A stretch of DNA of 50,397 nucleotides. Origin: a virus. The notes below the pieces were generated by a model. That model searched no databases and was not told the DNA's origin. It saw nothing but the letters and a program-made list of their open reading frames with translations. Positions 1 to 50,397 of this stretch are shown here, one piece after another. Location of the stretch: positions 1 to 50,397 of the IMG/VR virus record IMGVR_UViG_3300008516_000100, one strand, 5' to 3'. The position numbers and the translations under genes are program-made. Position 1 is the stretch's first letter. Each line of letters begins with the position of its first letter.

Positions 1-21
1 CATAAGCGAATGAAGTTTTAA
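1..21 (+). CDS. Possible C-terminal end of the gene that begins at 50236 (circular junction)
   Basis: The open frame that runs off the right end of the window continues in phase at position 1, adds six residues (HKRMKF) and meets TAA at 19-21. A basic tail followed at once by a stop, then a C/G-rich hairpin, is what the end of an operon would look like. This only holds if the molecule is circular or circularly permuted, which is an inference. Confidence 0.4.
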   Translation, partial: HKRMKF

Positions 22-63
22 TTTGTCTTGTTTAATATAAGTATAAGAAATCTAATTAGTTTC

Positions 64-87
64 TCCCCCCATTTAATCCCGGGGGGA
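64..87 (+). terminator. C/G hairpin, possible terminator of the early operon
   Basis: TCCCCCC (64-70) can pair with GGGGGGA (81-87) across a ten-base loop in otherwise A/T-rich DNA. It lies just after the stop at 19-21 of the wrap-around frame and just before the promoter of the next gene. There is no T-tract directly after it, so termination is only one reading; it could also be a protein-binding site. Confidence 0.3.
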
Positions 88-102
88 AGGAAAGCGAAAA
101 AA

Positions 103-113
103 TTTTTATAAAT
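103..113 (+). promoter_or_regulatory. TATA-box-like promoter element
   Basis: TTTTTATAAAT preceded by a purine-rich stretch (like a BRE). An archaeal start about 25 nt downstream falls near 133-138, just before the ribosome site AGGAG (140-144). An upstream in-frame ATG at 119 would lie before that transcript start. Confidence 0.5.
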
Positions 114-154
114 GTGGAATGGTCTTTTATGGCAGCCAAAAGGAGATTGATAAT

Positions 155-355
155 ATGGGAAATTTTAATTGGGAGATTTGGGCCAAGAAAGGAATTAAGA
201 AGATCTTGTTAGTAGCAGTCCTTGGCGGACTAGCAGAAGCTTCAGCCTATTTAGGAACAGAACCAGTACCTACTGAGTATCTATGGATCACTGTAGCTGG
301 TGTTGCAGCTATAGAATGGGTATTGAATGCAGCCAAACACAGCATGATCGAATAA
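155..355 (+). CDS. Small two-segment membrane protein, holin-like
   Basis: 66 residues. The start at 155 is chosen over an in-frame ATG at 119 because AGGAG sits 10 nt upstream and the TATA-like element would start the RNA after 119. A short charged amphipathic N-terminus (residues 1-17) is followed by a hydrophobic stretch (about 18-34), a turn rich in Pro and Glu, and a second hydrophobic stretch (about 41-58), then a short polar tail. Size and topology fit a small holin, but no family was recognised, and other small viral membrane proteins look the same. It stands alone, with a T-tract after its stop. Confidence 0.55.
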   Translation: MGNFNWEIWAKKGIKKILLVAVLGGLAEASAYLGTEPVPTEYLWITVAGVAAIEWVLNAAKHSMIE

Positions 356-362
356 TTATTAA

Positions 363-371
363 TTTTTTTTT
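363..371 (+). terminator. T-tract terminator after the small membrane protein
   Basis: Nine consecutive T residues eight bases after the stop codon of the preceding gene. Oligo-T runs without a required hairpin are the usual intrinsic terminator in archaea. Confidence 0.45.
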
Positions 372-430
372 CGTAAAAAATAAAATATTGCTTACTTACA
401 AATTTTATATTATTTTTAGATTCTAGGGGA

Positions 431-600
431 AAGCTTTTCAATTTGAAAAAACTTAACCCGAAAATTAGTTTAAGGATGGCTTAGAAGCTCCGTATGAGCC
501 CGTTAGAAGCAAAAACTAATTTTGTTAATAATATTTCCTTAAGCGCAATTAAAAGAGCTTAAAAACACACATACGAAATTTTTTAAAAATTATATTTTTC
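431..600 (+). ncRNA. Possible structured RNA or control region
   Basis: No convincing gene between 356 and 622. The stretch holds a perfect 11-bp inverted repeat (461-471 with 513-523) enclosing about 41 nt, which itself can form smaller GC-containing hairpins. A second short inverted repeat is TTAAGC/GCTTAA (about 539-544 and 556-561). A near-hairpin lies at 431-452, and an A/T-rich TATA-like stretch lies near 580-598. This could be an untranslated structured RNA, an origin or a regulatory region. Not a tRNA that I can fold. Confidence 0.3.
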
Positions 601-622
601 AGAAACTTTAGGGGGGATTTAA

Positions 623-706
623 ATAAATATTGTAATTCCAGCCGGTTACACAATGGATACTGCGGGAAATATTTACTATAATGGTCCGCGATTTGTTGAC
701 TTTTAA
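623..706 (+). CDS. Possible 27-residue peptide with an AUA start
   Basis: An open frame begins right after an in-frame TAA (620-622) with ATA and ends at TAA 704-706. GGGGGGATT (611-619) lies three bases before the ATA, the same spacing seen at 30921, 32737 and 41124. The peptide includes PAGYTMDTAGNIYYNG, which reads like a piece of a structural protein, so it may be a fragment of a lost gene. An internal ATG (653) has no ribosome site. Weak call. Confidence 0.28.
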   Translation: MNIVIPAGYTMDTAGNIYYNGPRFVDF

Positions 707-738
707 AATGTCAGGTAAATAGGTAAGGAGGTAGGTAA

Positions 739-1029
739 ATGATACTAAAAATAAGTATGCAAAAACATACACATTGGCTTATTGTAGATAGAGTGGAAAC
801 GGCAGAATATCAATATTTGCCAGAGGATAAAGGGAAATCTCTAGCTGATGCAAACACGAAAGAAAACGTTCCAGTGAGATGGATAGATAATTATGGTGAA
901 CTAGAGAACAAAAGGGTTGCATTTTTAATAGTAAAATACGAGCATAAGCCAGATGAACTGATTTTTACAGATGATAGAGTTTATATCTTGAATGACAAAG
1001 GCGATACTGTTGATAAGATATATGGATAG
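739..1029 (+). CDS. Hypothetical protein, first of a tandem pair
   Basis: 96 residues, with GGAGG (727-731) before the ATG. It is a paralogue of the next gene: both begin MILKI, have a W-L-(I/V)-D segment near residues 14-25 and end with an F-(L/T)-T-D...Y-I-(L/M)-(N/S)-D-(K/E)-G-(D/K)-T-V-(D/E)-x-(I/V)-Y motif. The pattern of alternating hydrophobic residues suggests a small beta-rich fold. Soluble, no signal or membrane segment. Function not recognised; it lies ahead of the methyltransferase/glycosyltransferase block. Confidence 0.7.
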   Translation: MILKISMQKHTHWLIVDRVETAEYQYLPEDKGKSLADANTKENVPVRWIDNYGELENKRVAFLIVKYEHKPDELIFTDDRVYILNDKGDTVDKIYG

Positions 1030-1066
1030 ACGTTTTCATGTAAGATAGACAGGAGATAGATAGAAA

Positions 1067-1366
1067 ATGATTTTAAAAATAAAAAATGGCTATAGCAAAA
1101 ATGAGACACAGAATTGGAGACTCATTGATAACATCAAAGAACTTTCATATGATTATATATTATGGAAGGAATTTGAGGAATGGAAAAGACAACCGGGTGA
1201 TGTTAATGCTTGGCGAGTATTTGCTCAGCATAAAGATAAGAAATATTTGACTGCTATATACGTAACATATAAAAATGATTGTGGTACGATTTTCTTAACG
1301 GATTCCAAATGCTATATTATGAGTGATGAGGGAAAAACAGTTGAAACTGTGTATGCTTGGTCATAA
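1067..1366 (+). CDS. Hypothetical protein, second of a tandem pair
   Basis: 99 residues with GGAG 12 bases before the ATG. Shares the N-terminal MILKI and the C-terminal TD...YIMSDEGKTVETVY pattern with the gene 37 bases upstream, so the pair comes from a tandem duplication. The middle parts have diverged. No family recognised, no membrane segments. Confidence 0.7.
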   Translation: MILKIKNGYSKNETQNWRLIDNIKELSYDYILWKEFEEWKRQPGDVNAWRVFAQHKDKKYLTAIYVTYKNDCGTIFLTDSKCYIMSDEGKTVETVYAWS

Positions 1367-1439
1367 ATTATAGTGTTATAGGTAATAACACATTTAATTG
1401 TTAAATATGTTATTTTTTAACAAGAGAAAAAAGATAAAA

Positions 1440-1535
1440 ATGAAATATGGATATTTAGTTTTAAGCAAAAAAGTCTCTCTGACCGGGTATCTCATAAGTA
1501 AAAACTGGTATCCATGCAAGGCGGTTTATGGTTAA
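1440..1535 (+). CDS. Possible 31-residue peptide
   Basis: ATG at 1440 to TAA at 1535 in a 339-base stretch (1367-1705) that lacks larger genes. The peptide contains two aromatic-rich segments (YGYLVL and NWYPCKAVYG). The next small frame starts on the very next base. There is no good ribosome site, so this is a weak call. Confidence 0.22.
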   Translation: MKYGYLVLSKKVSLTGYLISKNWYPCKAVYG

Positions 1536-1664
1536 ATGACTTTAAGAACCTTTACTGTTAAGGATGCTATTGTAGGGATACCTCTAAGAAGAGATCTTAT
1601 TATCAAATCTTTGCATGATCGTACTTTATATGTATTAGTTGGAGAGTCCCTACAAGATACTTAA
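1536..1664 (+). CDS. Possible 42-residue protein
   Basis: ATG follows the previous TAA directly; AAGGCGG lies about 10 bases upstream and could serve as a ribosome site. The sequence (TVKDAIVGIPLRRDLIIKSL, then a hydrophobic LYVLVGE segment) looks like a genuine small soluble protein rather than random A/T-rich translation. No family recognised. Confidence 0.35.
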   Translation: MTLRTFTVKDAIVGIPLRRDLIIKSLHDRTLYVLVGESLQDT

Positions 1665-1705
1665 TGATATTTTAAAAGATGTAGCAAAATAGGATACTTG
1701 ATAGA

Positions 1706-2461
1706 ATGGCAAAAATGCGAGTCCCAGAAGTTTATCTGGATGAAAAAGAAAAATTAGTAAGATTTCAAGGAAAGTATGTAACTAAGATAAAACGAACTTA
1801 TGATATTCTCAAAGAAACTCCCCAAAAGGAACGAAAACAAAAACTCGTTGAGATTATGGGCTTCGAAGCTCTTAATCATGAGGAGGATTATTTAAAATAT
1901 TATAAAGTTCGGAAGGGCGACATAATAGTAGACGCTGGAGCCCATGTCGGAGTATGGACTCAGAAATTTTCTAAACTTGTTGGTCCCGATGGTTTGGTAA
2001 TTGCAGTTGAACCGGATTTTAGAGCCTTGGGAATGCTTACTCATAATACTGCAAACTTAAATAATGTTAAAATTCTTCCGTATGCTTTGTGGTATACAGA
2101 AGATATTATACCCTTTCAATATGTAGATGCTTCCGGGGGAGTTGGGACTGGTTCTTTAATATATCAGTTCCCGTATTGGCATCCCGTGAGATCTATAACT
2201 TTAGACAAGTTACTCGAAAAATTAAATATTGAAGAAGTAAATTTTGTTAAAATGGATATTGAAGGATCCGAGATACGTGCTTTAGAAGGGATGCAGGAGA
2301 TGATGAAACGTGTAGATGCGATGTCTATTGCAGCTTATCATAAAATTAATAATGAGGGTAAAAAATCCTGGCTTGAGGTTATGCCGATATTACAAGCAAG
2401 AGGTTTTATTACTCGAGTAGAACCGGGCCAGGATGGAGAAATTATCTATGCAAATCGATAA
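1706..2461 (+). CDS. FkbM-family SAM-dependent methyltransferase (copy 1)
   Basis: 251 residues, Rossmann-type methyltransferase. SAM-binding motif I is DAGAHVG (76-82), followed by the acidic EPD (102-104) that normally holds the ribose, and the family hallmark MDIEGSE (183-189). FkbM-family enzymes O-methylate sugars and other small acceptors, so with the glycosyltransferase downstream the likely role is methylation of a glycan on virion or host surface. It is the first of three tandem paralogues and has an extra N-terminal segment of about 60 residues that copy 2 lacks. Its last codons, encoding GEIIYANR, contain both the ribosome site and the start codon of copy 2. Confidence 0.88.
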   Translation: MAKMRVPEVYLDEKEKLVRFQGKYVTKIKRTYDILKETPQKERKQKLVEIMGFEALNHEEDYLKYYKVRKGDIIVDAGAHVGVWTQKFSKLVGPDGLVIAVEPDFRALGMLTHNTANLNNVKILPYALWYTEDIIPFQYVDASGGVGTGSLIYQFPYWHPVRSITLDKLLEKLNIEEVNFVKMDIEGSEIRALEGMQEMMKRVDAMSIAAYHKINNEGKKSWLEVMPILQARGFITRVEPGQDGEIIYANR

Positions 2462-3092
2462 CATGCATAGTCTTCTGTTTAGAACTGCCTCTACAGAAGA
2501 AAATTATATGAAATACTATACTCCAAAAAAGGGAGACCTTGTAATAGACGCTGGAGCCCATGTAGGAATTTATACACAAAAGTTTTCTAGTCTCGTAGGA
2601 AATGAAGGCCTTGTAATAGCAATAGAGCCAGATTACCGGGCAATTGGTTTATTAATTCTTAATACAGAAAACCTAAGTAACATAAAGATTCTGCCCTATG
2701 CCTTGTGGAATGAGGATAAAAAAATTCAATTTCACGTTTATATTAAAACGATCGGGATGAGTTCGTGTGTTTTTAGATATAAAGATCCGGACGATGAGAC
2801 ATATCCAATTTGGGCCAAAAGATTAGATACAATTCTAGATGAGTTAAACATCAAACATGTAAATTTTATTAAAATGGATATTGAAGCTTCAGAGATTCGA
2901 GCTTTAGTGGGTATGACGAAAACACTAAAGATTACGGATGCCCTAGTAATTGCGGCATATCATCGAACAGGTACAGAACCAGATTCTGCGAAGACTTATC
3001 CGGATGTTATAAAAATATTAGAAAATGCTGGTTTTAAAGTTTGGGTTGAAATTGGGCATGACGGAGAGCTAGTATATGCAAACAAAAATTAA
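2448..3092 (+). CDS. FkbM-family SAM-dependent methyltransferase (copy 2)
   Basis: 214 residues from ATG 2448. This start is preferred to ATG 2433 because GGAG at 2435-2438 lies nine bases upstream, exactly the layout at the start of copy 3. Motif I DAGAHVG, IEPD and MDIEASE are intact, so it should bind SAM. It lacks most of the N-terminal extension of copies 1 and 3. It overlaps copy 1 by 14 bases and copy 3 by 17, so translation is probably coupled. Probably a glycan O-methyltransferase; acceptor unknown. Confidence 0.86.
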   Translation: MQIDNMHSLLFRTASTEENYMKYYTPKKGDLVIDAGAHVGIYTQKFSSLVGNEGLVIAIEPDYRAIGLLILNTENLSNIKILPYALWNEDKKIQFHVYIKTIGMSSCVFRYKDPDDETYPIWAKRLDTILDELNIKHVNFIKMDIEASEIRALVGMTKTLKITDALVIAAYHRTGTEPDSAKTYPDVIKILENAGFKVWVEIGHDGELVYANKN

Positions 3093-3870
3093 ATTAAATG
3101 ATCAGGAGAAGTCTGTCTTTATTTCTACTGGAAATCCACCTAATAGGATTGGATTTGAAATAAAAAATGAAGAACTTTATGCTTTGATGAAAATAACGCC
3201 AGAAGATAAACGTTTAGAGACGATTACTTTCAGAGCCGGATATGAATTACTCGGGATGTATCCTGAGTATGCTGTTGGATCACACGATTACGAGAGGTAT
3301 TATAAAGTTCAATCGGGGGATATTGTTATTGATGCTGGAGCTCATGTGGGCATATGGACGGAGATATTTTCAAATGAAGTTGGTCTTGATGGACTAGTTA
3401 TTGCTATAGAACCAGATTTTAGAGCCCTAGGATATTTAATTATGAATACATATTACAAAAAAAATATTAAAGTTATCCCTTTTGGGTTATGGAGTGAGCC
3501 AGACTATGTACCTTTCGGTATTGATCCTTGTCTTGGTACAAGTTCGTATTTTTCTTGGATAAATCGAGGAAAAAATCCAGGGTATCAACTTACTAGAGTT
3601 AATTCTTTAGATAATTACCTAAGAGAATTAAAAATTAGCAAAATTGATTTAATAAAAATGGATATAGAAGGAGCAGAAGTTAAAGCATTAGAAGGAATGA
3701 TAAATACTTTACAAAATACCAAGGCTTTAGCGATTGCGACTTATCATAAGACGATGGAATATCCGGAAGCAACGACGAAAAGAGTTGCAGAAATTTTAGA
3801 GAGTGCAAATTTTAATGTTAGAAAAGAATTTAGCAAAGGAGAAATAGTATACGCAAATAGGAGCGAATAA
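3076..3870 (+). CDS. FkbM-family SAM-dependent methyltransferase (copy 3)
   Basis: 264 residues with DAGAHVG, IEPDFRALG and MDIEGAE motifs, closest in layout to copy 1. GGAG (3063-3066) lies nine bases before the ATG, inside the last codons of copy 2. Its own C-terminus, GEIVYANRSE, uses TAC instead of TAT so the hidden ATG is gone, consistent with it being last of the array; the next gene uses a separate AGGAG site. Three divergent but intact copies suggest different acceptor positions or sugars. Confidence 0.86.
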   Translation: MQTKIKLNDQEKSVFISTGNPPNRIGFEIKNEELYALMKITPEDKRLETITFRAGYELLGMYPEYAVGSHDYERYYKVQSGDIVIDAGAHVGIWTEIFSNEVGLDGLVIAIEPDFRALGYLIMNTYYKKNIKVIPFGLWSEPDYVPFGIDPCLGTSSYFSWINRGKNPGYQLTRVNSLDNYLRELKISKIDLIKMDIEGAEVKALEGMINTLQNTKALAIATYHKTMEYPEATTKRVAEILESANFNVRKEFSKGEIVYANRSE

Positions 3871-3872
3871 GA

Positions 3873-4079
3873 ATGAAAAAATGCTTTATTGAAATAACCC
3901 AAGAGTGGTTGAAAGAGAAAATGGGTCTGCCAAAGGAAGCTGTTATTTTTGGCATTGCCTCTAATAACAATCAAGATACTTTTAGATTTTATATTTGTAA
4001 TTACGGAAATGAAACACCAGAAGGTGCTGTAATAGAACAACGGGAAATAGGACATTGCCCTAAGGAGAACATAACATGA
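3873..4079 (+). CDS. Small hypothetical protein
   Basis: 68 residues; AGGAG (3859-3863) lies nine bases before the ATG at 3873. Soluble, with an N-terminal amphipathic helix (ITQEWLKEKMGLPKEA) and a short beta-rich remainder. Its stop overlaps the glycosyltransferase start by four bases (ATGA), so the two are translationally coupled and may work together. No family recognised. Confidence 0.6.
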   Translation: MKKCFIEITQEWLKEKMGLPKEAVIFGIASNNNQDTFRFYICNYGNETPEGAVIEQREIGHCPKENIT

Positions 4080-5140
4080 GGATTGGCCTTTATAGTACAG
4101 CATCTCTTCAAACAAAACCTGTATTAGAAGGATATGGGGGTGTAGAACCGTTTGTTGGGAGTTTAGCTGAGTATTTTGATGAGAGGGGGCATGAAGTACA
4201 TTTGTTTGCTGCTAAAGGCTCATATGAGCCAAAGCATGGAGAATTACACCCATTTACAAGTAAGGGAGTAATAGAAAATTTAAAAGAAGATGAAATGTTT
4301 CGCTTTTATAAGAGAAAAATTTTTAAGGATTTGGATATCCTTCACGATAATTCTCATTGGCATCATCCGGGAGGAGAATTAGTTCCTGATGTGAAATATT
4401 TATTTACATTACATGCTTTGCAAGTTAATGTCGGTGGATTTAACCTCGAAGAATATAAGTATAATCCAACTTCCCTAAGTTACGATTATGCTAAATTTAT
4501 TAAATGGCTGAATCCTAAAATAGATACCAGAACTGTTCAAGATGGAATAAATTTAAAATACTATCCCTTTAAAAAAGAAAAAGGGGAGCGGTTTTTATGG
4601 TTATCAAGAATTTTTCCTCCAAAGGGAGCACATTTAGCCATTCAAGCAGCAGAAAAAGCAAAAGTTCCTATAGATATTATCGGGGGAAGTCCAATTGATA
4701 TTCCGGGGTATTTGGATAAATTAAAACGTCAATGTGCTCGTTCTAAGTATGCAACTTTTGTTGGGGAAGTTTCCCACAAGGAAAAAGTTAAATATTTACA
4801 AAATGCTCGTGCCGTTATACTACCCTTGAGTCAACTTACAAGGACACCGGAAGGACAAACGAATCTTTGGATTGAGGCAGCTTGTATGATCCCATTAGAA
4901 GCAAACGCTTGCGGAACACCCGTTATTACTTGTCCAAATGGGCTAACAGGCGAGGTTATTGCAGAAGGAATAAACGGATTTATTGCTGTGTCAGTTGATG
5001 ACTTTGTCGAAAAAATAAAACGTATTGATGAAATAGATACTAAAATGTGTAGATGTCGAGCTGAATACTTCTCATTTGATAGAACAGCAGAAGGATTCTT
5101 AAAATTATATAAAGATATTCTGGATGGTATTTCTTGGTAG
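4076..5140 (+). CDS. GT4-type glycosyltransferase
   Basis: 354 residues, GT-B fold. The N-terminal half begins with a beta strand and a glycine-rich GYGGVEPFVGSLAEYF segment (19-34) typical of acceptor-side GT4 enzymes. The C-terminal half has the LWLSRIFPPKG segment (174-184) and an exact EX7E motif (E267, E275: EAACMIPLE) followed by ANACGTPV, the nucleotide-sugar site of GT4 retaining enzymes. It overlaps its neighbours on both sides and follows three methyltransferases, which suggests building and methylating a glycan on tail fibres, capsid or host surface. Sugar donor and acceptor unknown. Confidence 0.88.
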   Translation: MRIGLYSTASLQTKPVLEGYGGVEPFVGSLAEYFDERGHEVHLFAAKGSYEPKHGELHPFTSKGVIENLKEDEMFRFYKRKIFKDLDILHDNSHWHHPGGELVPDVKYLFTLHALQVNVGGFNLEEYKYNPTSLSYDYAKFIKWLNPKIDTRTVQDGINLKYYPFKKEKGERFLWLSRIFPPKGAHLAIQAAEKAKVPIDIIGGSPIDIPGYLDKLKRQCARSKYATFVGEVSHKEKVKYLQNARAVILPLSQLTRTPEGQTNLWIEAACMIPLEANACGTPVITCPNGLTGEVIAEGINGFIAVSVDDFVEKIKRIDEIDTKMCRCRAEYFSFDRTAEGFLKLYKDILDGISW

Positions 5141-5562
5141 ATAAAGATATTATACAAAAAGCAGTAGAAGAATTCAATGAAGAGAATGGAAATCGTAAAT
5201 GTAGCACAAAGGACCTAGTAATTTTCTTTAATAAACAACACGACAAAAATATCGCAATTATTTTTGAGAAGATAGATCATCTTTATAGTAAAATTGAAAA
5301 AAGACATTTAGAAAGTATACAACAGATTGCTAAACAAAATCAAGTTATTCAACATATTACCGATGAATTACCCGAAAAAGGTTGGTGTCAAAAGATCCAA
5401 AATGTTCTGGATTGTTGGCAACCCTACAAAAAGGAGCCACCCCTGGATATAAAAGTTCAAAACTTATGGTATGATAGAAAACTGATTAAATTCTTAACAG
5501 GTGCCCTAGTTATTGCAATTTTTGCTTCTGTCGGTAGTATAATTGTTAATTTGGTAATATAA
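5134..5562 (+). CDS. C-terminally membrane-anchored coiled-coil protein
   Basis: 142 residues from a TTG start that overlaps the previous stop by seven bases, with GGATGG about 7 bases upstream. A helical, charged region (about residues 35-75) with heptad-like hydrophobics leads to a single strong hydrophobic segment (about 118-141) at the C-terminus. This topology, cytoplasmic domain plus tail anchor, resembles XhlA-like lysis accessory proteins, but sequence similarity is not evident. Could also be a virion membrane or host-takeover protein. Confidence 0.6.
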   Translation: MVDKDIIQKAVEEFNEENGNRKCSTKDLVIFFNKQHDKNIAIIFEKIDHLYSKIEKRHLESIQQIAKQNQVIQHITDELPEKGWCQKIQNVLDCWQPYKKEPPLDIKVQNLWYDRKLIKFLTGALVIAIFASVGSIIVNLVI

Positions 5563-5563
5563 T

Positions 5564-5854
5564 TTATTTTGGGATGGGATCGATTTTATTTAGATAGTCC
5601 AGCAAGGGATCAATAGGAATTTTTGAGGCTTCGACATTTAGAATTCCAGAAATAGGGGTAATCCCACCATAATATAATATTGCACATTTATCACACAAAT
5701 CTAATAAATTTATAAAAGCTAGATTGTGGATTTTATATTTTGTTTCTCTGTATTGTCCGCAAAAATCACAAATATTTTTCTTTGGCGTTACTTCCCAGAT
5801 GTCTTCATCGAGAGAACTTATTCTTTCATCAAATACTATTATCTTACGTGTCAT
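5564..5854 (-). CDS. Small zinc-binding protein on the minus strand
   Basis: 96 residues if started at ATG 5854; a TTG three codons upstream (5863) is possible. Contains a CDFCG and a CDKC pair about 25 residues apart, a CxxC...CxxC zinc-binding arrangement. It is the only convincing minus-strand gene and is transcribed away from the terminase. No ribosome site is visible, and a TATA-like stretch 30-40 bases upstream suggests a leaderless or nearly leaderless mRNA. A small zinc protein in this divergent position could be a regulator of late transcription; that is inference. Confidence 0.6.
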   Translation of the reverse strand: MTRKIIVFDERISSLDEDIWEVTPKKNICDFCGQYRETKYKIHNLAFINLLDLCDKCAILYYGGITPISGILNVEASKIPIDPLLDYLNKIDPIPK

Positions 5855-5882
5855 TTTTATCAAAAGAGTAATACACTGATGA

Positions 5883-5900
5883 GTATATAAATATTTTTAT
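5883..5900. promoter_or_regulatory. Divergent TATA-box region for the zinc protein and the late operon
   Basis: AGTATATAAATA (5883-5894) lies with its centre about 25 bases before the terminase ATG, predicting a leaderless late transcript. Read on the other strand, the overlapping ATAAAAATATTTATATACT offers TATA-like matches for the minus-strand gene. One A/T-rich element may therefore serve both directions. Confidence 0.5.
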
Positions 5901-5911
5901 CGAGAGAATTT

Positions 5912-7321
5912 ATGAAATCCAAATATAAGCGCTGGTTATATTATGCAACGGATCCAGTTGCCTTTCAACAAGATATTCTTATTAAAGATATTCCTGGTTA
6001 CCATTTAAAAGATTTTCATCGAGTATGGTTAAAATTTATAGCAGAAAATCGATTTACAGTTTTACTTGCTCCAAGGGGACATGCTAAATCGACAATTCAT
6101 TCAGCAGGGTATGTTATATGGAGATTATGCCATAATCCCAATTTACGAGTAATGTTATTAAGTAAGTCATCGTTGCTTGCTCAAAAATTACTTAGTGAGG
6201 TAAAGTGGCATTTTGAGCGAAACGAGAATCTAATAGAATTATACGGGGATCTTACAAATAAAGATGCGAAGTGGTCAAATGAAGAAATAATGTTGGTACG
6301 GGATAAGAATATTCCCTATAAGGAATCTACAGTAACGGCGAGAGGAATTGAATCTGACATTATTGGAGGCCACTACGAGATAATCATCCCTGATGATATT
6401 ATAGATGATAAAAATTCTCGAACGGCCCCACAAAGAGAAAAGACAAGATTAACTTATGATAAGGTTATTCGACCAATGTTAGAACCTTGGTCAGAAATGC
6501 ATTTTGTTGGAACTCGTTGGCATGAATTTGATTTATATAGTGAGCTCATGGAATCTCGTAGATTTAAATATAAAATATACGATATAATTCTTAACGAGAA
6601 AAAAAAGACTACCTTATGGCCAGAACGAATTCCATACGAATCTAATGATCCCGAACAAGATACTGTGATGAATCTAAAAGAAGAAATGGGTTCTGTTAAT
6701 TTTGCATTACAATATAGAAATGATGTAAGTCAATTCAGAAATGCTATATTTAAAATGGATTGGCTGAAGTATTATACGGAGGCTCCTCTTAAAACCAGAG
6801 TCTATATGGCCGTTGACTTAGCGATAAGCGAAAAAGGAGATTACTTTGCGATTGTTGTTATTGGCATTGATGATAAAGGGGACGTTTATGTTTTAGATGC
6901 TTATCATGGGCATCATTCATTTTTCCCGCAATTAAAAAAAATTAAGCTATATGCAGATAAATGGCAACCGATAAAAATTGGTATAGAAGCAAATGCATTT
7001 CAAGTTGCTGTTCCTCAAGAATTAAAAAGAAATTCTGAAGAGTTTGGTTTCTTACCTATTTTCCCGATACAAACAACTAAAGATAAAATTACTAGAGCAA
7101 GAAAGATGTCTGCATTTTTTGAAAGCGGACGTGTATATGTCAAAAAGAATCAAACTGAATTGATAGATGAGATACTTAATTTTCCGAGGGCAAATGTTCC
7201 GGATGATGTATTAGATGCTTTGATGTTATCAACCGAAATTGCAAATATTCGAGGATCGTTTGATTGGTCAAAAATTTCCTCGCTAAATAGAGTATTGAAT
7301 TATGGAAGAAGGATAATTTAA
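5912..7321 (+). CDS. terL: Terminase large subunit
   Basis: 469 residues. This is the packaging motor that pumps DNA into proheads and cuts it to length. ATPase: Walker A APRGHAKST (53-61), Walker B YEIIIPDDI (155-163). RNase H-like nuclease: first acidic residue in MAVDLAISEKGDY (D302), a second in GIEAN (E359), and DD-LD near 431-435. Length fits the family. No small terminase subunit was recognised nearby. First gene of the late operon, with a TATA-like box 25 bases upstream and only a weak ribosome site (GAGAG). Confidence 0.95.
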   Translation: MKSKYKRWLYYATDPVAFQQDILIKDIPGYHLKDFHRVWLKFIAENRFTVLLAPRGHAKSTIHSAGYVIWRLCHNPNLRVMLLSKSSLLAQKLLSEVKWHFERNENLIELYGDLTNKDAKWSNEEIMLVRDKNIPYKESTVTARGIESDIIGGHYEIIIPDDIIDDKNSRTAPQREKTRLTYDKVIRPMLEPWSEMHFVGTRWHEFDLYSELMESRRFKYKIYDIILNEKKKTTLWPERIPYESNDPEQDTVMNLKEEMGSVNFALQYRNDVSQFRNAIFKMDWLKYYTEAPLKTRVYMAVDLAISEKGDYFAIVVIGIDDKGDVYVLDAYHGHHSFFPQLKKIKLYADKWQPIKIGIEANAFQVAVPQELKRNSEEFGFLPIFPIQTTKDKITRARKMSAFFESGRVYVKKNQTELIDEILNFPRANVPDDVLDALMLSTEIANIRGSFDWSKISSLNRVLNYGRRII

Positions 7322-7322
7322 A

Positions 7323-8663
7323 ATGCCAGATATAATAGATTATATTGGAAATTCTTTTAGAAAACTTATTGAACCGGATAAACCCGAAGACAAGCCAAAG
7401 CCTCGTGGATATTCTGCACAGGCGAATCCTAAAGTAGAAAAATATTTTGCAACGAAACCCAGAGATACTGCATCCCTCGATATGAATTGGAATATCTATT
7501 CAACCTCAGAGCTCCCCTTTGCAGCAATAACTGTTCTGTCCTATAATGTTGCTGGAGAATGGAAAATTCGAAGTGAAGACCCAGAATTGAAAAAAAAGAT
7601 TGAAAAGTTTTGTTATAAAACAGATTTTAATTCTATAATGATTGAGGTAATGCGACATTGTTTAATATTTGGGGATTCTTTTGTAGAAAAAGTTGGGAAT
7701 AAAGCAGGAGATTTGGTTGAACTAAGGGTAAGAGATCCGCGTACATTCCAAAAAAAGATTGACCCACAAGGAGATGTGGAAGGTTATCTTCAAGTTGTTT
7801 CAATAGAAACAGGTTCTACAGAAGAAACTGACTTAGAACCGGAGGAAGTTGTCCACTATCAATTATTTCCCAAACCAGATAGCCCCTATGGATTGGCCTT
7901 GATTGATCCCTCGAAAGATACTATTCTGAGGAAAGCTCTAACTGATGGGGGTATAGCTGCCGCTATTGACAGACATGGATATCCAAAATATCATATTATT
8001 TTAAAAACTCCCCCGGGGTTTGAAACAGAATTACCTACTTCGGGGGAAATTGATACAATTGCTGCAGATTTTCGTAATATTAATTCAAAGAATGAAATTG
8101 TTACAACAGAATTAATTGAAATTAAAGCATTAGATGCTAAGGGCGTAGAAAATGTAGAAGAATACTTTAATTACTTTCAAAGTTCTTTGACATGCGGAAT
8201 GTTGGTTCCCCAAGAAGTATTGGGACTAGGAAGCGGATCAACAGAAGCAACTGCCAGAGTTAGACGATTGATGTTTGAAAAAATGGTTAAAGGATTCCAG
8301 AATAAAATTGCCCGAACAACTGAACTTCATGTTTTTCAGGACCTAGTTCCTTCAGGTAAAGAAGTTCCTCGTTTAGTATTTGCTGACGTTGTCCCCGAAG
8401 ACGATAAAATAATCGCTGATATAATTAGTAAGTTGATGCCAAAGGGTGATCCTTTTGGTATATTAAGCAGTGACGAATTTAGAGAAAAATTAGGTTATCC
8501 TCCTCGAGAATTAGCAGAAAAAAGTAGAAAATCCGTTTTAAAAGAATTTTTAGGACCCGAATCAACAGAAAAAGTTCAAACAAAGAATCTCAGTGATTTG
8601 GAAGCTCTTTTGAAAGAGTACGAGAACAAGGTCAAGAATTCTCTCCAAAATCGTTTAAAATGA
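7323..8663 (+). CDS. Portal protein
   Basis: 446 residues directly after TerL and before the MuF-like gene, the usual portal position. Features of the family are visible: a Pro-rich N-terminal arm, the central beta/alpha core with a VRDPRTFQ segment, and GSTEATARVRRLMFEKMVKGFQ near residues 304-324, which matches the long-helix region of portal proteins. The C-terminal 60 residues are charged and helical. It forms the dodecameric DNA gate at one capsid vertex. Confidence 0.88.
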   Translation: MPDIIDYIGNSFRKLIEPDKPEDKPKPRGYSAQANPKVEKYFATKPRDTASLDMNWNIYSTSELPFAAITVLSYNVAGEWKIRSEDPELKKKIEKFCYKTDFNSIMIEVMRHCLIFGDSFVEKVGNKAGDLVELRVRDPRTFQKKIDPQGDVEGYLQVVSIETGSTEETDLEPEEVVHYQLFPKPDSPYGLALIDPSKDTILRKALTDGGIAAAIDRHGYPKYHIILKTPPGFETELPTSGEIDTIAADFRNINSKNEIVTTELIEIKALDAKGVENVEEYFNYFQSSLTCGMLVPQEVLGLGSGSTEATARVRRLMFEKMVKGFQNKIARTTELHVFQDLVPSGKEVPRLVFADVVPEDDKIIADIISKLMPKGDPFGILSSDEFREKLGYPPRELAEKSRKSVLKEFLGPESTEKVQTKNLSDLEALLKEYENKVKNSLQNRLK

Positions 8664-9202
8664 CATTAGATAGCATTATAAAAGAATATAGTAAAAAGAT
8701 TGTTGCATCTTTAAAAGATTTATATATTGAATCTTATATTAAAGGGGCAAAATCCGTTGTTATTAAAGAACAAAAGGAATCTTTATATGATGAAGCATAT
8801 ATGTATTTTTTAGAACAACAAGGATGGATAGAAGACCATTTTATTAATACTGATTCTGTTGTTCTACACGATAAATTATCTCATGCAATCGCAACGGGAC
8901 AAAATTTTCCCCAATTCTGGGAGGGTGTTCGAGATTCTGGTATGTTTAAGAGACAACGAGCAGATCGAATATTTAGGACAGAAACAAATCGGGCGTTCAG
9001 TGAAGGAACGATTCGACAGTATTTAAAAGAAAATGTTAAAGAGGTTAATATTTTATTAGGTCCGACCCCGTGCCCAATTTGTACTGATTTTGCGATGACA
9101 GGTCCTTATTTAACTAAGGACATCGAAGGGGTATTTCCAATACATCCAAATTGTTCGTGTGTAATTGTAAATGCGGAGGTTTCAAAACCCGGTGGTAGAT
9201 AA
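8660..9202 (+). CDS. MuF-like minor head protein
   Basis: 180 residues, overlapping the portal gene by four bases (ATGA). The C-terminal half has the MuF signature: RTETNRAF, then CPIC (zinc pair) and HPNCSC near the end. MuF proteins are few-copy head proteins that bind the portal and can be ejected with DNA. Shorter than many MuF proteins, with no fused toxin domain. Confidence 0.82.
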   Translation: MTLDSIIKEYSKKIVASLKDLYIESYIKGAKSVVIKEQKESLYDEAYMYFLEQQGWIEDHFINTDSVVLHDKLSHAIATGQNFPQFWEGVRDSGMFKRQRADRIFRTETNRAFSEGTIRQYLKENVKEVNILLGPTPCPICTDFAMTGPYLTKDIEGVFPIHPNCSCVIVNAEVSKPGGR

Positions 9203-9204
9203 TA

Positions 9205-9762
9205 ATGGTATTAGTAAGATTATGGGACGATGTAAATGAAAACTATTTGGTAATCGATAAAGACGGTTGTGCCCAAATAATTCATCATCATAAGCATCTT
9301 TTGCATCAAGGAAAAGCTTTTACGGCCAAGCATATCTGGTACAATCAAGTTGCGGATGCTAATAGTGATATCTTACTTGTAACGGGTGCAACAAAATATC
9401 TACATTTATCCTATGATTATGAATCAACGGCTAAAGCTGAATTTAGTGTTCATGAGGATGCTACTGTTACAAATGCTGGTACTGCCATAACGGCAATAAA
9501 CAGGAATCGACGAGTCACAACTAGTGCTGAAGCAGTAGCAACATATGGTCCGAATGTTTCAAGTACTGGCATTGAATTAAGTGCTAGATTACTTTCGGGG
9601 GAAGCAGGTCTTGTAAGACCTGTATCTGAGGGCACTGAAACGTCGTTTGGTGAATATTTATTAAAACAGTCGACAACCTATCTTTTTAGACTTACCGATA
9701 AGGCGTCTATAACGTCTGACTGTATGGTTGCATTGGCGTGGGATGAGGAATCGACTTCGTAG
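9205..9762 (+). CDS. Virion structural protein, probably capsid-associated
   Basis: 185 residues. Starts with a short strand region, then the His-rich IIHHHKHLLHQGKAF segment (about 26-40) and a beta-rich body with many Thr, Ser and Ala typical of capsid-associated beta-sandwich proteins. Proteins with a similar HH-x-H-x(3)-HQGKAF opening occur next to head genes in other tailed viruses; this is from memory and not tested here. Possibly a head fibre or decoration protein. Confidence 0.55.
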   Translation: MVLVRLWDDVNENYLVIDKDGCAQIIHHHKHLLHQGKAFTAKHIWYNQVADANSDILLVTGATKYLHLSYDYESTAKAEFSVHEDATVTNAGTAITAINRNRRVTTSAEAVATYGPNVSSTGIELSARLLSGEAGLVRPVSEGTETSFGEYLLKQSTTYLFRLTDKASITSDCMVALAWDEESTS

Positions 9763-9770
9763 GGAAATAA

Positions 9771-10286
9771 ATGAAAACAGAAATATGTTATAAATCAATG
9801 GATAAAAATATTCTAGGTGACGTTATTTATCATGATGTTGTTATTTTAAGCCCTGGAGTTTGGAATCAACAGGATAAGGAGAGTCAAATTTATTATCCAC
9901 AGGAGATTTGTTCCCGAGATGCAAAGAATTGGAAGCGATCCTTTATTTATCGAATGCATACTAAACGCAAAGATGGGACTCCGGTTGATTCTTTTAATAT
10001 TGTTGGTATGACTGAAAAGCAACATTTTGATTATATTAAAAATGCAATTGTTGCAGATTTACGAATTATCCCTATAACTCAAAATGCTAAGGATGTAATT
10101 AATCAAATTGATAGAGGCATCATAAAATATTTGTCTCCAGAAGTTAGAACTTGGGACAAGTATAATTATTACAATAAACGCCGGGAAGTATATAAGTTGG
10201 AATTTAATGGCGTTGCACTGGTTATAGATAATCCAGCATGTAAAACAGCTGCAATAAACCGTTTCAGAAAATCTATCGATGTTTAA
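9771..10286 (+). CDS. Possible second HK97-type (S78-like) protease, DUF2213-like
   Basis: 171 residues. The order YRMH (H63), KYLSPE (S122) and KLEFNGVALV-DNPAC (E144) resembles the His-Ser-Glu layout of HK97-type prohead proteases and DUF2213-type proteins. The ending, GVALV-x(2)-NPAC-x-TA, is typical of that fold. A longer protease-scaffold protein (12505) lies downstream, so either two proteases act on the head or one is a non-catalytic paralogue. GGGAAATAA before the ATG provides a weak ribosome site. Confidence 0.5.
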   Translation: MKTEICYKSMDKNILGDVIYHDVVILSPGVWNQQDKESQIYYPQEICSRDAKNWKRSFIYRMHTKRKDGTPVDSFNIVGMTEKQHFDYIKNAIVADLRIIPITQNAKDVINQIDRGIIKYLSPEVRTWDKYNYYNKRREVYKLEFNGVALVIDNPACKTAAINRFRKSIDV

Positions 10287-10314
10287 TGTAAAATAAAAAT
10301 AAAGAGGATATATT

Positions 10315-10854
10315 ATGGCACGAATTCATAATGATGATTACGAGGTTACAAGAGACCTTATTGTTGGTAGAAATGCGACTATCGCTGGAACAGTTTCTGG
10401 TGCCGGATACCGGGATATTACAATGTTCTACAATGCTGGTTTCGCTGTTAGTGATTGGACTAATTCAACTAATGGTATTTATTTGCTAGCTACTAACAAG
10501 ACTGCGATATCAATTAATTTTCCGTTAACGGGTCTTAAAGAAGGAGATATAATTCAAAAATTCCGAGTGCTCGGTGGACTAGAAGCTATCTCTGGGAGTG
10601 CAACAACATTAGATGCTTGTTTGTGGACTGTTACGAAGGCCGCAGCAGCAGATTGTGCAGCGACTTCTATCGGAGCTATTACACAAGTCTCAACAGTTGT
10701 TGACGTTGCAGTGGATTCTGAAAAGGATATTACTGATACAACAGTCGAGGATGATTTACAGTATTTCATTGGTGTAAAGGTTTCTACTCCAAATACTGAT
10801 GAATGTATAGCTATGGTTTCTGGGGTAGAAGCAGATATCAAGCGTCTCATTTAA
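10315..10854 (+). CDS. Virion structural protein, beta-rich
   Basis: 179 residues with GAGGATATATT before the ATG. After a short N-terminal arm (RIHNDDYEVTRDLIVG) that looks like an anchoring segment, the body is Gly/Ala/Thr/Val-rich beta sequence as in decoration or head-fibre proteins. It ends in GVEADIKRLI. Flanked by head genes, so probably virion-associated; exact role unknown. Confidence 0.55.
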   Translation: MARIHNDDYEVTRDLIVGRNATIAGTVSGAGYRDITMFYNAGFAVSDWTNSTNGIYLLATNKTAISINFPLTGLKEGDIIQKFRVLGGLEAISGSATTLDACLWTVTKAAAADCAATSIGAITQVSTVVDVAVDSEKDITDTTVEDDLQYFIGVKVSTPNTDECIAMVSGVEADIKRLI

Positions 10855-10855
10855 G

Positions 10856-10878
10856 CTTATTTAAATGTTTCAATGTTT
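10856..10878 (+). promoter_or_regulatory. TATA-like element plus repeated intergenic motif
   Basis: CTTATTTAAATG has its centre about 25 bases before the ATG at 10884, so it may drive a leaderless mRNA for the methyltransferase. It overlaps AAATGTTTCAATGTTT (10863-10878), a motif recurring in other spacers of the late region. Confidence 0.35.
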
Positions 10879-10883
10879 ATTGT

Positions 10884-12146
10884 ATGTTGATTCTTATGGA
10901 AATAAAGATAATTAAGTTAGATAATAATAACGCAGCGATAAAAATCTTTACAGAACATTCCGATATTTGTGTGATTTCTAATATTGAAGATCTTTCAGAA
11001 GAAGGAAAAAAAGAACTATATAATTCTAAATGGATTGTAAATTGTCCTACATTAGATGATTATAACGAAACAATAAAATTAGCAAAAGAATTGCGCCCCA
11101 AACAATTGTTTATTATGGATATTTCTACCCAAATTGATGAATTTTCTAAAGAGGCCCTTAAATCATGGAGAGGGGATATTCTAAAATCTGGCGATTCTTT
11201 GGAATTAACTGACAAAGCAGATGAGGGAATCTTTTTAGAAGAGAGTCAATGGATTTATCCGTATCCAACGAGTGGTAGTAAGAGATACTTTGAATTAGAT
11301 AAACGGTATCGAATTGAAGGCAGAAAGTTTATTCTCTGTATAAAAAATCTTGCTTATGGGGAATTAAAAATTGGAAAAATTGCTAATTCTGAAGACAAGG
11401 GGAAATTCAAATATCAAATTGAGGAGTTTGAGCCTTTTGAAGAACAGAAATTGTTAGAAATTCCCTCAGAGGCAAGAAAAGACATATTTGTCAATCATAT
11501 TGAGAATTATTATTTTGAGAATCAATTAAAAAGCATATCGGATGAAGAACTAAAAGCTATGAGTCGACAAGATTGGATTGATGCCTGGAAAAAAGATCCC
11601 CATTGGGCGAATTCAATGGAACCCTCTTCCTTGGCAGAATATTTTGTAACTGAGATAAAACGAGAAAAATTAACAGGAACTATTTTGGAAATTGGTTCGG
11701 GTAATGGTCGAGATTCGATATATTTTGGAAAACATGGGTATGATGTAACAGGGATAGATATTTCCCCGGACGCTACAAAAATTGCTAATGAAAATAACGA
11801 TCTATCTAACGTAAAGTTTCAGGTTGGGGATGCTGAGAGGTTACCTTTTAAAGATAACTCATTTGATGCGGTTTATTCCCTATCAGTATTACATTCAACA
11901 GATTTAGAAAAGAGTATTAAGGAATTATCCCGGGTACTAGATTCAGGAGGACTCTCTGTTCTTTATTTATATAATAAAAGTATTTATCCAGATGAAGAAG
12001 AGATAAATTTTAAAATTACAGATTTAGAAAAAATCTTTACTACAAATGAGCTTCAAATTTTGGATAAATGGCGAGATAAAATAGAGGATGAGGATGGAGA
12101 GAAACATATTCATCATCTAGTTATTTACTTGCTAAAGAGAAAGTAA
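10884..12146 (+). CDS. SAM-dependent methyltransferase with a large N-terminal domain
   Basis: 420 residues from ATG 10884, or 416 from ATG 10896; neither has a ribosome site, and upstream frame sequence overlaps the previous gene. The last 170 residues are a class I methyltransferase of the Methyltransf_11 type: LEIGSGNGRDSIYFGKHGYD (motif I), GIDIS, then GDAERLPFKDNSFDAVYSLS and a late RVLDSGG. The first 240 residues are not recognised; they include an alpha/beta opening and a beta-rich middle. Placement inside the head operon with its own promoter-like sequence suggests an inserted cargo gene. The substrate may be a virion protein, a glycan or a host factor. Confidence 0.75.
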   Translation: MLILMEIKIIKLDNNNAAIKIFTEHSDICVISNIEDLSEEGKKELYNSKWIVNCPTLDDYNETIKLAKELRPKQLFIMDISTQIDEFSKEALKSWRGDILKSGDSLELTDKADEGIFLEESQWIYPYPTSGSKRYFELDKRYRIEGRKFILCIKNLAYGELKIGKIANSEDKGKFKYQIEEFEPFEEQKLLEIPSEARKDIFVNHIENYYFENQLKSISDEELKAMSRQDWIDAWKKDPHWANSMEPSSLAEYFVTEIKREKLTGTILEIGSGNGRDSIYFGKHGYDVTGIDISPDATKIANENNDLSNVKFQVGDAERLPFKDNSFDAVYSLSVLHSTDLEKSIKELSRVLDSGGLSVLYLYNKSIYPDEEEINFKITDLEKIFTTNELQILDKWRDKIEDEDGEKHIHHLVIYLLKRK

Positions 12147-12148
12147 AT

Positions 12149-12376
12149 ATGGGTTGTACTTGGAAAGAAGTAGATGGAAGATATCAGTGCCAAGCTACAC
12201 ATTGCCCACATCATTTAAAAAATGGTGGATGTGAGCTTGGAAAGGTTACATTAACATGTGACAATTACAAATGTAAATGGAATTATAGGCTTGGGCCTGG
12301 TACATTTGGGTGTAACTCTATGGATGTACACTTGGATGCAAATGGGCAATGTCTTCATAAGAATAATAAGAATTGA
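12149..12376 (+). CDS. Cys-rich zinc-binding protein
   Basis: 75 residues with eight Cys (3, 14, 19, 28, 37, 42, 55, 68) and a CPHH group, enough for two zinc sites. It starts two bases after the methyltransferase stop, so the two probably form a unit. No family recognised; reducing conditions and the paired spacing favour metal binding over disulphides. Confidence 0.65.
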   Translation: MGCTWKEVDGRYQCQATHCPHHLKNGGCELGKVTLTCDNYKCKWNYRLGPGTFGCNSMDVHLDANGQCLHKNNKN

Positions 12377-12504
12377 TTTTAGAGGTGTTTTAAGCTTAGT
12401 TAAAAAAACGCTATAGTTTCTATTAGTGATTTTTTTAAATGTTTTTAAACACTATCTATGGTACTTCTTGTTGAAAATAACATAATACTTGGGGTAGAAT
12501 AACA

Positions 12505-14301
12505 ATGAATGAAAAAGAAGTAATAAATAAACCGTTTCCTAACGAACACAGTTGTAGATTGGAGAGTCCCGAAAAATATATTAGATTTAGACGAACAAAT
12601 TGCGCTCAGAAGCATGATGGTAAATGCATTGATGTTATATATGGAATAACAGCTGCAGATAAAAGTGAAATACAGGCATTACGATATAAAAAATCAATTT
12701 GGGCAGCAGATTCTGCTCGATCTCATTGTAGAGGTCGGGGAGGTTCGTTTGAAGCGGCAGGAAAAAAAGAAATTGAAAAAGAAATGAAACGAAGAGGTTT
12801 AATACTTGAAAATGTAGAAGAAAGTGAGGATAAAAAAATGATCGAAGATAAAGCAGAATGGACAACAGCATTTATTAATAAATTACCAGATGCTGCATTT
12901 GCTTATATAGAACCAGGTGGGAAGAAAGACGAACAAGGAAAAACAGTTCCTAGAAGATTAAGGCATTTCCCCCATCACAATGGAAGTGTTAAGGTGGGAA
13001 CGGATAATAAATCTGTCGATCTTCCGCATCTTCGAAATGCTCTAGCTAGAGCTCCTCAAAGTCCCTTTGGACCTAAAGCAATTAGTCATTTAAAAAGGCA
13101 TGCAAGTGCTCTTGGAGTTGGAAAACCAAAAGCAGAAGATAAATCTCAATATGGTTTTTCTGTTATTAGTAAAGAAGATCACCGGATAATTGCTGGATAT
13201 GCCTCATACATTATGATTGATAGCGATGATCAATTAGTAACTCATGAGGCTTTAACAGATGGATTAAAAAAATTCATGTCCGATAGAGAACGGCGAAATA
13301 TCATGTTCCGTCATGACGGTGTTCAAATTGGAAAGGTTATCGAAGAGTTTGAGGGAAAAGAAACTCACGTCGATGATGTTGGTTTATATATTGTAAGTGA
13401 GATTTATGATGATTTAGAAACAGCAAACGAGGTATGGGATGGAGTTCTTGAAGGAGACTATAATGCATTTTCTATATCGTTTGAGCCTTTAGAAAAGGCA
13501 GAACACATTATGGATGGTGTTTGGGAAGAAGTGCTTACGATTAATTTGTTAGAAGTTTCTGTTTGTCAGAATCCTAAAAATCCATTATCTAGATTCGAAA
13601 TTTTATCAAAAAGTCAAAATGTTGAAAAAATTAAAAAGGGCGAAATAATGACTGAGGAAGAATTAAAACTCAAAAAGAATGCAGAAAAAGCAGACCTGGA
13701 TAAAGATACAATTGTTGCTTCCATTAAGGACGAATTAAATAAATTGAAGCTATTGGGAGATAAGATTACAGCGGTAGATTTATCTGATCTTGCAGGATTA
13801 GTTACCAATTTAAGAACTGATGGTGAAAAATCCGGGGACGAGAAGGGATTTCCATTTCCAGAAAAAGCCCCAAGAAGCAAGGAAGATAAAAATAGGTGGC
13901 CAATAGTTATTGCAAATGCTATTGATGATCTTTATTCTAAGTTAGATACCTCAGAAAAATCTCAAAAAAGTTCCCTTGACACGGTGAAAAAATTGAAAGC
14001 AGAAGTTATTCATAAGGGAGAAGAAGCGGATGCTGCAAAGAAAGATGCCGAGGTTGCTAAAAAAGGTGCAGCAGAAACTAAAGATGTTGCTACCAAAGAT
14101 AGAGAAGTTTTAGGAGAGATTCAAGAATCTTTAAAAGGTGTTAATACGACTTTTGAGAAATTTGATGAACGCTTAAAAGCTCTCGAAAACCAAAAAGAAG
14201 TCAAAACAAAGGTTAGCAAAGAGAAGCTTGTAGAGAACTATAAACCGTTAAATGTTCGAGAAACAAATGATGGTGTTGAAATGATACAGGAAGGAGATTA
14301 A
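12505..14301 (+). CDS. Prohead protease fused to scaffold (XkdF/S78-like)
   Basis: 598 residues in four parts. Residues 1-100 carry the PNEHSCRLESPEKY and SHCRGRGGSFE segments seen at the front of some phage head-maturation proteins. Residues 118-206 form a domain with LPDAAFAYIEPGGKKD and RHFPHHNG. Residues 217-370 are the HK97-type protease with candidate triad H270 (FRHDG), S323 (AFSIS) and E350 (LLEVSVCQNP). Residues 385-598 are Lys/Glu/Ala-rich and coiled-coil, as expected of a scaffolding or delta domain that is cut off on maturation. It precedes the decoration and capsid genes. Confidence 0.82.
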   Translation: MNEKEVINKPFPNEHSCRLESPEKYIRFRRTNCAQKHDGKCIDVIYGITAADKSEIQALRYKKSIWAADSARSHCRGRGGSFEAAGKKEIEKEMKRRGLILENVEESEDKKMIEDKAEWTTAFINKLPDAAFAYIEPGGKKDEQGKTVPRRLRHFPHHNGSVKVGTDNKSVDLPHLRNALARAPQSPFGPKAISHLKRHASALGVGKPKAEDKSQYGFSVISKEDHRIIAGYASYIMIDSDDQLVTHEALTDGLKKFMSDRERRNIMFRHDGVQIGKVIEEFEGKETHVDDVGLYIVSEIYDDLETANEVWDGVLEGDYNAFSISFEPLEKAEHIMDGVWEEVLTINLLEVSVCQNPKNPLSRFEILSKSQNVEKIKKGEIMTEEELKLKKNAEKADLDKDTIVASIKDELNKLKLLGDKITAVDLSDLAGLVTNLRTDGEKSGDEKGFPFPEKAPRSKEDKNRWPIVIANAIDDLYSKLDTSEKSQKSSLDTVKKLKAEVIHKGEEADAAKKDAEVAKKGAAETKDVATKDREVLGEIQESLKGVNTTFEKFDERLKALENQKEVKTKVSKEKLVENYKPLNVRETNDGVEMIQEGD

Positions 14302-14303
14302 TA

Positions 14304-14762
14304 ATGGCAGCAACAGACGTTGTGACATTTCCAACAGCGACAAAACGAATTTTGGTGCATGGAGATAATCAATATACCTTCACAGCCGCAGAAACGCTAA
14401 AAGCTGGTCAAGTGGTTCAGGTTAAAGCTGCTGGTGGAGATTTTAAAATCTACCAAGCAGATTCATCACTTGCTAATATTCCACTCGGGGTTGTAGATCA
14501 AAATGCAACTTCCGGAGATGATGATGTTACAGTGAATCTTTGGGGAACAATTTGTTACGTTGCAAATTTCGATGATACATCGCTGATTAGTGCAGGTAGT
14601 GCACTTGTATTAGCGACAACTACAGCTACTTCATGTAGTGGAGCTATCAAGGCATGGGCTGGTGGAGCATCAGAATATGTCATTGGTACAGCAATAACCG
14701 ATATTGCCGCAAATGGATGGGGACAAGTTTTGATCGCACCACAGCTTAGTCTAATAACATAG
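14304..14762 (+). CDS. Decoration-like capsid protein (copy 1 of 3)
   Basis: 152 residues, DUF2190-like beta-rich protein with GGAGAT before the start. Shared features of the three copies are FTAAETLKAGQVV, a G-V-x-D-Q-N-A-T segment, a GTICYVAN strand and a closing DIAANGWGQVLI-P. Such proteins sit on the outside of the capsid lattice (compare lambda gpD). It is the most divergent copy in its middle part. Confidence 0.72.
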   Translation: MAATDVVTFPTATKRILVHGDNQYTFTAAETLKAGQVVQVKAAGGDFKIYQADSSLANIPLGVVDQNATSGDDDVTVNLWGTICYVANFDDTSLISAGSALVLATTTATSCSGAIKAWAGGASEYVIGTAITDIAANGWGQVLIAPQLSLIT

Positions 14763-14772
14763 GAGTGATAAA

Positions 14773-15210
14773 ATGGGAGATATTAGTACATTTCCAACAA
14801 GACACACAATTCTTGTAACAGATCCACAGGTTGCTAGATTATTGACTTTTACAGCTGCTGAAACTATTAAAGCAGGTATGATTGTAACAGTTGTAGCTAC
14901 AACCGGGGATGAAAAAGTTACGGCTGGAAATTCAGGTGATACTGGTCCCGTTGTGGGGGTTGCTTTGTACGATGCAGCGACAAATGATCCAGTCACAGTT
15001 TGCTGTGCAGGATGTATTTGTTACGTTGCAAATGAATCCGCTAGTGCCGCAATCGGAGAAGGAGTTTCATTGGTGTTATCTAATACCGATGGCACAGTGA
15101 TGGCAGCTACAACAGGTGCAGCTTATGTTGTTGGTCTTTCATTGGAAGACATTGCAGCAAATGGCTGGGGTCAAGCTTTGATAATGCCTTATCAGCAGGT
15201 GGTTAGTTAA
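14773..15210 (+). CDS. Decoration-like capsid protein (copy 2 of 3)
   Basis: 145 residues, AGGAG (14761-14765) eight bases before the ATG. Carries FTAAETIKAGMIV, GCICYVANES and EDIAANGWGQALIMP. Its stop overlaps the next start by one base (TAATG). Same fold and size as its neighbours, so the capsid may carry several related surface proteins or a heterotrimer. Confidence 0.72.
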   Translation: MGDISTFPTRHTILVTDPQVARLLTFTAAETIKAGMIVTVVATTGDEKVTAGNSGDTGPVVGVALYDAATNDPVTVCCAGCICYVANESASAAIGEGVSLVLSNTDGTVMAATTGAAYVVGLSLEDIAANGWGQALIMPYQQVVS

Positions 15211-15647
15211 TGACAGATATCGCAGCATTTCCAACAATTACTAGTCGAGTTCGAATGCAAGGTTGTAATGCAATAACATTTCAGGCAGCTGAAACTATTA
15301 AAGCAGGTATGGTTGTTTGTATCAATAATAGTGCCAAAATAGTTGCTGGAGACCACGACGATGGTTTTAATATAATCGGAGTCGCGGATCAAAATGCAGC
15401 TACAGGAGATTATATTACAGTTCATACTGCGGGGACAGTTTGCTATGTAGCAAACGAGGATGATACAACAGCAATAGGTGAAGGAGTAACTTTGGCTGTT
15501 GCTGATGTGAACGTTGGTGGAGCAGTTCGTGCATTACAAGGTGGCGCTGATACAGATGAATTTATCATTGGTCTAGCTTTGACTGATATTGCAGCTGATG
15601 GTTGGGGAAAGTGTTTAGTTAATCCAGCACAGAGTAATACTGCATAG
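15210..15647 (+). CDS. Decoration-like capsid protein (copy 3 of 3)
   Basis: 145 residues with FQAAETIKAGMVV, ADQNAATGDYITV, GTVCYVANED and TDIAADGWGKCLVNP. Starts inside the stop codon of copy 2. Followed by a 70-base spacer with the recurrent AATGTT-type motif and then the major capsid gene. Confidence 0.72.
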   Translation: MTDIAAFPTITSRVRMQGCNAITFQAAETIKAGMVVCINNSAKIVAGDHDDGFNIIGVADQNAATGDYITVHTAGTVCYVANEDDTTAIGEGVTLAVADVNVGGAVRALQGGADTDEFIIGLALTDIAADGWGKCLVNPAQSNTA

Positions 15648-15717
15648 ATGCTATTTTGATTGTTTAAATTTATGTTTTATATGTTCAAATGTTAAAAAAA
15701 CAATGTAGAGGATATGT

Positions 15718-16665
15718 ATGTCAGAATTAAGAAAACTATTGGCTTACGAGCTTGATGGATCTGATTCGATTCGACAGGAAAATCTTGAGATGATGTCACC
15801 TCAGCTTCGTAAATTGTTACAAACTGAAGGGATTGAATCTACAACTTTGATCCAAACAGAATTCTCAAAAACGGTCTTGGAAGGTTCTAAGCCAGTTATC
15901 TCAGCGAGAAATTGGTTACCTCTTGTACGAATCAAATCAAATGCATTTGATTGGCCTATGAGACCAGCAGCTACCTATGCAAAGAAAGTTGGGGAAGGTG
16001 CAGATTCACCTGCAGCGGAACAAGATTACAGTAAAAGAGAGTTTAGTACATATAAGGTATCTCAAGCAGCTGAAATTTCCGAAGAACTTATTGAAGATGG
16101 TCTTTATGATATCATCAATATGGAAGTTCAGTATGCAGCAGAAGCCTGTGAAAACAGGTTAAATAGGGAAGCAATCGGTACAATTATGGATAATGCTGGA
16201 AACTCTGTTGATACAACTGGAAGTGCATTTAGTGTGACGTATCTTGCGAAAGCATGCAAAGAAAACCAAGTAGATGGTTACGGTTATACTGATTTGATTC
16301 TTTCTCCAAATGCATGGTATGACTTAATGTCTGATGCTACTGTTGTGTATCAAGCATATGCTGGTACAGATAGTGCATTGAAGACAGGTAAGATCTTCCC
16401 AATATTTGGATTAAGAGCTCATATTTGTAGTGTAACAGCGAGTTCAACATATGGTGGTTTTTCAGGTACTTGGGGCGGAGATACAGACGGGTATATTATG
16501 GCTCTAGTGATAGACCGTAATAGAGCTGGTGGTATCGCAATGAGACGAGACTTAACTACAAAGAAGTTCACTGATGTCCGAAGGGATATTCAAGGTGCAG
16601 TCGTTTCAATGAGATTCGATACGAAGTATTTACAAGCCAACGCAATTAGTACAATCGTAGTCTAA
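15718..16665 (+). CDS. Major capsid protein, HK97 fold
   Basis: 315 residues with GAGGAT before the ATG. The N-terminal segment of about 45 residues is charged and helical, then comes the E-loop region with PVISARNWLPLVRI and FDWPMRP. The KVSQAAEISEELIEDGLYDI segment corresponds to the spine helix region. The later GYTDLILSPNAWYDLMSDA and GLRAHICSV segments match the P and A domains. Length and position after protease and decoration genes support the call. Long scaffold sequence is on the protease gene instead. Confidence 0.88.
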   Translation: MSELRKLLAYELDGSDSIRQENLEMMSPQLRKLLQTEGIESTTLIQTEFSKTVLEGSKPVISARNWLPLVRIKSNAFDWPMRPAATYAKKVGEGADSPAAEQDYSKREFSTYKVSQAAEISEELIEDGLYDIINMEVQYAAEACENRLNREAIGTIMDNAGNSVDTTGSAFSVTYLAKACKENQVDGYGYTDLILSPNAWYDLMSDATVVYQAYAGTDSALKTGKIFPIFGLRAHICSVTASSTYGGFSGTWGGDTDGYIMALVIDRNRAGGIAMRRDLTTKKFTDVRRDIQGAVVSMRFDTKYLQANAISTIVV

Positions 16666-16679
16666 TCTTTTTTGATTAG
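16662..16679 (+). terminator. Perfect small hairpin after the capsid gene
   Basis: CTAATC, a TTTTTT loop, then GATTAG: a 6-bp stem that includes the capsid stop codon. It could trim or partly terminate the transcript so that capsid mRNA is more abundant than the connector genes, or simply protect the 3' end. It also ends in the AGGAG used by the next gene. Confidence 0.4.
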
Positions 16680-16690
16680 GAGATGATGTT

Positions 16691-16918
16691 GTGCTTAGTA
16701 AATATAATACTGGAAAAATATTTTCTAAGGATTATTTGCGGAAACGTAATGCGGGCTTAGAAGATCGGCGTAATCTAACTCCTTCAGAGCAAGTTTATGC
16801 CGATATCGAATTTCCAGACGGTGGAGGACGCTTTGATGAATGTACTCATGTTTTATATTCTGTGTTTAAAGGTAAGAAATACGATCGACGAAAACTTCCG
16901 AAAATAAGTGATGATTAA
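16691..16918 (+). CDS. Small head-associated hypothetical protein
   Basis: 75 residues from a GTG start with AGGAG (16678-16682) upstream. Highly charged, with an N-terminal basic/helical half and a C-terminal KKYDRRKLPKISDD tail. It sits between the capsid gene and the head-tail connector and ends in TAATG with the next gene, so it is part of the same translational run. No family recognised. Confidence 0.6.
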   Translation: MLSKYNTGKIFSKDYLRKRNAGLEDRRNLTPSEQVYADIEFPDGGGRFDECTHVLYSVFKGKKYDRRKLPKISDD

Positions 16919-17310
16919 TGTATACTCCTCAAATAGTTACGGCTGAAGATGTACGAGATTTTTTCAATCCTCGATTATCTGAAGCAGAGTATCCAGAACA
17001 ACAATTAATCGCAAAAATCAAGGCTGTAGAATATCACGTGAATTCTAAGTATAATGTATCATTAACGACTGCAACTACGGCTGAAGCAGAAGCAGTAAAA
17101 ATGTTAATTGCTGCAAGAATTGGATCCGAACCTAAAGTTGTTCAAAGACGAGTAAATCTAACTCGAGAATCTTGGGTTACCGAAAAACAAGCCAGCGAAG
17201 GACATGATCCGTATTCAATTTCTCAAGGTTGGGAAAAAGATGCTATTGATATCTTACGAGGAAATCTACCCAATCTCCGTGGACTTAGAATTGTCAATAA
17301 GAGTGGATAA
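16918..17310 (+). CDS. Head-tail connector (adaptor)
   Basis: 130 residues, mainly helical, with the order of elements seen in gp6/gp15-type adaptors: ITAEDVRDFF-like start (VTAEDVRDFFNPRL, 7-20), a helix with KIKAVEYHVNSKY, and a second long helix EAEAVKMLIAARI. Directly follows capsid genes and precedes a gp10-like protein, the normal adaptor position. It docks on the portal ring. Confidence 0.6.
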   Translation: MYTPQIVTAEDVRDFFNPRLSEAEYPEQQLIAKIKAVEYHVNSKYNVSLTTATTAEAEAVKMLIAARIGSEPKVVQRRVNLTRESWVTEKQASEGHDPYSISQGWEKDAIDILRGNLPNLRGLRIVNKSG

Positions 17311-17756
17311 TGGCATTTGCTGCTGTATGGCCAAAGGCTACTGCGAGTAATTTTAGTACGCGACTTAAAAATAAATATAGTCCTGAAAATCAGGGTAAAG
17401 CGGTCGGTGCTATCGCGAGAAATGTTCGTGATATTGCAAAGGTTTTAGCTCTTCATGGAGTTACTGGAAATTTAGCTCGTACAATATATACTAGACAAGT
17501 ATCAGACGCTGTTTGGGAAGTCGGTTCTCCGGTAGTTTATGCATGGTCAGTAGAGTTCGGAAGTGGAATATTCGGGGAAGGTCCAGCAGCATCGAGAAAA
17601 CCCATCGAACCTGTAAGGGGAGAATATTTGGCATTTAAAATTGATGGCGAATGGATACGAGTACGATATGTTTTAGGACAACATCCACAACCCTTTTTAA
17701 GGCCAGCTGTTGAACAAGTTGATTCAAAAGGAGCTGCTAAAGGTGCATTTGGATAG
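17310..17756 (+). CDS. HK97 gp10-like head-tail joining protein
   Basis: 148 residues. The family pattern is clear: VVYAWSVEFGSG, RKPIEPVRGEYLAF, then GQHPQPFLRPAVEQ near the end. Members sit at the head-tail interface or act in tail completion. Starts in the preceding stop codon (TAATG). The N-terminal 40 residues are basic. Confidence 0.78.
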   Translation: MAFAAVWPKATASNFSTRLKNKYSPENQGKAVGAIARNVRDIAKVLALHGVTGNLARTIYTRQVSDAVWEVGSPVVYAWSVEFGSGIFGEGPAASRKPIEPVRGEYLAFKIDGEWIRVRYVLGQHPQPFLRPAVEQVDSKGAAKGAFG

Positions 17757-18248
17757 GTGATAAAAATTTTTGACCCACGAGACGAAATTCGAACAGTATT
17801 GAAAGCATATCAACTTTCTGGTCAAGAGGATACAGGAATTGTTTTTCATTCCATTAGAGGAGATGAAAAAATGGTTGATGTTCATCTTTGGGAAGGTGAA
17901 CTTACAAAATTTGAGGAAGGTGGGAAGCTTGGATTTGAAAATCCCAATATGATTTTATTATCTATGGTTTCTTCTACTTCAAAGAATGAGCATATTGGCG
18001 GAGGACGAAGAAGTCATATTGCGCTAATTGATGCCCATATTTTTCTAGTTAAGGATGATAGATGGGTAATTGAAACTGTTTCTCAAGAAGTTTCTAATAA
18101 TTTAGAAGCTTGTATTCGAGCGAGTGAAAAAACCGTCACAGGATGTATTTTTGTCGAATGTATTAATGCTAGAGATTTAGACCCATTAAAACAGACGCTT
18201 GGAAAAAGAAGAATTATTGGAATTAGAGCATATGGGGATTATGATTAA
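17757..18248 (+). CDS. Tail terminator/completion-like protein
   Basis: 163 residues from GTG, which follows TAG directly, with GGTG about 13 bases upstream. Alpha/beta sequence with a central VDVHLWEGELTKFEEGG and a C-terminal GIRAYGDYD. Called from gene order (between gp10-like protein and tail tube) and size, since tail terminators are poorly conserved. It would cap the tail tube and join it to the head. Confidence 0.55.
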   Translation: MIKIFDPRDEIRTVLKAYQLSGQEDTGIVFHSIRGDEKMVDVHLWEGELTKFEEGGKLGFENPNMILLSMVSSTSKNEHIGGGRRSHIALIDAHIFLVKDDRWVIETVSQEVSNNLEACIRASEKTVTGCIFVECINARDLDPLKQTLGKRRIIGIRAYGDYD

Positions 18249-18280
18249 TGTAAAATGTAAATAATCTAAAGGTGTAAAAA

Positions 18281-19174
18281 ATGACAGTTATAACGAAAGG
18301 TTTTCAAGGTGAGATTAGCTGGGAAGCTGAATCTGGATATGGAGACGGAGTTAAAACAAGTTCAACATTACTTCTAGTGGCGAATCAAGTTCAAAGTGTA
18401 AGATTGTCTCGGAATACACCATTAGGTGAGACTAGAAATATTGGTTCTTATGATATAAGCAAATTTGTAACTGGGGTAAAAATGTACGGGCTTACAACAG
18501 AGTATCTTCAGGATAGAGATTATCATTCAACAGATTCTATAATGGCGCGAGCTATTGATAGAACTTCTGGAGTTTTGGCAAGTATAGCATTTCAAGTGTG
18601 TGTAGGTAAGGAACAGACTACTTCAACTTGGTTTAATATGAAGGGTTGTAAAGCTCGAAGTGTTACGGTTAATACAGAAGAAGACGGGCCGGTTGCTATT
18701 ACTGTTGATTGGTCAGTCAAAGATGTTTCTACAAGTACTGCAAAAACAGCTACATGTGCTGATTCAATTACTCCATCACCGAATTCCTTTGTTGGGGGTG
18801 CTTTTAAGCGTGGAGGATCTGCAACGTGGGGATACGTCGTAGGATCGGTTTCAATGACGATTGATAATGGATTACATGAATCCAAGGATATCGGGAATAC
18901 GACAATTGTTGCAGCAGATGCAGGAACAAGATCAGTAGCAGGTACAGTTAATGTTTGTCTCGTCGATGGTGGGGCTGCTTATTGGGAAGAAGTCGATAAT
19001 ATGAGTTCCGATGTGGTAGAATTAGATTTCGGAGCTTCTTCGAACGATCCAAGTATGAGATTCACAAGCGCAGTAATTGGTTCTTTGGAAATTCCGTTAG
19101 ACGCTACTAGTGCAATTGTTATGACAACGGTGCCTTTCACAGGTACATCAGTAGTTTTTGAAAGAGTAGGATAA
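18281..19174 (+). CDS. Tail tube protein (copy 1)
   Basis: 297 residues with AAAGGTG nine bases before the ATG. Beta-rich, opening with ISWEAESGYGDGVK and containing FKRGGSATWGYVVGS and FTSAVIGSLEIPLD, a pattern of phage major tail tube proteins. A close paralogue follows. A 107-base segment near the 3' end is identical in the two genes, including synonymous sites, while flanking parts have diverged. Either both form the tube, or one is a variant tube or tail-tip adaptor. Confidence 0.72.
   Translation: MTVITKGFQGEISWEAESGYGDGVKTSSTLLLVANQVQSVRLSRNTPLGETRNIGSYDISKFVTGVKMYGLTTEYLQDRDYHSTDSIMARAIDRTSGVLASIAFQVCVGKEQTTSTWFNMKGCKARSVTVNTEEDGPVAITVDWSVKDVSTSTAKTATCADSITPSPNSFVGGAFKRGGSATWGYVVGSVSMTIDNGLHESKDIGNTTIVAADAGTRSVAGTVNVCLVDGGAAYWEEVDNMSSDVVELDFGASSNDPSMRFTSAVIGSLEIPLDATSAIVMTTVPFTGTSVVFERVG
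18995..19101 (+). repeat. 107-base perfect repeat, copy in tail tube gene 1
   Basis: Identical base for base to 19975-20081 (offset 980). It encodes the DNMSSDVVELDFGASSNDPS region. Adjacent codons differ at many silent positions, so recent gene conversion or homologous exchange is likely. Confidence 0.85.
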
Positions 19175-19188
19175 TTGAGGGTTGTATA

Positions 19189-20151
19189 ATGGCAGAATTA
19201 GATACAACCTGTTCAGAAACTATGACCGCATCGGATGCGGTTCAAGGAAAGATTCTTGGAAGAATAACAAAAGGATTTCAGAATGAAATAAGTTGGGAAG
19301 CTGAATCTGGATATGGAGACGGAGTGAAGACAAATTCTTCATTATTATTAATTGCGAATCAAGTTCAATCAATAAGAGTATCACGAAATACTGTGTTGGG
19401 AGAAACTAGAAATATTGGTTCTACTGATATTACTAAGTTTGTTAATGGTGTAAAATTATACGGGGTTACAACAGAATATCTCCAAGATCGAAATTATAAT
19501 TCAACAAATTGTTTATTAGCTAGAGCAGTAGATAGAACGTCGGGAGTTTTGGCAAGTATAGCATTTCAAGTAGGAGTAGGAAAAGATGTTTCAATTCCAG
19601 TTCCAACTTGGTATAATTTTAAGGGTTGTAAAGCTCGAAGTGTTACTATCAATACAGAAGAGGATAGTCCTATAGGTGTTACAATCGATTGGTCAGTTAA
19701 AGATGTTACAACTAGTACTGCAAAAGTTACGACGTGTAGTGATACTATTGCTACAGTTCCAAAATCATTCGTTGGAGGTGCTTTTAAGCGTGGAGGATCT
19801 GCAACGTGGGGATATGTTGTTGGATCAGTTTCAGTAACAATTGATAATGGATTACATGAATCTAAAGACATTGGGAATACTACGATTTTAGCAGCTGATG
19901 CAGGAACGAGGACGGTAACTGGAACAGCAAACGTTTGTTTAACAGATGGTGGAGCTGCTTATTGGGCCGAGATTGATAATATGAGTTCCGATGTGGTAGA
20001 ATTAGATTTCGGAGCTTCTTCGAACGATCCAAGTATGAGATTCACAAGCGCAGTAATTGGTTCTTTGGAAATTCCGTTAGATTCCACTAACGCAGTTGTA
20101 ATGACAACTGTACCCTTTACCGGTACATCGGTAATTTTTGAAGGCGCATAG
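19189..20151 (+). CDS. Tail tube protein (copy 2)
   Basis: 320 residues. Same fold as copy 1 but with a 25-residue N-terminal extension (MAELDTTCSETMTASDAVQG...) before ISWEAESGYGDGVK. The GAGGG site precedes the ATG by nine bases. The extension could alter how subunits stack or mark this copy as the version used at one end of the tail. Shares the 107-base identical block with copy 1. Confidence 0.72.
   Translation: MAELDTTCSETMTASDAVQGKILGRITKGFQNEISWEAESGYGDGVKTNSSLLLIANQVQSIRVSRNTVLGETRNIGSTDITKFVNGVKLYGVTTEYLQDRNYNSTNCLLARAVDRTSGVLASIAFQVGVGKDVSIPVPTWYNFKGCKARSVTINTEEDSPIGVTIDWSVKDVTTSTAKVTTCSDTIATVPKSFVGGAFKRGGSATWGYVVGSVSVTIDNGLHESKDIGNTTILAADAGTRTVTGTANVCLTDGGAAYWAEIDNMSSDVVELDFGASSNDPSMRFTSAVIGSLEIPLDSTNAVVMTTVPFTGTSVIFEGA
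19975..20081 (+). repeat. 107-base perfect repeat, copy in tail tube gene 2
   Basis: Second copy of the block at 18995-19101. A shorter identical run, covering the codons for GAFKRGGSATWG, lies upstream in both genes (around 18799 and 19779). Confidence 0.85.
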
Positions 20152-20185
20152 TAAAATGTTTAAACTTTTTGATTGAGGTGCTTAA

Positions 20186-20527
20186 ATGGGAAATAAAATT
20201 GAGCAAGCAACGAATCAGGAAACGATGAGTATTTCATTTGTTAATGATGGAAAAGAATTTGAAATTCCTCTTATTCGTGTAAACGATATTAGAGCCATGC
20301 AAATGAAACGTTCTAAATTAACAGATCCTGATTCAAAAGAATTAGAAGCAAGTATTATTCTTGCACAGACAACATTATCGAAAATTGACGATTCTGTCAC
20401 AAAGGAGAAAATTGAAAATTGGGAATATTCTGAATTCTTAAAATTCATTAAATTGCTTTGGGGAAAGAATGCTGGAAATTTTCGTGGGATCTTGCCGAAT
20501 TTGCCGACAGATCTAATAAAGAAATAA
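20186..20527 (+). CDS. Tail assembly chaperone, G-like
   Basis: 113 residues, GAGGTG site before the ATG. Acidic, helical protein placed between tail tube and tape measure, as for lambda gpG. The region with codons TGG GGA AAG (residues 92-94) overlaps the next frame and contains the slippery heptamer GGGAAAG, so a fraction of ribosomes should make a longer G-T fusion. G-like chaperones coat the tape measure and recruit tube subunits. Confidence 0.8.
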   Translation: MGNKIEQATNQETMSISFVNDGKEFEIPLIRVNDIRAMQMKRSKLTDPDSKELEASIILAQTTLSKIDDSVTKEKIENWEYSEFLKFIKLLWGKNAGNFRGILPNLPTDLIKK

Positions 20528-20772
20528 GTGATCTTGAGCGATTCCAGGGTATTGATGATTCTAGGTGGCTTTTATCATATCTTTATAAATGTCCTTTGAA
20601 TGTTATTGATGAATTAACGTTAAATGATTTTTATGGAATGTTTCGGATGCTTCGTGAGATAGAAGAAAGACGCAAAGAAGGGAGTCCAGTTTCTCACACG
20701 AGGGATGCGACTAAAAAAGAATTGAGTTTTATTGAAAGGTATCAGGAGATTAAAAAGAAACGAGATAAGTAA
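20458..20772 (+). CDS. Tail assembly chaperone, T-like extension made by -1 frameshift
   Basis: The second frame overlaps the G-like gene in the -1 phase and has no ATG at its front, only a TTG at 20458. After a slip at 20461-20467 it is read from GAA 20467 and adds 101 residues to the first 94 of the G-like protein, giving a product of about 195 residues. The extension is charged and helical (ISDLERFQGIDDSRWLLSYL, then a basic tail) like gpT-type domains. It ends one base into the tape measure start. Confidence 0.8.
   Translation: MGKECWKFSWDLAEFADRSNKEISDLERFQGIDDSRWLLSYLYKCPLNVIDELTLNDFYGMFRMLREIEERRKEGSPVSHTRDATKKELSFIERYQEIKKKRDK
20461..20467 (+). promoter_or_regulatory. -1 ribosomal frameshift site GGGAAAG
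   Basis: The heptamer is in the correct zero-frame phase, G GGA AAG, and can re-pair as GGG AAA after a one-base backward slip. This is the same slippery sequence used in lambda G-T. It lies in the only stretch where both frames are open. Confidence 0.8.
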
Positions 20773-23354
20773 TGGTTTTTGAAGAATTAAAAGTTAGATT
20801 TACTGGTGAAGATGGCTTAACTGGAATGCTCGGAAAAATTACAGGTGGTATGGGGGGTGCTACCAAAAGTGGTCTTGCTATGGGTGCTATGTTTGCCGTT
20901 GTTCAAATGGCTATGCAGCAAGTAATGAAAGTAATCCATAGTCTTATCAATTTTATTAAAGATAGTGTTAAGGCATATATTGAGTTTGAAAAAGGACTTG
21001 CTGAAGTCTCAACATTGCTTGATGATACCTCTCCATTGGAGGGTTATGCTAAGGGTTTACGTGAACTTGCGATGGCCTCCGGAGAATCCCTGGATACTCT
21101 CACAAAAGGTTTATATCAAGTGATATCTGCATCAGTTGACGCTGGTGCAGCTATGGATGTTCTAACAGTTGCTAACAAAGCAGCTATCGGAGGTCTTAGT
21201 GATACTGCGACTGCCGTGGATGTAATTACATCTATCATGAATGCTTATGGGTATTCAGCAGCAGAAGCAGAAAGAATATCTGATCACTTATTTACAGCCG
21301 TTAAATATGGTAAAACTACTTTTGCAGAACTAGCCGCTGGAGTTGGTCCTGTTATTACAATGGCGGCGAATCTTGGTATTGAATTTTATGAAGTTGCGGC
21401 ATCATTAGCAACAATGACTCGATCTGGTATTCAAACAACTAATGCGGTTACCTATTTAAGAGGAATGCTCCGATCTGTCTTAAAACCTACCAAGCAAATG
21501 AAGGATATGGCCAAAGAGTTAGGGATTGTATTTGATGCAACCTCACTCAAATCTATGGGATTGGGAGGATTTCTCAGGTATGTTTCTGACGCGGTAGGAT
21601 CTAATACTGAAGCATTATCGAAATTATTCCCTAATATTAGAGGAATACAAGCAGTAATGGCATTGGCTGGAGAAAATGCCGATGCTTTTGCGGGGGATTT
21701 ATACCATATGGAAGAAGCTGCTGGAGCAACTGATATTGCATTTACCAAAATGGCCGGTACAATATCTTTTGAATTGGAACAAATGCGAGCTAAAATTAAA
21801 GATACTCAATTAGAGATCGGGGAAAAAATGGTTCCAGCAACTCTTGCGTGGGAACAAGCCATGCTTTATTTGGCATCGAGAATTGAACTAATTGGCAACT
21901 CTATTGACTGGCTTATGGATAGATTTGCTGGTGTATGGGATATGTGGCGAGATTGGGGTGCTTTTCTATTCGGAGGAACTGAAGCTGTTTCCGAATTTAA
22001 AGAAGTCATAAAATATACTGAGGAAGAAATAACTGAATTTTCTGCTACTCTATCAGAAACAATCAGAACGATTGGAGATTATAACGAAAGTATAGGAAAA
22101 GCAACCGACGAAATTAAAGTTCTTAGTGATGCAAATGTAGAATTATTAGAAAAAATTAAAGATCTTACAAGAATAAAAGAAATCACGGATGATTTTAAAA
22201 ATTTAAAACTCAGCACGAAAGATGCAACATATACACAAAAAATATTTGATGATGAATTACGAGTAGCTCAAATTGAATTATTAAAAACAAAAGCTTTATT
22301 ACAAGATTTAGGTGAAGCTGTCGATGAATACGGAGATGAAACGAAGAGAAATAATTTAAAAGTAATGAAGATTCGTTATAAAGCAAAAATTGAAGGGCGG
22401 GAATTAACCGAGGACGAAGAAAAACAAATTGAAGAACTAGAATTAGCAAATGAAGGATTACGAATTAAAATTGAAGAAGAAGCTATTAAAATAGATGATA
22501 TTCAAGAACAGGCACTAAGAGATAAACAGAATCGAGTTGATGAAAGAAAACGTCAGTTAGAAGATGAAGAAAGAGCTCTTAAAGATAAAGCAAAAACTGA
22601 AATAGAAAAATTACGGGAAGAAGTCGAGGCGAATGAACTTGCAATTTCAACAAAACTAGATCAGATTAGTCAGTGGGCAATAGAAAGAAAGGAAGCTATA
22701 GATACTTTAGACGCCGAATTGTTAAGTAAACTAGAAACATTTAATGAGGAGGAATTGGCGTCGATTGAGACCCAATCAGGTTTAAAATTAGGTGAAATTG
22801 GCGGTTTTATTTATGATAGTGAAAAAGCTTGGTATGAACATTATAAATATTTAAAAGGTTTATGGGAAACTTATCCTAGTCCAACAGGACCGCCACTCGA
22901 ACCAACAGAACCAGAAGCCCCTTATGTTATTACTAAAATTGAACCCTTTGTAGGTCCAATACAACCAGGTAGAGAACATTTAAGACCTTATTATTATACA
23001 TCTTCAAGTGGTGTACGTAAGACTGGTCTTAAAGGTGACTATGAAATGGGACAGGGAATTCCATGGGAACATGGAGGATATGTTCCAAAAATAACTGAAG
23101 CGTTATTGCATCCCGGAGAATATGTTCTTCCGAAGAAAATTGTAGATTTGTTAGATTCTTTGGTTTCAAGACCTCCTACTCCTTCACAAGTTCTTGCAAG
23201 AGAAAGATCTCCAATTAGTCCTTCTCCAGTATCTGAAACAGCCGATACTTATATTCATTTCTATGGAGATATAATCCTCCACGGAGTTCAAGATGTCGAT
23301 GCATTTATGGAAGAACTTCATCGAAGAACACGTGTCGCTGGTGCAAGATTATGA
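20772..23354 (+). CDS. Tail tape measure protein
   Basis: 860 residues, the second longest gene here. N-terminal hydrophobic region (about 20-60), then a TP901-type core: EFEKGLAEVSTLLDD, LRELAMASGESLDTLTKGLYQ, FAELAAGVGPVITMAANLG and TYLRGMLRSVLKPTKQMKD. A long charged coiled coil spans about 470-670, and the C-terminus has LLHPGEYVLP, common at tape measure ends. It sets tail length; about 860 residues would predict a siphovirus tail of roughly 130 nm at 1.5 angstrom per residue, if it is fully helical. Confidence 0.9.
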   Translation: MVFEELKVRFTGEDGLTGMLGKITGGMGGATKSGLAMGAMFAVVQMAMQQVMKVIHSLINFIKDSVKAYIEFEKGLAEVSTLLDDTSPLEGYAKGLRELAMASGESLDTLTKGLYQVISASVDAGAAMDVLTVANKAAIGGLSDTATAVDVITSIMNAYGYSAAEAERISDHLFTAVKYGKTTFAELAAGVGPVITMAANLGIEFYEVAASLATMTRSGIQTTNAVTYLRGMLRSVLKPTKQMKDMAKELGIVFDATSLKSMGLGGFLRYVSDAVGSNTEALSKLFPNIRGIQAVMALAGENADAFAGDLYHMEEAAGATDIAFTKMAGTISFELEQMRAKIKDTQLEIGEKMVPATLAWEQAMLYLASRIELIGNSIDWLMDRFAGVWDMWRDWGAFLFGGTEAVSEFKEVIKYTEEEITEFSATLSETIRTIGDYNESIGKATDEIKVLSDANVELLEKIKDLTRIKEITDDFKNLKLSTKDATYTQKIFDDELRVAQIELLKTKALLQDLGEAVDEYGDETKRNNLKVMKIRYKAKIEGRELTEDEEKQIEELELANEGLRIKIEEEAIKIDDIQEQALRDKQNRVDERKRQLEDEERALKDKAKTEIEKLREEVEANELAISTKLDQISQWAIERKEAIDTLDAELLSKLETFNEEELASIETQSGLKLGEIGGFIYDSEKAWYEHYKYLKGLWETYPSPTGPPLEPTEPEAPYVITKIEPFVGPIQPGREHLRPYYYTSSSGVRKTGLKGDYEMGQGIPWEHGGYVPKITEALLHPGEYVLPKKIVDLLDSLVSRPPTPSQVLARERSPISPSPVSETADTYIHFYGDIILHGVQDVDAFMEELHRRTRVAGARL

Positions 23355-23890
23355 CGAGTTTTGAAATTTTAATTAATCCCCGAAGTCCGACAGAAGTTCG
23401 ATCTATTCCCGACGATAAAAGAATCGAAGATATTAAAATTAATAATTCAAAACAACAATCCTATCAAAATGCAACTTTTCAATTAATAGATGAAGATAAG
23501 ACATTTTATAACGATGTTTCTATTGGAAGCGCAATTGAAATTGAAGTAAATGATGTTTTAGAGTTTACGGGATTTATTTCCAATATCGCCAAGAATTTTG
23601 TTGGCGGTATTACATTAAATATTCAATGCACTGGAGATACTTTTGATTTAGAAAGATACTTAACTGCTGTTAATAAAACCTATACGGGAGAGAAGTCAGC
23701 TGCGATTGCACACAATTTATGTACATCATATGGGCAAGGTAAACTTGATATATCAAATATTAATACGAATGATGGTGTAACAATTCAATCTATTGTATTT
23801 AATGCGGAAACTCTTAATACTTGTTTCCAACGGTTGAGTCAATTGGACGGTTTTAATTATTACATTGGCCGGGCACGGGTGTCGGTATAA
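23351..23890 (+). CDS. Tail hub protein, N-terminal half
   Basis: 179 residues, ATGA overlap with the tape measure. The pattern IEIEVNDVLEFTGFISNI, then LNIQCTGDTFDLERYLTAVNKTY, and LNTCFQRLSQLDGFNYYIG is that of the first half of gp27/gpD-type baseplate hub proteins. It stops just after the strand where a normal hub continues. The missing second half is found about 220 residues into the next gene, so the hub looks split in two polypeptides by an insertion. Confidence 0.65.
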   Translation: MTSFEILINPRSPTEVRSIPDDKRIEDIKINNSKQQSYQNATFQLIDEDKTFYNDVSIGSAIEIEVNDVLEFTGFISNIAKNFVGGITLNIQCTGDTFDLERYLTAVNKTYTGEKSAAIAHNLCTSYGQGKLDISNINTNDGVTIQSIVFNAETLNTCFQRLSQLDGFNYYIGRARVSV

Positions 23891-25002
23891 TGGGACTTTT
23901 TGAAAGATACACTACAGGAGACTATGTATATTCTGCCGTTCATTATGCTATTAGAAGAGCTCAAACATTTATAATTGGAAACACGGGAGCAAATTTAAAT
24001 CATAATGTTACAAAAGTACTTCTTAGAATGTGTCGTTATGCTGAGTCAACAGGAACATTAACTGCATCTATTCGTGAGGTAGACGGTTATGGATACCCTA
24101 CTGGTGATGATTTATGTTCTGGAACATATAATATTACTTCTTTGCCTATACTTCCTTCTTTAGCGTGGATTCCTTTCATTTTTGATCCTTCGACACTTTT
24201 GTTACCAGATACACGATATGCAATAGTATTGCGTACTGATCCAGATGCCTATGGGGATTCTTTTTGGAGACTTAATCCAGAGGGAACCTATACAGGTGGG
24301 GGTTCTTATAGACAGAGCTTAACACCTCCGGATTATTGGCATCCGTGGCAACCTACTGTTGGAGACCTGGTGTTTGAAGAACATGGAGCTCAAATTTTTC
24401 TTGGTCTTTCTGAAAGTCTTAACACAATAGATACAGCAAAGAATTTTTATTCTCCTCTTAGATTATCTGAAATAATTCGTCCAACAGATACTATTATTAG
24501 TGTTTCAAATAAACCAGTTTATTATTATGAACCTTCAACAGTCTCTCAGTTTACATTGGGAGAATCAGACGTGTTGGAGTTTTCTGGATTAATTCAAGAT
24601 GATTCTACATTACGAAACGACATAATTGTTATTGGTGATGCTGTAAGTGCTAATACAAATGATTCAACATCAATAGATGCTTACGGGAGATATGCATTTC
24701 GTTATGAAGATACAGAAATAACGGATTCAAATGATGCTGCAACACTTGCTTCGCAAATATTAGCGAATTATAAAGATCCAAAAACAGTCGGAAGTATAAA
24801 AATTAAAGGAAAAACAGGTATTCATACAAGAAGTCAGTTTACTTTGAATTTACCGAATATTGGTATAAATAATCAGAAATATGAAATAGTCCAATATCGA
24901 CACGAGATTAACAACAAGGGATTCCATACAATTATCTATTTTGGTGAGGTTCCCTGGGATTTAACACGTGAAGTTGCTAATCTATTAAAGAAGGTTTACT
25001 AA
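23890..25002 (+). CDS. Tail protein: inserted beta-sandwich module plus C-terminal half of the hub
   Basis: 370 residues, starting in the stop of the previous gene (TAATG). Residues 1-170 form a beta-sandwich-like module starting GLFERYTTGD, also found at the front of the gene at 25824; such modules often bind carbohydrate. A linker with two EII-x(3)-TD-type repeat units follows. Residues about 205-370 read as the hub's second half: PVYYYEPST, DDSTLRNDIIVIGD, and GKTGIHTRSQFTLNLPNIGI. The two gene products probably assemble together. Confidence 0.62.
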   Translation: MGLFERYTTGDYVYSAVHYAIRRAQTFIIGNTGANLNHNVTKVLLRMCRYAESTGTLTASIREVDGYGYPTGDDLCSGTYNITSLPILPSLAWIPFIFDPSTLLLPDTRYAIVLRTDPDAYGDSFWRLNPEGTYTGGGSYRQSLTPPDYWHPWQPTVGDLVFEEHGAQIFLGLSESLNTIDTAKNFYSPLRLSEIIRPTDTIISVSNKPVYYYEPSTVSQFTLGESDVLEFSGLIQDDSTLRNDIIVIGDAVSANTNDSTSIDAYGRYAFRYEDTEITDSNDAATLASQILANYKDPKTVGSIKIKGKTGIHTRSQFTLNLPNIGINNQKYEIVQYRHEINNKGFHTIIYFGEVPWDLTREVANLLKKVY

Positions 25003-25004
25003 GA

Positions 25005-25823
25005 ATGAGTTATAGTATTTATTACCATACTGAACCTACTCAAGGTCTTGGTCTTAATCCACCTCCTCATACTTGGGAGGGAGCAATACGGTTGACGTCG
25101 GCAGAGCTTATACAATGTAATAAGTGCTATTTAACTAATGTTAGTTTTTTCTTATGGTGGGCGCAAACAGATTTGCAAGGTGCCGTTAAGATATATGACG
25201 AAGGTGTAGATAGTTCTCATCCCGGTTCATTATTACAAGAAACTGCATTTGAGGTTACTGGTTGGCAAACGTATGCAAAGATAACACTAGATTCTCCTGT
25301 CGAAATTGATAAGACGAGAGATATGTGGATTTCTATTGAAGTAATACAAACTACTGAGAATTATATTATTGGTTGTGATAACGGTCCTCAAGTTGATGGC
25401 AAAGGGGGTTGGGTATATGAAGAAGGTTCAATTGACTGGATTGAATTACAAGATGTCGGTTTAGATATTAATTTCTGTATTAAAGCAGGGTTTGAAGGGT
25501 TTACTGTAACTATTGATACTGCCGTGTATACTCAAGGTTCTGAACATCGAGTCGAATTAGAAATAGACGCAAATACTTCTGAGAAGGCAAGTTTAGATGC
25601 GGTTTTGCAGAATGCAGGAAAAGTTGGACGCATTAACGCTCCTTTAGCAGACATTCAACATTATGATACTACTATCGACGGATCCAATACTGTAACTTTT
25701 AATATTAATGATAATCCGATAGGAGTTCCCGATTTTGTTACATTATTTATTGAGAATTATTCTTTTCAAGTAATAAGCCCAGAACCAATATATAAATTTA
25801 AAATTTCAGGATATAGTGAATAA
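25005..25823 (+). CDS. Fibre or tail-tip protein with beta-sandwich domain
   Basis: 272 residues. The N-terminal 165 residues are a beta-sandwich with many aromatic residues (TWEGAIRL, FFLWWAQTD, DMWISIEV), plausible for carbohydrate binding. The last 105 residues match the end of the next gene product: an EKASLDAVLQNAGKVG helix, a FNINDNPIGVPDFVTLFIENY core and a final P-x-Y-x-F-x-ISGY. No signal peptide. Probably a receptor-facing part of the tail. Confidence 0.55.
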   Translation: MSYSIYYHTEPTQGLGLNPPPHTWEGAIRLTSAELIQCNKCYLTNVSFFLWWAQTDLQGAVKIYDEGVDSSHPGSLLQETAFEVTGWQTYAKITLDSPVEIDKTRDMWISIEVIQTTENYIIGCDNGPQVDGKGGWVYEEGSIDWIELQDVGLDINFCIKAGFEGFTVTIDTAVYTQGSEHRVELEIDANTSEKASLDAVLQNAGKVGRINAPLADIQHYDTTIDGSNTVTFNINDNPIGVPDFVTLFIENYSFQVISPEPIYKFKISGYSE

Positions 25824-26918
25824 ATGACCCTCTTTGAGAGATATATAACTGGAGATACTAGTGCTAGTGCGGTGTATGGAGCTTGGTGGTACGCACAGAC
25901 GTTTACAATCGGAAATACAGGAGCTAATGAAACTCATGATGTCGTTGGTGTGCAACTTAGATTATATCGAGTAGGTTCCCCTGGTACGGGAACTGTTGCT
26001 ATTTATACAGTTGTTGCTGGAAAGCCTGGCGAAGTTACTTCAGCTACAGTCGACTATAATTTTAATACCTTAGTAGAAGACGCTCCAGGTACATGGGTAG
26101 CATTTAATTTTGCAGTACCTGCGACGTTAGAAGCGAGTACACAATATGCAATCGTCGTAAAGGCACCGGACGGAGATGGAGATAATTTTGTTTATTTACG
26201 TAATGATCCATCAAGTCCTACGTATACAGGAGGCAGTGTTGTTTATTCCTGGGATAGCGGTGATAATTGGGCAATAGATACTAGTAGGGATTACGTATTT
26301 GAGGAATACGATAATTTTGTATTATCTCTTCTTGAAATTATTACATCGACAGATTCAACATGGTCTTTTCCTTCTGTACTTAGATTACTTGAAATAATTA
26401 CAGTTTTTGAAGAAATCGATCTTCTCCAAGTTCCTCTTTGGATATCCGAAATAATTACCTCTTCAGATAGTTTATCTATGGGTACGATAAAAACATTTAC
26501 TGAATTAATAACGTCTCTGGATGATATAACTAGGCAACATTTAAAAACACTTGCTGAAATTGTTACTTTATCTGATTATGTTTTCTATGTCCCGGTATTT
26601 ACAGCAGTTGTTTTATCGTATGTTGATCAGGGCAAGAATTTAATTAATTTGACATTGAAAGTACAGGCTTCTATAAAACTAAGTTTGGACGATGCTTTAA
26701 AATATGCTGGACAAGTAGCAAATTTTAATCCACCTTTTGGAACCTTCAAGAATTTTGATTCAACAGCTTTTAATAACAATCTTGTTGGTTTTAATATTAC
26801 TAATTGCCCAGTTGGATTAGAAAGTCTTTTAACGCTAATTATATCTAATTATAAATCTAAAATTATGCCCGGGATTCCATTTTACATATTTGAGATTTCG
26901 GGTTATAAGTGGGATTGA
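25824..26918 (+). CDS. Fibre or tail-tip protein, modular
   Basis: 364 residues starting one base after the previous stop. Three parts: a TLFERYITGD beta-sandwich (1-165) shared with the gene at 23890; four to five units of the EII-T-S-x-DS repeat (about 167-260) also used in the long fibre at 27785; and a C-terminal domain (about 260-364) shared with the gene at 25005. It therefore links the neighbouring proteins as a product of module shuffling. Confidence 0.58.
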   Translation: MTLFERYITGDTSASAVYGAWWYAQTFTIGNTGANETHDVVGVQLRLYRVGSPGTGTVAIYTVVAGKPGEVTSATVDYNFNTLVEDAPGTWVAFNFAVPATLEASTQYAIVVKAPDGDGDNFVYLRNDPSSPTYTGGSVVYSWDSGDNWAIDTSRDYVFEEYDNFVLSLLEIITSTDSTWSFPSVLRLLEIITVFEEIDLLQVPLWISEIITSSDSLSMGTIKTFTELITSLDDITRQHLKTLAEIVTLSDYVFYVPVFTAVVLSYVDQGKNLINLTLKVQASIKLSLDDALKYAGQVANFNPPFGTFKNFDSTAFNNNLVGFNITNCPVGLESLLTLIISNYKSKIMPGIPFYIFEISGYKWD

Positions 26919-27065
26919 TTTTAAAGCATTCTAAGCGCAATTAATTGAAAATTCATTATCCTTAAAGAAAAAAGATATTGTTTTTATGGGTCTTTAAAAT
27001 TATTCCTCGTATATTTTACGTGTATTCTTAAATGTTTAAATGTTAAAAAATAAGGACGGTACACT
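26919..27065 (+). other. Intergenic spacer with recurrent motifs
   Basis: No gene. Contains TAAGCGCAATTAA (26932-26944), identical to 540-552, and the AAATGTTTAAATGTTA motif (27030-27045). A TATA-like GTATATTTTA lies near 27009. It may promote the last tail genes. Confidence 0.3.
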
Positions 27066-27245
27066 ATGGTAATGAAAAGTGTATGTACTTTAAGCGATAA
27101 AGATCAAGCAGGAAATGCTGCTAGGTCATTAGAAACCGCCGGTTGTGAAGTCGAACTTGTAAGAAACAAAGATGGAACTTGGACTGTTCGATCTGATGGT
27201 CGATTCGTTACACGTACCATAATGGAGAAGTTCTTTAAGGTGTGA
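27066..27245 (+). CDS. Small hypothetical protein
   Basis: 59 residues, ATG at 27066 with AAGGACGG upstream. Alpha/beta pattern with an ARSLETAGCEVELVRNKDGTW-type middle, looking like a small two-layer fold; the first strand is KSVCTLSD. Its stop overlaps the ribosome site (GGTGTGAT) of the next gene. No family recognised; the spacing suggests it is co-translated with a tail gene. Confidence 0.62.
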   Translation: MVMKSVCTLSDKDQAGNAARSLETAGCEVELVRNKDGTWTVRSDGRFVTRTIMEKFFKV

Positions 27246-27250
27246 TTAAT

Positions 27251-27742
27251 ATGCCAACAGTAAAAGAAGTAATAGCATCTGGAAAAGGACAATCTGAAGC
27301 TATTGAGATGGCCGGTAATGTTAACTTTGTTCATTATGACGGAGAAGGGAATATTCTTGGTATCTATGATGGACAAAATGTTATTGTATTAGGAGGCCTT
27401 CAAAATATGGCCGAGCTTCTATTAACTGATCAAACTGGAGTACAATTTGACTATATTGCAATTGGAACGTCAAATACAGCAGCGACAAACACAGAAACGA
27501 CCCTTGTAGAAGAGGATAGTAGAAGCGCTGGAAGCGGTACTGTAGCATCTACGACTTTGTCAAATGATACAGCCCAATTACAAGTAACGTTTGCTATTAC
27601 GGGAGCAGATCGAGCTATGCAAGAATCTGGAGCTTTTAGCAGTTCATCTGCTGGAACTATGTTGTGTAGAAAAACGTTTAGTGACATTAATGTTTCTACG
27701 GGCGATTCGCTTCAAGTGACTTGGAAGGTTAAGTTCGCTTAA
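27251..27742 (+). CDS. Tail fibre-associated structural protein
   Basis: 163 residues from ATG 27251 (a GTG at 27242 is in frame, but GGTGTGAT lies before the ATG). The pattern IAIGTSNTAATNTETTLVEE, then an ITGADRAMQESGAF-type strand and MLCRKTFSDINVSTGDSLQVTW, is a common phage fibre or tail-tip beta domain. The first 40 residues (IASGKGQSEAIEMAGNVNFV) are different and may anchor it. Precedes the long repeat fibre. Confidence 0.62.
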   Translation: MPTVKEVIASGKGQSEAIEMAGNVNFVHYDGEGNILGIYDGQNVIVLGGLQNMAELLLTDQTGVQFDYIAIGTSNTAATNTETTLVEEDSRSAGSGTVASTTLSNDTAQLQVTFAITGADRAMQESGAFSSSSAGTMLCRKTFSDINVSTGDSLQVTWKVKFA

Positions 27743-27784
27743 TTGTAATAAATGTTTCAATGTTATTTATTCTAGAGAGTTAAA

Positions 27785-30664
27785 ATGGCGACATTTGGGT
27801 ATACCGGAGCAGATGGAGCAAATACAACTGACATCGAAAACGTAATATGTGGTGGGAAATTTACTATGGGCGCTATAAATGGAGCTGGAGATAGTATTAC
27901 TGCATACGTATCTTCTGACGGAATAGCAAAGAAAATGAAATGTGCATTATATGATAGTGACAGTAACCTAGTGACTAATGGAGTAACAGAAGAGAAATCA
28001 ATTATTACAGAAGGAGGTCTTCCATACGAGAGAACATTTAATTTTATAGGGACAAAACCACTTTTAGTCGCAAATGCTGATTATTATATTGTAGTATGGT
28101 CGGAATCAACTGTCGGTACTGCATATTTATGGGATACAACTGAATTTGGTTCTCTGAAGTATTATAAATCTGAAACATATAATTCATTTCCTAGTTCAGT
28201 GCTTTTTACAGTAACCCTTCATGATAAAGCGAATATTTACTGTACCTACTCTTTCCTTCAAGAGTGTACCGAATCAGTTGTGTCTTCTGATCTTTTAACT
28301 CAGCAAGCAAGAAAAACATTTTCTGACTTGATAGTCTCTTCAGATAGTATCTTGAAATCGACAAGTAAGATTTATTCAGAAGTAAGTAATTTAACAGATT
28401 CAATTTCTAACTATTTACAATTTTATTTAGGAGAACTCGCGACATTATCCGATATATTTTCTAGTCGTTTTCTTGCATTTACTTCTGAGACTTTTGGATA
28501 TGAAACTGCGGGAGGTAGTGGTGCTTGGATTGGTGATTCTACTCCGACAAGTTTCGGGAAGTATGCCAGAGGAACTGCTTATGTTCCTACTTATAGTGGA
28601 ACATTAACTAAAATGCATGCATTTATTTACTTTTATGGGGGGTCAAGTAGAAGTAATCCTCCCATTAGCCCTGGTCCTGATCCCTCAGTTTCTGGAGATT
28701 TTCCGTTTGAGTTTCCATCTTTGCCTGAAGGAATGGAAATGGGTTCTCCTAGTTATAGTTATGATCTCGAAATCGGTATTTATGAAGAAGACTTTTACGG
28801 TGCTGATTCTCATAAACTCATTGAGAAACATACAGCGGGACCGTTTTCTACAGGAGGTTGGATTGAAGTCACAGGGTTTTCTTCTAATATTATTGCTGGT
28901 AAACACTATATATTAATCGCAATGGCAGACCCGCCTGTTAATCCTCTTGTGCATGTTCAAATTGACTTAGCATATGATGATGTAGAAGCGAATAGATATT
29001 ATGAACAATCTTTTTTCTTTTTCGGCTGGCGTGACCCTTGGAATAAGGCAGAAGATGGCACAGGTAGGAATTATTCTATTTATTGTACATACCTAGTACC
29101 ATACACATTTCAAAAATGTATCGAATCAATTTTAATGACTGACTCGATTCAGAGTTATCGGGAAATTTATCGAAATTTTATCGAAACTGCTACGTTAATT
29201 GACAGTATTTCATTACCTAGAGTACAAATACTTACAGATACTACTTCAATAATTGACAGTATATTAAAACATACGTCGAAGACTTTAACAGAATCTCTAT
29301 TTTCTACGGATATTGTTCAAAAACAATTACAATTTATTTTGATTGATAGTATCTCAATTGACGATATATTGTCTTTTCTAACAATAAAGTCCTTCCTTGA
29401 CATAATTAATTCAATAGATTCCTTTTCTCCAGGTCTTTATTATACGTTTGAAGATACTGTAATTTTGACAGATATTATTACTAAATTTACAGTGACGCTT
29501 TATTTTGAATCTATAATAATTTCGGATACCCTTGAAAAATATTTGGAAGCTCACTTAAGTCTTAGTGATATTATTATCTTATCTGATGTTCTCTTTAAAT
29601 CAGTAAGTAAAACTTATTTAGAAATTGTAGCTTTATCTGACGTGTTTTCTAAGTTAACAAAAAAGATTTTTTTAGGAACTATTATCTTAACTGATAGCAT
29701 TGAAAAATCTATATCTCTTTTTCGATTATTGTCCGATATTTTTACTTTAACAGATACAGTTTCATTTTCAACATCTATTTTCAAAATTGAAACAATTACT
29801 TCGACAGAGTCAATAGAGAATTATTTAGAAGCTCATCGAGATTTCACAGAAAATATTATTCTTTCAGATGCTCTTTTAAAATTGTCAAGTACGACCTTTT
29901 CTGAAACAATAAACGCAATTGATGTTACTTTACTCGTAACTTCTATATTTCTTTTTGAAGATTCAATACTAGCAGATTCTATTGAGAATATTTTAACGGC
30001 CTTTCGCTTATTTCAGGAATCTCTGTCCCTTACAGATAGCATTAATATCTACTCAATATTATTTAGGACCTATTCCGAATTAACAACAATCTCAGATACT
30101 GTTGAGAATTTTTTATCAGCTCTTAAGGAACTAACAGATATAATCTCATCGGCTGATAGCATATTAATAGTTGGAGCTTTTTATCGAATCCTAGAAGAGG
30201 ATATTTCACTAATTGACAGTACTTTGTTCTACACACAATTTTCTTTATTTGAATCCGTTGGCATCACAGATCTAATTCAGAAATACATGTCTTATGTACG
30301 ATTATTTGACGAGTCTCTATCTCTTACAGATCTCATATCAAGATATACTATTTATAGTAGAGTATGTAGTAATAATATTAATACTAGTGATACATTTACT
30401 AGTTATATACAGTTGTATAGAACTTATAGTGAGACAATTAATTCATTTGATATTTTTAGTAAATCTGCTCTATTTGGGCTTATCAATGAAGAAGTAATTA
30501 GTTTAATTGACGCAATTACAGTTCCTCTTGTTAGAATCTTAACTGAAACTGTTATTTTAAGTGATTCTCTTATAAATGTTACTTGGATTTGGAAAGATGC
30601 TTTACGTATCGAATCTTATTCAAATCAAGTTCTTAGAATGGCAACGAAATCATTAATGAGTTGA
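27785..30664 (+). CDS. Long tail fibre with about 30 short repeats
   Basis: 959 residues. Residues 1-155 are a beta-sandwich module; a few repeat units follow; residues about 240-440 are a second, larger beta-sandwich with a Pro/Gly/Ser-rich loop (SNPPISPGPDPSVSG). From about 445 to 930 runs a string of 21-22 residue units with an E-x(5)-(S/T)-D-S pattern at regular spacing, giving about 30 in all. Such repeats are likely to form an extended shaft. It ends WKDALRIESYSNQVLR, a motif continued in the next gene. Probably the receptor-binding fibre. Confidence 0.68.
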   Translation: MATFGYTGADGANTTDIENVICGGKFTMGAINGAGDSITAYVSSDGIAKKMKCALYDSDSNLVTNGVTEEKSIITEGGLPYERTFNFIGTKPLLVANADYYIVVWSESTVGTAYLWDTTEFGSLKYYKSETYNSFPSSVLFTVTLHDKANIYCTYSFLQECTESVVSSDLLTQQARKTFSDLIVSSDSILKSTSKIYSEVSNLTDSISNYLQFYLGELATLSDIFSSRFLAFTSETFGYETAGGSGAWIGDSTPTSFGKYARGTAYVPTYSGTLTKMHAFIYFYGGSSRSNPPISPGPDPSVSGDFPFEFPSLPEGMEMGSPSYSYDLEIGIYEEDFYGADSHKLIEKHTAGPFSTGGWIEVTGFSSNIIAGKHYILIAMADPPVNPLVHVQIDLAYDDVEANRYYEQSFFFFGWRDPWNKAEDGTGRNYSIYCTYLVPYTFQKCIESILMTDSIQSYREIYRNFIETATLIDSISLPRVQILTDTTSIIDSILKHTSKTLTESLFSTDIVQKQLQFILIDSISIDDILSFLTIKSFLDIINSIDSFSPGLYYTFEDTVILTDIITKFTVTLYFESIIISDTLEKYLEAHLSLSDIIILSDVLFKSVSKTYLEIVALSDVFSKLTKKIFLGTIILTDSIEKSISLFRLLSDIFTLTDTVSFSTSIFKIETITSTESIENYLEAHRDFTENIILSDALLKLSSTTFSETINAIDVTLLVTSIFLFEDSILADSIENILTAFRLFQESLSLTDSINIYSILFRTYSELTTISDTVENFLSALKELTDIISSADSILIVGAFYRILEEDISLIDSTLFYTQFSLFESVGITDLIQKYMSYVRLFDESLSLTDLISRYTIYSRVCSNNINTSDTFTSYIQLYRTYSETINSFDIFSKSALFGLINEEVISLIDAITVPLVRILTETVILSDSLINVTWIWKDALRIESYSNQVLRMATKSLMS

Positions 30665-30670
30665 AAAATA

Positions 30671-30898
30671 ATGGTAGAAGAGGAAATTAGTATAACAGAA
30701 ATAATTACAGTTACAGGCACTCTTAAAAATATTGCTTGGCCCTGGAGTCGTGCTTTACATGTTGAATCTTGTTTGAATCAAATTCTTCAGGTGGATTCCT
30801 ACTTAAATCGAGAGGTAAAATTGTTAAGTTATTTAAATAAAAGTTTAAGATTGTTAAGTTATCTAAATAAGAATATAAGAATTGAAAGGAGAAGATGA
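30671..30898 (+). CDS. Small repeat protein related to the fibre C-terminus
   Basis: 75 residues. It begins with half a fibre-type repeat (ISITEIITVTG), repeats the W-x-W-(K/S)-x-AL-x-(V/I)-ES motif from the end of the long fibre, then has 11-residue units (LLSYLNKSLR, LLSYLNKNIR) that are also tandem at the DNA level. May be a cut-off end of the fibre gene that became separate, or a fibre-tip partner. Confidence 0.5.
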   Translation: MVEEEISITEIITVTGTLKNIAWPWSRALHVESCLNQILQVDSYLNREVKLLSYLNKSLRLLSYLNKNIRIERRR

Positions 30899-30900
30899 AT

Positions 30901-30936
30901 ATGGTAAATGAGGTGATTAAATTACTACAACAGTAA
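30901..30936 (+). CDS. Possible 11-residue leader overlapping the next start
   Basis: ATG at 30901 with GGAG about 12 bases upstream encodes MVNEVIKLLQQ and stops at 30936, covering the AUU start at 30921. The GAG GTG ATT codons are also the ribosome site of the next gene. It may bring ribosomes to the AUU start by coupling, or, less likely, feed it by frameshift. Confidence 0.25.
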   Translation: MVNEVIKLLQQ

Positions 30937-31268
30937 AGACACTATTTGCAGTAGCTGGTGATTATGGATATGATATTCCATTTTTATTAGAAGACTATAA
31001 TGGAGATGTTGTAAATTTAACTGGATACTCTATAGTAAAATTTAAAATTGCAGATACCTTGACTGCTGCTTCTTGTAACTTAATAGGATCTTGTTCTGTA
31101 GTAAGTGCAACTGCCGGGAGTGTTGCTTATACTGTTGGGAATGGAGATTTCTCTACAGCTGGTACATATCCCGCTGAAATTGAAGTAACTTATACTGCAG
31201 GAAAGATATTGACATTCAGAAACCTTGAAGTTAAGATTTATGATCAATTAGCAAATACTGATAGCTAG
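30921..31268 (+). CDS. BppU-like baseplate/fibre protein with an AUU start
   Basis: 115 residues. The frame opens at ATT 30921, directly after an in-frame TAA (30918-30920), and has no ATG or GTG codon anywhere; the only TTG lies in the middle of the domain (31059). GAGGTGAT (30910-30917) sits three bases before the ATT, the standard spacing in this genome. The fold pattern is like the N-terminal Ig-like domain of phage BppU/DUF2479 proteins: DYGYDIPFLLEDYNGDVVNL, VKFKI, then FSTAGTYPAEIEVTY and FRNLEVKIYD. It closes the late operon. Confidence 0.72.
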   Translation: MTTTVKTLFAVAGDYGYDIPFLLEDYNGDVVNLTGYSIVKFKIADTLTAASCNLIGSCSVVSATAGSVAYTVGNGDFSTAGTYPAEIEVTYTAGKILTFRNLEVKIYDQLANTDS

Positions 31269-31299
31269 AGAAAAATATAAATACCCAGCTTCCTTTACA

Positions 31300-31306
31300 T
31301 TTTTTT
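31300..31306 (+). terminator. T-tract after the late operon
   Basis: Seven T residues about 32 bases after the stop of the last tail gene, followed by a small TCTCT/AGAGA hairpin (31308-31320). Probable end of the late transcript; a second run of eight T lies at 31432-31439. Confidence 0.45.
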
Positions 31307-31315
31307 GTCTCTCAT

Positions 31316-31403
31316 AGAGAATAGGGAATGCGGTATTCATATGTTTTTACTCTCCCCAAGGCAAAGAACCTATTTTTTTATCCCGCATTCCTATCTTTTC
31401 TCT
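31316..31403 (+). other. Long stem-loop between late and early regions
   Basis: GGAATGCGG (31325-31333) pairs perfectly with CCGCATTCC (31383-31391), extended by ATA/TAT past a bulged G and then by AGAGA/TCTCT. The loop is about 49 nt and T-rich. No gene here. Could be a 3'-end structure, a small RNA or an origin-type element. Confidence 0.4.
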
Positions 31404-31617
31404 TCGAACTTTATATATCAATTTTAATCTCTTTTTTTTGTTTCTAATAATAATCTATTAGTAACTTTTGTTTTTGCTCCTAAGGCATGCCTAAATGGTT
31501 TTTAAGCTACTTTTATAGCCTATCCTTAGTCCTATTTTTGTTATCTTTAATTGTTGAGAAATAGTATTGGAGAAAGGTTTATATATTGATGAGTTCTATA
31601 GTCCCTTGGGGTAAAAA
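31404..31617 (+). promoter_or_regulatory. Early-operon control region with TATA box
   Basis: Gene-free. Contains T8 (31432-31439), the 10-base palindrome AGGCATGCCT (31483-31492), a CTAAGG/CCTTAG inverted pair (about 31480-31485 and 31524-31529) and TTTATATA (31578-31585). A start about 25 bases after the TATA box falls near 31607, just before the first small early gene. Confidence 0.45.
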
Positions 31618-31683
31618 ATGAACAAGCAAACTAATTGGAAAGAATTAATGAATAAAATATATGAAGATCAAATGGGAAGCTAA
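31618..31683 (+). CDS. 21-residue early peptide
   Basis: ATG at 31618 lies about 35 bases after a TATA box, with TTGGGG as ribosome site. The peptide MNKQTNWKELMNKIYEDQMG is helical and polar. Its stop is two bases before the next ATG. It could be a leader peptide or a short functional protein. Confidence 0.4.
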   Translation: MNKQTNWKELMNKIYEDQMGS

Positions 31684-31685
31684 AA

Positions 31686-31907
31686 ATGGAGTTAGATGAA
31701 GATATATTTCTTGAATTAAATTCTATAACCATAGCAGGTAGTAAAATTTCCGGAGTCATGACTATGAGAGATACTTTAAAGTTATTAATTATAACTTATT
31801 ATCTAACGTTTGGGTATAAGAAAGAGAAATGGCCGAGTTGGTTAAGTGAAAACATTGATGTTGAAAGGCTTGAAATGTTTATCAAAGAAGGTAAATTTAA
31901 ATTATAG
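31686..31907 (+). CDS. Small hypothetical protein, first larger early gene
   Basis: 73 residues. Acidic N-terminus (ELDEDIFLEL), then a hydrophobic helical part (MRDTLKLLIITYYLTFGY) and a WPSWLSENIDVERLEMFI tail. Helical, perhaps DNA- or protein-binding. No convincing ribosome site other than coupling from the preceding peptide. Family not recognised. Confidence 0.55.
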   Translation: MELDEDIFLELNSITIAGSKISGVMTMRDTLKLLIITYYLTFGYKKEKWPSWLSENIDVERLEMFIKEGKFKL

Positions 31908-31924
31908 AATGGGGGGACGTAAAA

Positions 31925-32536
31925 ATGGTCTTAATTAAGTTCTCTCAGAAATGGGCAAAAGAAATATTTGAAGAGAGGATTCGCAAACTCTGGAAGATTG
32001 CTTGTACTAGGGCTGCTCCGGATTTGTGGGTAAAAGTATTTTTCTTTAGGGATAAATTTTGGTATAGTAAGGTTAATCAGCGATGGTATCAATATGATCC
32101 AGAACAGAAGAAGAGTGTTGAAGTATCTCATCCCGGGCTTAAAAGAATGGATAAGGCAAGGGTGTTTTTTGGAGACGGATATAATTTTGATGATATGCTT
32201 TTGTTAGAAGTTTCTCCTGTTACAAAATGCACAGGAAATTATCGATGTGCTCAACCTATGGGACACGGTTTTTATGATAAAGAATGGAATTTTATTTATG
32301 CTCATCCCAAGATTAAACATTGTATTACTTTGAAAATAGGAGAATCTGCTGAGGACGGCAAAATTGTTTCTTTAATGATTCATGAATTTAAACATTATTT
32401 ACAATGGAAGAAATATGGAGCACTTGCTATGGATAGGAAGGTTAATGGAAGAAGATCTGGTCCTATTCAGGTGGAAGCTGATGCAGATAAATATGCTAAA
32501 AAGAGAACGGAGAAGCTAGGGTATAACTATAGGTAA
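31925..32536 (+). CDS. Zinc metallopeptidase-like protein (HEFKH)
   Basis: 203 residues. HEFKH (153-157) is a zinc-binding HExxH motif and VEADAD (183-188) gives a likely third ligand downstream, the layout of gluzincins or SprT/WLM-like peptidases. Further Cys/His (C102, C108, H114) may bind structural zinc. The N-terminal half, with aromatic residues (WYSKVNQRWYQY), may recognise substrate. GGGGG before ATG. As an early gene it may process a host protein or clear DNA-protein crosslinks; it is less likely to be a lysis enzyme. Confidence 0.68.
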   Translation: MVLIKFSQKWAKEIFEERIRKLWKIACTRAAPDLWVKVFFFRDKFWYSKVNQRWYQYDPEQKKSVEVSHPGLKRMDKARVFFGDGYNFDDMLLLEVSPVTKCTGNYRCAQPMGHGFYDKEWNFIYAHPKIKHCITLKIGESAEDGKIVSLMIHEFKHYLQWKKYGALAMDRKVNGRRSGPIQVEADADKYAKKRTEKLGYNYR

Positions 32537-32736
32537 TTTTTAGCATTTAAGCTTTATATGCAAGCCGTTAGGCAATTTAAAATTGTTTTATATGATAATC
32601 TATTTATAAAGATTGAAATGTGTGTTAAACCCCTTTACGGCTTCCTTAAAAGAGATATATAAACGTTTCTAAATACCGTCAAGTAAAAGGGTTTATAATT
32701 GACTACAATTGAAATAAATTTAGGAGATGTGATTAG
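32537..32736 (+). promoter_or_regulatory. Internal early promoter region
   Basis: 200 bases without a gene. Holds TTTATAAA (about 32603-32610) inside a small AATCT/AGATT hairpin, and GATATATAAA (32654-32663). The second lies inside a long inverted repeat, AAACCCCTTTAC (32627-32638) with GTAAAAGGGTTT (32683-32694). A transcript start near 32684 would lie about 50 bases before the next gene. Confidence 0.45.
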
Positions 32737-33303
32737 ATAAGACCCCCAAAGTATATTTCGAAAAATATTCTTGCTAAGGCAACGGAACGGAAAGAGAAAA
32801 CTATTTTTAATGATATTTTTAATTTATTGAAACAAGGTGCCCCATATGGTTATATTAGGAAGTTTCTTGAAGGAAAATATGAGATGTTCTTCGATGGGAA
32901 GGAAAAAGCATCTCGATATATTCGAAATATTGTAAATAAATATTTATTTAATTGTATTCTTTGCGGGGAACCTAGATATTGTACTAAAGTATTTACTCTT
33001 TATTGTAAAGCTCATTTTGAAGAATGGAATCGATTAAATAAATTAGCTTATGAGTCTTGGGAGAAAGAGCTTTTGAAAGAGATGGAAGAGAATCCGGGAT
33101 ATTGGAATGACTCATTTGGTACTCACGGGGATATGACCGATAAAACTATGGGTATTCATAATAAATTGGGAACGTCGAAGTTAGGTCCCCATCGGAATAA
33201 GAATTATAAGTCGGAGAGTACAATTATTAAGCATGAACTTAAAAAATTAGGGTTGAGGAGTTATGAGAAAGAGGGCAAATCAAGGAAGGAAATTGAAGCA
33301 TAG
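32737..33303 (+). CDS. Zinc-binding protein with a probable AUA start
   Basis: 188 residues if started at ATA 32737, just after an in-frame TAG. GATGTGAT (32726-32733) is three bases upstream. The first Met-type alternative is TTG 32827, which would discard 30 residues of good coding sequence (KYISKNILAKATERKEK...). A CILCG, a YC and a CKAH form a likely zinc site near residues 70-92. The C-terminus is basic and helical. Possibly nucleic-acid binding; no family recognised. Confidence 0.6.
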   Translation: MRPPKYISKNILAKATERKEKTIFNDIFNLLKQGAPYGYIRKFLEGKYEMFFDGKEKASRYIRNIVNKYLFNCILCGEPRYCTKVFTLYCKAHFEEWNRLNKLAYESWEKELLKEMEENPGYWNDSFGTHGDMTDKTMGIHNKLGTSKLGPHRNKNYKSESTIIKHELKKLGLRSYEKEGKSRKEIEA

Positions 33304-33421
33304 TAGTAAGCGGCATGGGAAGCATATTCAAGCAAAAGAACATCAAAGGGAAATAGTGGATAGACTCAAAAAACGTGGTGGGCATTGGATTCAAAAGATT
33401 CCGGGGGTAATGGTCGGATGA
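33263..33421 (+). CDS. Very basic small protein
   Basis: 52 residues, with GAGGAG before the ATG. About a third of residues are Lys, Arg or His (KLKHSSKRHGKHIQAKEH), then RLKKRGGHWIQKI. It overlaps the previous gene by 41 bases in another frame and the next by four (ATGA). Likely binds nucleic acid or acts in host takeover. Confidence 0.6.
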   Translation: MRKRANQGRKLKHSSKRHGKHIQAKEHQREIVDRLKKRGGHWIQKIPGVMVG

Positions 33422-33678
33422 CGAGTACAAGAATTAAAGGAGCGATTAGATATCTTCTTTCAAGGGAAGAGGATAATTTTATTATTAAGGATTGTTTTAT
33501 TTGTAAAACGCGAGGACATATTTTGTCTCATCGACAATTAAACGCTTTGGAAGAAAAATGTAAAAATAAGAAAGGTCAAATAAATTGGAAAAAGTTAGAG
33601 GATAAGTTAGAAGACCCAGAGATTCAATGTAATGTTTGTCACGGGGAAGGGGAATTAGTATACCCGTATTTGAGGTGA
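33418..33678 (+). CDS. Zinc-binding protein with two CxxC pairs
   Basis: 86 residues from ATG 33418, which overlaps the preceding stop. CFICKTRGH and CNVCHGEGE, about 45 residues apart, form a DnaJ-like CxxCxxGx zinc pattern. A basic linker (KCKNKKGQINWKKLEDKLED) lies between them. May bind a partner protein or nucleic acid. Confidence 0.65.
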   Translation: MTSTRIKGAIRYLLSREEDNFIIKDCFICKTRGHILSHRQLNALEEKCKNKKGQINWKKLEDKLEDPEIQCNVCHGEGELVYPYLR

Positions 33679-33682
33679 TAAT

Positions 33683-33865
33683 GTGGAAATTGGAAATAAA
33701 GTTCGTGTAAATAATACGAATTCCCGTTGGCACGGGAAAGAAGGAGTTATTGAAGACTTCGAGAATTTGCAACTTCGGGATGAAAGCAGTTTGATCCTAG
33801 TTAGATTGAAAAATAAACGAGGATTAGATTGGTTTTATGGGAAGGAGCTAATTGAAATTGAATGA
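33683..33865 (+). CDS. Small KOW-like protein
   Basis: 60 residues from GTG 33683, three bases after GAGGTGAT (33672-33679). V-RV-N(2)-T-x(3)-W-H-G-K-EGVIEDF resembles a KOW motif followed by short strands, an SH3-like fold used by ribosome- and RNA polymerase-binding proteins. Could modulate host transcription or translation. Weak similarity. Confidence 0.5.
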   Translation: MEIGNKVRVNNTNSRWHGKEGVIEDFENLQLRDESSLILVRLKNKRGLDWFYGKELIEIE

Positions 33866-33874
33866 GGAAATACT

Positions 33875-34549
33875 ATGAAAGAATTATCATTAGAGGAAAT
33901 TAAGGAAACAGTTAAGAATTTTAGTACAAGTTGGTTGAATGTTGGTGAAGGAGATAGTGCAAAATTTGAAGTGGTAAGTAGGACTTTATATAATGTTCCT
34001 GCTGGGGAAGACGGATTAGATGGATCTGTAACAGAATATGATCGATGGCAATGTAAAGTTATTGATAAAGACGGTGTTACAAGAGTTTTAAAGGTTCAAC
34101 AGAGACTAGCCCAAGGGATGCTTAATTTAATTGAGGAGAAAGGATTGACTTGGGATAAGCATTTTAAAGGCAGTGTTTGGTTTGTTGAACGGATTGATCA
34201 GTATAATTGGAAGATAGAACTTTTAAATTGGGAAGGAAGGAATGGAGATGACGATACTTCGGTATCATCGGAAGAATCAAAAGAGAAGAAGGAAGAACCA
34301 GGAGAAAAGGATCTGCCGAAAAAGGAGTCAAAAGAACCAAAGATAGGAGACTTTTCGGCAAAAACTAAAGTCGCTTATACTTTAATTAAAAATAATGAAT
34401 TAAACGAAAAAGAATTTACAACGGACGCTTTACAAACGGTGATTTCATCCTTGACAGATTTGAACTTGGATGATTCTGCAGCAGCGATACAGGATCTTGT
34501 TGTAGGAAATGTCATTAAAATTAAAAACGATAAGGTTGTGTGGTTGTAA
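33875..34549 (+). CDS. Possible ssDNA-binding or replication accessory protein
   Basis: 224 residues. The first 120 residues look like an OB-type beta domain (AKFEVVSRTLY, YDRWQCKVID, SVWFVERIDQYNWKIELL). An acidic/charged linker of about 35 residues (EESKEKKEEPGEKDL...) leads to a helical C-terminal domain (TKVAYTLIKNNELNEKEFTT) with a winged-helix feel. An OB domain plus linker plus winged helix is how RPA32 is built, so it may be the viral ssDNA-binding protein. Called from layout only. Confidence 0.42.
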   Translation: MKELSLEEIKETVKNFSTSWLNVGEGDSAKFEVVSRTLYNVPAGEDGLDGSVTEYDRWQCKVIDKDGVTRVLKVQQRLAQGMLNLIEEKGLTWDKHFKGSVWFVERIDQYNWKIELLNWEGRNGDDDTSVSSEESKEKKEEPGEKDLPKKESKEPKIGDFSAKTKVAYTLIKNNELNEKEFTTDALQTVISSLTDLNLDDSAAAIQDLVVGNVIKIKNDKVVWL

Positions 34550-34786
34550 ATGGGAATAGCAGAACATGAAAAGGATTATAAACCAATGATTTGGGAAAAT
34601 TGGACACTTCAGGAGATGGGAAACGCTGTTCATTTTTATGCAAAGCGAGCTGGGATGAGATCAAATAAAGAGAAGGCGGAAAAAGATCTACACGATGCTC
34701 AGAATTATCTTGAATTGATGAAAAAGAAACTTGATCTGATTACTGGAGATCTCGCTGTGAATATTGAAATGACGGGGGCGCCATAA
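34550..34786 (+). CDS. Small helical hypothetical protein
   Basis: 78 residues, ATG directly after the previous stop. Helical, with a MGNAVHFYAKRAGMRSNKEK segment and a coiled-coil-like LHDAQNYLELMKKKLDLI. Overlaps the next start by one base. No family recognised. Confidence 0.58.
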   Translation: MGIAEHEKDYKPMIWENWTLQEMGNAVHFYAKRAGMRSNKEKAEKDLHDAQNYLELMKKKLDLITGDLAVNIEMTGAP

Positions 34787-35022
34787 TGGTAACAGGTGCG
34801 AAAACACAATGGGATGAAAAATATTTACGAGAACATCCTTTTATGCCATTTGGGTCAATGATGAATGCTTTTGGTCGAATTAATCAAGGAAAGGAAATGC
34901 CGTTAGCAGCTTTTATCGTTGCTGCCGATGCTTTATTCAAGAAATCTCAAGACTATGTTCTCGAACAATTTAATAGTGTTCATCGTGACGATGAAGTAGA
35001 TCTGCCCCGGAAGAAGAGCTAA
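34786..35022 (+). CDS. Small hypothetical protein
   Basis: 78 residues. Contains a PFMPFGSMMNAFG segment and a central hydrophobic helix (PLAAFIVAADALF) too short and mixed for a sure membrane segment. The C-terminus is charged (DDEVDLPRKKS). Part of the overlapping early run. Confidence 0.55.
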   Translation: MVTGAKTQWDEKYLREHPFMPFGSMMNAFGRINQGKEMPLAAFIVAADALFKKSQDYVLEQFNSVHRDDEVDLPRKKS

Positions 35023-35024
35023 TC

Positions 35025-35609
35025 ATGAAACTAGATAAGGTTTTAATGTCCTATGTAAATAAAGGCAAGGGCAAAAAATATAAGAGAGAGATAGGACGAT
35101 ACTGGGCAAGCGATCTTTATCGAATTAAAAATAGATACCTGACACCAGAGAATTTTTTTGAAAAACAAGAGATCGAAATAGAGGGTTGCCGGATGATTTT
35201 AACGGGAATTGCAATGGAAGATATGCTTACAAAGATATTTGAGAACCAAGAAATGGATTGTCTCCCTCAAGAAAAGAATGTTTTGAAGATTTCCGACGAG
35301 ATTAGTTTGGTTGTTAAACCAGATTATGTCTTTAAAGACTTTGTTGTTGAAACTAAATTTCCGTTCTCTGCATTTAATCCGTATGAGATTCCTCGGAGAT
35401 ATGAGTATCAATTGGAATGCGAATATCGGGCATTTGAACCCAGGGAGGTTTATCTTGCTTTGTTTTCTGTTCCGTTTAATCTTACTTTTATCCCATATAC
35501 ACCTAGTCAACGTCGATGGAAGAATATTCAAAAAGTTCTTTTGAATTTTCATGCTGAGTTGAAGGAATATTTGACAATGGATGCTCATGAAGGAAAAGAA
35601 AATCAATAA
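35025..35609 (+). CDS. Cas4/RecB-like PD-(D/E)XK nuclease
   Basis: 194 residues. GIAMEDML (61-68), D100 in VVKPDY, E109-T-K111 in VVETKF, and YQLECEY (128-134) match the RecB/Cas4 nuclease order, including the QxxxY-type motif. The Cys set for a Fe-S cluster seen in Cas4 is not evident: only C55, C79 and C132. Likely a single-strand or end-processing exonuclease in recombination or host DNA breakdown. Confidence 0.68.
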   Translation: MKLDKVLMSYVNKGKGKKYKREIGRYWASDLYRIKNRYLTPENFFEKQEIEIEGCRMILTGIAMEDMLTKIFENQEMDCLPQEKNVLKISDEISLVVKPDYVFKDFVVETKFPFSAFNPYEIPRRYEYQLECEYRAFEPREVYLALFSVPFNLTFIPYTPSQRRWKNIQKVLLNFHAELKEYLTMDAHEGKENQ

Positions 35610-35859
35610 ATATCTTGTTTATGACCTTCAGAGGTATAAAGAGAATCTTCGTGCTCTTATTTGGCATATTGAAATTGATAGTAAGAAAAACTGTGTCTTG
35701 AAATCAATCTACAGTGCCTATGTTAATTTGATTACTTGGGACTCGTATTGTACCTGTATAGGTTTTCAGATGAGGAAGAAACCTTGTTGTCATTTACAAT
35801 TTTTGTTTGAGGACGAGAGGTATAAAAAGACGGTGAAAGAATGGTTAAAGAAGAAATGA
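35581..35859 (+). CDS. SWIM-type zinc finger protein
   Basis: 92 residues. C57-x-C59 and C69/C70 with H71 make a CxCx(n)CxH SWIM pattern in the segment YCTCIGFQMRKKPCCHLQFL. The N-terminal half is helical. SWIM fingers bind DNA or protein; in archaea they occur with Rad51-like partners, and a RecA-like ATPase lies about 1 kb downstream. Start at 35581 overlaps the nuclease by 29 bases; ATG 35587 is an alternative. Confidence 0.62.
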   Translation: MLMKEKKINKYLVYDLQRYKENLRALIWHIEIDSKKNCVLKSIYSAYVNLITWDSYCTCIGFQMRKKPCCHLQFLFEDERYKKTVKEWLKKK

Positions 35860-36239
35860 GAGAGGTATTGTTTCCAGAGAGTTCTTTCTGCATTGAGTTA
35901 ACAGACGAACAAGGGGATAGGATGTTTAAGTTACTTGAGGAGAGAGAAATACCGTTCTATTATATTTACGATGGAACGGATACAGGTGGTTGCGTTTCTT
36001 GTTTCTGTAAAGATGTATCTGAAGCTAAAGTTGTAATTAACTTATCTGACGAAGGCAAGAATTGGTTGGCAAGCCCAGATTACTTGAAATCAAGCAAAGA
36101 TGGTGTATTTGTTGAATTGATTACACCTGAAAATCCTGATGATGGTAAGCCAATACCTGAATTTGAAGATGTGTTTAAAGTATTTGAAGCGACTGATGAG
36201 AATTTAAAGAAATGGAAGGAAGGCGAACTGAGTGGTTGA
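35841..36239 (+). CDS. Hypothetical acidic protein
   Basis: 132 residues, strongly acidic. Alpha/beta, with LTDEQGDRMFKLLEEREIPFYYIYDG near the front and a GGCVSCFCKD cluster (three Cys) around residue 50 that may bind metal. Overlaps both neighbours. Family not recognised; acidity suggests a DNA mimic or a partner of a basic protein, but that is only a guess. Confidence 0.55.
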   Translation: MVKEEMREVLFPESSFCIELTDEQGDRMFKLLEEREIPFYYIYDGTDTGGCVSCFCKDVSEAKVVINLSDEGKNWLASPDYLKSSKDGVFVELITPENPDDGKPIPEFEDVFKVFEATDENLKKWKEGELSG

Positions 36240-36393
36240 AATAAATCTTAATGATATTCAGATAAAACAAGTAGAGATCTTTTTATTGGCTCATGAGGAA
36301 GACATTGCTGAGGGGTTAATATATGGGTTTACAGATTTCTCTTTATTAAATGAATTCTTTGAGGTAATGATAGGAAGAGTACCGGAGGGATAA
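36232..36393 (+). CDS. Small hypothetical protein with GTG start
   Basis: 53 residues from GTG 36232, overlapping the previous stop by eight bases; GGAAGG/GGCG lies upstream. Sequence begins VEINLNDIQIKQVEIFLLAH, then a helical acidic part. Ends next to the ATG of the following membrane protein. No family recognised. Confidence 0.5.
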   Translation: MVEINLNDIQIKQVEIFLLAHEEDIAEGLIYGFTDFSLLNEFFEVMIGRVPEG

Positions 36394-36394
36394 A

Positions 36395-36601
36395 ATGAAA
36401 ATCTCAAAACGACTTAAATTTTTATTGAAGTTTATGTGCATTCCAATTTATGTTGCAATTGTAGTAGGAATTTTATTGCATTTTTTGGGTCTTGTAGAGG
36501 GATCGATTCTGTTAATTCTTAGTTTTTTTGCTTTAGGAAGTATCGTTATGTTAGGATGGATAATGTTGATGGGATTTATTATAACTGTGAGGAAGATATA
36601 A
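36395..36601 (+). CDS. Small membrane protein, two segments
   Basis: 68 residues: basic N-terminus (MKISKRLKFLLKF), hydrophobic segment about 13-33, short turn (VEG) and second segment about 37-64. GGAGGG before the ATG. Holin-like size and topology, but lying in the early region argues for another role such as host membrane modification or superinfection exclusion. Confidence 0.6.
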   Translation: MKISKRLKFLLKFMCIPIYVAIVVGILLHFLGLVEGSILLILSFFALGSIVMLGWIMLMGFIITVRKI

Positions 36602-36780
36602 TGAAATATTTGAAGGCGAGATGGGCGACACTTATAAATTGTTTATGGGTGTCGTTTTTGAGTACAGTAGTTTTTTTGTTGGACGGAGTATATCCAATTG
36701 ATTATATGAATTGGATTAGTATAATAAGTATTATGGGAACTATGCTTCCCTGGTGCTTTGTTGATTATAGTAATTTTTAG
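36601..36780 (+). CDS. Small membrane protein, two segments
   Basis: 59 residues from ATG 36601, which overlaps the preceding TAA by one base; GAGGAAG is upstream. Two hydrophobic segments (about 10-25 and 34-50) with aromatic residues at the edges. Paired with the previous membrane gene, so the two may form a complex. Confidence 0.58.
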   Translation: MKYLKARWATLINCLWVSFLSTVVFLLDGVYPIDYMNWISIISIMGTMLPWCFVDYSNF

Positions 36781-36790
36781 GGGGTTAAAA

Positions 36791-37594
36791 ATGGAAGATA
36801 TTATACCAACTGGAAGTAAAGTAATTGATGAGTTGTTAGAGGGGGGTATTCCATGTGGGGCAACTTCTGGTGTTTTTTCGTTGCCTGATGCAGGAAAATC
36901 GTGGTTGACTCATCAAATTGCCGTTTCAAATTTGAAGCATTCTGATAGAGGTTCTTTGATTATCGAAACAGAAGCTTATAAGGATAAATATTACGGACGA
37001 TATTCAGATATTTTTTATAAGCGGTTCGATGTAAAGGACAAAAAAGTAGATTATATTCATGTTCGGGGTTTGAAGTCCCTTTGTGAATTATTTGGTTTAG
37101 AATATATTAAAGATGAATCAAATCCGAAAAAAATTAAGATTTATATTCGAGGGATTCCAGAAAAGAAGCAAAAGAATTTTCCTCTAGTTTTGGGGGATAA
37201 TGTATTGAAAAAGTATTCTTTTATTGGGATCGATTCTTTTAGTAAACCTTTTAAGGGGGAAATTTCAGGGGGAACAACAGATTTTCCTGCTCGAGCTCAA
37301 GTATCTGATAGATTATTTTTTCAGTTTGACGATATTTTTATGAAGCATAATACTGCTTTATTTGTTACTGTTCATGCGAGTAAAGATCCGGTTTCTCCGT
37401 TTAAGAGACCGCATCAGTATGGTGCGGAGACACTGTTATTTAATTGTAAATTTTTATTGGGGCTATTAGGTCCTGCTAAGAAAGAGTACGAGGAATGGGG
37501 AACGGAAGGAAGAAGAGTTGAGTTAAAACGATTTCCAGGAATTCCCCCCGTAACAAAGTCCTTGCATTTAAAATATAATTGGGGATTCGTATGA
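36791..37594 (+). CDS. RadA/RecA-like ATPase
   Basis: 267 residues from ATG 36791 with GGGGGTT upstream. P-loop SLPDAGKSW (30-38) and a YSFIGIDS Walker B; the opening IPTGSKVIDELLEGGIPCG is the RadA/KaiC/DnaB-family entry. The first Gly of the P-loop is Ser, but Lys and Ser are kept. No N-terminal HhH domain, so it is closer to RadB or short viral RecA-like proteins. Likely roles are strand exchange, recombination-dependent replication or loading partners. An ERCC4 nuclease and primase follow. Confidence 0.72.
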   Translation: MEDIIPTGSKVIDELLEGGIPCGATSGVFSLPDAGKSWLTHQIAVSNLKHSDRGSLIIETEAYKDKYYGRYSDIFYKRFDVKDKKVDYIHVRGLKSLCELFGLEYIKDESNPKKIKIYIRGIPEKKQKNFPLVLGDNVLKKYSFIGIDSFSKPFKGEISGGTTDFPARAQVSDRLFFQFDDIFMKHNTALFVTVHASKDPVSPFKRPHQYGAETLLFNCKFLLGLLGPAKKEYEEWGTEGRRVELKRFPGIPPVTKSLHLKYNWGFV

Positions 37595-37767
37595 GTGGCT
37601 ATGAGCAGTGTCCGGAATGTCTTAATTATTCCTTAGTATATGACGAATATTACAAAAGGTGGATGTGTCTTATTGTTAATTGTTCTGCATCGGAACTATC
37701 ATCAAAGAAAATTCGGAAATTTGCAGAAGAGGTGAAAATCGATGACTGTCGATCACGTAATAATTGA
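37591..37767 (+). CDS. Zinc-ribbon-like small protein
   Basis: 58 residues from ATG 37591 (ATGA overlap). CPEC near the start and C-LIVNC about 20 residues later form a four-Cys ribbon. The C-terminal part is basic and helical. It overlaps the nuclease start by 26 bases. May be a nucleic-acid-binding partner of the RecA-like or nuclease proteins. Confidence 0.6.
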   Translation: MSGYEQCPECLNYSLVYDEYYKRWMCLIVNCSASELSSKKIRKFAEEVKIDDCRSRNN

Positions 37768-38407
37768 TAAAGGTCGAGAAGAACCGGGGAAGGAATCTCC
37801 GCAACGGAAACAATATCTTTATAAATTCGGCGTTCCTTTTATTGAGCAGAGATTGGAGATAGGAGATTATTTAGTTGGCAATTACCCGATTGAGTATAAG
37901 TCTTGGGAAGATTTTTATGCTTCTATGTTGGATGGGCGATTATTTGAACAAGCAAAAAATTTGTGCCAATACGCTCGTCCAATGATTGCTGTTGTTGGAA
38001 ACAAGTATAAAGCGCTGTATAATATGGGAAAGTATCGAAAAGGTTCCCCGGATGAAACTATTAGGAATGGTTTGGTTACATTATATAAATCATTTCCGAT
38101 TTCAGTGATGATGTTTGAGAATGATAAAGAATTTTGCTTATTTGTAAAAGGATTATATGGTTCGTTGAATAAAGAAAAACGAAAGTATCGACCTATATTT
38201 CATCGAAGAAAACCGAAGAGTTTAAAGGAAGTGAAAGAGAACGTCATAGCAGAAGCTCGTGGTGGAATTTCCATCGGGAAGTCTAAGATTTTATTAGGAG
38301 CTAATAACTACTCTATTAAACAAGTGATAGCTGATATTGATTCGTTAAAAAATGTTAAAGGTATAGGGCCGAAAATAATTAGTCGGCTTAAGGAAGTGTT
38401 TGATTGA
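37742..38407 (+). CDS. ERCC4 (XPF/Hef-type) nuclease with HhH domain
   Basis: 221 residues. The nuclease core reads IDKGREEP, RLEIGDY (38-43), PIEYKSWEDF (49-58) and SMLDGRLFEQ (61-70). The family's E-R-K-x(3)-D motif appears as E51-Y-K53-x(3)-D57. The C-terminus, residues about 200-221, is a helix-hairpin-helix with NVKGIGPKI. XPF/Hef enzymes cut branched or flap DNA, so it probably resolves replication or recombination intermediates. A characteristic archaeal/eukaryotic gene. Confidence 0.82.
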   Translation: MTVDHVIIDKGREEPGKESPQRKQYLYKFGVPFIEQRLEIGDYLVGNYPIEYKSWEDFYASMLDGRLFEQAKNLCQYARPMIAVVGNKYKALYNMGKYRKGSPDETIRNGLVTLYKSFPISVMMFENDKEFCLFVKGLYGSLNKEKRKYRPIFHRRKPKSLKEVKENVIAEARGGISIGKSKILLGANNYSIKQVIADIDSLKNVKGIGPKIISRLKEVFD

Positions 38408-38610
38408 AATTAAAAGAGATCTCGAAAGATGATTTGATTTTTGGACGCAGAATTTGGTGGGAGAAAAATCCGGGTACAGAAGGATGGCTTGAAGTTAAGA
38501 TGTCGTCTGATAATACTAAATTTTTCTTTATTCGAAAAGAAGCAACATATGAGCTTACTTTAAAGGCTTTGAGAGAGGCAATTGAGAAGCAAATAAAGAA
38601 GAAAAAGTGA
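38404..38610 (+). CDS. Small hypothetical protein
   Basis: 68 residues from TTG 38404, overlapping the nuclease stop by four bases; AAGGAAG lies about 13 bases upstream. Contains FGRRIWWEKNPGTEGWLEV and ends in a Lys-rich helix. Small basic, possibly nucleic-acid-binding. Not recognised. Confidence 0.52.
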   Translation: MKLKEISKDDLIFGRRIWWEKNPGTEGWLEVKMSSDNTKFFFIRKEATYELTLKALREAIEKQIKKKK

Positions 38611-38614
38611 GGGC

Positions 38615-39514
38615 ATGAAATTTTGTCAGATGTTCGAAGGATATCAACGGGATTTTGGTTGTCCTTCTAGAATACGGATAGATTCTATAAAGGAATTATC
38701 TAGATTAATTGATGATAATGAAGGAGTAAATCCTTGTTTTTTGTCAATTTCATATTATGAGGAAGATACTCCCTATTTAAGATTTATTCCTTTTGATCTT
38801 GATGGGGAGGAGTATCGAGTTCTTAAGGATTCGCAAAAGTTAATAAAAGATTTTGAGGATCGGAATATTCCCTATACTTTAAAATTTAGTGGAAATCGAG
38901 GAGCCCATCTTGTCATTGATTTAGGTTTTAAGCCGGATGAACCACAATTTATCTCACCAAAGATGATGAGAGATATTCAGATGACTTGTATGGAAAGGAA
39001 CAAACTGGAGACTTTGGACTATCATTTGATAGGAAATATTAATGCTTTGTTAAGAATTCCTGGGACTCTTCATGAAAAATCAAAAACTTATTGTACGATA
39101 ATTAGGGAAGAAGGCGGGGAGATTTCATTTACAGAACTTTGTAAACGTTTAGACGTTAAGGAATACGAATATAAATTTTCGAATAACTTTGTGGGAAAAG
39201 AAGCGATCCATCCTTATCCTTGTTTGGAGTATTTTATAAGAGTCCCAAATCCATTAAATTATTGTCGTGTTGCATTTGCAATTTATCGATTGAAACGGGA
39301 AGTAGAACTTGAAGATATTTATAATGAATTGGAGAGTTTTAATTGGGTAGATTGGAAAGAACGTAAAACGAGATATCATTTGAATAAGATTTCTCAAAAG
39401 GGCTACTCTATGCCCAGTTGTAATAAGCTTAGACAATTCGGATTGTGTTTGGGCGGGGATTGTAAGTATGATGATGATAGAATATGGAGATTTATTGAAA
39501 CGTTAGTGAGGTAA
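38615..39514 (+). CDS. Archaeo-eukaryotic primase (PriS-like)
   Basis: 299 residues. AEP motifs are intact: FDLDG with D61 and D63, SGNRGAH (92-98) and, with D135, the LRIPGTLHEKSK segment (146-157). The C-terminal 100 residues are helical with a PSCNKL...GLC-x(4)-C cluster that may hold zinc or Fe-S, recalling PriL or PriCT regions. It makes primers for replication, so this virus does not rely on a bacterial DnaG-type primase. GAGGGC precedes the ATG. Confidence 0.85.
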   Translation: MKFCQMFEGYQRDFGCPSRIRIDSIKELSRLIDDNEGVNPCFLSISYYEEDTPYLRFIPFDLDGEEYRVLKDSQKLIKDFEDRNIPYTLKFSGNRGAHLVIDLGFKPDEPQFISPKMMRDIQMTCMERNKLETLDYHLIGNINALLRIPGTLHEKSKTYCTIIREEGGEISFTELCKRLDVKEYEYKFSNNFVGKEAIHPYPCLEYFIRVPNPLNYCRVAFAIYRLKREVELEDIYNELESFNWVDWKERKTRYHLNKISQKGYSMPSCNKLRQFGLCLGGDCKYDDDRIWRFIETLVR

Positions 39515-39518
39515 AAAT

Positions 39519-39995
39519 ATGGATGATTTAGAAGAGCAAAAAATAGAAGAAGCGGAAGAAACAGGCTTCAATAGGGAGATGATTCTCGAATTCTATAAAC
39601 GGGGTGGTAAGATGTTATCCCGGTTTAAGGATGGAGAGAGTACAGGAAAATATATTTTTCCGAATAGAACAGAAGATACTGAGAAGATAGTTGAAGGAAT
39701 GCCATATAGATGTATGGTGAAAGAACCAGATGATTGTGGGGCTGCTTTTGCAAAAGTAATTAGTCAGGTATATATTCCCCGAATAATTATACGAAAAGGC
39801 TTTGTAATCCTTACTTTAAAGGGTCGCGAAGGAAAAGTGGAGCATGTTGCAGTACCCTCGTTGCGAACTGCCTTATTAACACTGATGGAAAAAGGAATTT
39901 ATCGGTGGCTTATGATTATCCAAACAGAAGATTTTTTGGATGATGATAAAAAGATTTCTGGTATAGATGTAAATAAATTTTGGGTGAGTAAATAA
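39519..39995 (+). CDS. Hypothetical protein in the replication cluster
   Basis: 158 residues. Acidic first 25 residues, then a beta-rich body with YIPRIIIRKGFVILTLKG and a helix (LRTALLTLMEKGIYRWLMII). It starts four bases after the primase stop. A replication accessory role is plausible from position only. Confidence 0.52.
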   Translation: MDDLEEQKIEEAEETGFNREMILEFYKRGGKMLSRFKDGESTGKYIFPNRTEDTEKIVEGMPYRCMVKEPDDCGAAFAKVISQVYIPRIIIRKGFVILTLKGREGKVEHVAVPSLRTALLTLMEKGIYRWLMIIQTEDFLDDDKKISGIDVNKFWVSK

Positions 39996-39997
39996 CT

Positions 39998-40828
39998 ATG
40001 CAATATTTAAAAATAAAAATCCCTTATAAGTCTTCTGAATGGATTAAATTAATCCCGCTCGGGGATATTCATTTGGGGAATTCTTCGGTGGATTTGGTGA
40101 AGTTGAAGGCGATTGTTAAATATATTCAAGAAAAGAAGAATACTTATTGGATTGGGATGGGAGATTATGTAGAAGCGATTAATTATAGTGATCCTAGATT
40201 TGACCCTAGTACTGTTGATATTAAAGGTCTTACCTTAAAAAATCTTGATAAATTGGTTCAGTTACAAATAAAAGAGCTTGTTGAAGTCCTTGAGCCGATA
40301 AAAGAGAAGTGTATTGGTCTCTTGAGAGGGAATCATGAAGAAGTTATTAGAAAGTTCAATCAGTATGACGTCATTTATGAAATTGCTAAGGATTTGGATT
40401 TAGATCGAAGTTTGCTTTTATATGACACGGCTATAGTTAGAATGTTGTTTGAGCGCAAGGCAGTATTGGGTAAGAGTTGTCATTCGAAGCAGATTGATAT
40501 TTTAGTTTCTCATGGAAATGCTGGAGGACGTACTTATGGGTATAAATCTAACAGATTGTCGGAATTAGCGAAATGGTTTATTGCGGATGTCTATCTTTTG
40601 GCCCACTCTCATACTAAACAGGCTCAAAGTTCGACACAAATATATTTTGATCGATCTGGGAATCAACAAAAGAAAAAAACAATTTCAGCTATTACGGGTT
40701 GCTTTTTAAAAAGTTACGATGTAGATAAGAACAGTTATGCAGAAAAGATGTGTCTTCCTCCAACGGATATTGGGGTAGCTAAAATTATGATTCAACCGGA
40801 AACGGGCGATATACATATTAGTTTATAA
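39998..40828 (+). CDS. Calcineurin-like metallophosphoesterase
   Basis: 276 residues with all metal motifs: GDIHLG (22-27), GMGDYVEA (53-60), GNHEE (111-115), SHGNAGG (171-177) and AHSHTK (202-207). These coordinate two metal ions. Could act on nucleotides or DNA ends as Mre11-type or SbcD-type enzymes do, but the capping domain is missing. Common in tailed virus replication regions. The target is not known. Confidence 0.82.
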   Translation: MQYLKIKIPYKSSEWIKLIPLGDIHLGNSSVDLVKLKAIVKYIQEKKNTYWIGMGDYVEAINYSDPRFDPSTVDIKGLTLKNLDKLVQLQIKELVEVLEPIKEKCIGLLRGNHEEVIRKFNQYDVIYEIAKDLDLDRSLLLYDTAIVRMLFERKAVLGKSCHSKQIDILVSHGNAGGRTYGYKSNRLSELAKWFIADVYLLAHSHTKQAQSSTQIYFDRSGNQQKKKTISAITGCFLKSYDVDKNSYAEKMCLPPTDIGVAKIMIQPETGDIHISL

Positions 40829-40850
40829 GATTTGATCCGAAGGGAATGAA

Positions 40851-41009
40851 ATGGGTAAAAAATGCGTTTACTATCATTTGGATAGTGACGAACCAATCGA
40901 AATAGAGTTTGATTGGGAAAAGATAAATAGGATTAATAGGAAATTGGGATTGCCTGAATGGTATCCCGACGACTATAAGAAGGAAATAAAAGATAGGGTC
41001 GAATTGTGA
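40851..41009 (+). CDS. Small hypothetical protein
   Basis: 52 residues, AAGGGA before ATG 40851. Begins MGKKCVYYHLDSDEPIEIEFDWEKI with a helical, charged remainder. Not recognised; coding character is good and it abuts the next small gene. Confidence 0.5.
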   Translation: MGKKCVYYHLDSDEPIEIEFDWEKINRINRKLGLPEWYPDDYKKEIKDRVEL

Positions 41010-41013
41010 TCAA

Positions 41014-41130
41014 ATGGATATATGTGATAGATGCCAAAAAAAGAAGGATAAAAAATGCACTCGTTCGGGAATGCAGTCTTGTAGTGAATTTATTGATTCA
41101 AATACTTTTGATGAGGTGATTCAATCGTAG
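41014..41130 (+). CDS. 38-residue zinc-binding peptide
   Basis: ATG 41014 with a GTGATC site directly upstream. CDRC near the start, then KKCTRSGMQSC, gives four Cys for one zinc ion. Ends DEVIQS, whose codons include the GAGGTGAT site of the next gene. Could be a small regulator. Confidence 0.52.
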   Translation: MDICDRCQKKKDKKCTRSGMQSCSEFIDSNTFDEVIQS

Positions 41131-41375
41131 ATATTTCTGAATTACAGTCGATTATTTATTCTTCTGTTGGGGGATATATGTTAAGGGTTCCTATAACTGG
41201 TATTTTTTTAGGGGCGTCTTTTGTGTCGGCTGAGATTCCGGATACTCTGAATGAGCTTCCTTATGCCGAATACGTAAAAACACCAAGTTGTGTATTTAAT
41301 GAGAAAATGGAACCTCTTTTTCAATTTAAACTTAAAAAAATATATGTTCCAGAGATGGTGATAAAATATGAGTGA
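41124..41375 (+). CDS. Small hypothetical protein with a possible AUC start
   Basis: 83 residues if started at ATC 41124, three bases after GAGGTGAT (41113-41120). An internal ATG at 41178 with GGGGGA upstream would give 65 residues. The extra N-terminal part (IVDISELQSIIYSSVGGY) is a sensible amphipathic segment. The rest is beta-rich, with GASFVSAEIPDTLNELPYAEYV in the middle. Function not recognised. Confidence 0.5.
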   Translation: MVDISELQSIIYSSVGGYMLRVPITGIFLGASFVSAEIPDTLNELPYAEYVKTPSCVFNEKMEPLFQFKLKKIYVPEMVIKYE

Positions 41376-41616
41376 ATCATTAATAGGAAAACCAGATACT
41401 GTTGATACTAGATATTTTGGGGTCGATCTGGAGTTAGGAGTCACTACTGTTGAAGTTTACTTGAAGAACCGGATAGATAATGCTAAAGTATTCTATAAAA
41501 GATATAGGGACAATCCACAACAGTTTAAAATGAAATATCCAAAGATATGGAATAGTATTCCTAATAACTATGGAACATGGACGAAGTGGCTCTTTAAGTA
41601 TTGTTTTGGAGGTTGA
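41368..41616 (+). CDS. Small hypothetical protein
   Basis: 82 residues, GGTGAT 8-13 bases before ATG 41368. The C-terminal half is rich in aromatic and basic residues (VFYKRYRDNPQQFKMKYPKIW). Overlaps the previous gene by eight bases. No family recognised. Confidence 0.52.
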   Translation: MSESLIGKPDTVDTRYFGVDLELGVTTVEVYLKNRIDNAKVFYKRYRDNPQQFKMKYPKIWNSIPNNYGTWTKWLFKYCFGG

Positions 41617-41620
41617 TTAA

Positions 41621-41878
41621 ATGGATTATGAAACAGATAATAGATGCATGCCTCATGAACCGAAGGGATTAACGATGATAGATTTTCAAGAGACGCGATT
41701 AGTTTCTAAAGCAATGATAAAATTCGGTGGAGATTTTGTTGGTTATCTCGGTAAAGCTTTAATACAAGCCGATGATGATAATGTACGTCGTATTTATGAT
41801 GCGTTTCCTGAATATTGGCAGAAATATCATAAGTTGGCGATTGAATACAAATTGGGAGAAGAAAATGATGGCCGATAG
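41621..41878 (+). CDS. Small hypothetical protein
   Basis: 85 residues with GGAGGTTGAT three bases before TAA-ATG, a strong site. Helical: DFQETRLVSKAMIKFGGDFVG and DDDNVRRIYDAFPEYWQKYH. Overlaps the next gene by 14 bases. No family recognised. Confidence 0.55.
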   Translation: MDYETDNRCMPHEPKGLTMIDFQETRLVSKAMIKFGGDFVGYLGKALIQADDDNVRRIYDAFPEYWQKYHKLAIEYKLGEENDGR

Positions 41879-42194
41879 ATACAGAAAAGGAGAAGAAGGT
41901 TGGCGAAAAAGACACAGAAACGATACAAGAAATCTTTATGATTTGATACGATATTTTGAATACGGAAAAACTTCAGGATTTAAAGCTGCTAGGGTATCAG
42001 AAGAACAAGAATGGTTTTGGGCTGATCAACTAAAAGAGCTTCTTGAGATATTGGAGTTAAAAAAAATGAAGAAATGGGAAGCGTGGGAATTAGAATTATT
42101 AGAAACATATAAACGACAACCAACGACAATAGGAACTGTTGCTAAGTTACTTTCGCGTTCGGAAGAGGAAGTGCAGCAAAAACTGGAGGAATAG
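41865..42194 (+). CDS. Possible DNA-binding helical protein
   Basis: 109 residues from ATG 41865 with GGGAG six bases upstream; longer in-frame sequence lies inside the previous gene. First half is Arg/Lys-rich (RYRKGEEGWRKRHRNDTRN). The end, WELELLETYKRQPTTIGTVAKLLSRSEEEVQQKL, has a Myb/helix-turn-helix-like pattern. May be a regulator of the downstream modification genes. Confidence 0.52.
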   Translation: MMADRYRKGEEGWRKRHRNDTRNLYDLIRYFEYGKTSGFKAARVSEEQEWFWADQLKELLEILELKKMKKWEAWELELLETYKRQPTTIGTVAKLLSRSEEEVQQKLEE

Positions 42195-42196
42195 GT

Positions 42197-42739
42197 ATGA
42201 TTTTAATTTTTGAGGGATTAGATAAATCTGGAAAATCAACTTTGATTGATTGTATAGAAGGAATTAAGATTAAGAATTACTATTTGCCGAAGGACGGTTC
42301 CGATGCGGAGCGGCAGAAGATTAAAGATGCTCATCAACTTATACTAGGGATGATAGAAAAATTTAAGGATTCTTCGTATCATGTTATCCTTGATAGAAGT
42401 CCTATCTCTGAAATTGTGTATTCGAAAGTTCGTCGAGGATATGAAGCAACGGATGATCCGGATTGGATGAAAATGGTTCATAGGTTACATGGATTGGGAG
42501 TTCTTGTTTTCTACTGCACGGCAGAAGATGACGAATTATGGCAACGATGTAAGGAGCATGCTGATCCGGACGCTCGAAGGGGAGAAATCAGTGAGTTAAA
42601 AGAACGTTACTTAAAGGTTCTAGGACATGGGAATATTGCTTATCGAGAATTGAATACTAGTAAAACGGGTATTGCCGAATGTCTTCAGGATATTCAATAT
42701 GTTATTGAAAGATTAGGTGGGGAACTTGGAACTAGATAA
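42197..42739 (+). CDS. Thymidylate kinase-like dNMP kinase
   Basis: 180 residues. P-loop EGLDKSGKST (6-15), DRSPISEIVYS (about 67-77) as the DR(Y/S) motif and a late LID-like RRGEISELKERY. Family members phosphorylate dTMP or modified dNMPs to diphosphates. With the neighbouring dCMP-hydroxymethylase-like enzyme it could phosphorylate a modified dCMP, as T4 gp1 does; this is inference. Ends overlapping the next gene by 23 bases. Confidence 0.78.
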   Translation: MILIFEGLDKSGKSTLIDCIEGIKIKNYYLPKDGSDAERQKIKDAHQLILGMIEKFKDSSYHVILDRSPISEIVYSKVRRGYEATDDPDWMKMVHRLHGLGVLVFYCTAEDDELWQRCKEHADPDARRGEISELKERYLKVLGHGNIAYRELNTSKTGIAECLQDIQYVIERLGGELGTR

Positions 42740-43736
42740 AACTTGCCTCCTATCTTTGGGTTATGACTTAGTAAGGAAACCGATTCAGATTATTTCTAAA
42801 CAAGGAGATTTTCAGAAAGAGCTAGAGAATGTTATTAAGGATCAATGTGAACAATATGATAATTTAGCTGTTTGCTTATCTGGTGGGATTGATAGTGCGG
42901 TGATTGCATATTATGCAACTCGTTATGCTAAAAAATTAACGGCGTATACAATGGTGTTTAATTACGACGGTGTTCCTGTTCAAGAGAGTAAATCGTTGGT
43001 TAAATTTCTTGATATTCCTCATAAGATAGAAAAGAAAAGCATTAATCGAATGGACATTGATTCAGCATTGCATCATATTCTTGAAATTTATTATCCTTTT
43101 GATAAAGGATCCTTGATTCCTATGTATTGGATGTTTGATTCTCTTTCAATGGAAAATTTCGACGGGGTTTTATTTGGAGATGGTGCTGATGAACTATTTG
43201 GTGGGTACAATCGGCATTTGAATTTTAATTCATTTTCGTTTCATAATAATATTGAAATTTTTAATGAAGAGGAGATAGAAACTTTGTTTCATTTACGGGT
43301 TAGTTCTAAATTGGAAAAGATCACAGATGACTTCAACAGGGTTCAAACGTTAGATGATTTATTAAATTTGGAATTTAAGTATGAATTCCCCAATGCTCAT
43401 TTATTGAAGATGGAAGCTTTTGCTAGTGAATTTAAAGTTAATACTTTATTTCCATTTCTCGATCAGAATTTTATGAACGTTGCGATGGGGACGAATCCCA
43501 AGATTTCTAACGGCGTTAAAAAAGAACCGTTATTTAATTTGTTTCATCAGATGTATGGCGCTAAACGAACTAAGATTCCTTTAAAGTTTGATTATTTAAG
43601 TTTATTATCTGTGTCTGATTTGACAGGGTATAAAGTGAAAGATAGATTGAAATGGGCTTATCCGTTTGAGAGGAACTATAATCGAAAGATTTGGATTGCT
43701 TATTTGTTAGAGAGATACGAGGAGATTCACGGATGA
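42717..43736 (+). CDS. Asparagine synthetase-like ATP pyrophosphatase without glutaminase domain
   Basis: 339 residues from GTG 42717. SGGIDSA (55-61) is the PP-loop and FGDGADELFGGY (153-164) the second AsnB hallmark. The N-terminal Cys-dependent glutaminase domain of AsnB is absent, so ammonia or another amine must come from elsewhere. Enzymes of this family activate a carboxylate with ATP and form an amide. In the middle of a nucleotide-modification cluster it may amidate a carboxylated base or nucleotide, but an ordinary metabolic or protein-modifying role remains open. Confidence 0.78.
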   Translation: MGNLELDKTCLLSLGYDLVRKPIQIISKQGDFQKELENVIKDQCEQYDNLAVCLSGGIDSAVIAYYATRYAKKLTAYTMVFNYDGVPVQESKSLVKFLDIPHKIEKKSINRMDIDSALHHILEIYYPFDKGSLIPMYWMFDSLSMENFDGVLFGDGADELFGGYNRHLNFNSFSFHNNIEIFNEEEIETLFHLRVSSKLEKITDDFNRVQTLDDLLNLEFKYEFPNAHLLKMEAFASEFKVNTLFPFLDQNFMNVAMGTNPKISNGVKKEPLFNLFHQMYGAKRTKIPLKFDYLSLLSVSDLTGYKVKDRLKWAYPFERNYNRKIWIAYLLERYEEIHG

Positions 43737-44146
43737 ATATAAAAGATACAAGATCAATTGAGATTAAAGGCGATTTATTAGTAGCAATTTTTGCTCGGCA
43801 AAATGAATTACTGAAAAAGTATCAGGAGATTGAAAGGAAAAATGGATTGCTTCAAACAGAGGATATTCCAGTTGATTTAGATGATGCAAAAGGTCAGCAA
43901 AGGTTAAAAGATTTTGCTTGGAGAGTTACTGAGGAACTTGGGGAAGCAATGAATTGTTTGAAGAATAAACCCTGGAAGCAGACACAGATGGAAACGGATA
44001 AGAATCACTATTATGAAGAATTGGCGGATGCATTTCATTTTTTTATTGAACTGTGCATTCTTTCAGGGATTGACGAAAAGAAATTAGCGGAATTATATTT
44101 TAAGAAAAGTTTGGTAAATAAATTTCGACAGAGGAGTAATTATTAA
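43733..44146 (+). CDS. All-alpha NTP pyrophosphatase (MazG/dUTPase-2/dCTPase-like)
   Basis: 137 residues from ATG 43733 (ATGA overlap, GAGGAG upstream). Metal-binding helices show as TEELGEAMN and EELADAFHFFIEL, the ExxE and ExxD pairs of this superfamily. Such enzymes hydrolyse dUTP, dCTP or house-cleaning NTPs to monophosphates. Next to a dCMP-hydroxymethylase-like gene, dCTP hydrolysis (like T4 gp56) would feed dCMP. Substrate not provable by eye. Confidence 0.75.
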   Translation: MNIKDTRSIEIKGDLLVAIFARQNELLKKYQEIERKNGLLQTEDIPVDLDDAKGQQRLKDFAWRVTEELGEAMNCLKNKPWKQTQMETDKNHYYEELADAFHFFIELCILSGIDEKKLAELYFKKSLVNKFRQRSNY

Positions 44147-44667
44147 TGGAAGTAATTCAAAAAGCTGTTGAATCTTGCGTGAAATGTGGTTTGCAATATG
44201 GAAATTCTTCTATTGGTTTTGGAAAGATTGATAAACCATTAATATTTTTTATTGGAACGAATCCATGGGTAGAAAATCATAAGTTTAAAGATGGTCGTGG
44301 AATAACTATTTTAAAAAAGAAATTAGCTGAATGGAAATTCGATGATTTTTTTATGGACAACATTGTAAAATGCCAGATGCCTCATGGAGGACAGAAGCCA
44401 GATGTTTGGCACGCTGAACATTGTATTCAATATTTGAACGATCAAATCGAGAAAATTAAACCCCGTTTTATTATTTGTTTTGGTTATTATGCATCGATGT
44501 ATTTTATTGGGGGATACGCTTCTTGGATGGAATATGATAGTTATATGAGTATTCCCGTGTATACAATTCCGCATTTCTCTTCAATATTATATAAGGGAGA
44601 ACGAGAGCGAATTGATTATTATAAACGATTGAAAGGATTAATCAAGGAATTGAAAAATGAGCTTTAG
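44146..44667 (+). CDS. Family-4/5-like uracil-DNA glycosylase superfamily protein with Fe-S cysteines
   Basis: 173 residues. C11-x2-C14 ... C76-x16-C93 matches the four-Cys cluster of family 4 UDGs. FFIGTNPW (35-41) replaces the usual G-E-A-P-G active motif, and PHFSS near the end stands for the HPS motif. NIVKCQMP is typical of the superfamily. The changed active motif suggests another base or a changed role. Starts in the preceding stop codon. Confidence 0.72.
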   Translation: MEVIQKAVESCVKCGLQYGNSSIGFGKIDKPLIFFIGTNPWVENHKFKDGRGITILKKKLAEWKFDDFFMDNIVKCQMPHGGQKPDVWHAEHCIQYLNDQIEKIKPRFIICFGYYASMYFIGGYASWMEYDSYMSIPVYTIPHFSSILYKGERERIDYYKRLKGLIKELKNEL

Positions 44668-45904
44668 AGCATTGGGCGTAACTTGTGGGATTGGTTCGAT
44701 GTTGATTGGTGCAAAACAAGCAGGTTTTGAGATTGCGGGAAATATTGAGTGGCGAGGATACTGTCATACAGGGACTTTTGAGCATAATTTTCCCAATGCT
44801 TTTATAGTTAAAAAGTATGATGATTTAACAGAAGAGCAGAAAAAAGATATTCAAGGAATTGATTTAGTTATGGGTCATCCGGATTGCGGTAATTATAGTA
44901 AGATGACACAAAATAAGAATCTTCGAGGGAATCCTGGAGATATTCCTTTGTTTGTTTCTTTAATAAAAAAAGTAAACCCAAAAATATTCGTGATGGACAA
45001 TCTTCCCAAATGTTTGATTGCTTATACAATTAAACAATGGCATAGAGAACTTTCAAATTATGATTTATTTCCCGAATTGGTATGCAATGCTGCATATGGG
45101 AATTCTCAAAAGCATAGAAATCGGTTTTTTATGGTTGGGGCAAAGAAAAATCAAAAATTTATTTTTTTGCCAACAGAAATAGAAGATATTCCAAGTATTG
45201 ATAAATGTTTTGTTAATCTTCCTTATGAAAGAGATATTCCTGAGATTAATCATGAGCATCGTTCTCTTGATGAGCAAAGCGATTATATTTCTTATAAAAA
45301 AGATCGGAGGAAGCTTACATATAAAGAAGTGTCAAGAATTTTTTTAGATATACCTAAAGTACTTGAAGAACTTAAGGAAGAAAATATTTCTGAACAGCGG
45401 TTAAGAAAACTCGGGTTTAGAAGAAATCTTTCAAATTCTAGGGTTTGGAATCCCCCCTATAGAACGAAAGAGGGAGAGATTAGACTTCGAATTGGCAAAT
45501 GTAAATTGAATTGGGGAGATCAAGCGTTTTTAGTTACAGGGGGGGAAAATTTGTATCACCCTGAAACTGCGATGCCTCTCACTTGTAGGGAACGAGCTAG
45601 AATTCAGGGTTGTCCGGATAATTTTTATTTTGTTTTGCCCAAAAAACATGGTTCTAAGATGTGGAAACAAACGGGGAAATTTATGCCTGTTCAATTTTGT
45701 CGATATATTTCAGGGCAAATAATGATTCATTTAATGGGGTTAGATTTTAAATCTTCTGGAGAGCGATTAATAAAATCGAATAGATATATCGATGACGCTA
45801 AAAAATGGTATTGTCAAAACATCGGATATGGGGGCATTCAAAATAAGGTTTGTGAAGCTTGTTGGTTGAGTTGCAAAGAGGGTTTTAAAGATGAGAATAT
45901 TTAA
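44657..45904 (+). CDS. C5-cytosine DNA methyltransferase-like protein with atypical motifs
   Basis: 415 residues. Motif I LGVTCGIGSMLIGAKQAGF (6-24), motif VIII QKHRNRFFMVG (151-161) and motif IX LTCRERARIQGCPDNF (308-323) are clear. The catalytic motif IV reads HPDCGNYS (C77 kept, the Pro before it is Asp), and motif VI reads MDNLP (D114-N115) in place of ENV. A C-terminal CEACWLSC adds a likely zinc site. The changes point to altered chemistry or substrate. It overlaps its neighbours by 11 and 14 bases. Confidence 0.75.
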   Translation: MSFRALGVTCGIGSMLIGAKQAGFEIAGNIEWRGYCHTGTFEHNFPNAFIVKKYDDLTEEQKKDIQGIDLVMGHPDCGNYSKMTQNKNLRGNPGDIPLFVSLIKKVNPKIFVMDNLPKCLIAYTIKQWHRELSNYDLFPELVCNAAYGNSQKHRNRFFMVGAKKNQKFIFLPTEIEDIPSIDKCFVNLPYERDIPEINHEHRSLDEQSDYISYKKDRRKLTYKEVSRIFLDIPKVLEELKEENISEQRLRKLGFRRNLSNSRVWNPPYRTKEGEIRLRIGKCKLNWGDQAFLVTGGENLYHPETAMPLTCRERARIQGCPDNFYFVLPKKHGSKMWKQTGKFMPVQFCRYISGQIMIHLMGLDFKSSGERLIKSNRYIDDAKKWYCQNIGYGGIQNKVCEACWLSCKEGFKDENI

Positions 45905-46583
45905 TAATTGTTTAGAAATGATTAAAGAAGTTGAGCGGGATCTTTTTGAAATGGGCATTAAATATCAATCTGCAACCGTTCAAGATTTTGATGCTTCTAA
46001 AGATAAAGCTTTTGAAACCTTGGAATTGAATGGTTATGCTTATAAATTAACTTCGATGGATCAGTTAGATGAAATGCTTGATTATATGAAAATTTCGAAA
46101 TTATGGGTGGAAGCAGAACATATTGAGCGATTAGATCCAGGATTTGAAAATCCGGGGAAAGCGTGGAAATTGTATAGGGTTTGGGAACAATATCTTCATG
46201 ATGGAATTTTTCAATATACTTATAGTGAACGTCTTCGTGAGCAATTAGCTTATGTTATTCGGGAACTGAGAAGAAATTCTAATACTCGTCAAGCAGTTCT
46301 TACGATTTATGATCGGTATCAAGATATGATGAATTGGGGGGGAAAGGCTAGAGTTCCTTGTAGTTTATCTTATCAATTTATTATTAGAAATAGGAAACTT
46401 CGTTTAATTTATTCGATGAGGAGTTGTGATTTTCTTAAACATTTTGCTGCTGATGTTGCTTTGGCTTTATTATTGCAAGGAGAAATTGCTAAAGAATTAA
46501 AGTTGAATCCTGGAACGTTTACTCATTTTTTGGGAAGTCTTCATGCTTTTCACGGGGATATGAAAGACCGGGGAATCTATTAA
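45891..46583 (+). CDS. Thymidylate-synthase-fold enzyme, dCMP hydroxymethylase-like
   Basis: 230 residues. VPCSLSYQF holds the catalytic Cys157; MRSCD (176-180) supplies the phosphate-binding Arg and Ser; GSLHAF holds H218. In thymidylate synthases RSCD is followed eight residues later by the invariant Asn that selects uracil; here that position is D188. An Asp there is the known mark of dCMP hydroxymethylases such as T4 gp42. The usual HLYS-type Tyr is Phe. Predicted to add a one-carbon unit from methylene-tetrahydrofolate to dCMP. Confidence 0.72.
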   Translation: MRIFNNCLEMIKEVERDLFEMGIKYQSATVQDFDASKDKAFETLELNGYAYKLTSMDQLDEMLDYMKISKLWVEAEHIERLDPGFENPGKAWKLYRVWEQYLHDGIFQYTYSERLREQLAYVIRELRRNSNTRQAVLTIYDRYQDMMNWGGKARVPCSLSYQFIIRNRKLRLIYSMRSCDFLKHFAADVALALLLQGEIAKELKLNPGTFTHFLGSLHAFHGDMKDRGIY

Positions 46584-46695
46584 ACACTTATGAGGAGCTT
46601 TGTAAACAAGTTGTAGGACTTAAAAATATTTCTTCTAATAGTAACTATTGTATTTAATTTAAAAGTGCTTAAAACGCATGTACGGAGTTTGAAAA
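46584..46695 (+). other. Spacer before the dCMP deaminase
   Basis: 112 bases without a gene in an otherwise overlapping gene run. AAAAGTGCTTAAAACGCATG (46661-46680) resembles the 5' region at 551-572. A TATTTAATTTAAAA stretch (about 46651-46664) is TATA-like and would start RNA near 46680, close to the ATG. Possible internal promoter. Confidence 0.3.
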
Positions 46696-47187
46696 ATGGT
46701 AGATAGGATAAATTGGGATGATTACTTTCTTAAGATTGTAGATACAGTTGCTGAACGGGCAACCTGTAGTCGTGGTAGATCTGCGTGTGTTATTGTAAGC
46801 GACGATAGATGCATTCTTTCTACAGGATACGTTGGAAGCCCACACGGTTTCTCTCATTGTGATGATGATGGTCATTTATTTATTAATCAAATGGACGAAG
46901 ATGGAAAAACAATTTCTCAACACTGTGTTCGAACTATACATTGTGAAGTGAATGCTGTTGCTCAAGCGGCCCGAAGAGGAATATCACTTAACGGGGCTAC
47001 AGTTTACATTACTATGGAACCCTGTTTTAGTTGCGCAAAGATGCTTATTCAATGCGGGATTAAAAGGGTTGTTTGTAAATATAAATATCAATATGGTGAA
47101 TTATCTAGATATACTTTAAAGAGAGCAGGCGTTTCATTAGTTGTAAGGGAAAATGAGATATTAGGGTATAACAATGTTCTTGAATGA
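46696..47187 (+). CDS. dCMP deaminase
   Basis: 163 residues. Zinc-site motifs HCEVNAV (82-88, His and catalytic Glu) and EPCFSCAKM (108-116) are intact. Further Cys and His around 24-55 may bind a second zinc as in other viral dCMP deaminases. It converts dCMP to dUMP, so beside a dCMP-directed enzyme it would balance the cytosine and thymine pools. Overlaps the polymerase gene by 14 bases. Confidence 0.86.
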   Translation: MVDRINWDDYFLKIVDTVAERATCSRGRSACVIVSDDRCILSTGYVGSPHGFSHCDDDGHLFINQMDEDGKTISQHCVRTIHCEVNAVAQAARRGISLNGATVYITMEPCFSCAKMLIQCGIKRVVCKYKYQYGELSRYTLKRAGVSLVVRENEILGYNNVLE

Positions 47188-48943
47188 ACTATCTACGAAT
47201 ATTTTAGAGTGGATTGATTCATTAAAGATAATTTCTTTGGATACTGAAACGATTTCGCTTGAGGATAAAACTTTAAACGGATTTAGTTTTGCTGGAATTC
47301 GAGATCAGAAACTTGTAGGATATTATGTTCCTTTAAATCACTCGAAAGTAAAGAACATGGATTTTGGGGATGCTTGGAAATTATTGAATAAAATTTGTTT
47401 TGTTCCGCAGATAATATTTCATAATTATTCTTTTGATGCTCGAGTTTTAGCTAAATACGGATTGGAGGTGAAATATCCTCCACAAGATACTTTGATATTA
47501 GCGCAACTTTGGGATGAGAATAGATCCCATCGATTGAAGGCATTGGTAAAAGATTATTTAAAACGACCGATGTTATCTTATCATGATATTTGTGGAACGG
47601 GGAAAAAGAAAGTTAAGTTTCAAGATGCTGATCCAGCTCTTCTTGAAATTTATGGTACTGATGATGCTATTCGTACTTATGAATTATTTGAATATTTATA
47701 TCCCAAAATGATGAAAGATGAGGATTTGGCTTTCCTTTATCATTATATTGAAAGACCTTTAACGGAGGTTGTTCGAGACATGCAAGTATCGGGTATTCGA
47801 ATAGATACTTTGATGGTTAAGAACATTGAAAAAATTTGTAAGGAAAAATGTGATGCTTTACAGAAAAAGATTATAAAGAAAGTTGGCGATATAAATATTA
47901 ATAGTACAAAACAATTACGAGAGTATTTTATCGATAAGTGTCACGCTCCTGTAGTAAAGGCATCAAAGAAAACGGGAATCCCGTCTGTTGATAGGGAAAC
48001 TTTAGAGAAATATTCTGAGATGTTTCCAGAAGCTGCGTGGATTTTAACTTATCGAAAATATTATAAGATTTATACTTCATTTGTTCCTGCTTTGAGTTCT
48101 GAGAGAATATATGCGTCATTTAATCAATCTGGGACAGTTAGTGGAAGATTTTCTAGTTCTAATCCTAATATGCAGAATATTCCACGCGAGGACGAGTTTG
48201 GAATTCGGAAGGCTATTCTTCCGGACGAGGATCAGTTGATTATTTGCGCGGATTATTCTCAAATTGAGTTACGTATTTTAGCACATTTTAGTCGAGATCC
48301 GGTATTAGTGAAGGCATATCAAAACGGGGAAGATATTCACCAAATAACGGCGGATGCTTGTGGATGTAGCAGAATGATGGCGAAAACGATTAATTTTGGG
48401 TTGATGTATAGAATGTCTTCCCGGACGTTAGCGAAGCAATTGAAGATTAATCAAAAAGAGGCTCATATGTATGTGGAAGGATACTTTGAATCGTATGAGG
48501 CTATTCCAAGATTTTACGAGGATGTTATTAAAGAGTCTATTCAACATGGATATATTCGAACACTTTATGGAAGAAAACGACGATTAACGAGAAATTATTA
48601 TCAAAAAGATCACGGTGGAAAGTACCATGAGATGTCTAGTATTATTAATTCGAAGATTCAAGGGACTTCTGCTGATATTATTAAATATGCGATGGTTAAA
48701 ATGTTTCAACCTTTAAACGCTCTTGGAGCTCGAATTCTTTTAACTGTTCATGATGAGGTTGTTGTAAGTACTTCGAAAGAGAATTTATTATCTTGTTGCA
48801 AAATTATAAAAGAAGCGATGCTTGAAGTAGCTCAATTATCTATACCTGTTGAAATAGATATTAGGATAGGTCGAACTTGGGGGGAGGCGAAACATGGTCC
48901 AACCCCGCAGGAATATGATGCGAATCCGCTGATATTAGGGTGA
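47174..48943 (+). CDS. polA: Family A DNA polymerase with 3'-5' exonuclease
   Basis: 589 residues, no 5' nuclease domain. Exonuclease: SLDTET (21-26), HNYSFDARVL (83-92) and YGTDD (160-164). Polymerase: motif A ADYSQIELR (359-367), O-helix SRMMAKTINFGLMYR (399-413) with R400, K404 and F408, and motif C TVHDEV (524-529). The residue after the conserved Tyr412 is Arg, where Gly is usual. It is the replicative polymerase of the virus; cellular archaea use families B and D, so it is of viral or bacterial origin. Confidence 0.93.
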   Translation: MFLNELSTNILEWIDSLKIISLDTETISLEDKTLNGFSFAGIRDQKLVGYYVPLNHSKVKNMDFGDAWKLLNKICFVPQIIFHNYSFDARVLAKYGLEVKYPPQDTLILAQLWDENRSHRLKALVKDYLKRPMLSYHDICGTGKKKVKFQDADPALLEIYGTDDAIRTYELFEYLYPKMMKDEDLAFLYHYIERPLTEVVRDMQVSGIRIDTLMVKNIEKICKEKCDALQKKIIKKVGDININSTKQLREYFIDKCHAPVVKASKKTGIPSVDRETLEKYSEMFPEAAWILTYRKYYKIYTSFVPALSSERIYASFNQSGTVSGRFSSSNPNMQNIPREDEFGIRKAILPDEDQLIICADYSQIELRILAHFSRDPVLVKAYQNGEDIHQITADACGCSRMMAKTINFGLMYRMSSRTLAKQLKINQKEAHMYVEGYFESYEAIPRFYEDVIKESIQHGYIRTLYGRKRRLTRNYYQKDHGGKYHEMSSIINSKIQGTSADIIKYAMVKMFQPLNALGARILLTVHDEVVVSTSKENLLSCCKIIKEAMLEVAQLSIPVEIDIRIGRTWGEAKHGPTPQEYDANPLILG

Positions 48944-48986
48944 AAGTTTATTATAGTTAAACGTATTCGCCCCCTTGGTGAGTCAG

Positions 48987-49331
48987 ATGGGAAAATTATT
49001 AGACCAATATAAAATACAGATAAAGAATTATAGAAAATTTAAGGGTCAGCAAAGGAATTTAAGGACATTTCCAAGATGTTCTTCTGATAGCGTTGAAGTA
49101 GTGGTAATGAACAGTTTAGATCCAATTAAAAGAATTCGAACAAGAATTGTTGAGATAGGAAGGTTCGGACGTCAAGGATATTCTCATGTTGTTACGAGGA
49201 TTAAATGCCCGGAATGCGGAAATATTCTTGAAGTTGATAAAAGGTGGTTAGGTTTTATTTGTACGAACCATAAAAAAAGAATATGGGAAGTTGTTGAGGT
49301 ATATGAAAAGAATGGCAAAAGATTTAAGTGA
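48987..49331 (+). CDS. Zinc-finger hypothetical protein
   Basis: 114 residues from ATG 48987; GGTGAG (48977-48982) lies five bases upstream. Basic N-terminal half (QIKNYRKFKGQQRNLRTF), then CPECGN and C-x2-NH about 17 residues later, a CxxC...CxxH zinc site. Overlaps the ligase start. Probably nucleic-acid binding. Confidence 0.6.
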   Translation: MGKLLDQYKIQIKNYRKFKGQQRNLRTFPRCSSDSVEVVVMNSLDPIKRIRTRIVEIGRFGRQGYSHVVTRIKCPECGNILEVDKRWLGFICTNHKKRIWEVVEVYEKNGKRFK

Positions 49332-50236
49332 TGAAGTATCCAAAAATTAAGCTTCTTGGACATAAGGACAATGATGGCATTCTGACTAAGGGTGATCATC
49401 TTTATATTGAAGAAAAAATCGATGGCGGAAATTTTCGGTTTATGTTGACCGAAGAAGGAAAGCTATTCTTTGGTTCTCGAAAGGTTGATCTTGGAGATGA
49501 GGATAAAGATTTCGAGGGACAGTTTCATCGATGTATTGAATATATTAAGGAAAACATTAATCAAGAGTACAGGGAAAGGATTGGAAGCTCAGCAGTATTT
49601 TTTGGAGAAAGTTGCACTAAACATACTGTGAATTATGATTGGGAGAAGATTCCCCCGTGTCTTATTTATGATATTTATGATTTACACAAAGAGTGTTTTA
49701 TGAATGCTACAAAGGTACATAGAAGTTGTCGACAGATGAACTTACTGATGGTTCCCATTCTTGAATTCGCAAGATATGGGGAAGGTCCGATTAAAACGTG
49801 GATTGAAAAAACAGAGTTTCCATCTGAATATGCTTTAGATGGTAAAGCTGAAGGTATTGTTATTAAAAATTATGATAAACAATTATTCGCAAAAATTATT
49901 GATCCTAGATTTAAGGAGAAAAATAAAGAGACTTTTGGTAAAGGAAAGAAATGGGCGGAAGATGATACGGAAAGATTTATTGCGACTTATTGCACAAATA
50001 TGAGGATCGAAAAATTTATATTTAAATTGATTGATGAGGGGCATAAGTTAGATAGGACAATGATGAAGTATCTTCCGGTTGGCGTTTATAAGGATATCTG
50101 GGAAGAGGAATGGCAAGAGATTATTTTTACTAAATTTGTTTTAGATACAAATAGTATAAAGAAGGCAGTTGCTAAACGATGTTTAAAGGTTCTTGATGAT
50201 ATGATGATTAATAATGCTTTGAATAAGGTGGAATAA
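49331..50236 (+). CDS. RNA ligase-like nucleotidyltransferase (Rnl2/DNA ligase superfamily)
   Basis: 301 residues from ATG 49331 (a GTG one codon earlier is possible). Motif I EEKIDGGNF with Lys29 as the AMP acceptor, FFGESC (90-95) as motif III, EGIVIKNY (174-181) as motif IV and FAKII (187-190) as motif V. The G-N-F after KIDG is closer to T4 Rnl2-type RNA ligases than to replicative DNA ligases. It could repair cleaved tRNA or seal nicks in the viral genome. Ends with TAATG overlap. Confidence 0.8.
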   Translation: MKYPKIKLLGHKDNDGILTKGDHLYIEEKIDGGNFRFMLTEEGKLFFGSRKVDLGDEDKDFEGQFHRCIEYIKENINQEYRERIGSSAVFFGESCTKHTVNYDWEKIPPCLIYDIYDLHKECFMNATKVHRSCRQMNLLMVPILEFARYGEGPIKTWIEKTEFPSEYALDGKAEGIVIKNYDKQLFAKIIDPRFKEKNKETFGKGKKWAEDDTERFIATYCTNMRIEKFIFKLIDEGHKLDRTMMKYLPVGVYKDIWEEEWQEIIFTKFVLDTNSIKKAVAKRCLKVLDDMMINNALNKVE

Positions 50237-50397
50237 TGGTAGAAAAAAGTAAAGTTGAAGTACGTGAAGAGTTTGATACGAATGCGATTAAGTGGGGATA
50301 TCGAGTTGGTATAACCGATACTGCAATTGCGAAGCCCTTGTATTGGTGCGTTTTAAATATTTATAATTTACAACAACAACTAGAAAAGATTATAAAA
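50236..50397 (+). CDS. Hypothetical protein, runs off the window end
   Basis: 54 residues visible (MVEKSKVEVREEFD..., then WGYRVGITDTAIAKPLYWCVL and a helical QQQLEKIIK). AAGGTGG lies before the ATG, which overlaps the ligase stop. No stop inside the window. Joined to position 1 the frame ends at 21, giving 60 residues. No family recognised. Confidence 0.5.
   Translation, partial: MVEKSKVEVREEFDTNAIKWGYRVGITDTAIAKPLYWCVLNIYNLQQQLEKIIK

Follow-up and report, generated by a model that had tools for sequence, protein, structure and literature searches.

Results

Gene Content of the Locus

The window analyzed here is the whole stretch of 50,397 nucleotides (positions 1 to 50,397 of the virus record IMGVR_UViG_3300008516_000100). 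Between positions 42197 and 47187 the named genes are intact, tightly packed open reading frames on the + strand, all of them with family matches. Their order is repeated in many virus contigs; hence the cluster is not due to chance, and the segment is a real module. The initial annotation had listed within 5 kb a dNMP kinase, an NTP pyrophosphatase (NTP-PPase), an Asp-bearing enzyme with the thymidylate synthase (TS) fold, and a dCMP deaminase; all four are present and match known families.

The first of these genes encodes a thymidylate-kinase-like P-loop dNMP kinase (42197..42739; phrog_761, 2.3e-15; TIGR00041, 9.7e-9; PF02223, 9.8e-6, slightly below the Pfam cut-off), a candidate for the kinase of modified dCMP; in the phage Muddy, the kinase likewise lies upstream of the NTP-PPase. 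The NTP-PPase itself (43733..44146; PF08761, 3.6e-8; phrog_12184, 3.9e-38) is an all-alpha protein of the dUTPase_2/T4 gp56 type in which EExxE and ExxD motifs are visible; it is 75% identical to a relative (L001), its start fits the ATG at 43733 better than the TTG at 43691, and it is a candidate dCTPase. The zinc dCMP deaminase (46696..47187; PF00383, 8.1e-24; phrog_174, 1e-36) has its HxE and PCxxC motifs, and the next gene on the same strand encodes a family A DNA polymerase (PolA; 47174..48943; PF00476, 9e-101), which would be expected to incorporate the modified dCTP. A stand-alone family-4 UDG-like protein (44146..44667; PF03167, 1.1e-11; NF040953, 7e-14, below cut-off), listed initially as an Fe-S UDG-like protein, has a CxxC near its N-terminus, but GTNPW replaces the canonical family-4 motif GEAPG.

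The Thymidylate Synthase-Fold Enzyme

The key residues of the TS-fold enzyme (45891..46583; PF00303, 9e-15) are Cys157, Arg177, Asp188, and Arg154. Enzymes of this fold that act on dUMP carry Asn at the position of Asp188. Here Arg177 and Asp188 are 11 residues apart, as are R166 and N177 in Escherichia coli TS, and Asp188 aligns at the Asn177 position, so that the Asn typical of a thymidylate synthase is missing. Both Asp188 and Cys157 are invariant (127/127 sequences). The TS C-terminal tail is absent, the distance from His218 to the end being mostly 10-24 residues in these 127 sequences, and searches of the window found neither DHFR nor ThyX. Structural comparison with MilA had been proposed in the initial annotation, and MilA indeed accounts for the top seven PDB fold matches (E 3e-16) of the AlphaFold2 model (pLDDT 94) as well as for the best phmmer match.

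The published signature of dCMP hydroxymethylases (dCH; PMC6400193) calls for Asp/Glu at the third residue upstream of the catalytic Cys (Cys-3) and for Ser/Thr at the second residue upstream of the catalytic Tyr. Sought in the window enzyme and its relatives (127 sequences), it was found at neither position: Cys-3 is Arg154 (Arg in 126/127), and the residue two positions ahead of Tyr111 is Tyr109 (Tyr or His in 126/127). Because this signature is absent, the C5 product of the enzyme is unproven. MilA, a CMP hydroxymethylase (PDB 5jnh), and AfhB of phage HY126 (9iqu), titled a dCMP hydroxylase, are among the best fold matches and share the TS fold and the cytosine-selecting Asp; they differ from the window enzyme in having Asp/Glu at Cys-3 and are only ~20% identical to it. 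The titles of PDB entries 9iqu and 9iqc describe a TS-fold Asp enzyme that hydroxylates dCMP. Two TS comparators first taken for hydroxymethylases (L104 and L105) turned out to be near-identical to AfhB or to resemble it closely, and they did not serve as stand-ins for T4 gp42.

The Methyltransferase Homolog and the Amide Ligase

The AsnB-like ligase and the atypical C5-methyltransferase that had been noted in the cluster were both confirmed, and their co-occurrence with the other genes makes them members of the module. The residues of interest in the C5-cytosine methyltransferase (MTase) homolog (44657..45904; PF00145, 1e-30) are Cys77, Asp114 (in place of the Glu of ENV), Arg154/Arg156, and Lys341, which occupies the position of HhaI Asn304 and aligns with CmoX Arg350. 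At that position, where the CmoX survey demanded Arg, the family has Lys in 56 and Arg in 4 of 60 sequences. Motif VI has Asp in 60/60, and in most of the 60 the catalytic Cys is flanked by Glu/Asp; an ordinary C5-MTase, given the uniform Lys/Arg and Asp, is unlikely. The cofactor-binding Glu31 and the GxG motif are mostly retained in the same set, which suggests that the protein still binds a SAM-like cofactor. HPDC stands for SPPC and MDNL for ENV; the PDB fold matches of the AlphaFold2 model (pLDDT 85) include 3g7u and 8yf3, and the protein is less close to CmoX than it is to M.HaeIII and 3g7u. CmoA was sought in 20 records with TIGR00740 and the S-B43 protein, and none was found. With neither SPPC nor the active-site Glu, and with no CmoA in those 20 records, classification of the MTase as CmoX was rejected.

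The AsnB-type ATP-dependent amide ligase (42717..43736; PF00733, 7.5e-27) consists of the synthetase domain alone, with both ATP-site motifs, SGGIDS (residue 55) and GDGADE (residue 154). It lacks the N-terminal glutaminase domain that is present in 14/14 distinct operon relatives, to which it is 24-30% identical, and tblastn found no glutaminase elsewhere in the window. A scan with this ligase as the sole query recovered no viral relative.

Among the 45 loci with a related MTase that are 12 kb or longer, 44 have a TS gene, 38 have AsnB, and 27 have PolA, with related viruses counted. NTP-PPase, deaminase, and PolA are steady neighbors of the TS gene, and among 92 TS loci AsnB and the MTase occur together 14 times versus 2.9 expected (related viruses again counted); around the four Arg-type MTases, AsnB is absent from the sequence examined. 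A TS-like paralog of the Cys/Arg/Asp type (phrog_13667) is found in 58 other viruses. It never accompanies the MTase, the joint count being 0 versus 11.3 expected with related viruses included, and a quick TS tree has 8 switches between the two.

Affinities of the Virus

The virus had been labeled archaeal-type. Its primase matches only haloarchaeal tailed viruses, which agrees with that label, but the terminase, whose best matches are Bacillus phages, and PolA look bacterial; the label rests on few genes. Rad51 and ERCC4 domains are also present in the window. An archaeal host is unproven from these sequence affinities. The sole match in a genome scan for hosts was a Myxococcaceae MAG contig whose length and match are both those of a virus contig in IMG/VR, so it gives no sure host.

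Discussion

Relationship to Known Systems

In T4, gp1, gp56, gp42, and gpCd replace cytosine by hydroxymethylcytosine (hmC). The window encodes all four functions within a single operon, and its TS-fold enzyme is like gp42 in lacking the tail and in having Asp where cytosine is selected. To this extent, and with the invariant Asp and MilA as best fold match, the T4-like functional set of the initial annotation is supported; hydroxymethylation of the T4 type is not supported in the form first proposed, and a simple copy of T4 was rejected because the dCH signature fails: the window enzyme, unlike gp42, has Arg for Asp/Glu at Cys-3 and no Ser/Thr two residues before Tyr. The second tier also differs, being an MTase-AsnB pair in the window and in T4 a glucosyltransferase whose known substrate is hmC. 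The same core in the same order (kinase, NTP-PPase, Asp/Arg-type TS, deaminase, PolA) is found in Mycobacterium phage Muddy (gp44-49) and Gordonia phage Cozz, but these phages carry the TS-like paralog instead of MTase and AsnB.

The MetaGPA study independently linked cytosine modification of phage DNA to a set made up of a dCMP deaminase, a PRA-PH/MazG domain, and a TS that has Asp177, and its clusters of TS with a carbamoyltransferase give 5-carbamoyloxymethylcytosine (PMC8670742). The window resembles these clusters in all three components and in having a second enzyme for the C5 group, which is a carbamoyltransferase in theirs and an MTase-like protein with AsnB in ours. The closest precedent for that pair is in the Synechococcus phage S-B43, where CmoX and the AsnB-like CmoY yield 5-carboxymethylcytosine and then its glycine amide (PMC12783734). 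In both systems an AsnB-type ligase lies beside a C5-MTase homolog that is basic at the position where CmoX binds the carboxylate, and the ligase has, in CmoY as in the window, no glutaminase domain. The window differs in its lack of CmoA, SPPC, and ENV, in its link to an Asp-type TS, and in an MTase closer to M.HaeIII than to CmoX. In CmoX phages generally, CmoA near CmoX is common but not universal.

A Proposed Two-Tier Cytosine Hypermodification Cassette

We consider that the block is probably (at a rough probability of 0.55) a two-tier cassette for cytosine hypermodification, in which replacement at the nucleotide level is followed by decoration on the DNA. A T4-like first step joined to such an odd MTase/amide-ligase pair is a combination for which we found no description. 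In the first tier, which we infer from residues, fold, and neighbors, the TS-fold enzyme would install a one-carbon group, most likely hydroxymethyl, on C5 of dCMP; the kinase and host enzymes would bring the product to the triphosphate, the NTP-PPase would remove dCTP, the deaminase would convert the remaining dCMP to dUMP, and PolA would synthesize DNA with its cytosine replaced. In the second tier, proposed from anatomy alone, the MTase homolog, which keeps a Cys to attack pyrimidine C6 and has a basic residue where CmoX binds its carboxylate-bearing cofactor, would attach a group with a carboxylate to the DNA base, and the ligase would turn this carboxylate into an amide. The amine would be glutamine-derived ammonia in most relatives and another one in this virus with its glutaminase-free ligase, perhaps an amino acid as with CmoY. 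The final product would be expected to block host nucleases.

The first tier is favored by the invariant Asp188 and Cys157, the match to MilA, the missing tail, the lack of DHFR and ThyX in the window, the neighboring genes, and the MetaGPA association; the second by the TS and AsnB genes at MTase loci, the excess of AsnB together with the MTase at TS loci, the uniform Lys/Arg, the lack of AsnB around the four Arg-type MTases in the sequence examined, the CmoX/CmoY precedent, and the mutual exclusion of MTase and paralog. Against the scheme stand the missing dCH signature for water addition (Arg154, Tyr109), the lack of CmoA as a source of Cx-SAM in the 20 records, and an MTase that is without the SPPC and ENV of CmoX and stands closer to M.HaeIII and 3g7u. 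Moreover, if every cytosine is already C5-substituted, there is no free site for simple C5 carboxymethylation. Only tentatively, then, do we propose a specific product: an undescribed amide-bearing cytosine, present genome-wide, for which the MTase would build on hmC with a carboxylate donor and the ligase would amidate the result, here with an amine other than glutamine ammonia.

The lack of CmoA would be of no consequence if the second tier acted on the hydroxymethyl carbon, with no need for Cx-SAM. The MTase-fold Cys would then add to C6 of hmC and water would be expelled, leaving an exocyclic methylene to be trapped by an amine, an amino acid or another, that Lys341 holds in place; AsnB would then amidate the carboxylate of this amine. 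The constant partnership of the MTase with an Asp-type TS fits this chemistry, as does the replacement of the MTase, where it is excluded, by another Cys/Arg/Asp TS-like enzyme; the Glu/Asp beside the catalytic Cys and the motif VI Asp could suit a C5-substituted base. The retention of Glu31 and GxG nevertheless points to a bound SAM-like cofactor, and we know of no natural precedent for such chemistry by an MTase fold; this route is unlikely.

The absent water-activating Asp/Glu of dCH would also fit an Xp12-type dCMP methylase, whose 5-methyl-dCMP would lead to replacement of cytosine by plain 5-methylcytosine, and Asp alone is stated, in work cited by PMC8670742, to turn TS into a dCMP methylase. 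The Xp12-type comparator is DLP4 alone, its chemistry taken from its kinship with Xp12; it retains the TS tail, has Asn where the window enzyme has Asp188, and is encoded next to a DHFR, whereas the window enzyme is tail-less and no DHFR was found in the window, and this makes a methylase quite improbable. The deaminase, dUTPase_2, and TMPK-like kinase would also fit a route from dUMP to dTTP, with a TS homolog for dTMP supply and an orphan ordinary C5-MTase clustered by coincidence. Such plain nucleotide metabolism would have to accommodate an invariant Asp188 where dUMP enzymes carry Asn, repeated co-occurrence with AsnB and the MTase, and non-standard MTase motifs in 60 sequences, and we give it very little credence.

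If the two-tier cassette is real, whole-genome replacement of cytosine at the nucleotide level would be coupled, in one operon, to carboxylate/amide decoration by a C5-MTase homolog and AsnB. This operon occurs in dozens of uncultivated viruses, and since its core is shared with the cultivated phages Muddy and Cozz, the first step is testable now. New DNA bases of this kind would be relevant to the evasion of restriction and CRISPR and as a source of enzyme tools.

A Proposed Nucleotide-Modification Cassette in a Tailed Virus

The 50 kb IMG/VR virus record carries the tailed-virus genes terminase, portal and tape measure. On its plus strand, nearly without gaps, positions 42197-48943 encode a kinase, an AsnB ligase, an NTP-PPase, a UDG-like protein, an atypical C5-methyltransferase (MTase), a thymidylate-synthase-fold enzyme (TS), a dCMP deaminase and PolA. 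Reading frames and family matches bear out the gene list of the initial annotation; the first gene is a TMPK-like kinase, AsnB is a synthetase domain and the NTP-PPase is of the dUTPase_2 type. The same annotation's assignment to an archaeal-type virus holds only in part: the archaeal/eukaryotic-type primase (38615-39514), whose matches in the phage collection are exclusively Haloarcula (haloarchaeal) tailed viruses, and the Rad51 and ERCC4 domains favor it, but PolA and the terminase resemble bacterial proteins. An archaeal host is possible. At the related locus L001 the module adjoins helicase and primase reading frames that, by eye, look bacterial. A separate stretch of the window, at 1706-5140, holds methyltransferases in a tandem row of three, of which one is confirmed as FkbM type, with a glycosyltransferase after them; these genes possibly modify a surface or DNA glycan.

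Probable Cytosine Selection by the TS-Fold Enzyme

Selection of cytosine by the TS (45891-46583) is well supported. Cys157, Arg177, Asp188 and His218 are unchanged across 127 TS sequences, and Asp188 occupies the position of E. coli Asn177, whose replacement by Asp shifts TS to dCMP (cited in PMC8670742); that paper also reports Asp177 TS to be enriched in cytosine-modified DNA of phages, together with a PRA-PH/MazG domain and dCMP deaminase. The seven best fold matches of the confident predicted model (pLDDT 94) are all MilA, a CMP hydroxymethylase (TM-scores 0.81-0.84); among the matches listed, phage dCMP hydroxylase and thymidylate synthases score at most 0.77. Of the T4-type cytosine hydroxymethylation initially proposed, this selection is supported, but the published enzyme signature is absent: a dCMP hydroxymethylase is defined by Asp/Glu at Cys-3 and Ser/Thr at Tyr-2 (PMC6400193), sites at which the window enzyme has Arg154 and Tyr109. 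Arg is found at Cys-3 in 126 of the 127 sequences, the sole exception being phage PAU (Glu). Hydroxymethyl is our first choice for the C5 product, because the C-terminal TS tail is absent, as it is from T4 gp42, and no DHFR was found in the window, unlike DLP4 (an Xp12 relative), which has the tail, Asn and a DHFR. In locus L083, an intact TS adjoins a degenerate one (9307-10005) in which Thr replaces the Cys and Asn the Asp; the degenerate copy is perhaps a heterodimer partner.

A Candidate Second Step

Relatives were gathered by TS from IMG/VR (80 loci) and by MTase (58 loci), plus named phages. The recurrent order near the TS is AsnB, NTP-PPase, (UDG), MTase, TS, deaminase, PolA. AsnB and MTase occur together at 14 of 92 TS loci (2.9 expected), a count which, like the others here, is taken over related viruses rather than independent events. 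Among the 45 MTase loci of at least 12 kb, 44 have the TS, 40 the deaminase and 38 AsnB. Stand-alone UDG-like proteins (window 44146-44667; related loci L007, L010 and L014) have G[TM]NPW and PHFS[SA] instead of GEAPG, which is kept in most PolA-fused UDG domains at other loci.

The predicted MTase model (44657-45904; pLDDT 85) has the C5-MTase fold, matching 3g7u, DNMT1, M.HaeIII and the phage S-B43 carboxymethyltransferase CmoX (8yf3). The catalytic Cys is kept in all 59 sequences with a letter at that site, usually preceded by Glu, Lys or Asp, not Pro; both QxRxR arginines are present in 60/60, Asp replaces the ENV Glu in 60/60, and the cofactor-ribose-binding Glu is mostly kept. In L094 (8810-10972), an intein-like insertion lies immediately ahead of this Cys (HPE / C...N / CGNFS), a site that suggests constraint on the residue. 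At the M.HhaI Asn304 site, which formed no part of the search patterns, 56 of the 60 MTases have Lys and four Arg. The equivalent in CmoX is Arg350, which contacts the Cx-SAM carboxylate, and engineered M.MpeI using Cx-SAM has Lys there (PMC12783734). Lys341 of the window MTase aligns onto Arg350, whose published numbering we confirmed in the S-B43 sequence. AsnB was not found in the available sequence of any of the four Arg-type loci.

Fourteen distinct relatives of AsnB (42717-43736) have an N-terminal Cys glutaminase that the window copy lacks. Identity to them is only 24-30%, even though the neighboring proteins are 47-75% identical to those of L001. Ligases of both forms accompany CmoX: those that use glycine lack the glutaminase domain, whereas another group carries it (PMC12783734). 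It is reasonable to suppose that the window ligase uses a different amine from its relatives.

The proposed mechanism builds on observed gene content, conserved residues, predicted folds and co-occurrence of the cassette. The TS would act on dCMP, cytosine would be replaced in viral DNA, and the base would be decorated after replication, the ligase forming an amide. A serious rival places the later step on the hydroxymethyl carbon. We retain it because C5 might already be substituted when the MTase acts, and because CmoA, as a source of Cx-SAM, was not found in 20 records; none of the 45 MTase loci of at least 12 kb carries it either.

Two Possibly Exchangeable Partners of One Core

Each half of the cassette has precedent. 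In the accessible literature, outside which most subscription papers fall, we found no description of an Asp/Arg TS joined to a Lys-type MTase and AsnB, and within it the joined cassette is a new combination of known halves.

Another family, phrog_13667 (Muddy gp47, Cozz gp46), has no Pfam match, adjoins the TS at 58 loci and takes the place of the MTase in these 58 viruses, occasionally as two tandem copies. Unannotated members and kin lie at 7660-8649 and 8642-9430 in L003, 8081-8974 in L095 (Mycobacterium phage Muddy) and 8615-9493 in the related locus L096. It has an invariant Cys and an Arg that Asp follows 11 residues further on, reproducing the TS catalytic spacing; since the family also aligns to the TS profile (hhalign probability 66%), it likely has a divergent TS fold. 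Among the 92 TS loci, where 11.3 joint occurrences with the MTase would be expected, there is not one, and a quick tree gives eight switches between the two, fewer being forced by well-supported branches. Because of this mutual exclusion and these switches, we read MTase and phrog_13667 as two interchangeable second steps on one first product. The well-known mycobacteriophage Muddy (gp44-49) also has the Asp/Arg TS core, under a thymidylate synthase annotation. We found no published report of cytosine modification there; Muddy DNA may be cytosine-modified.
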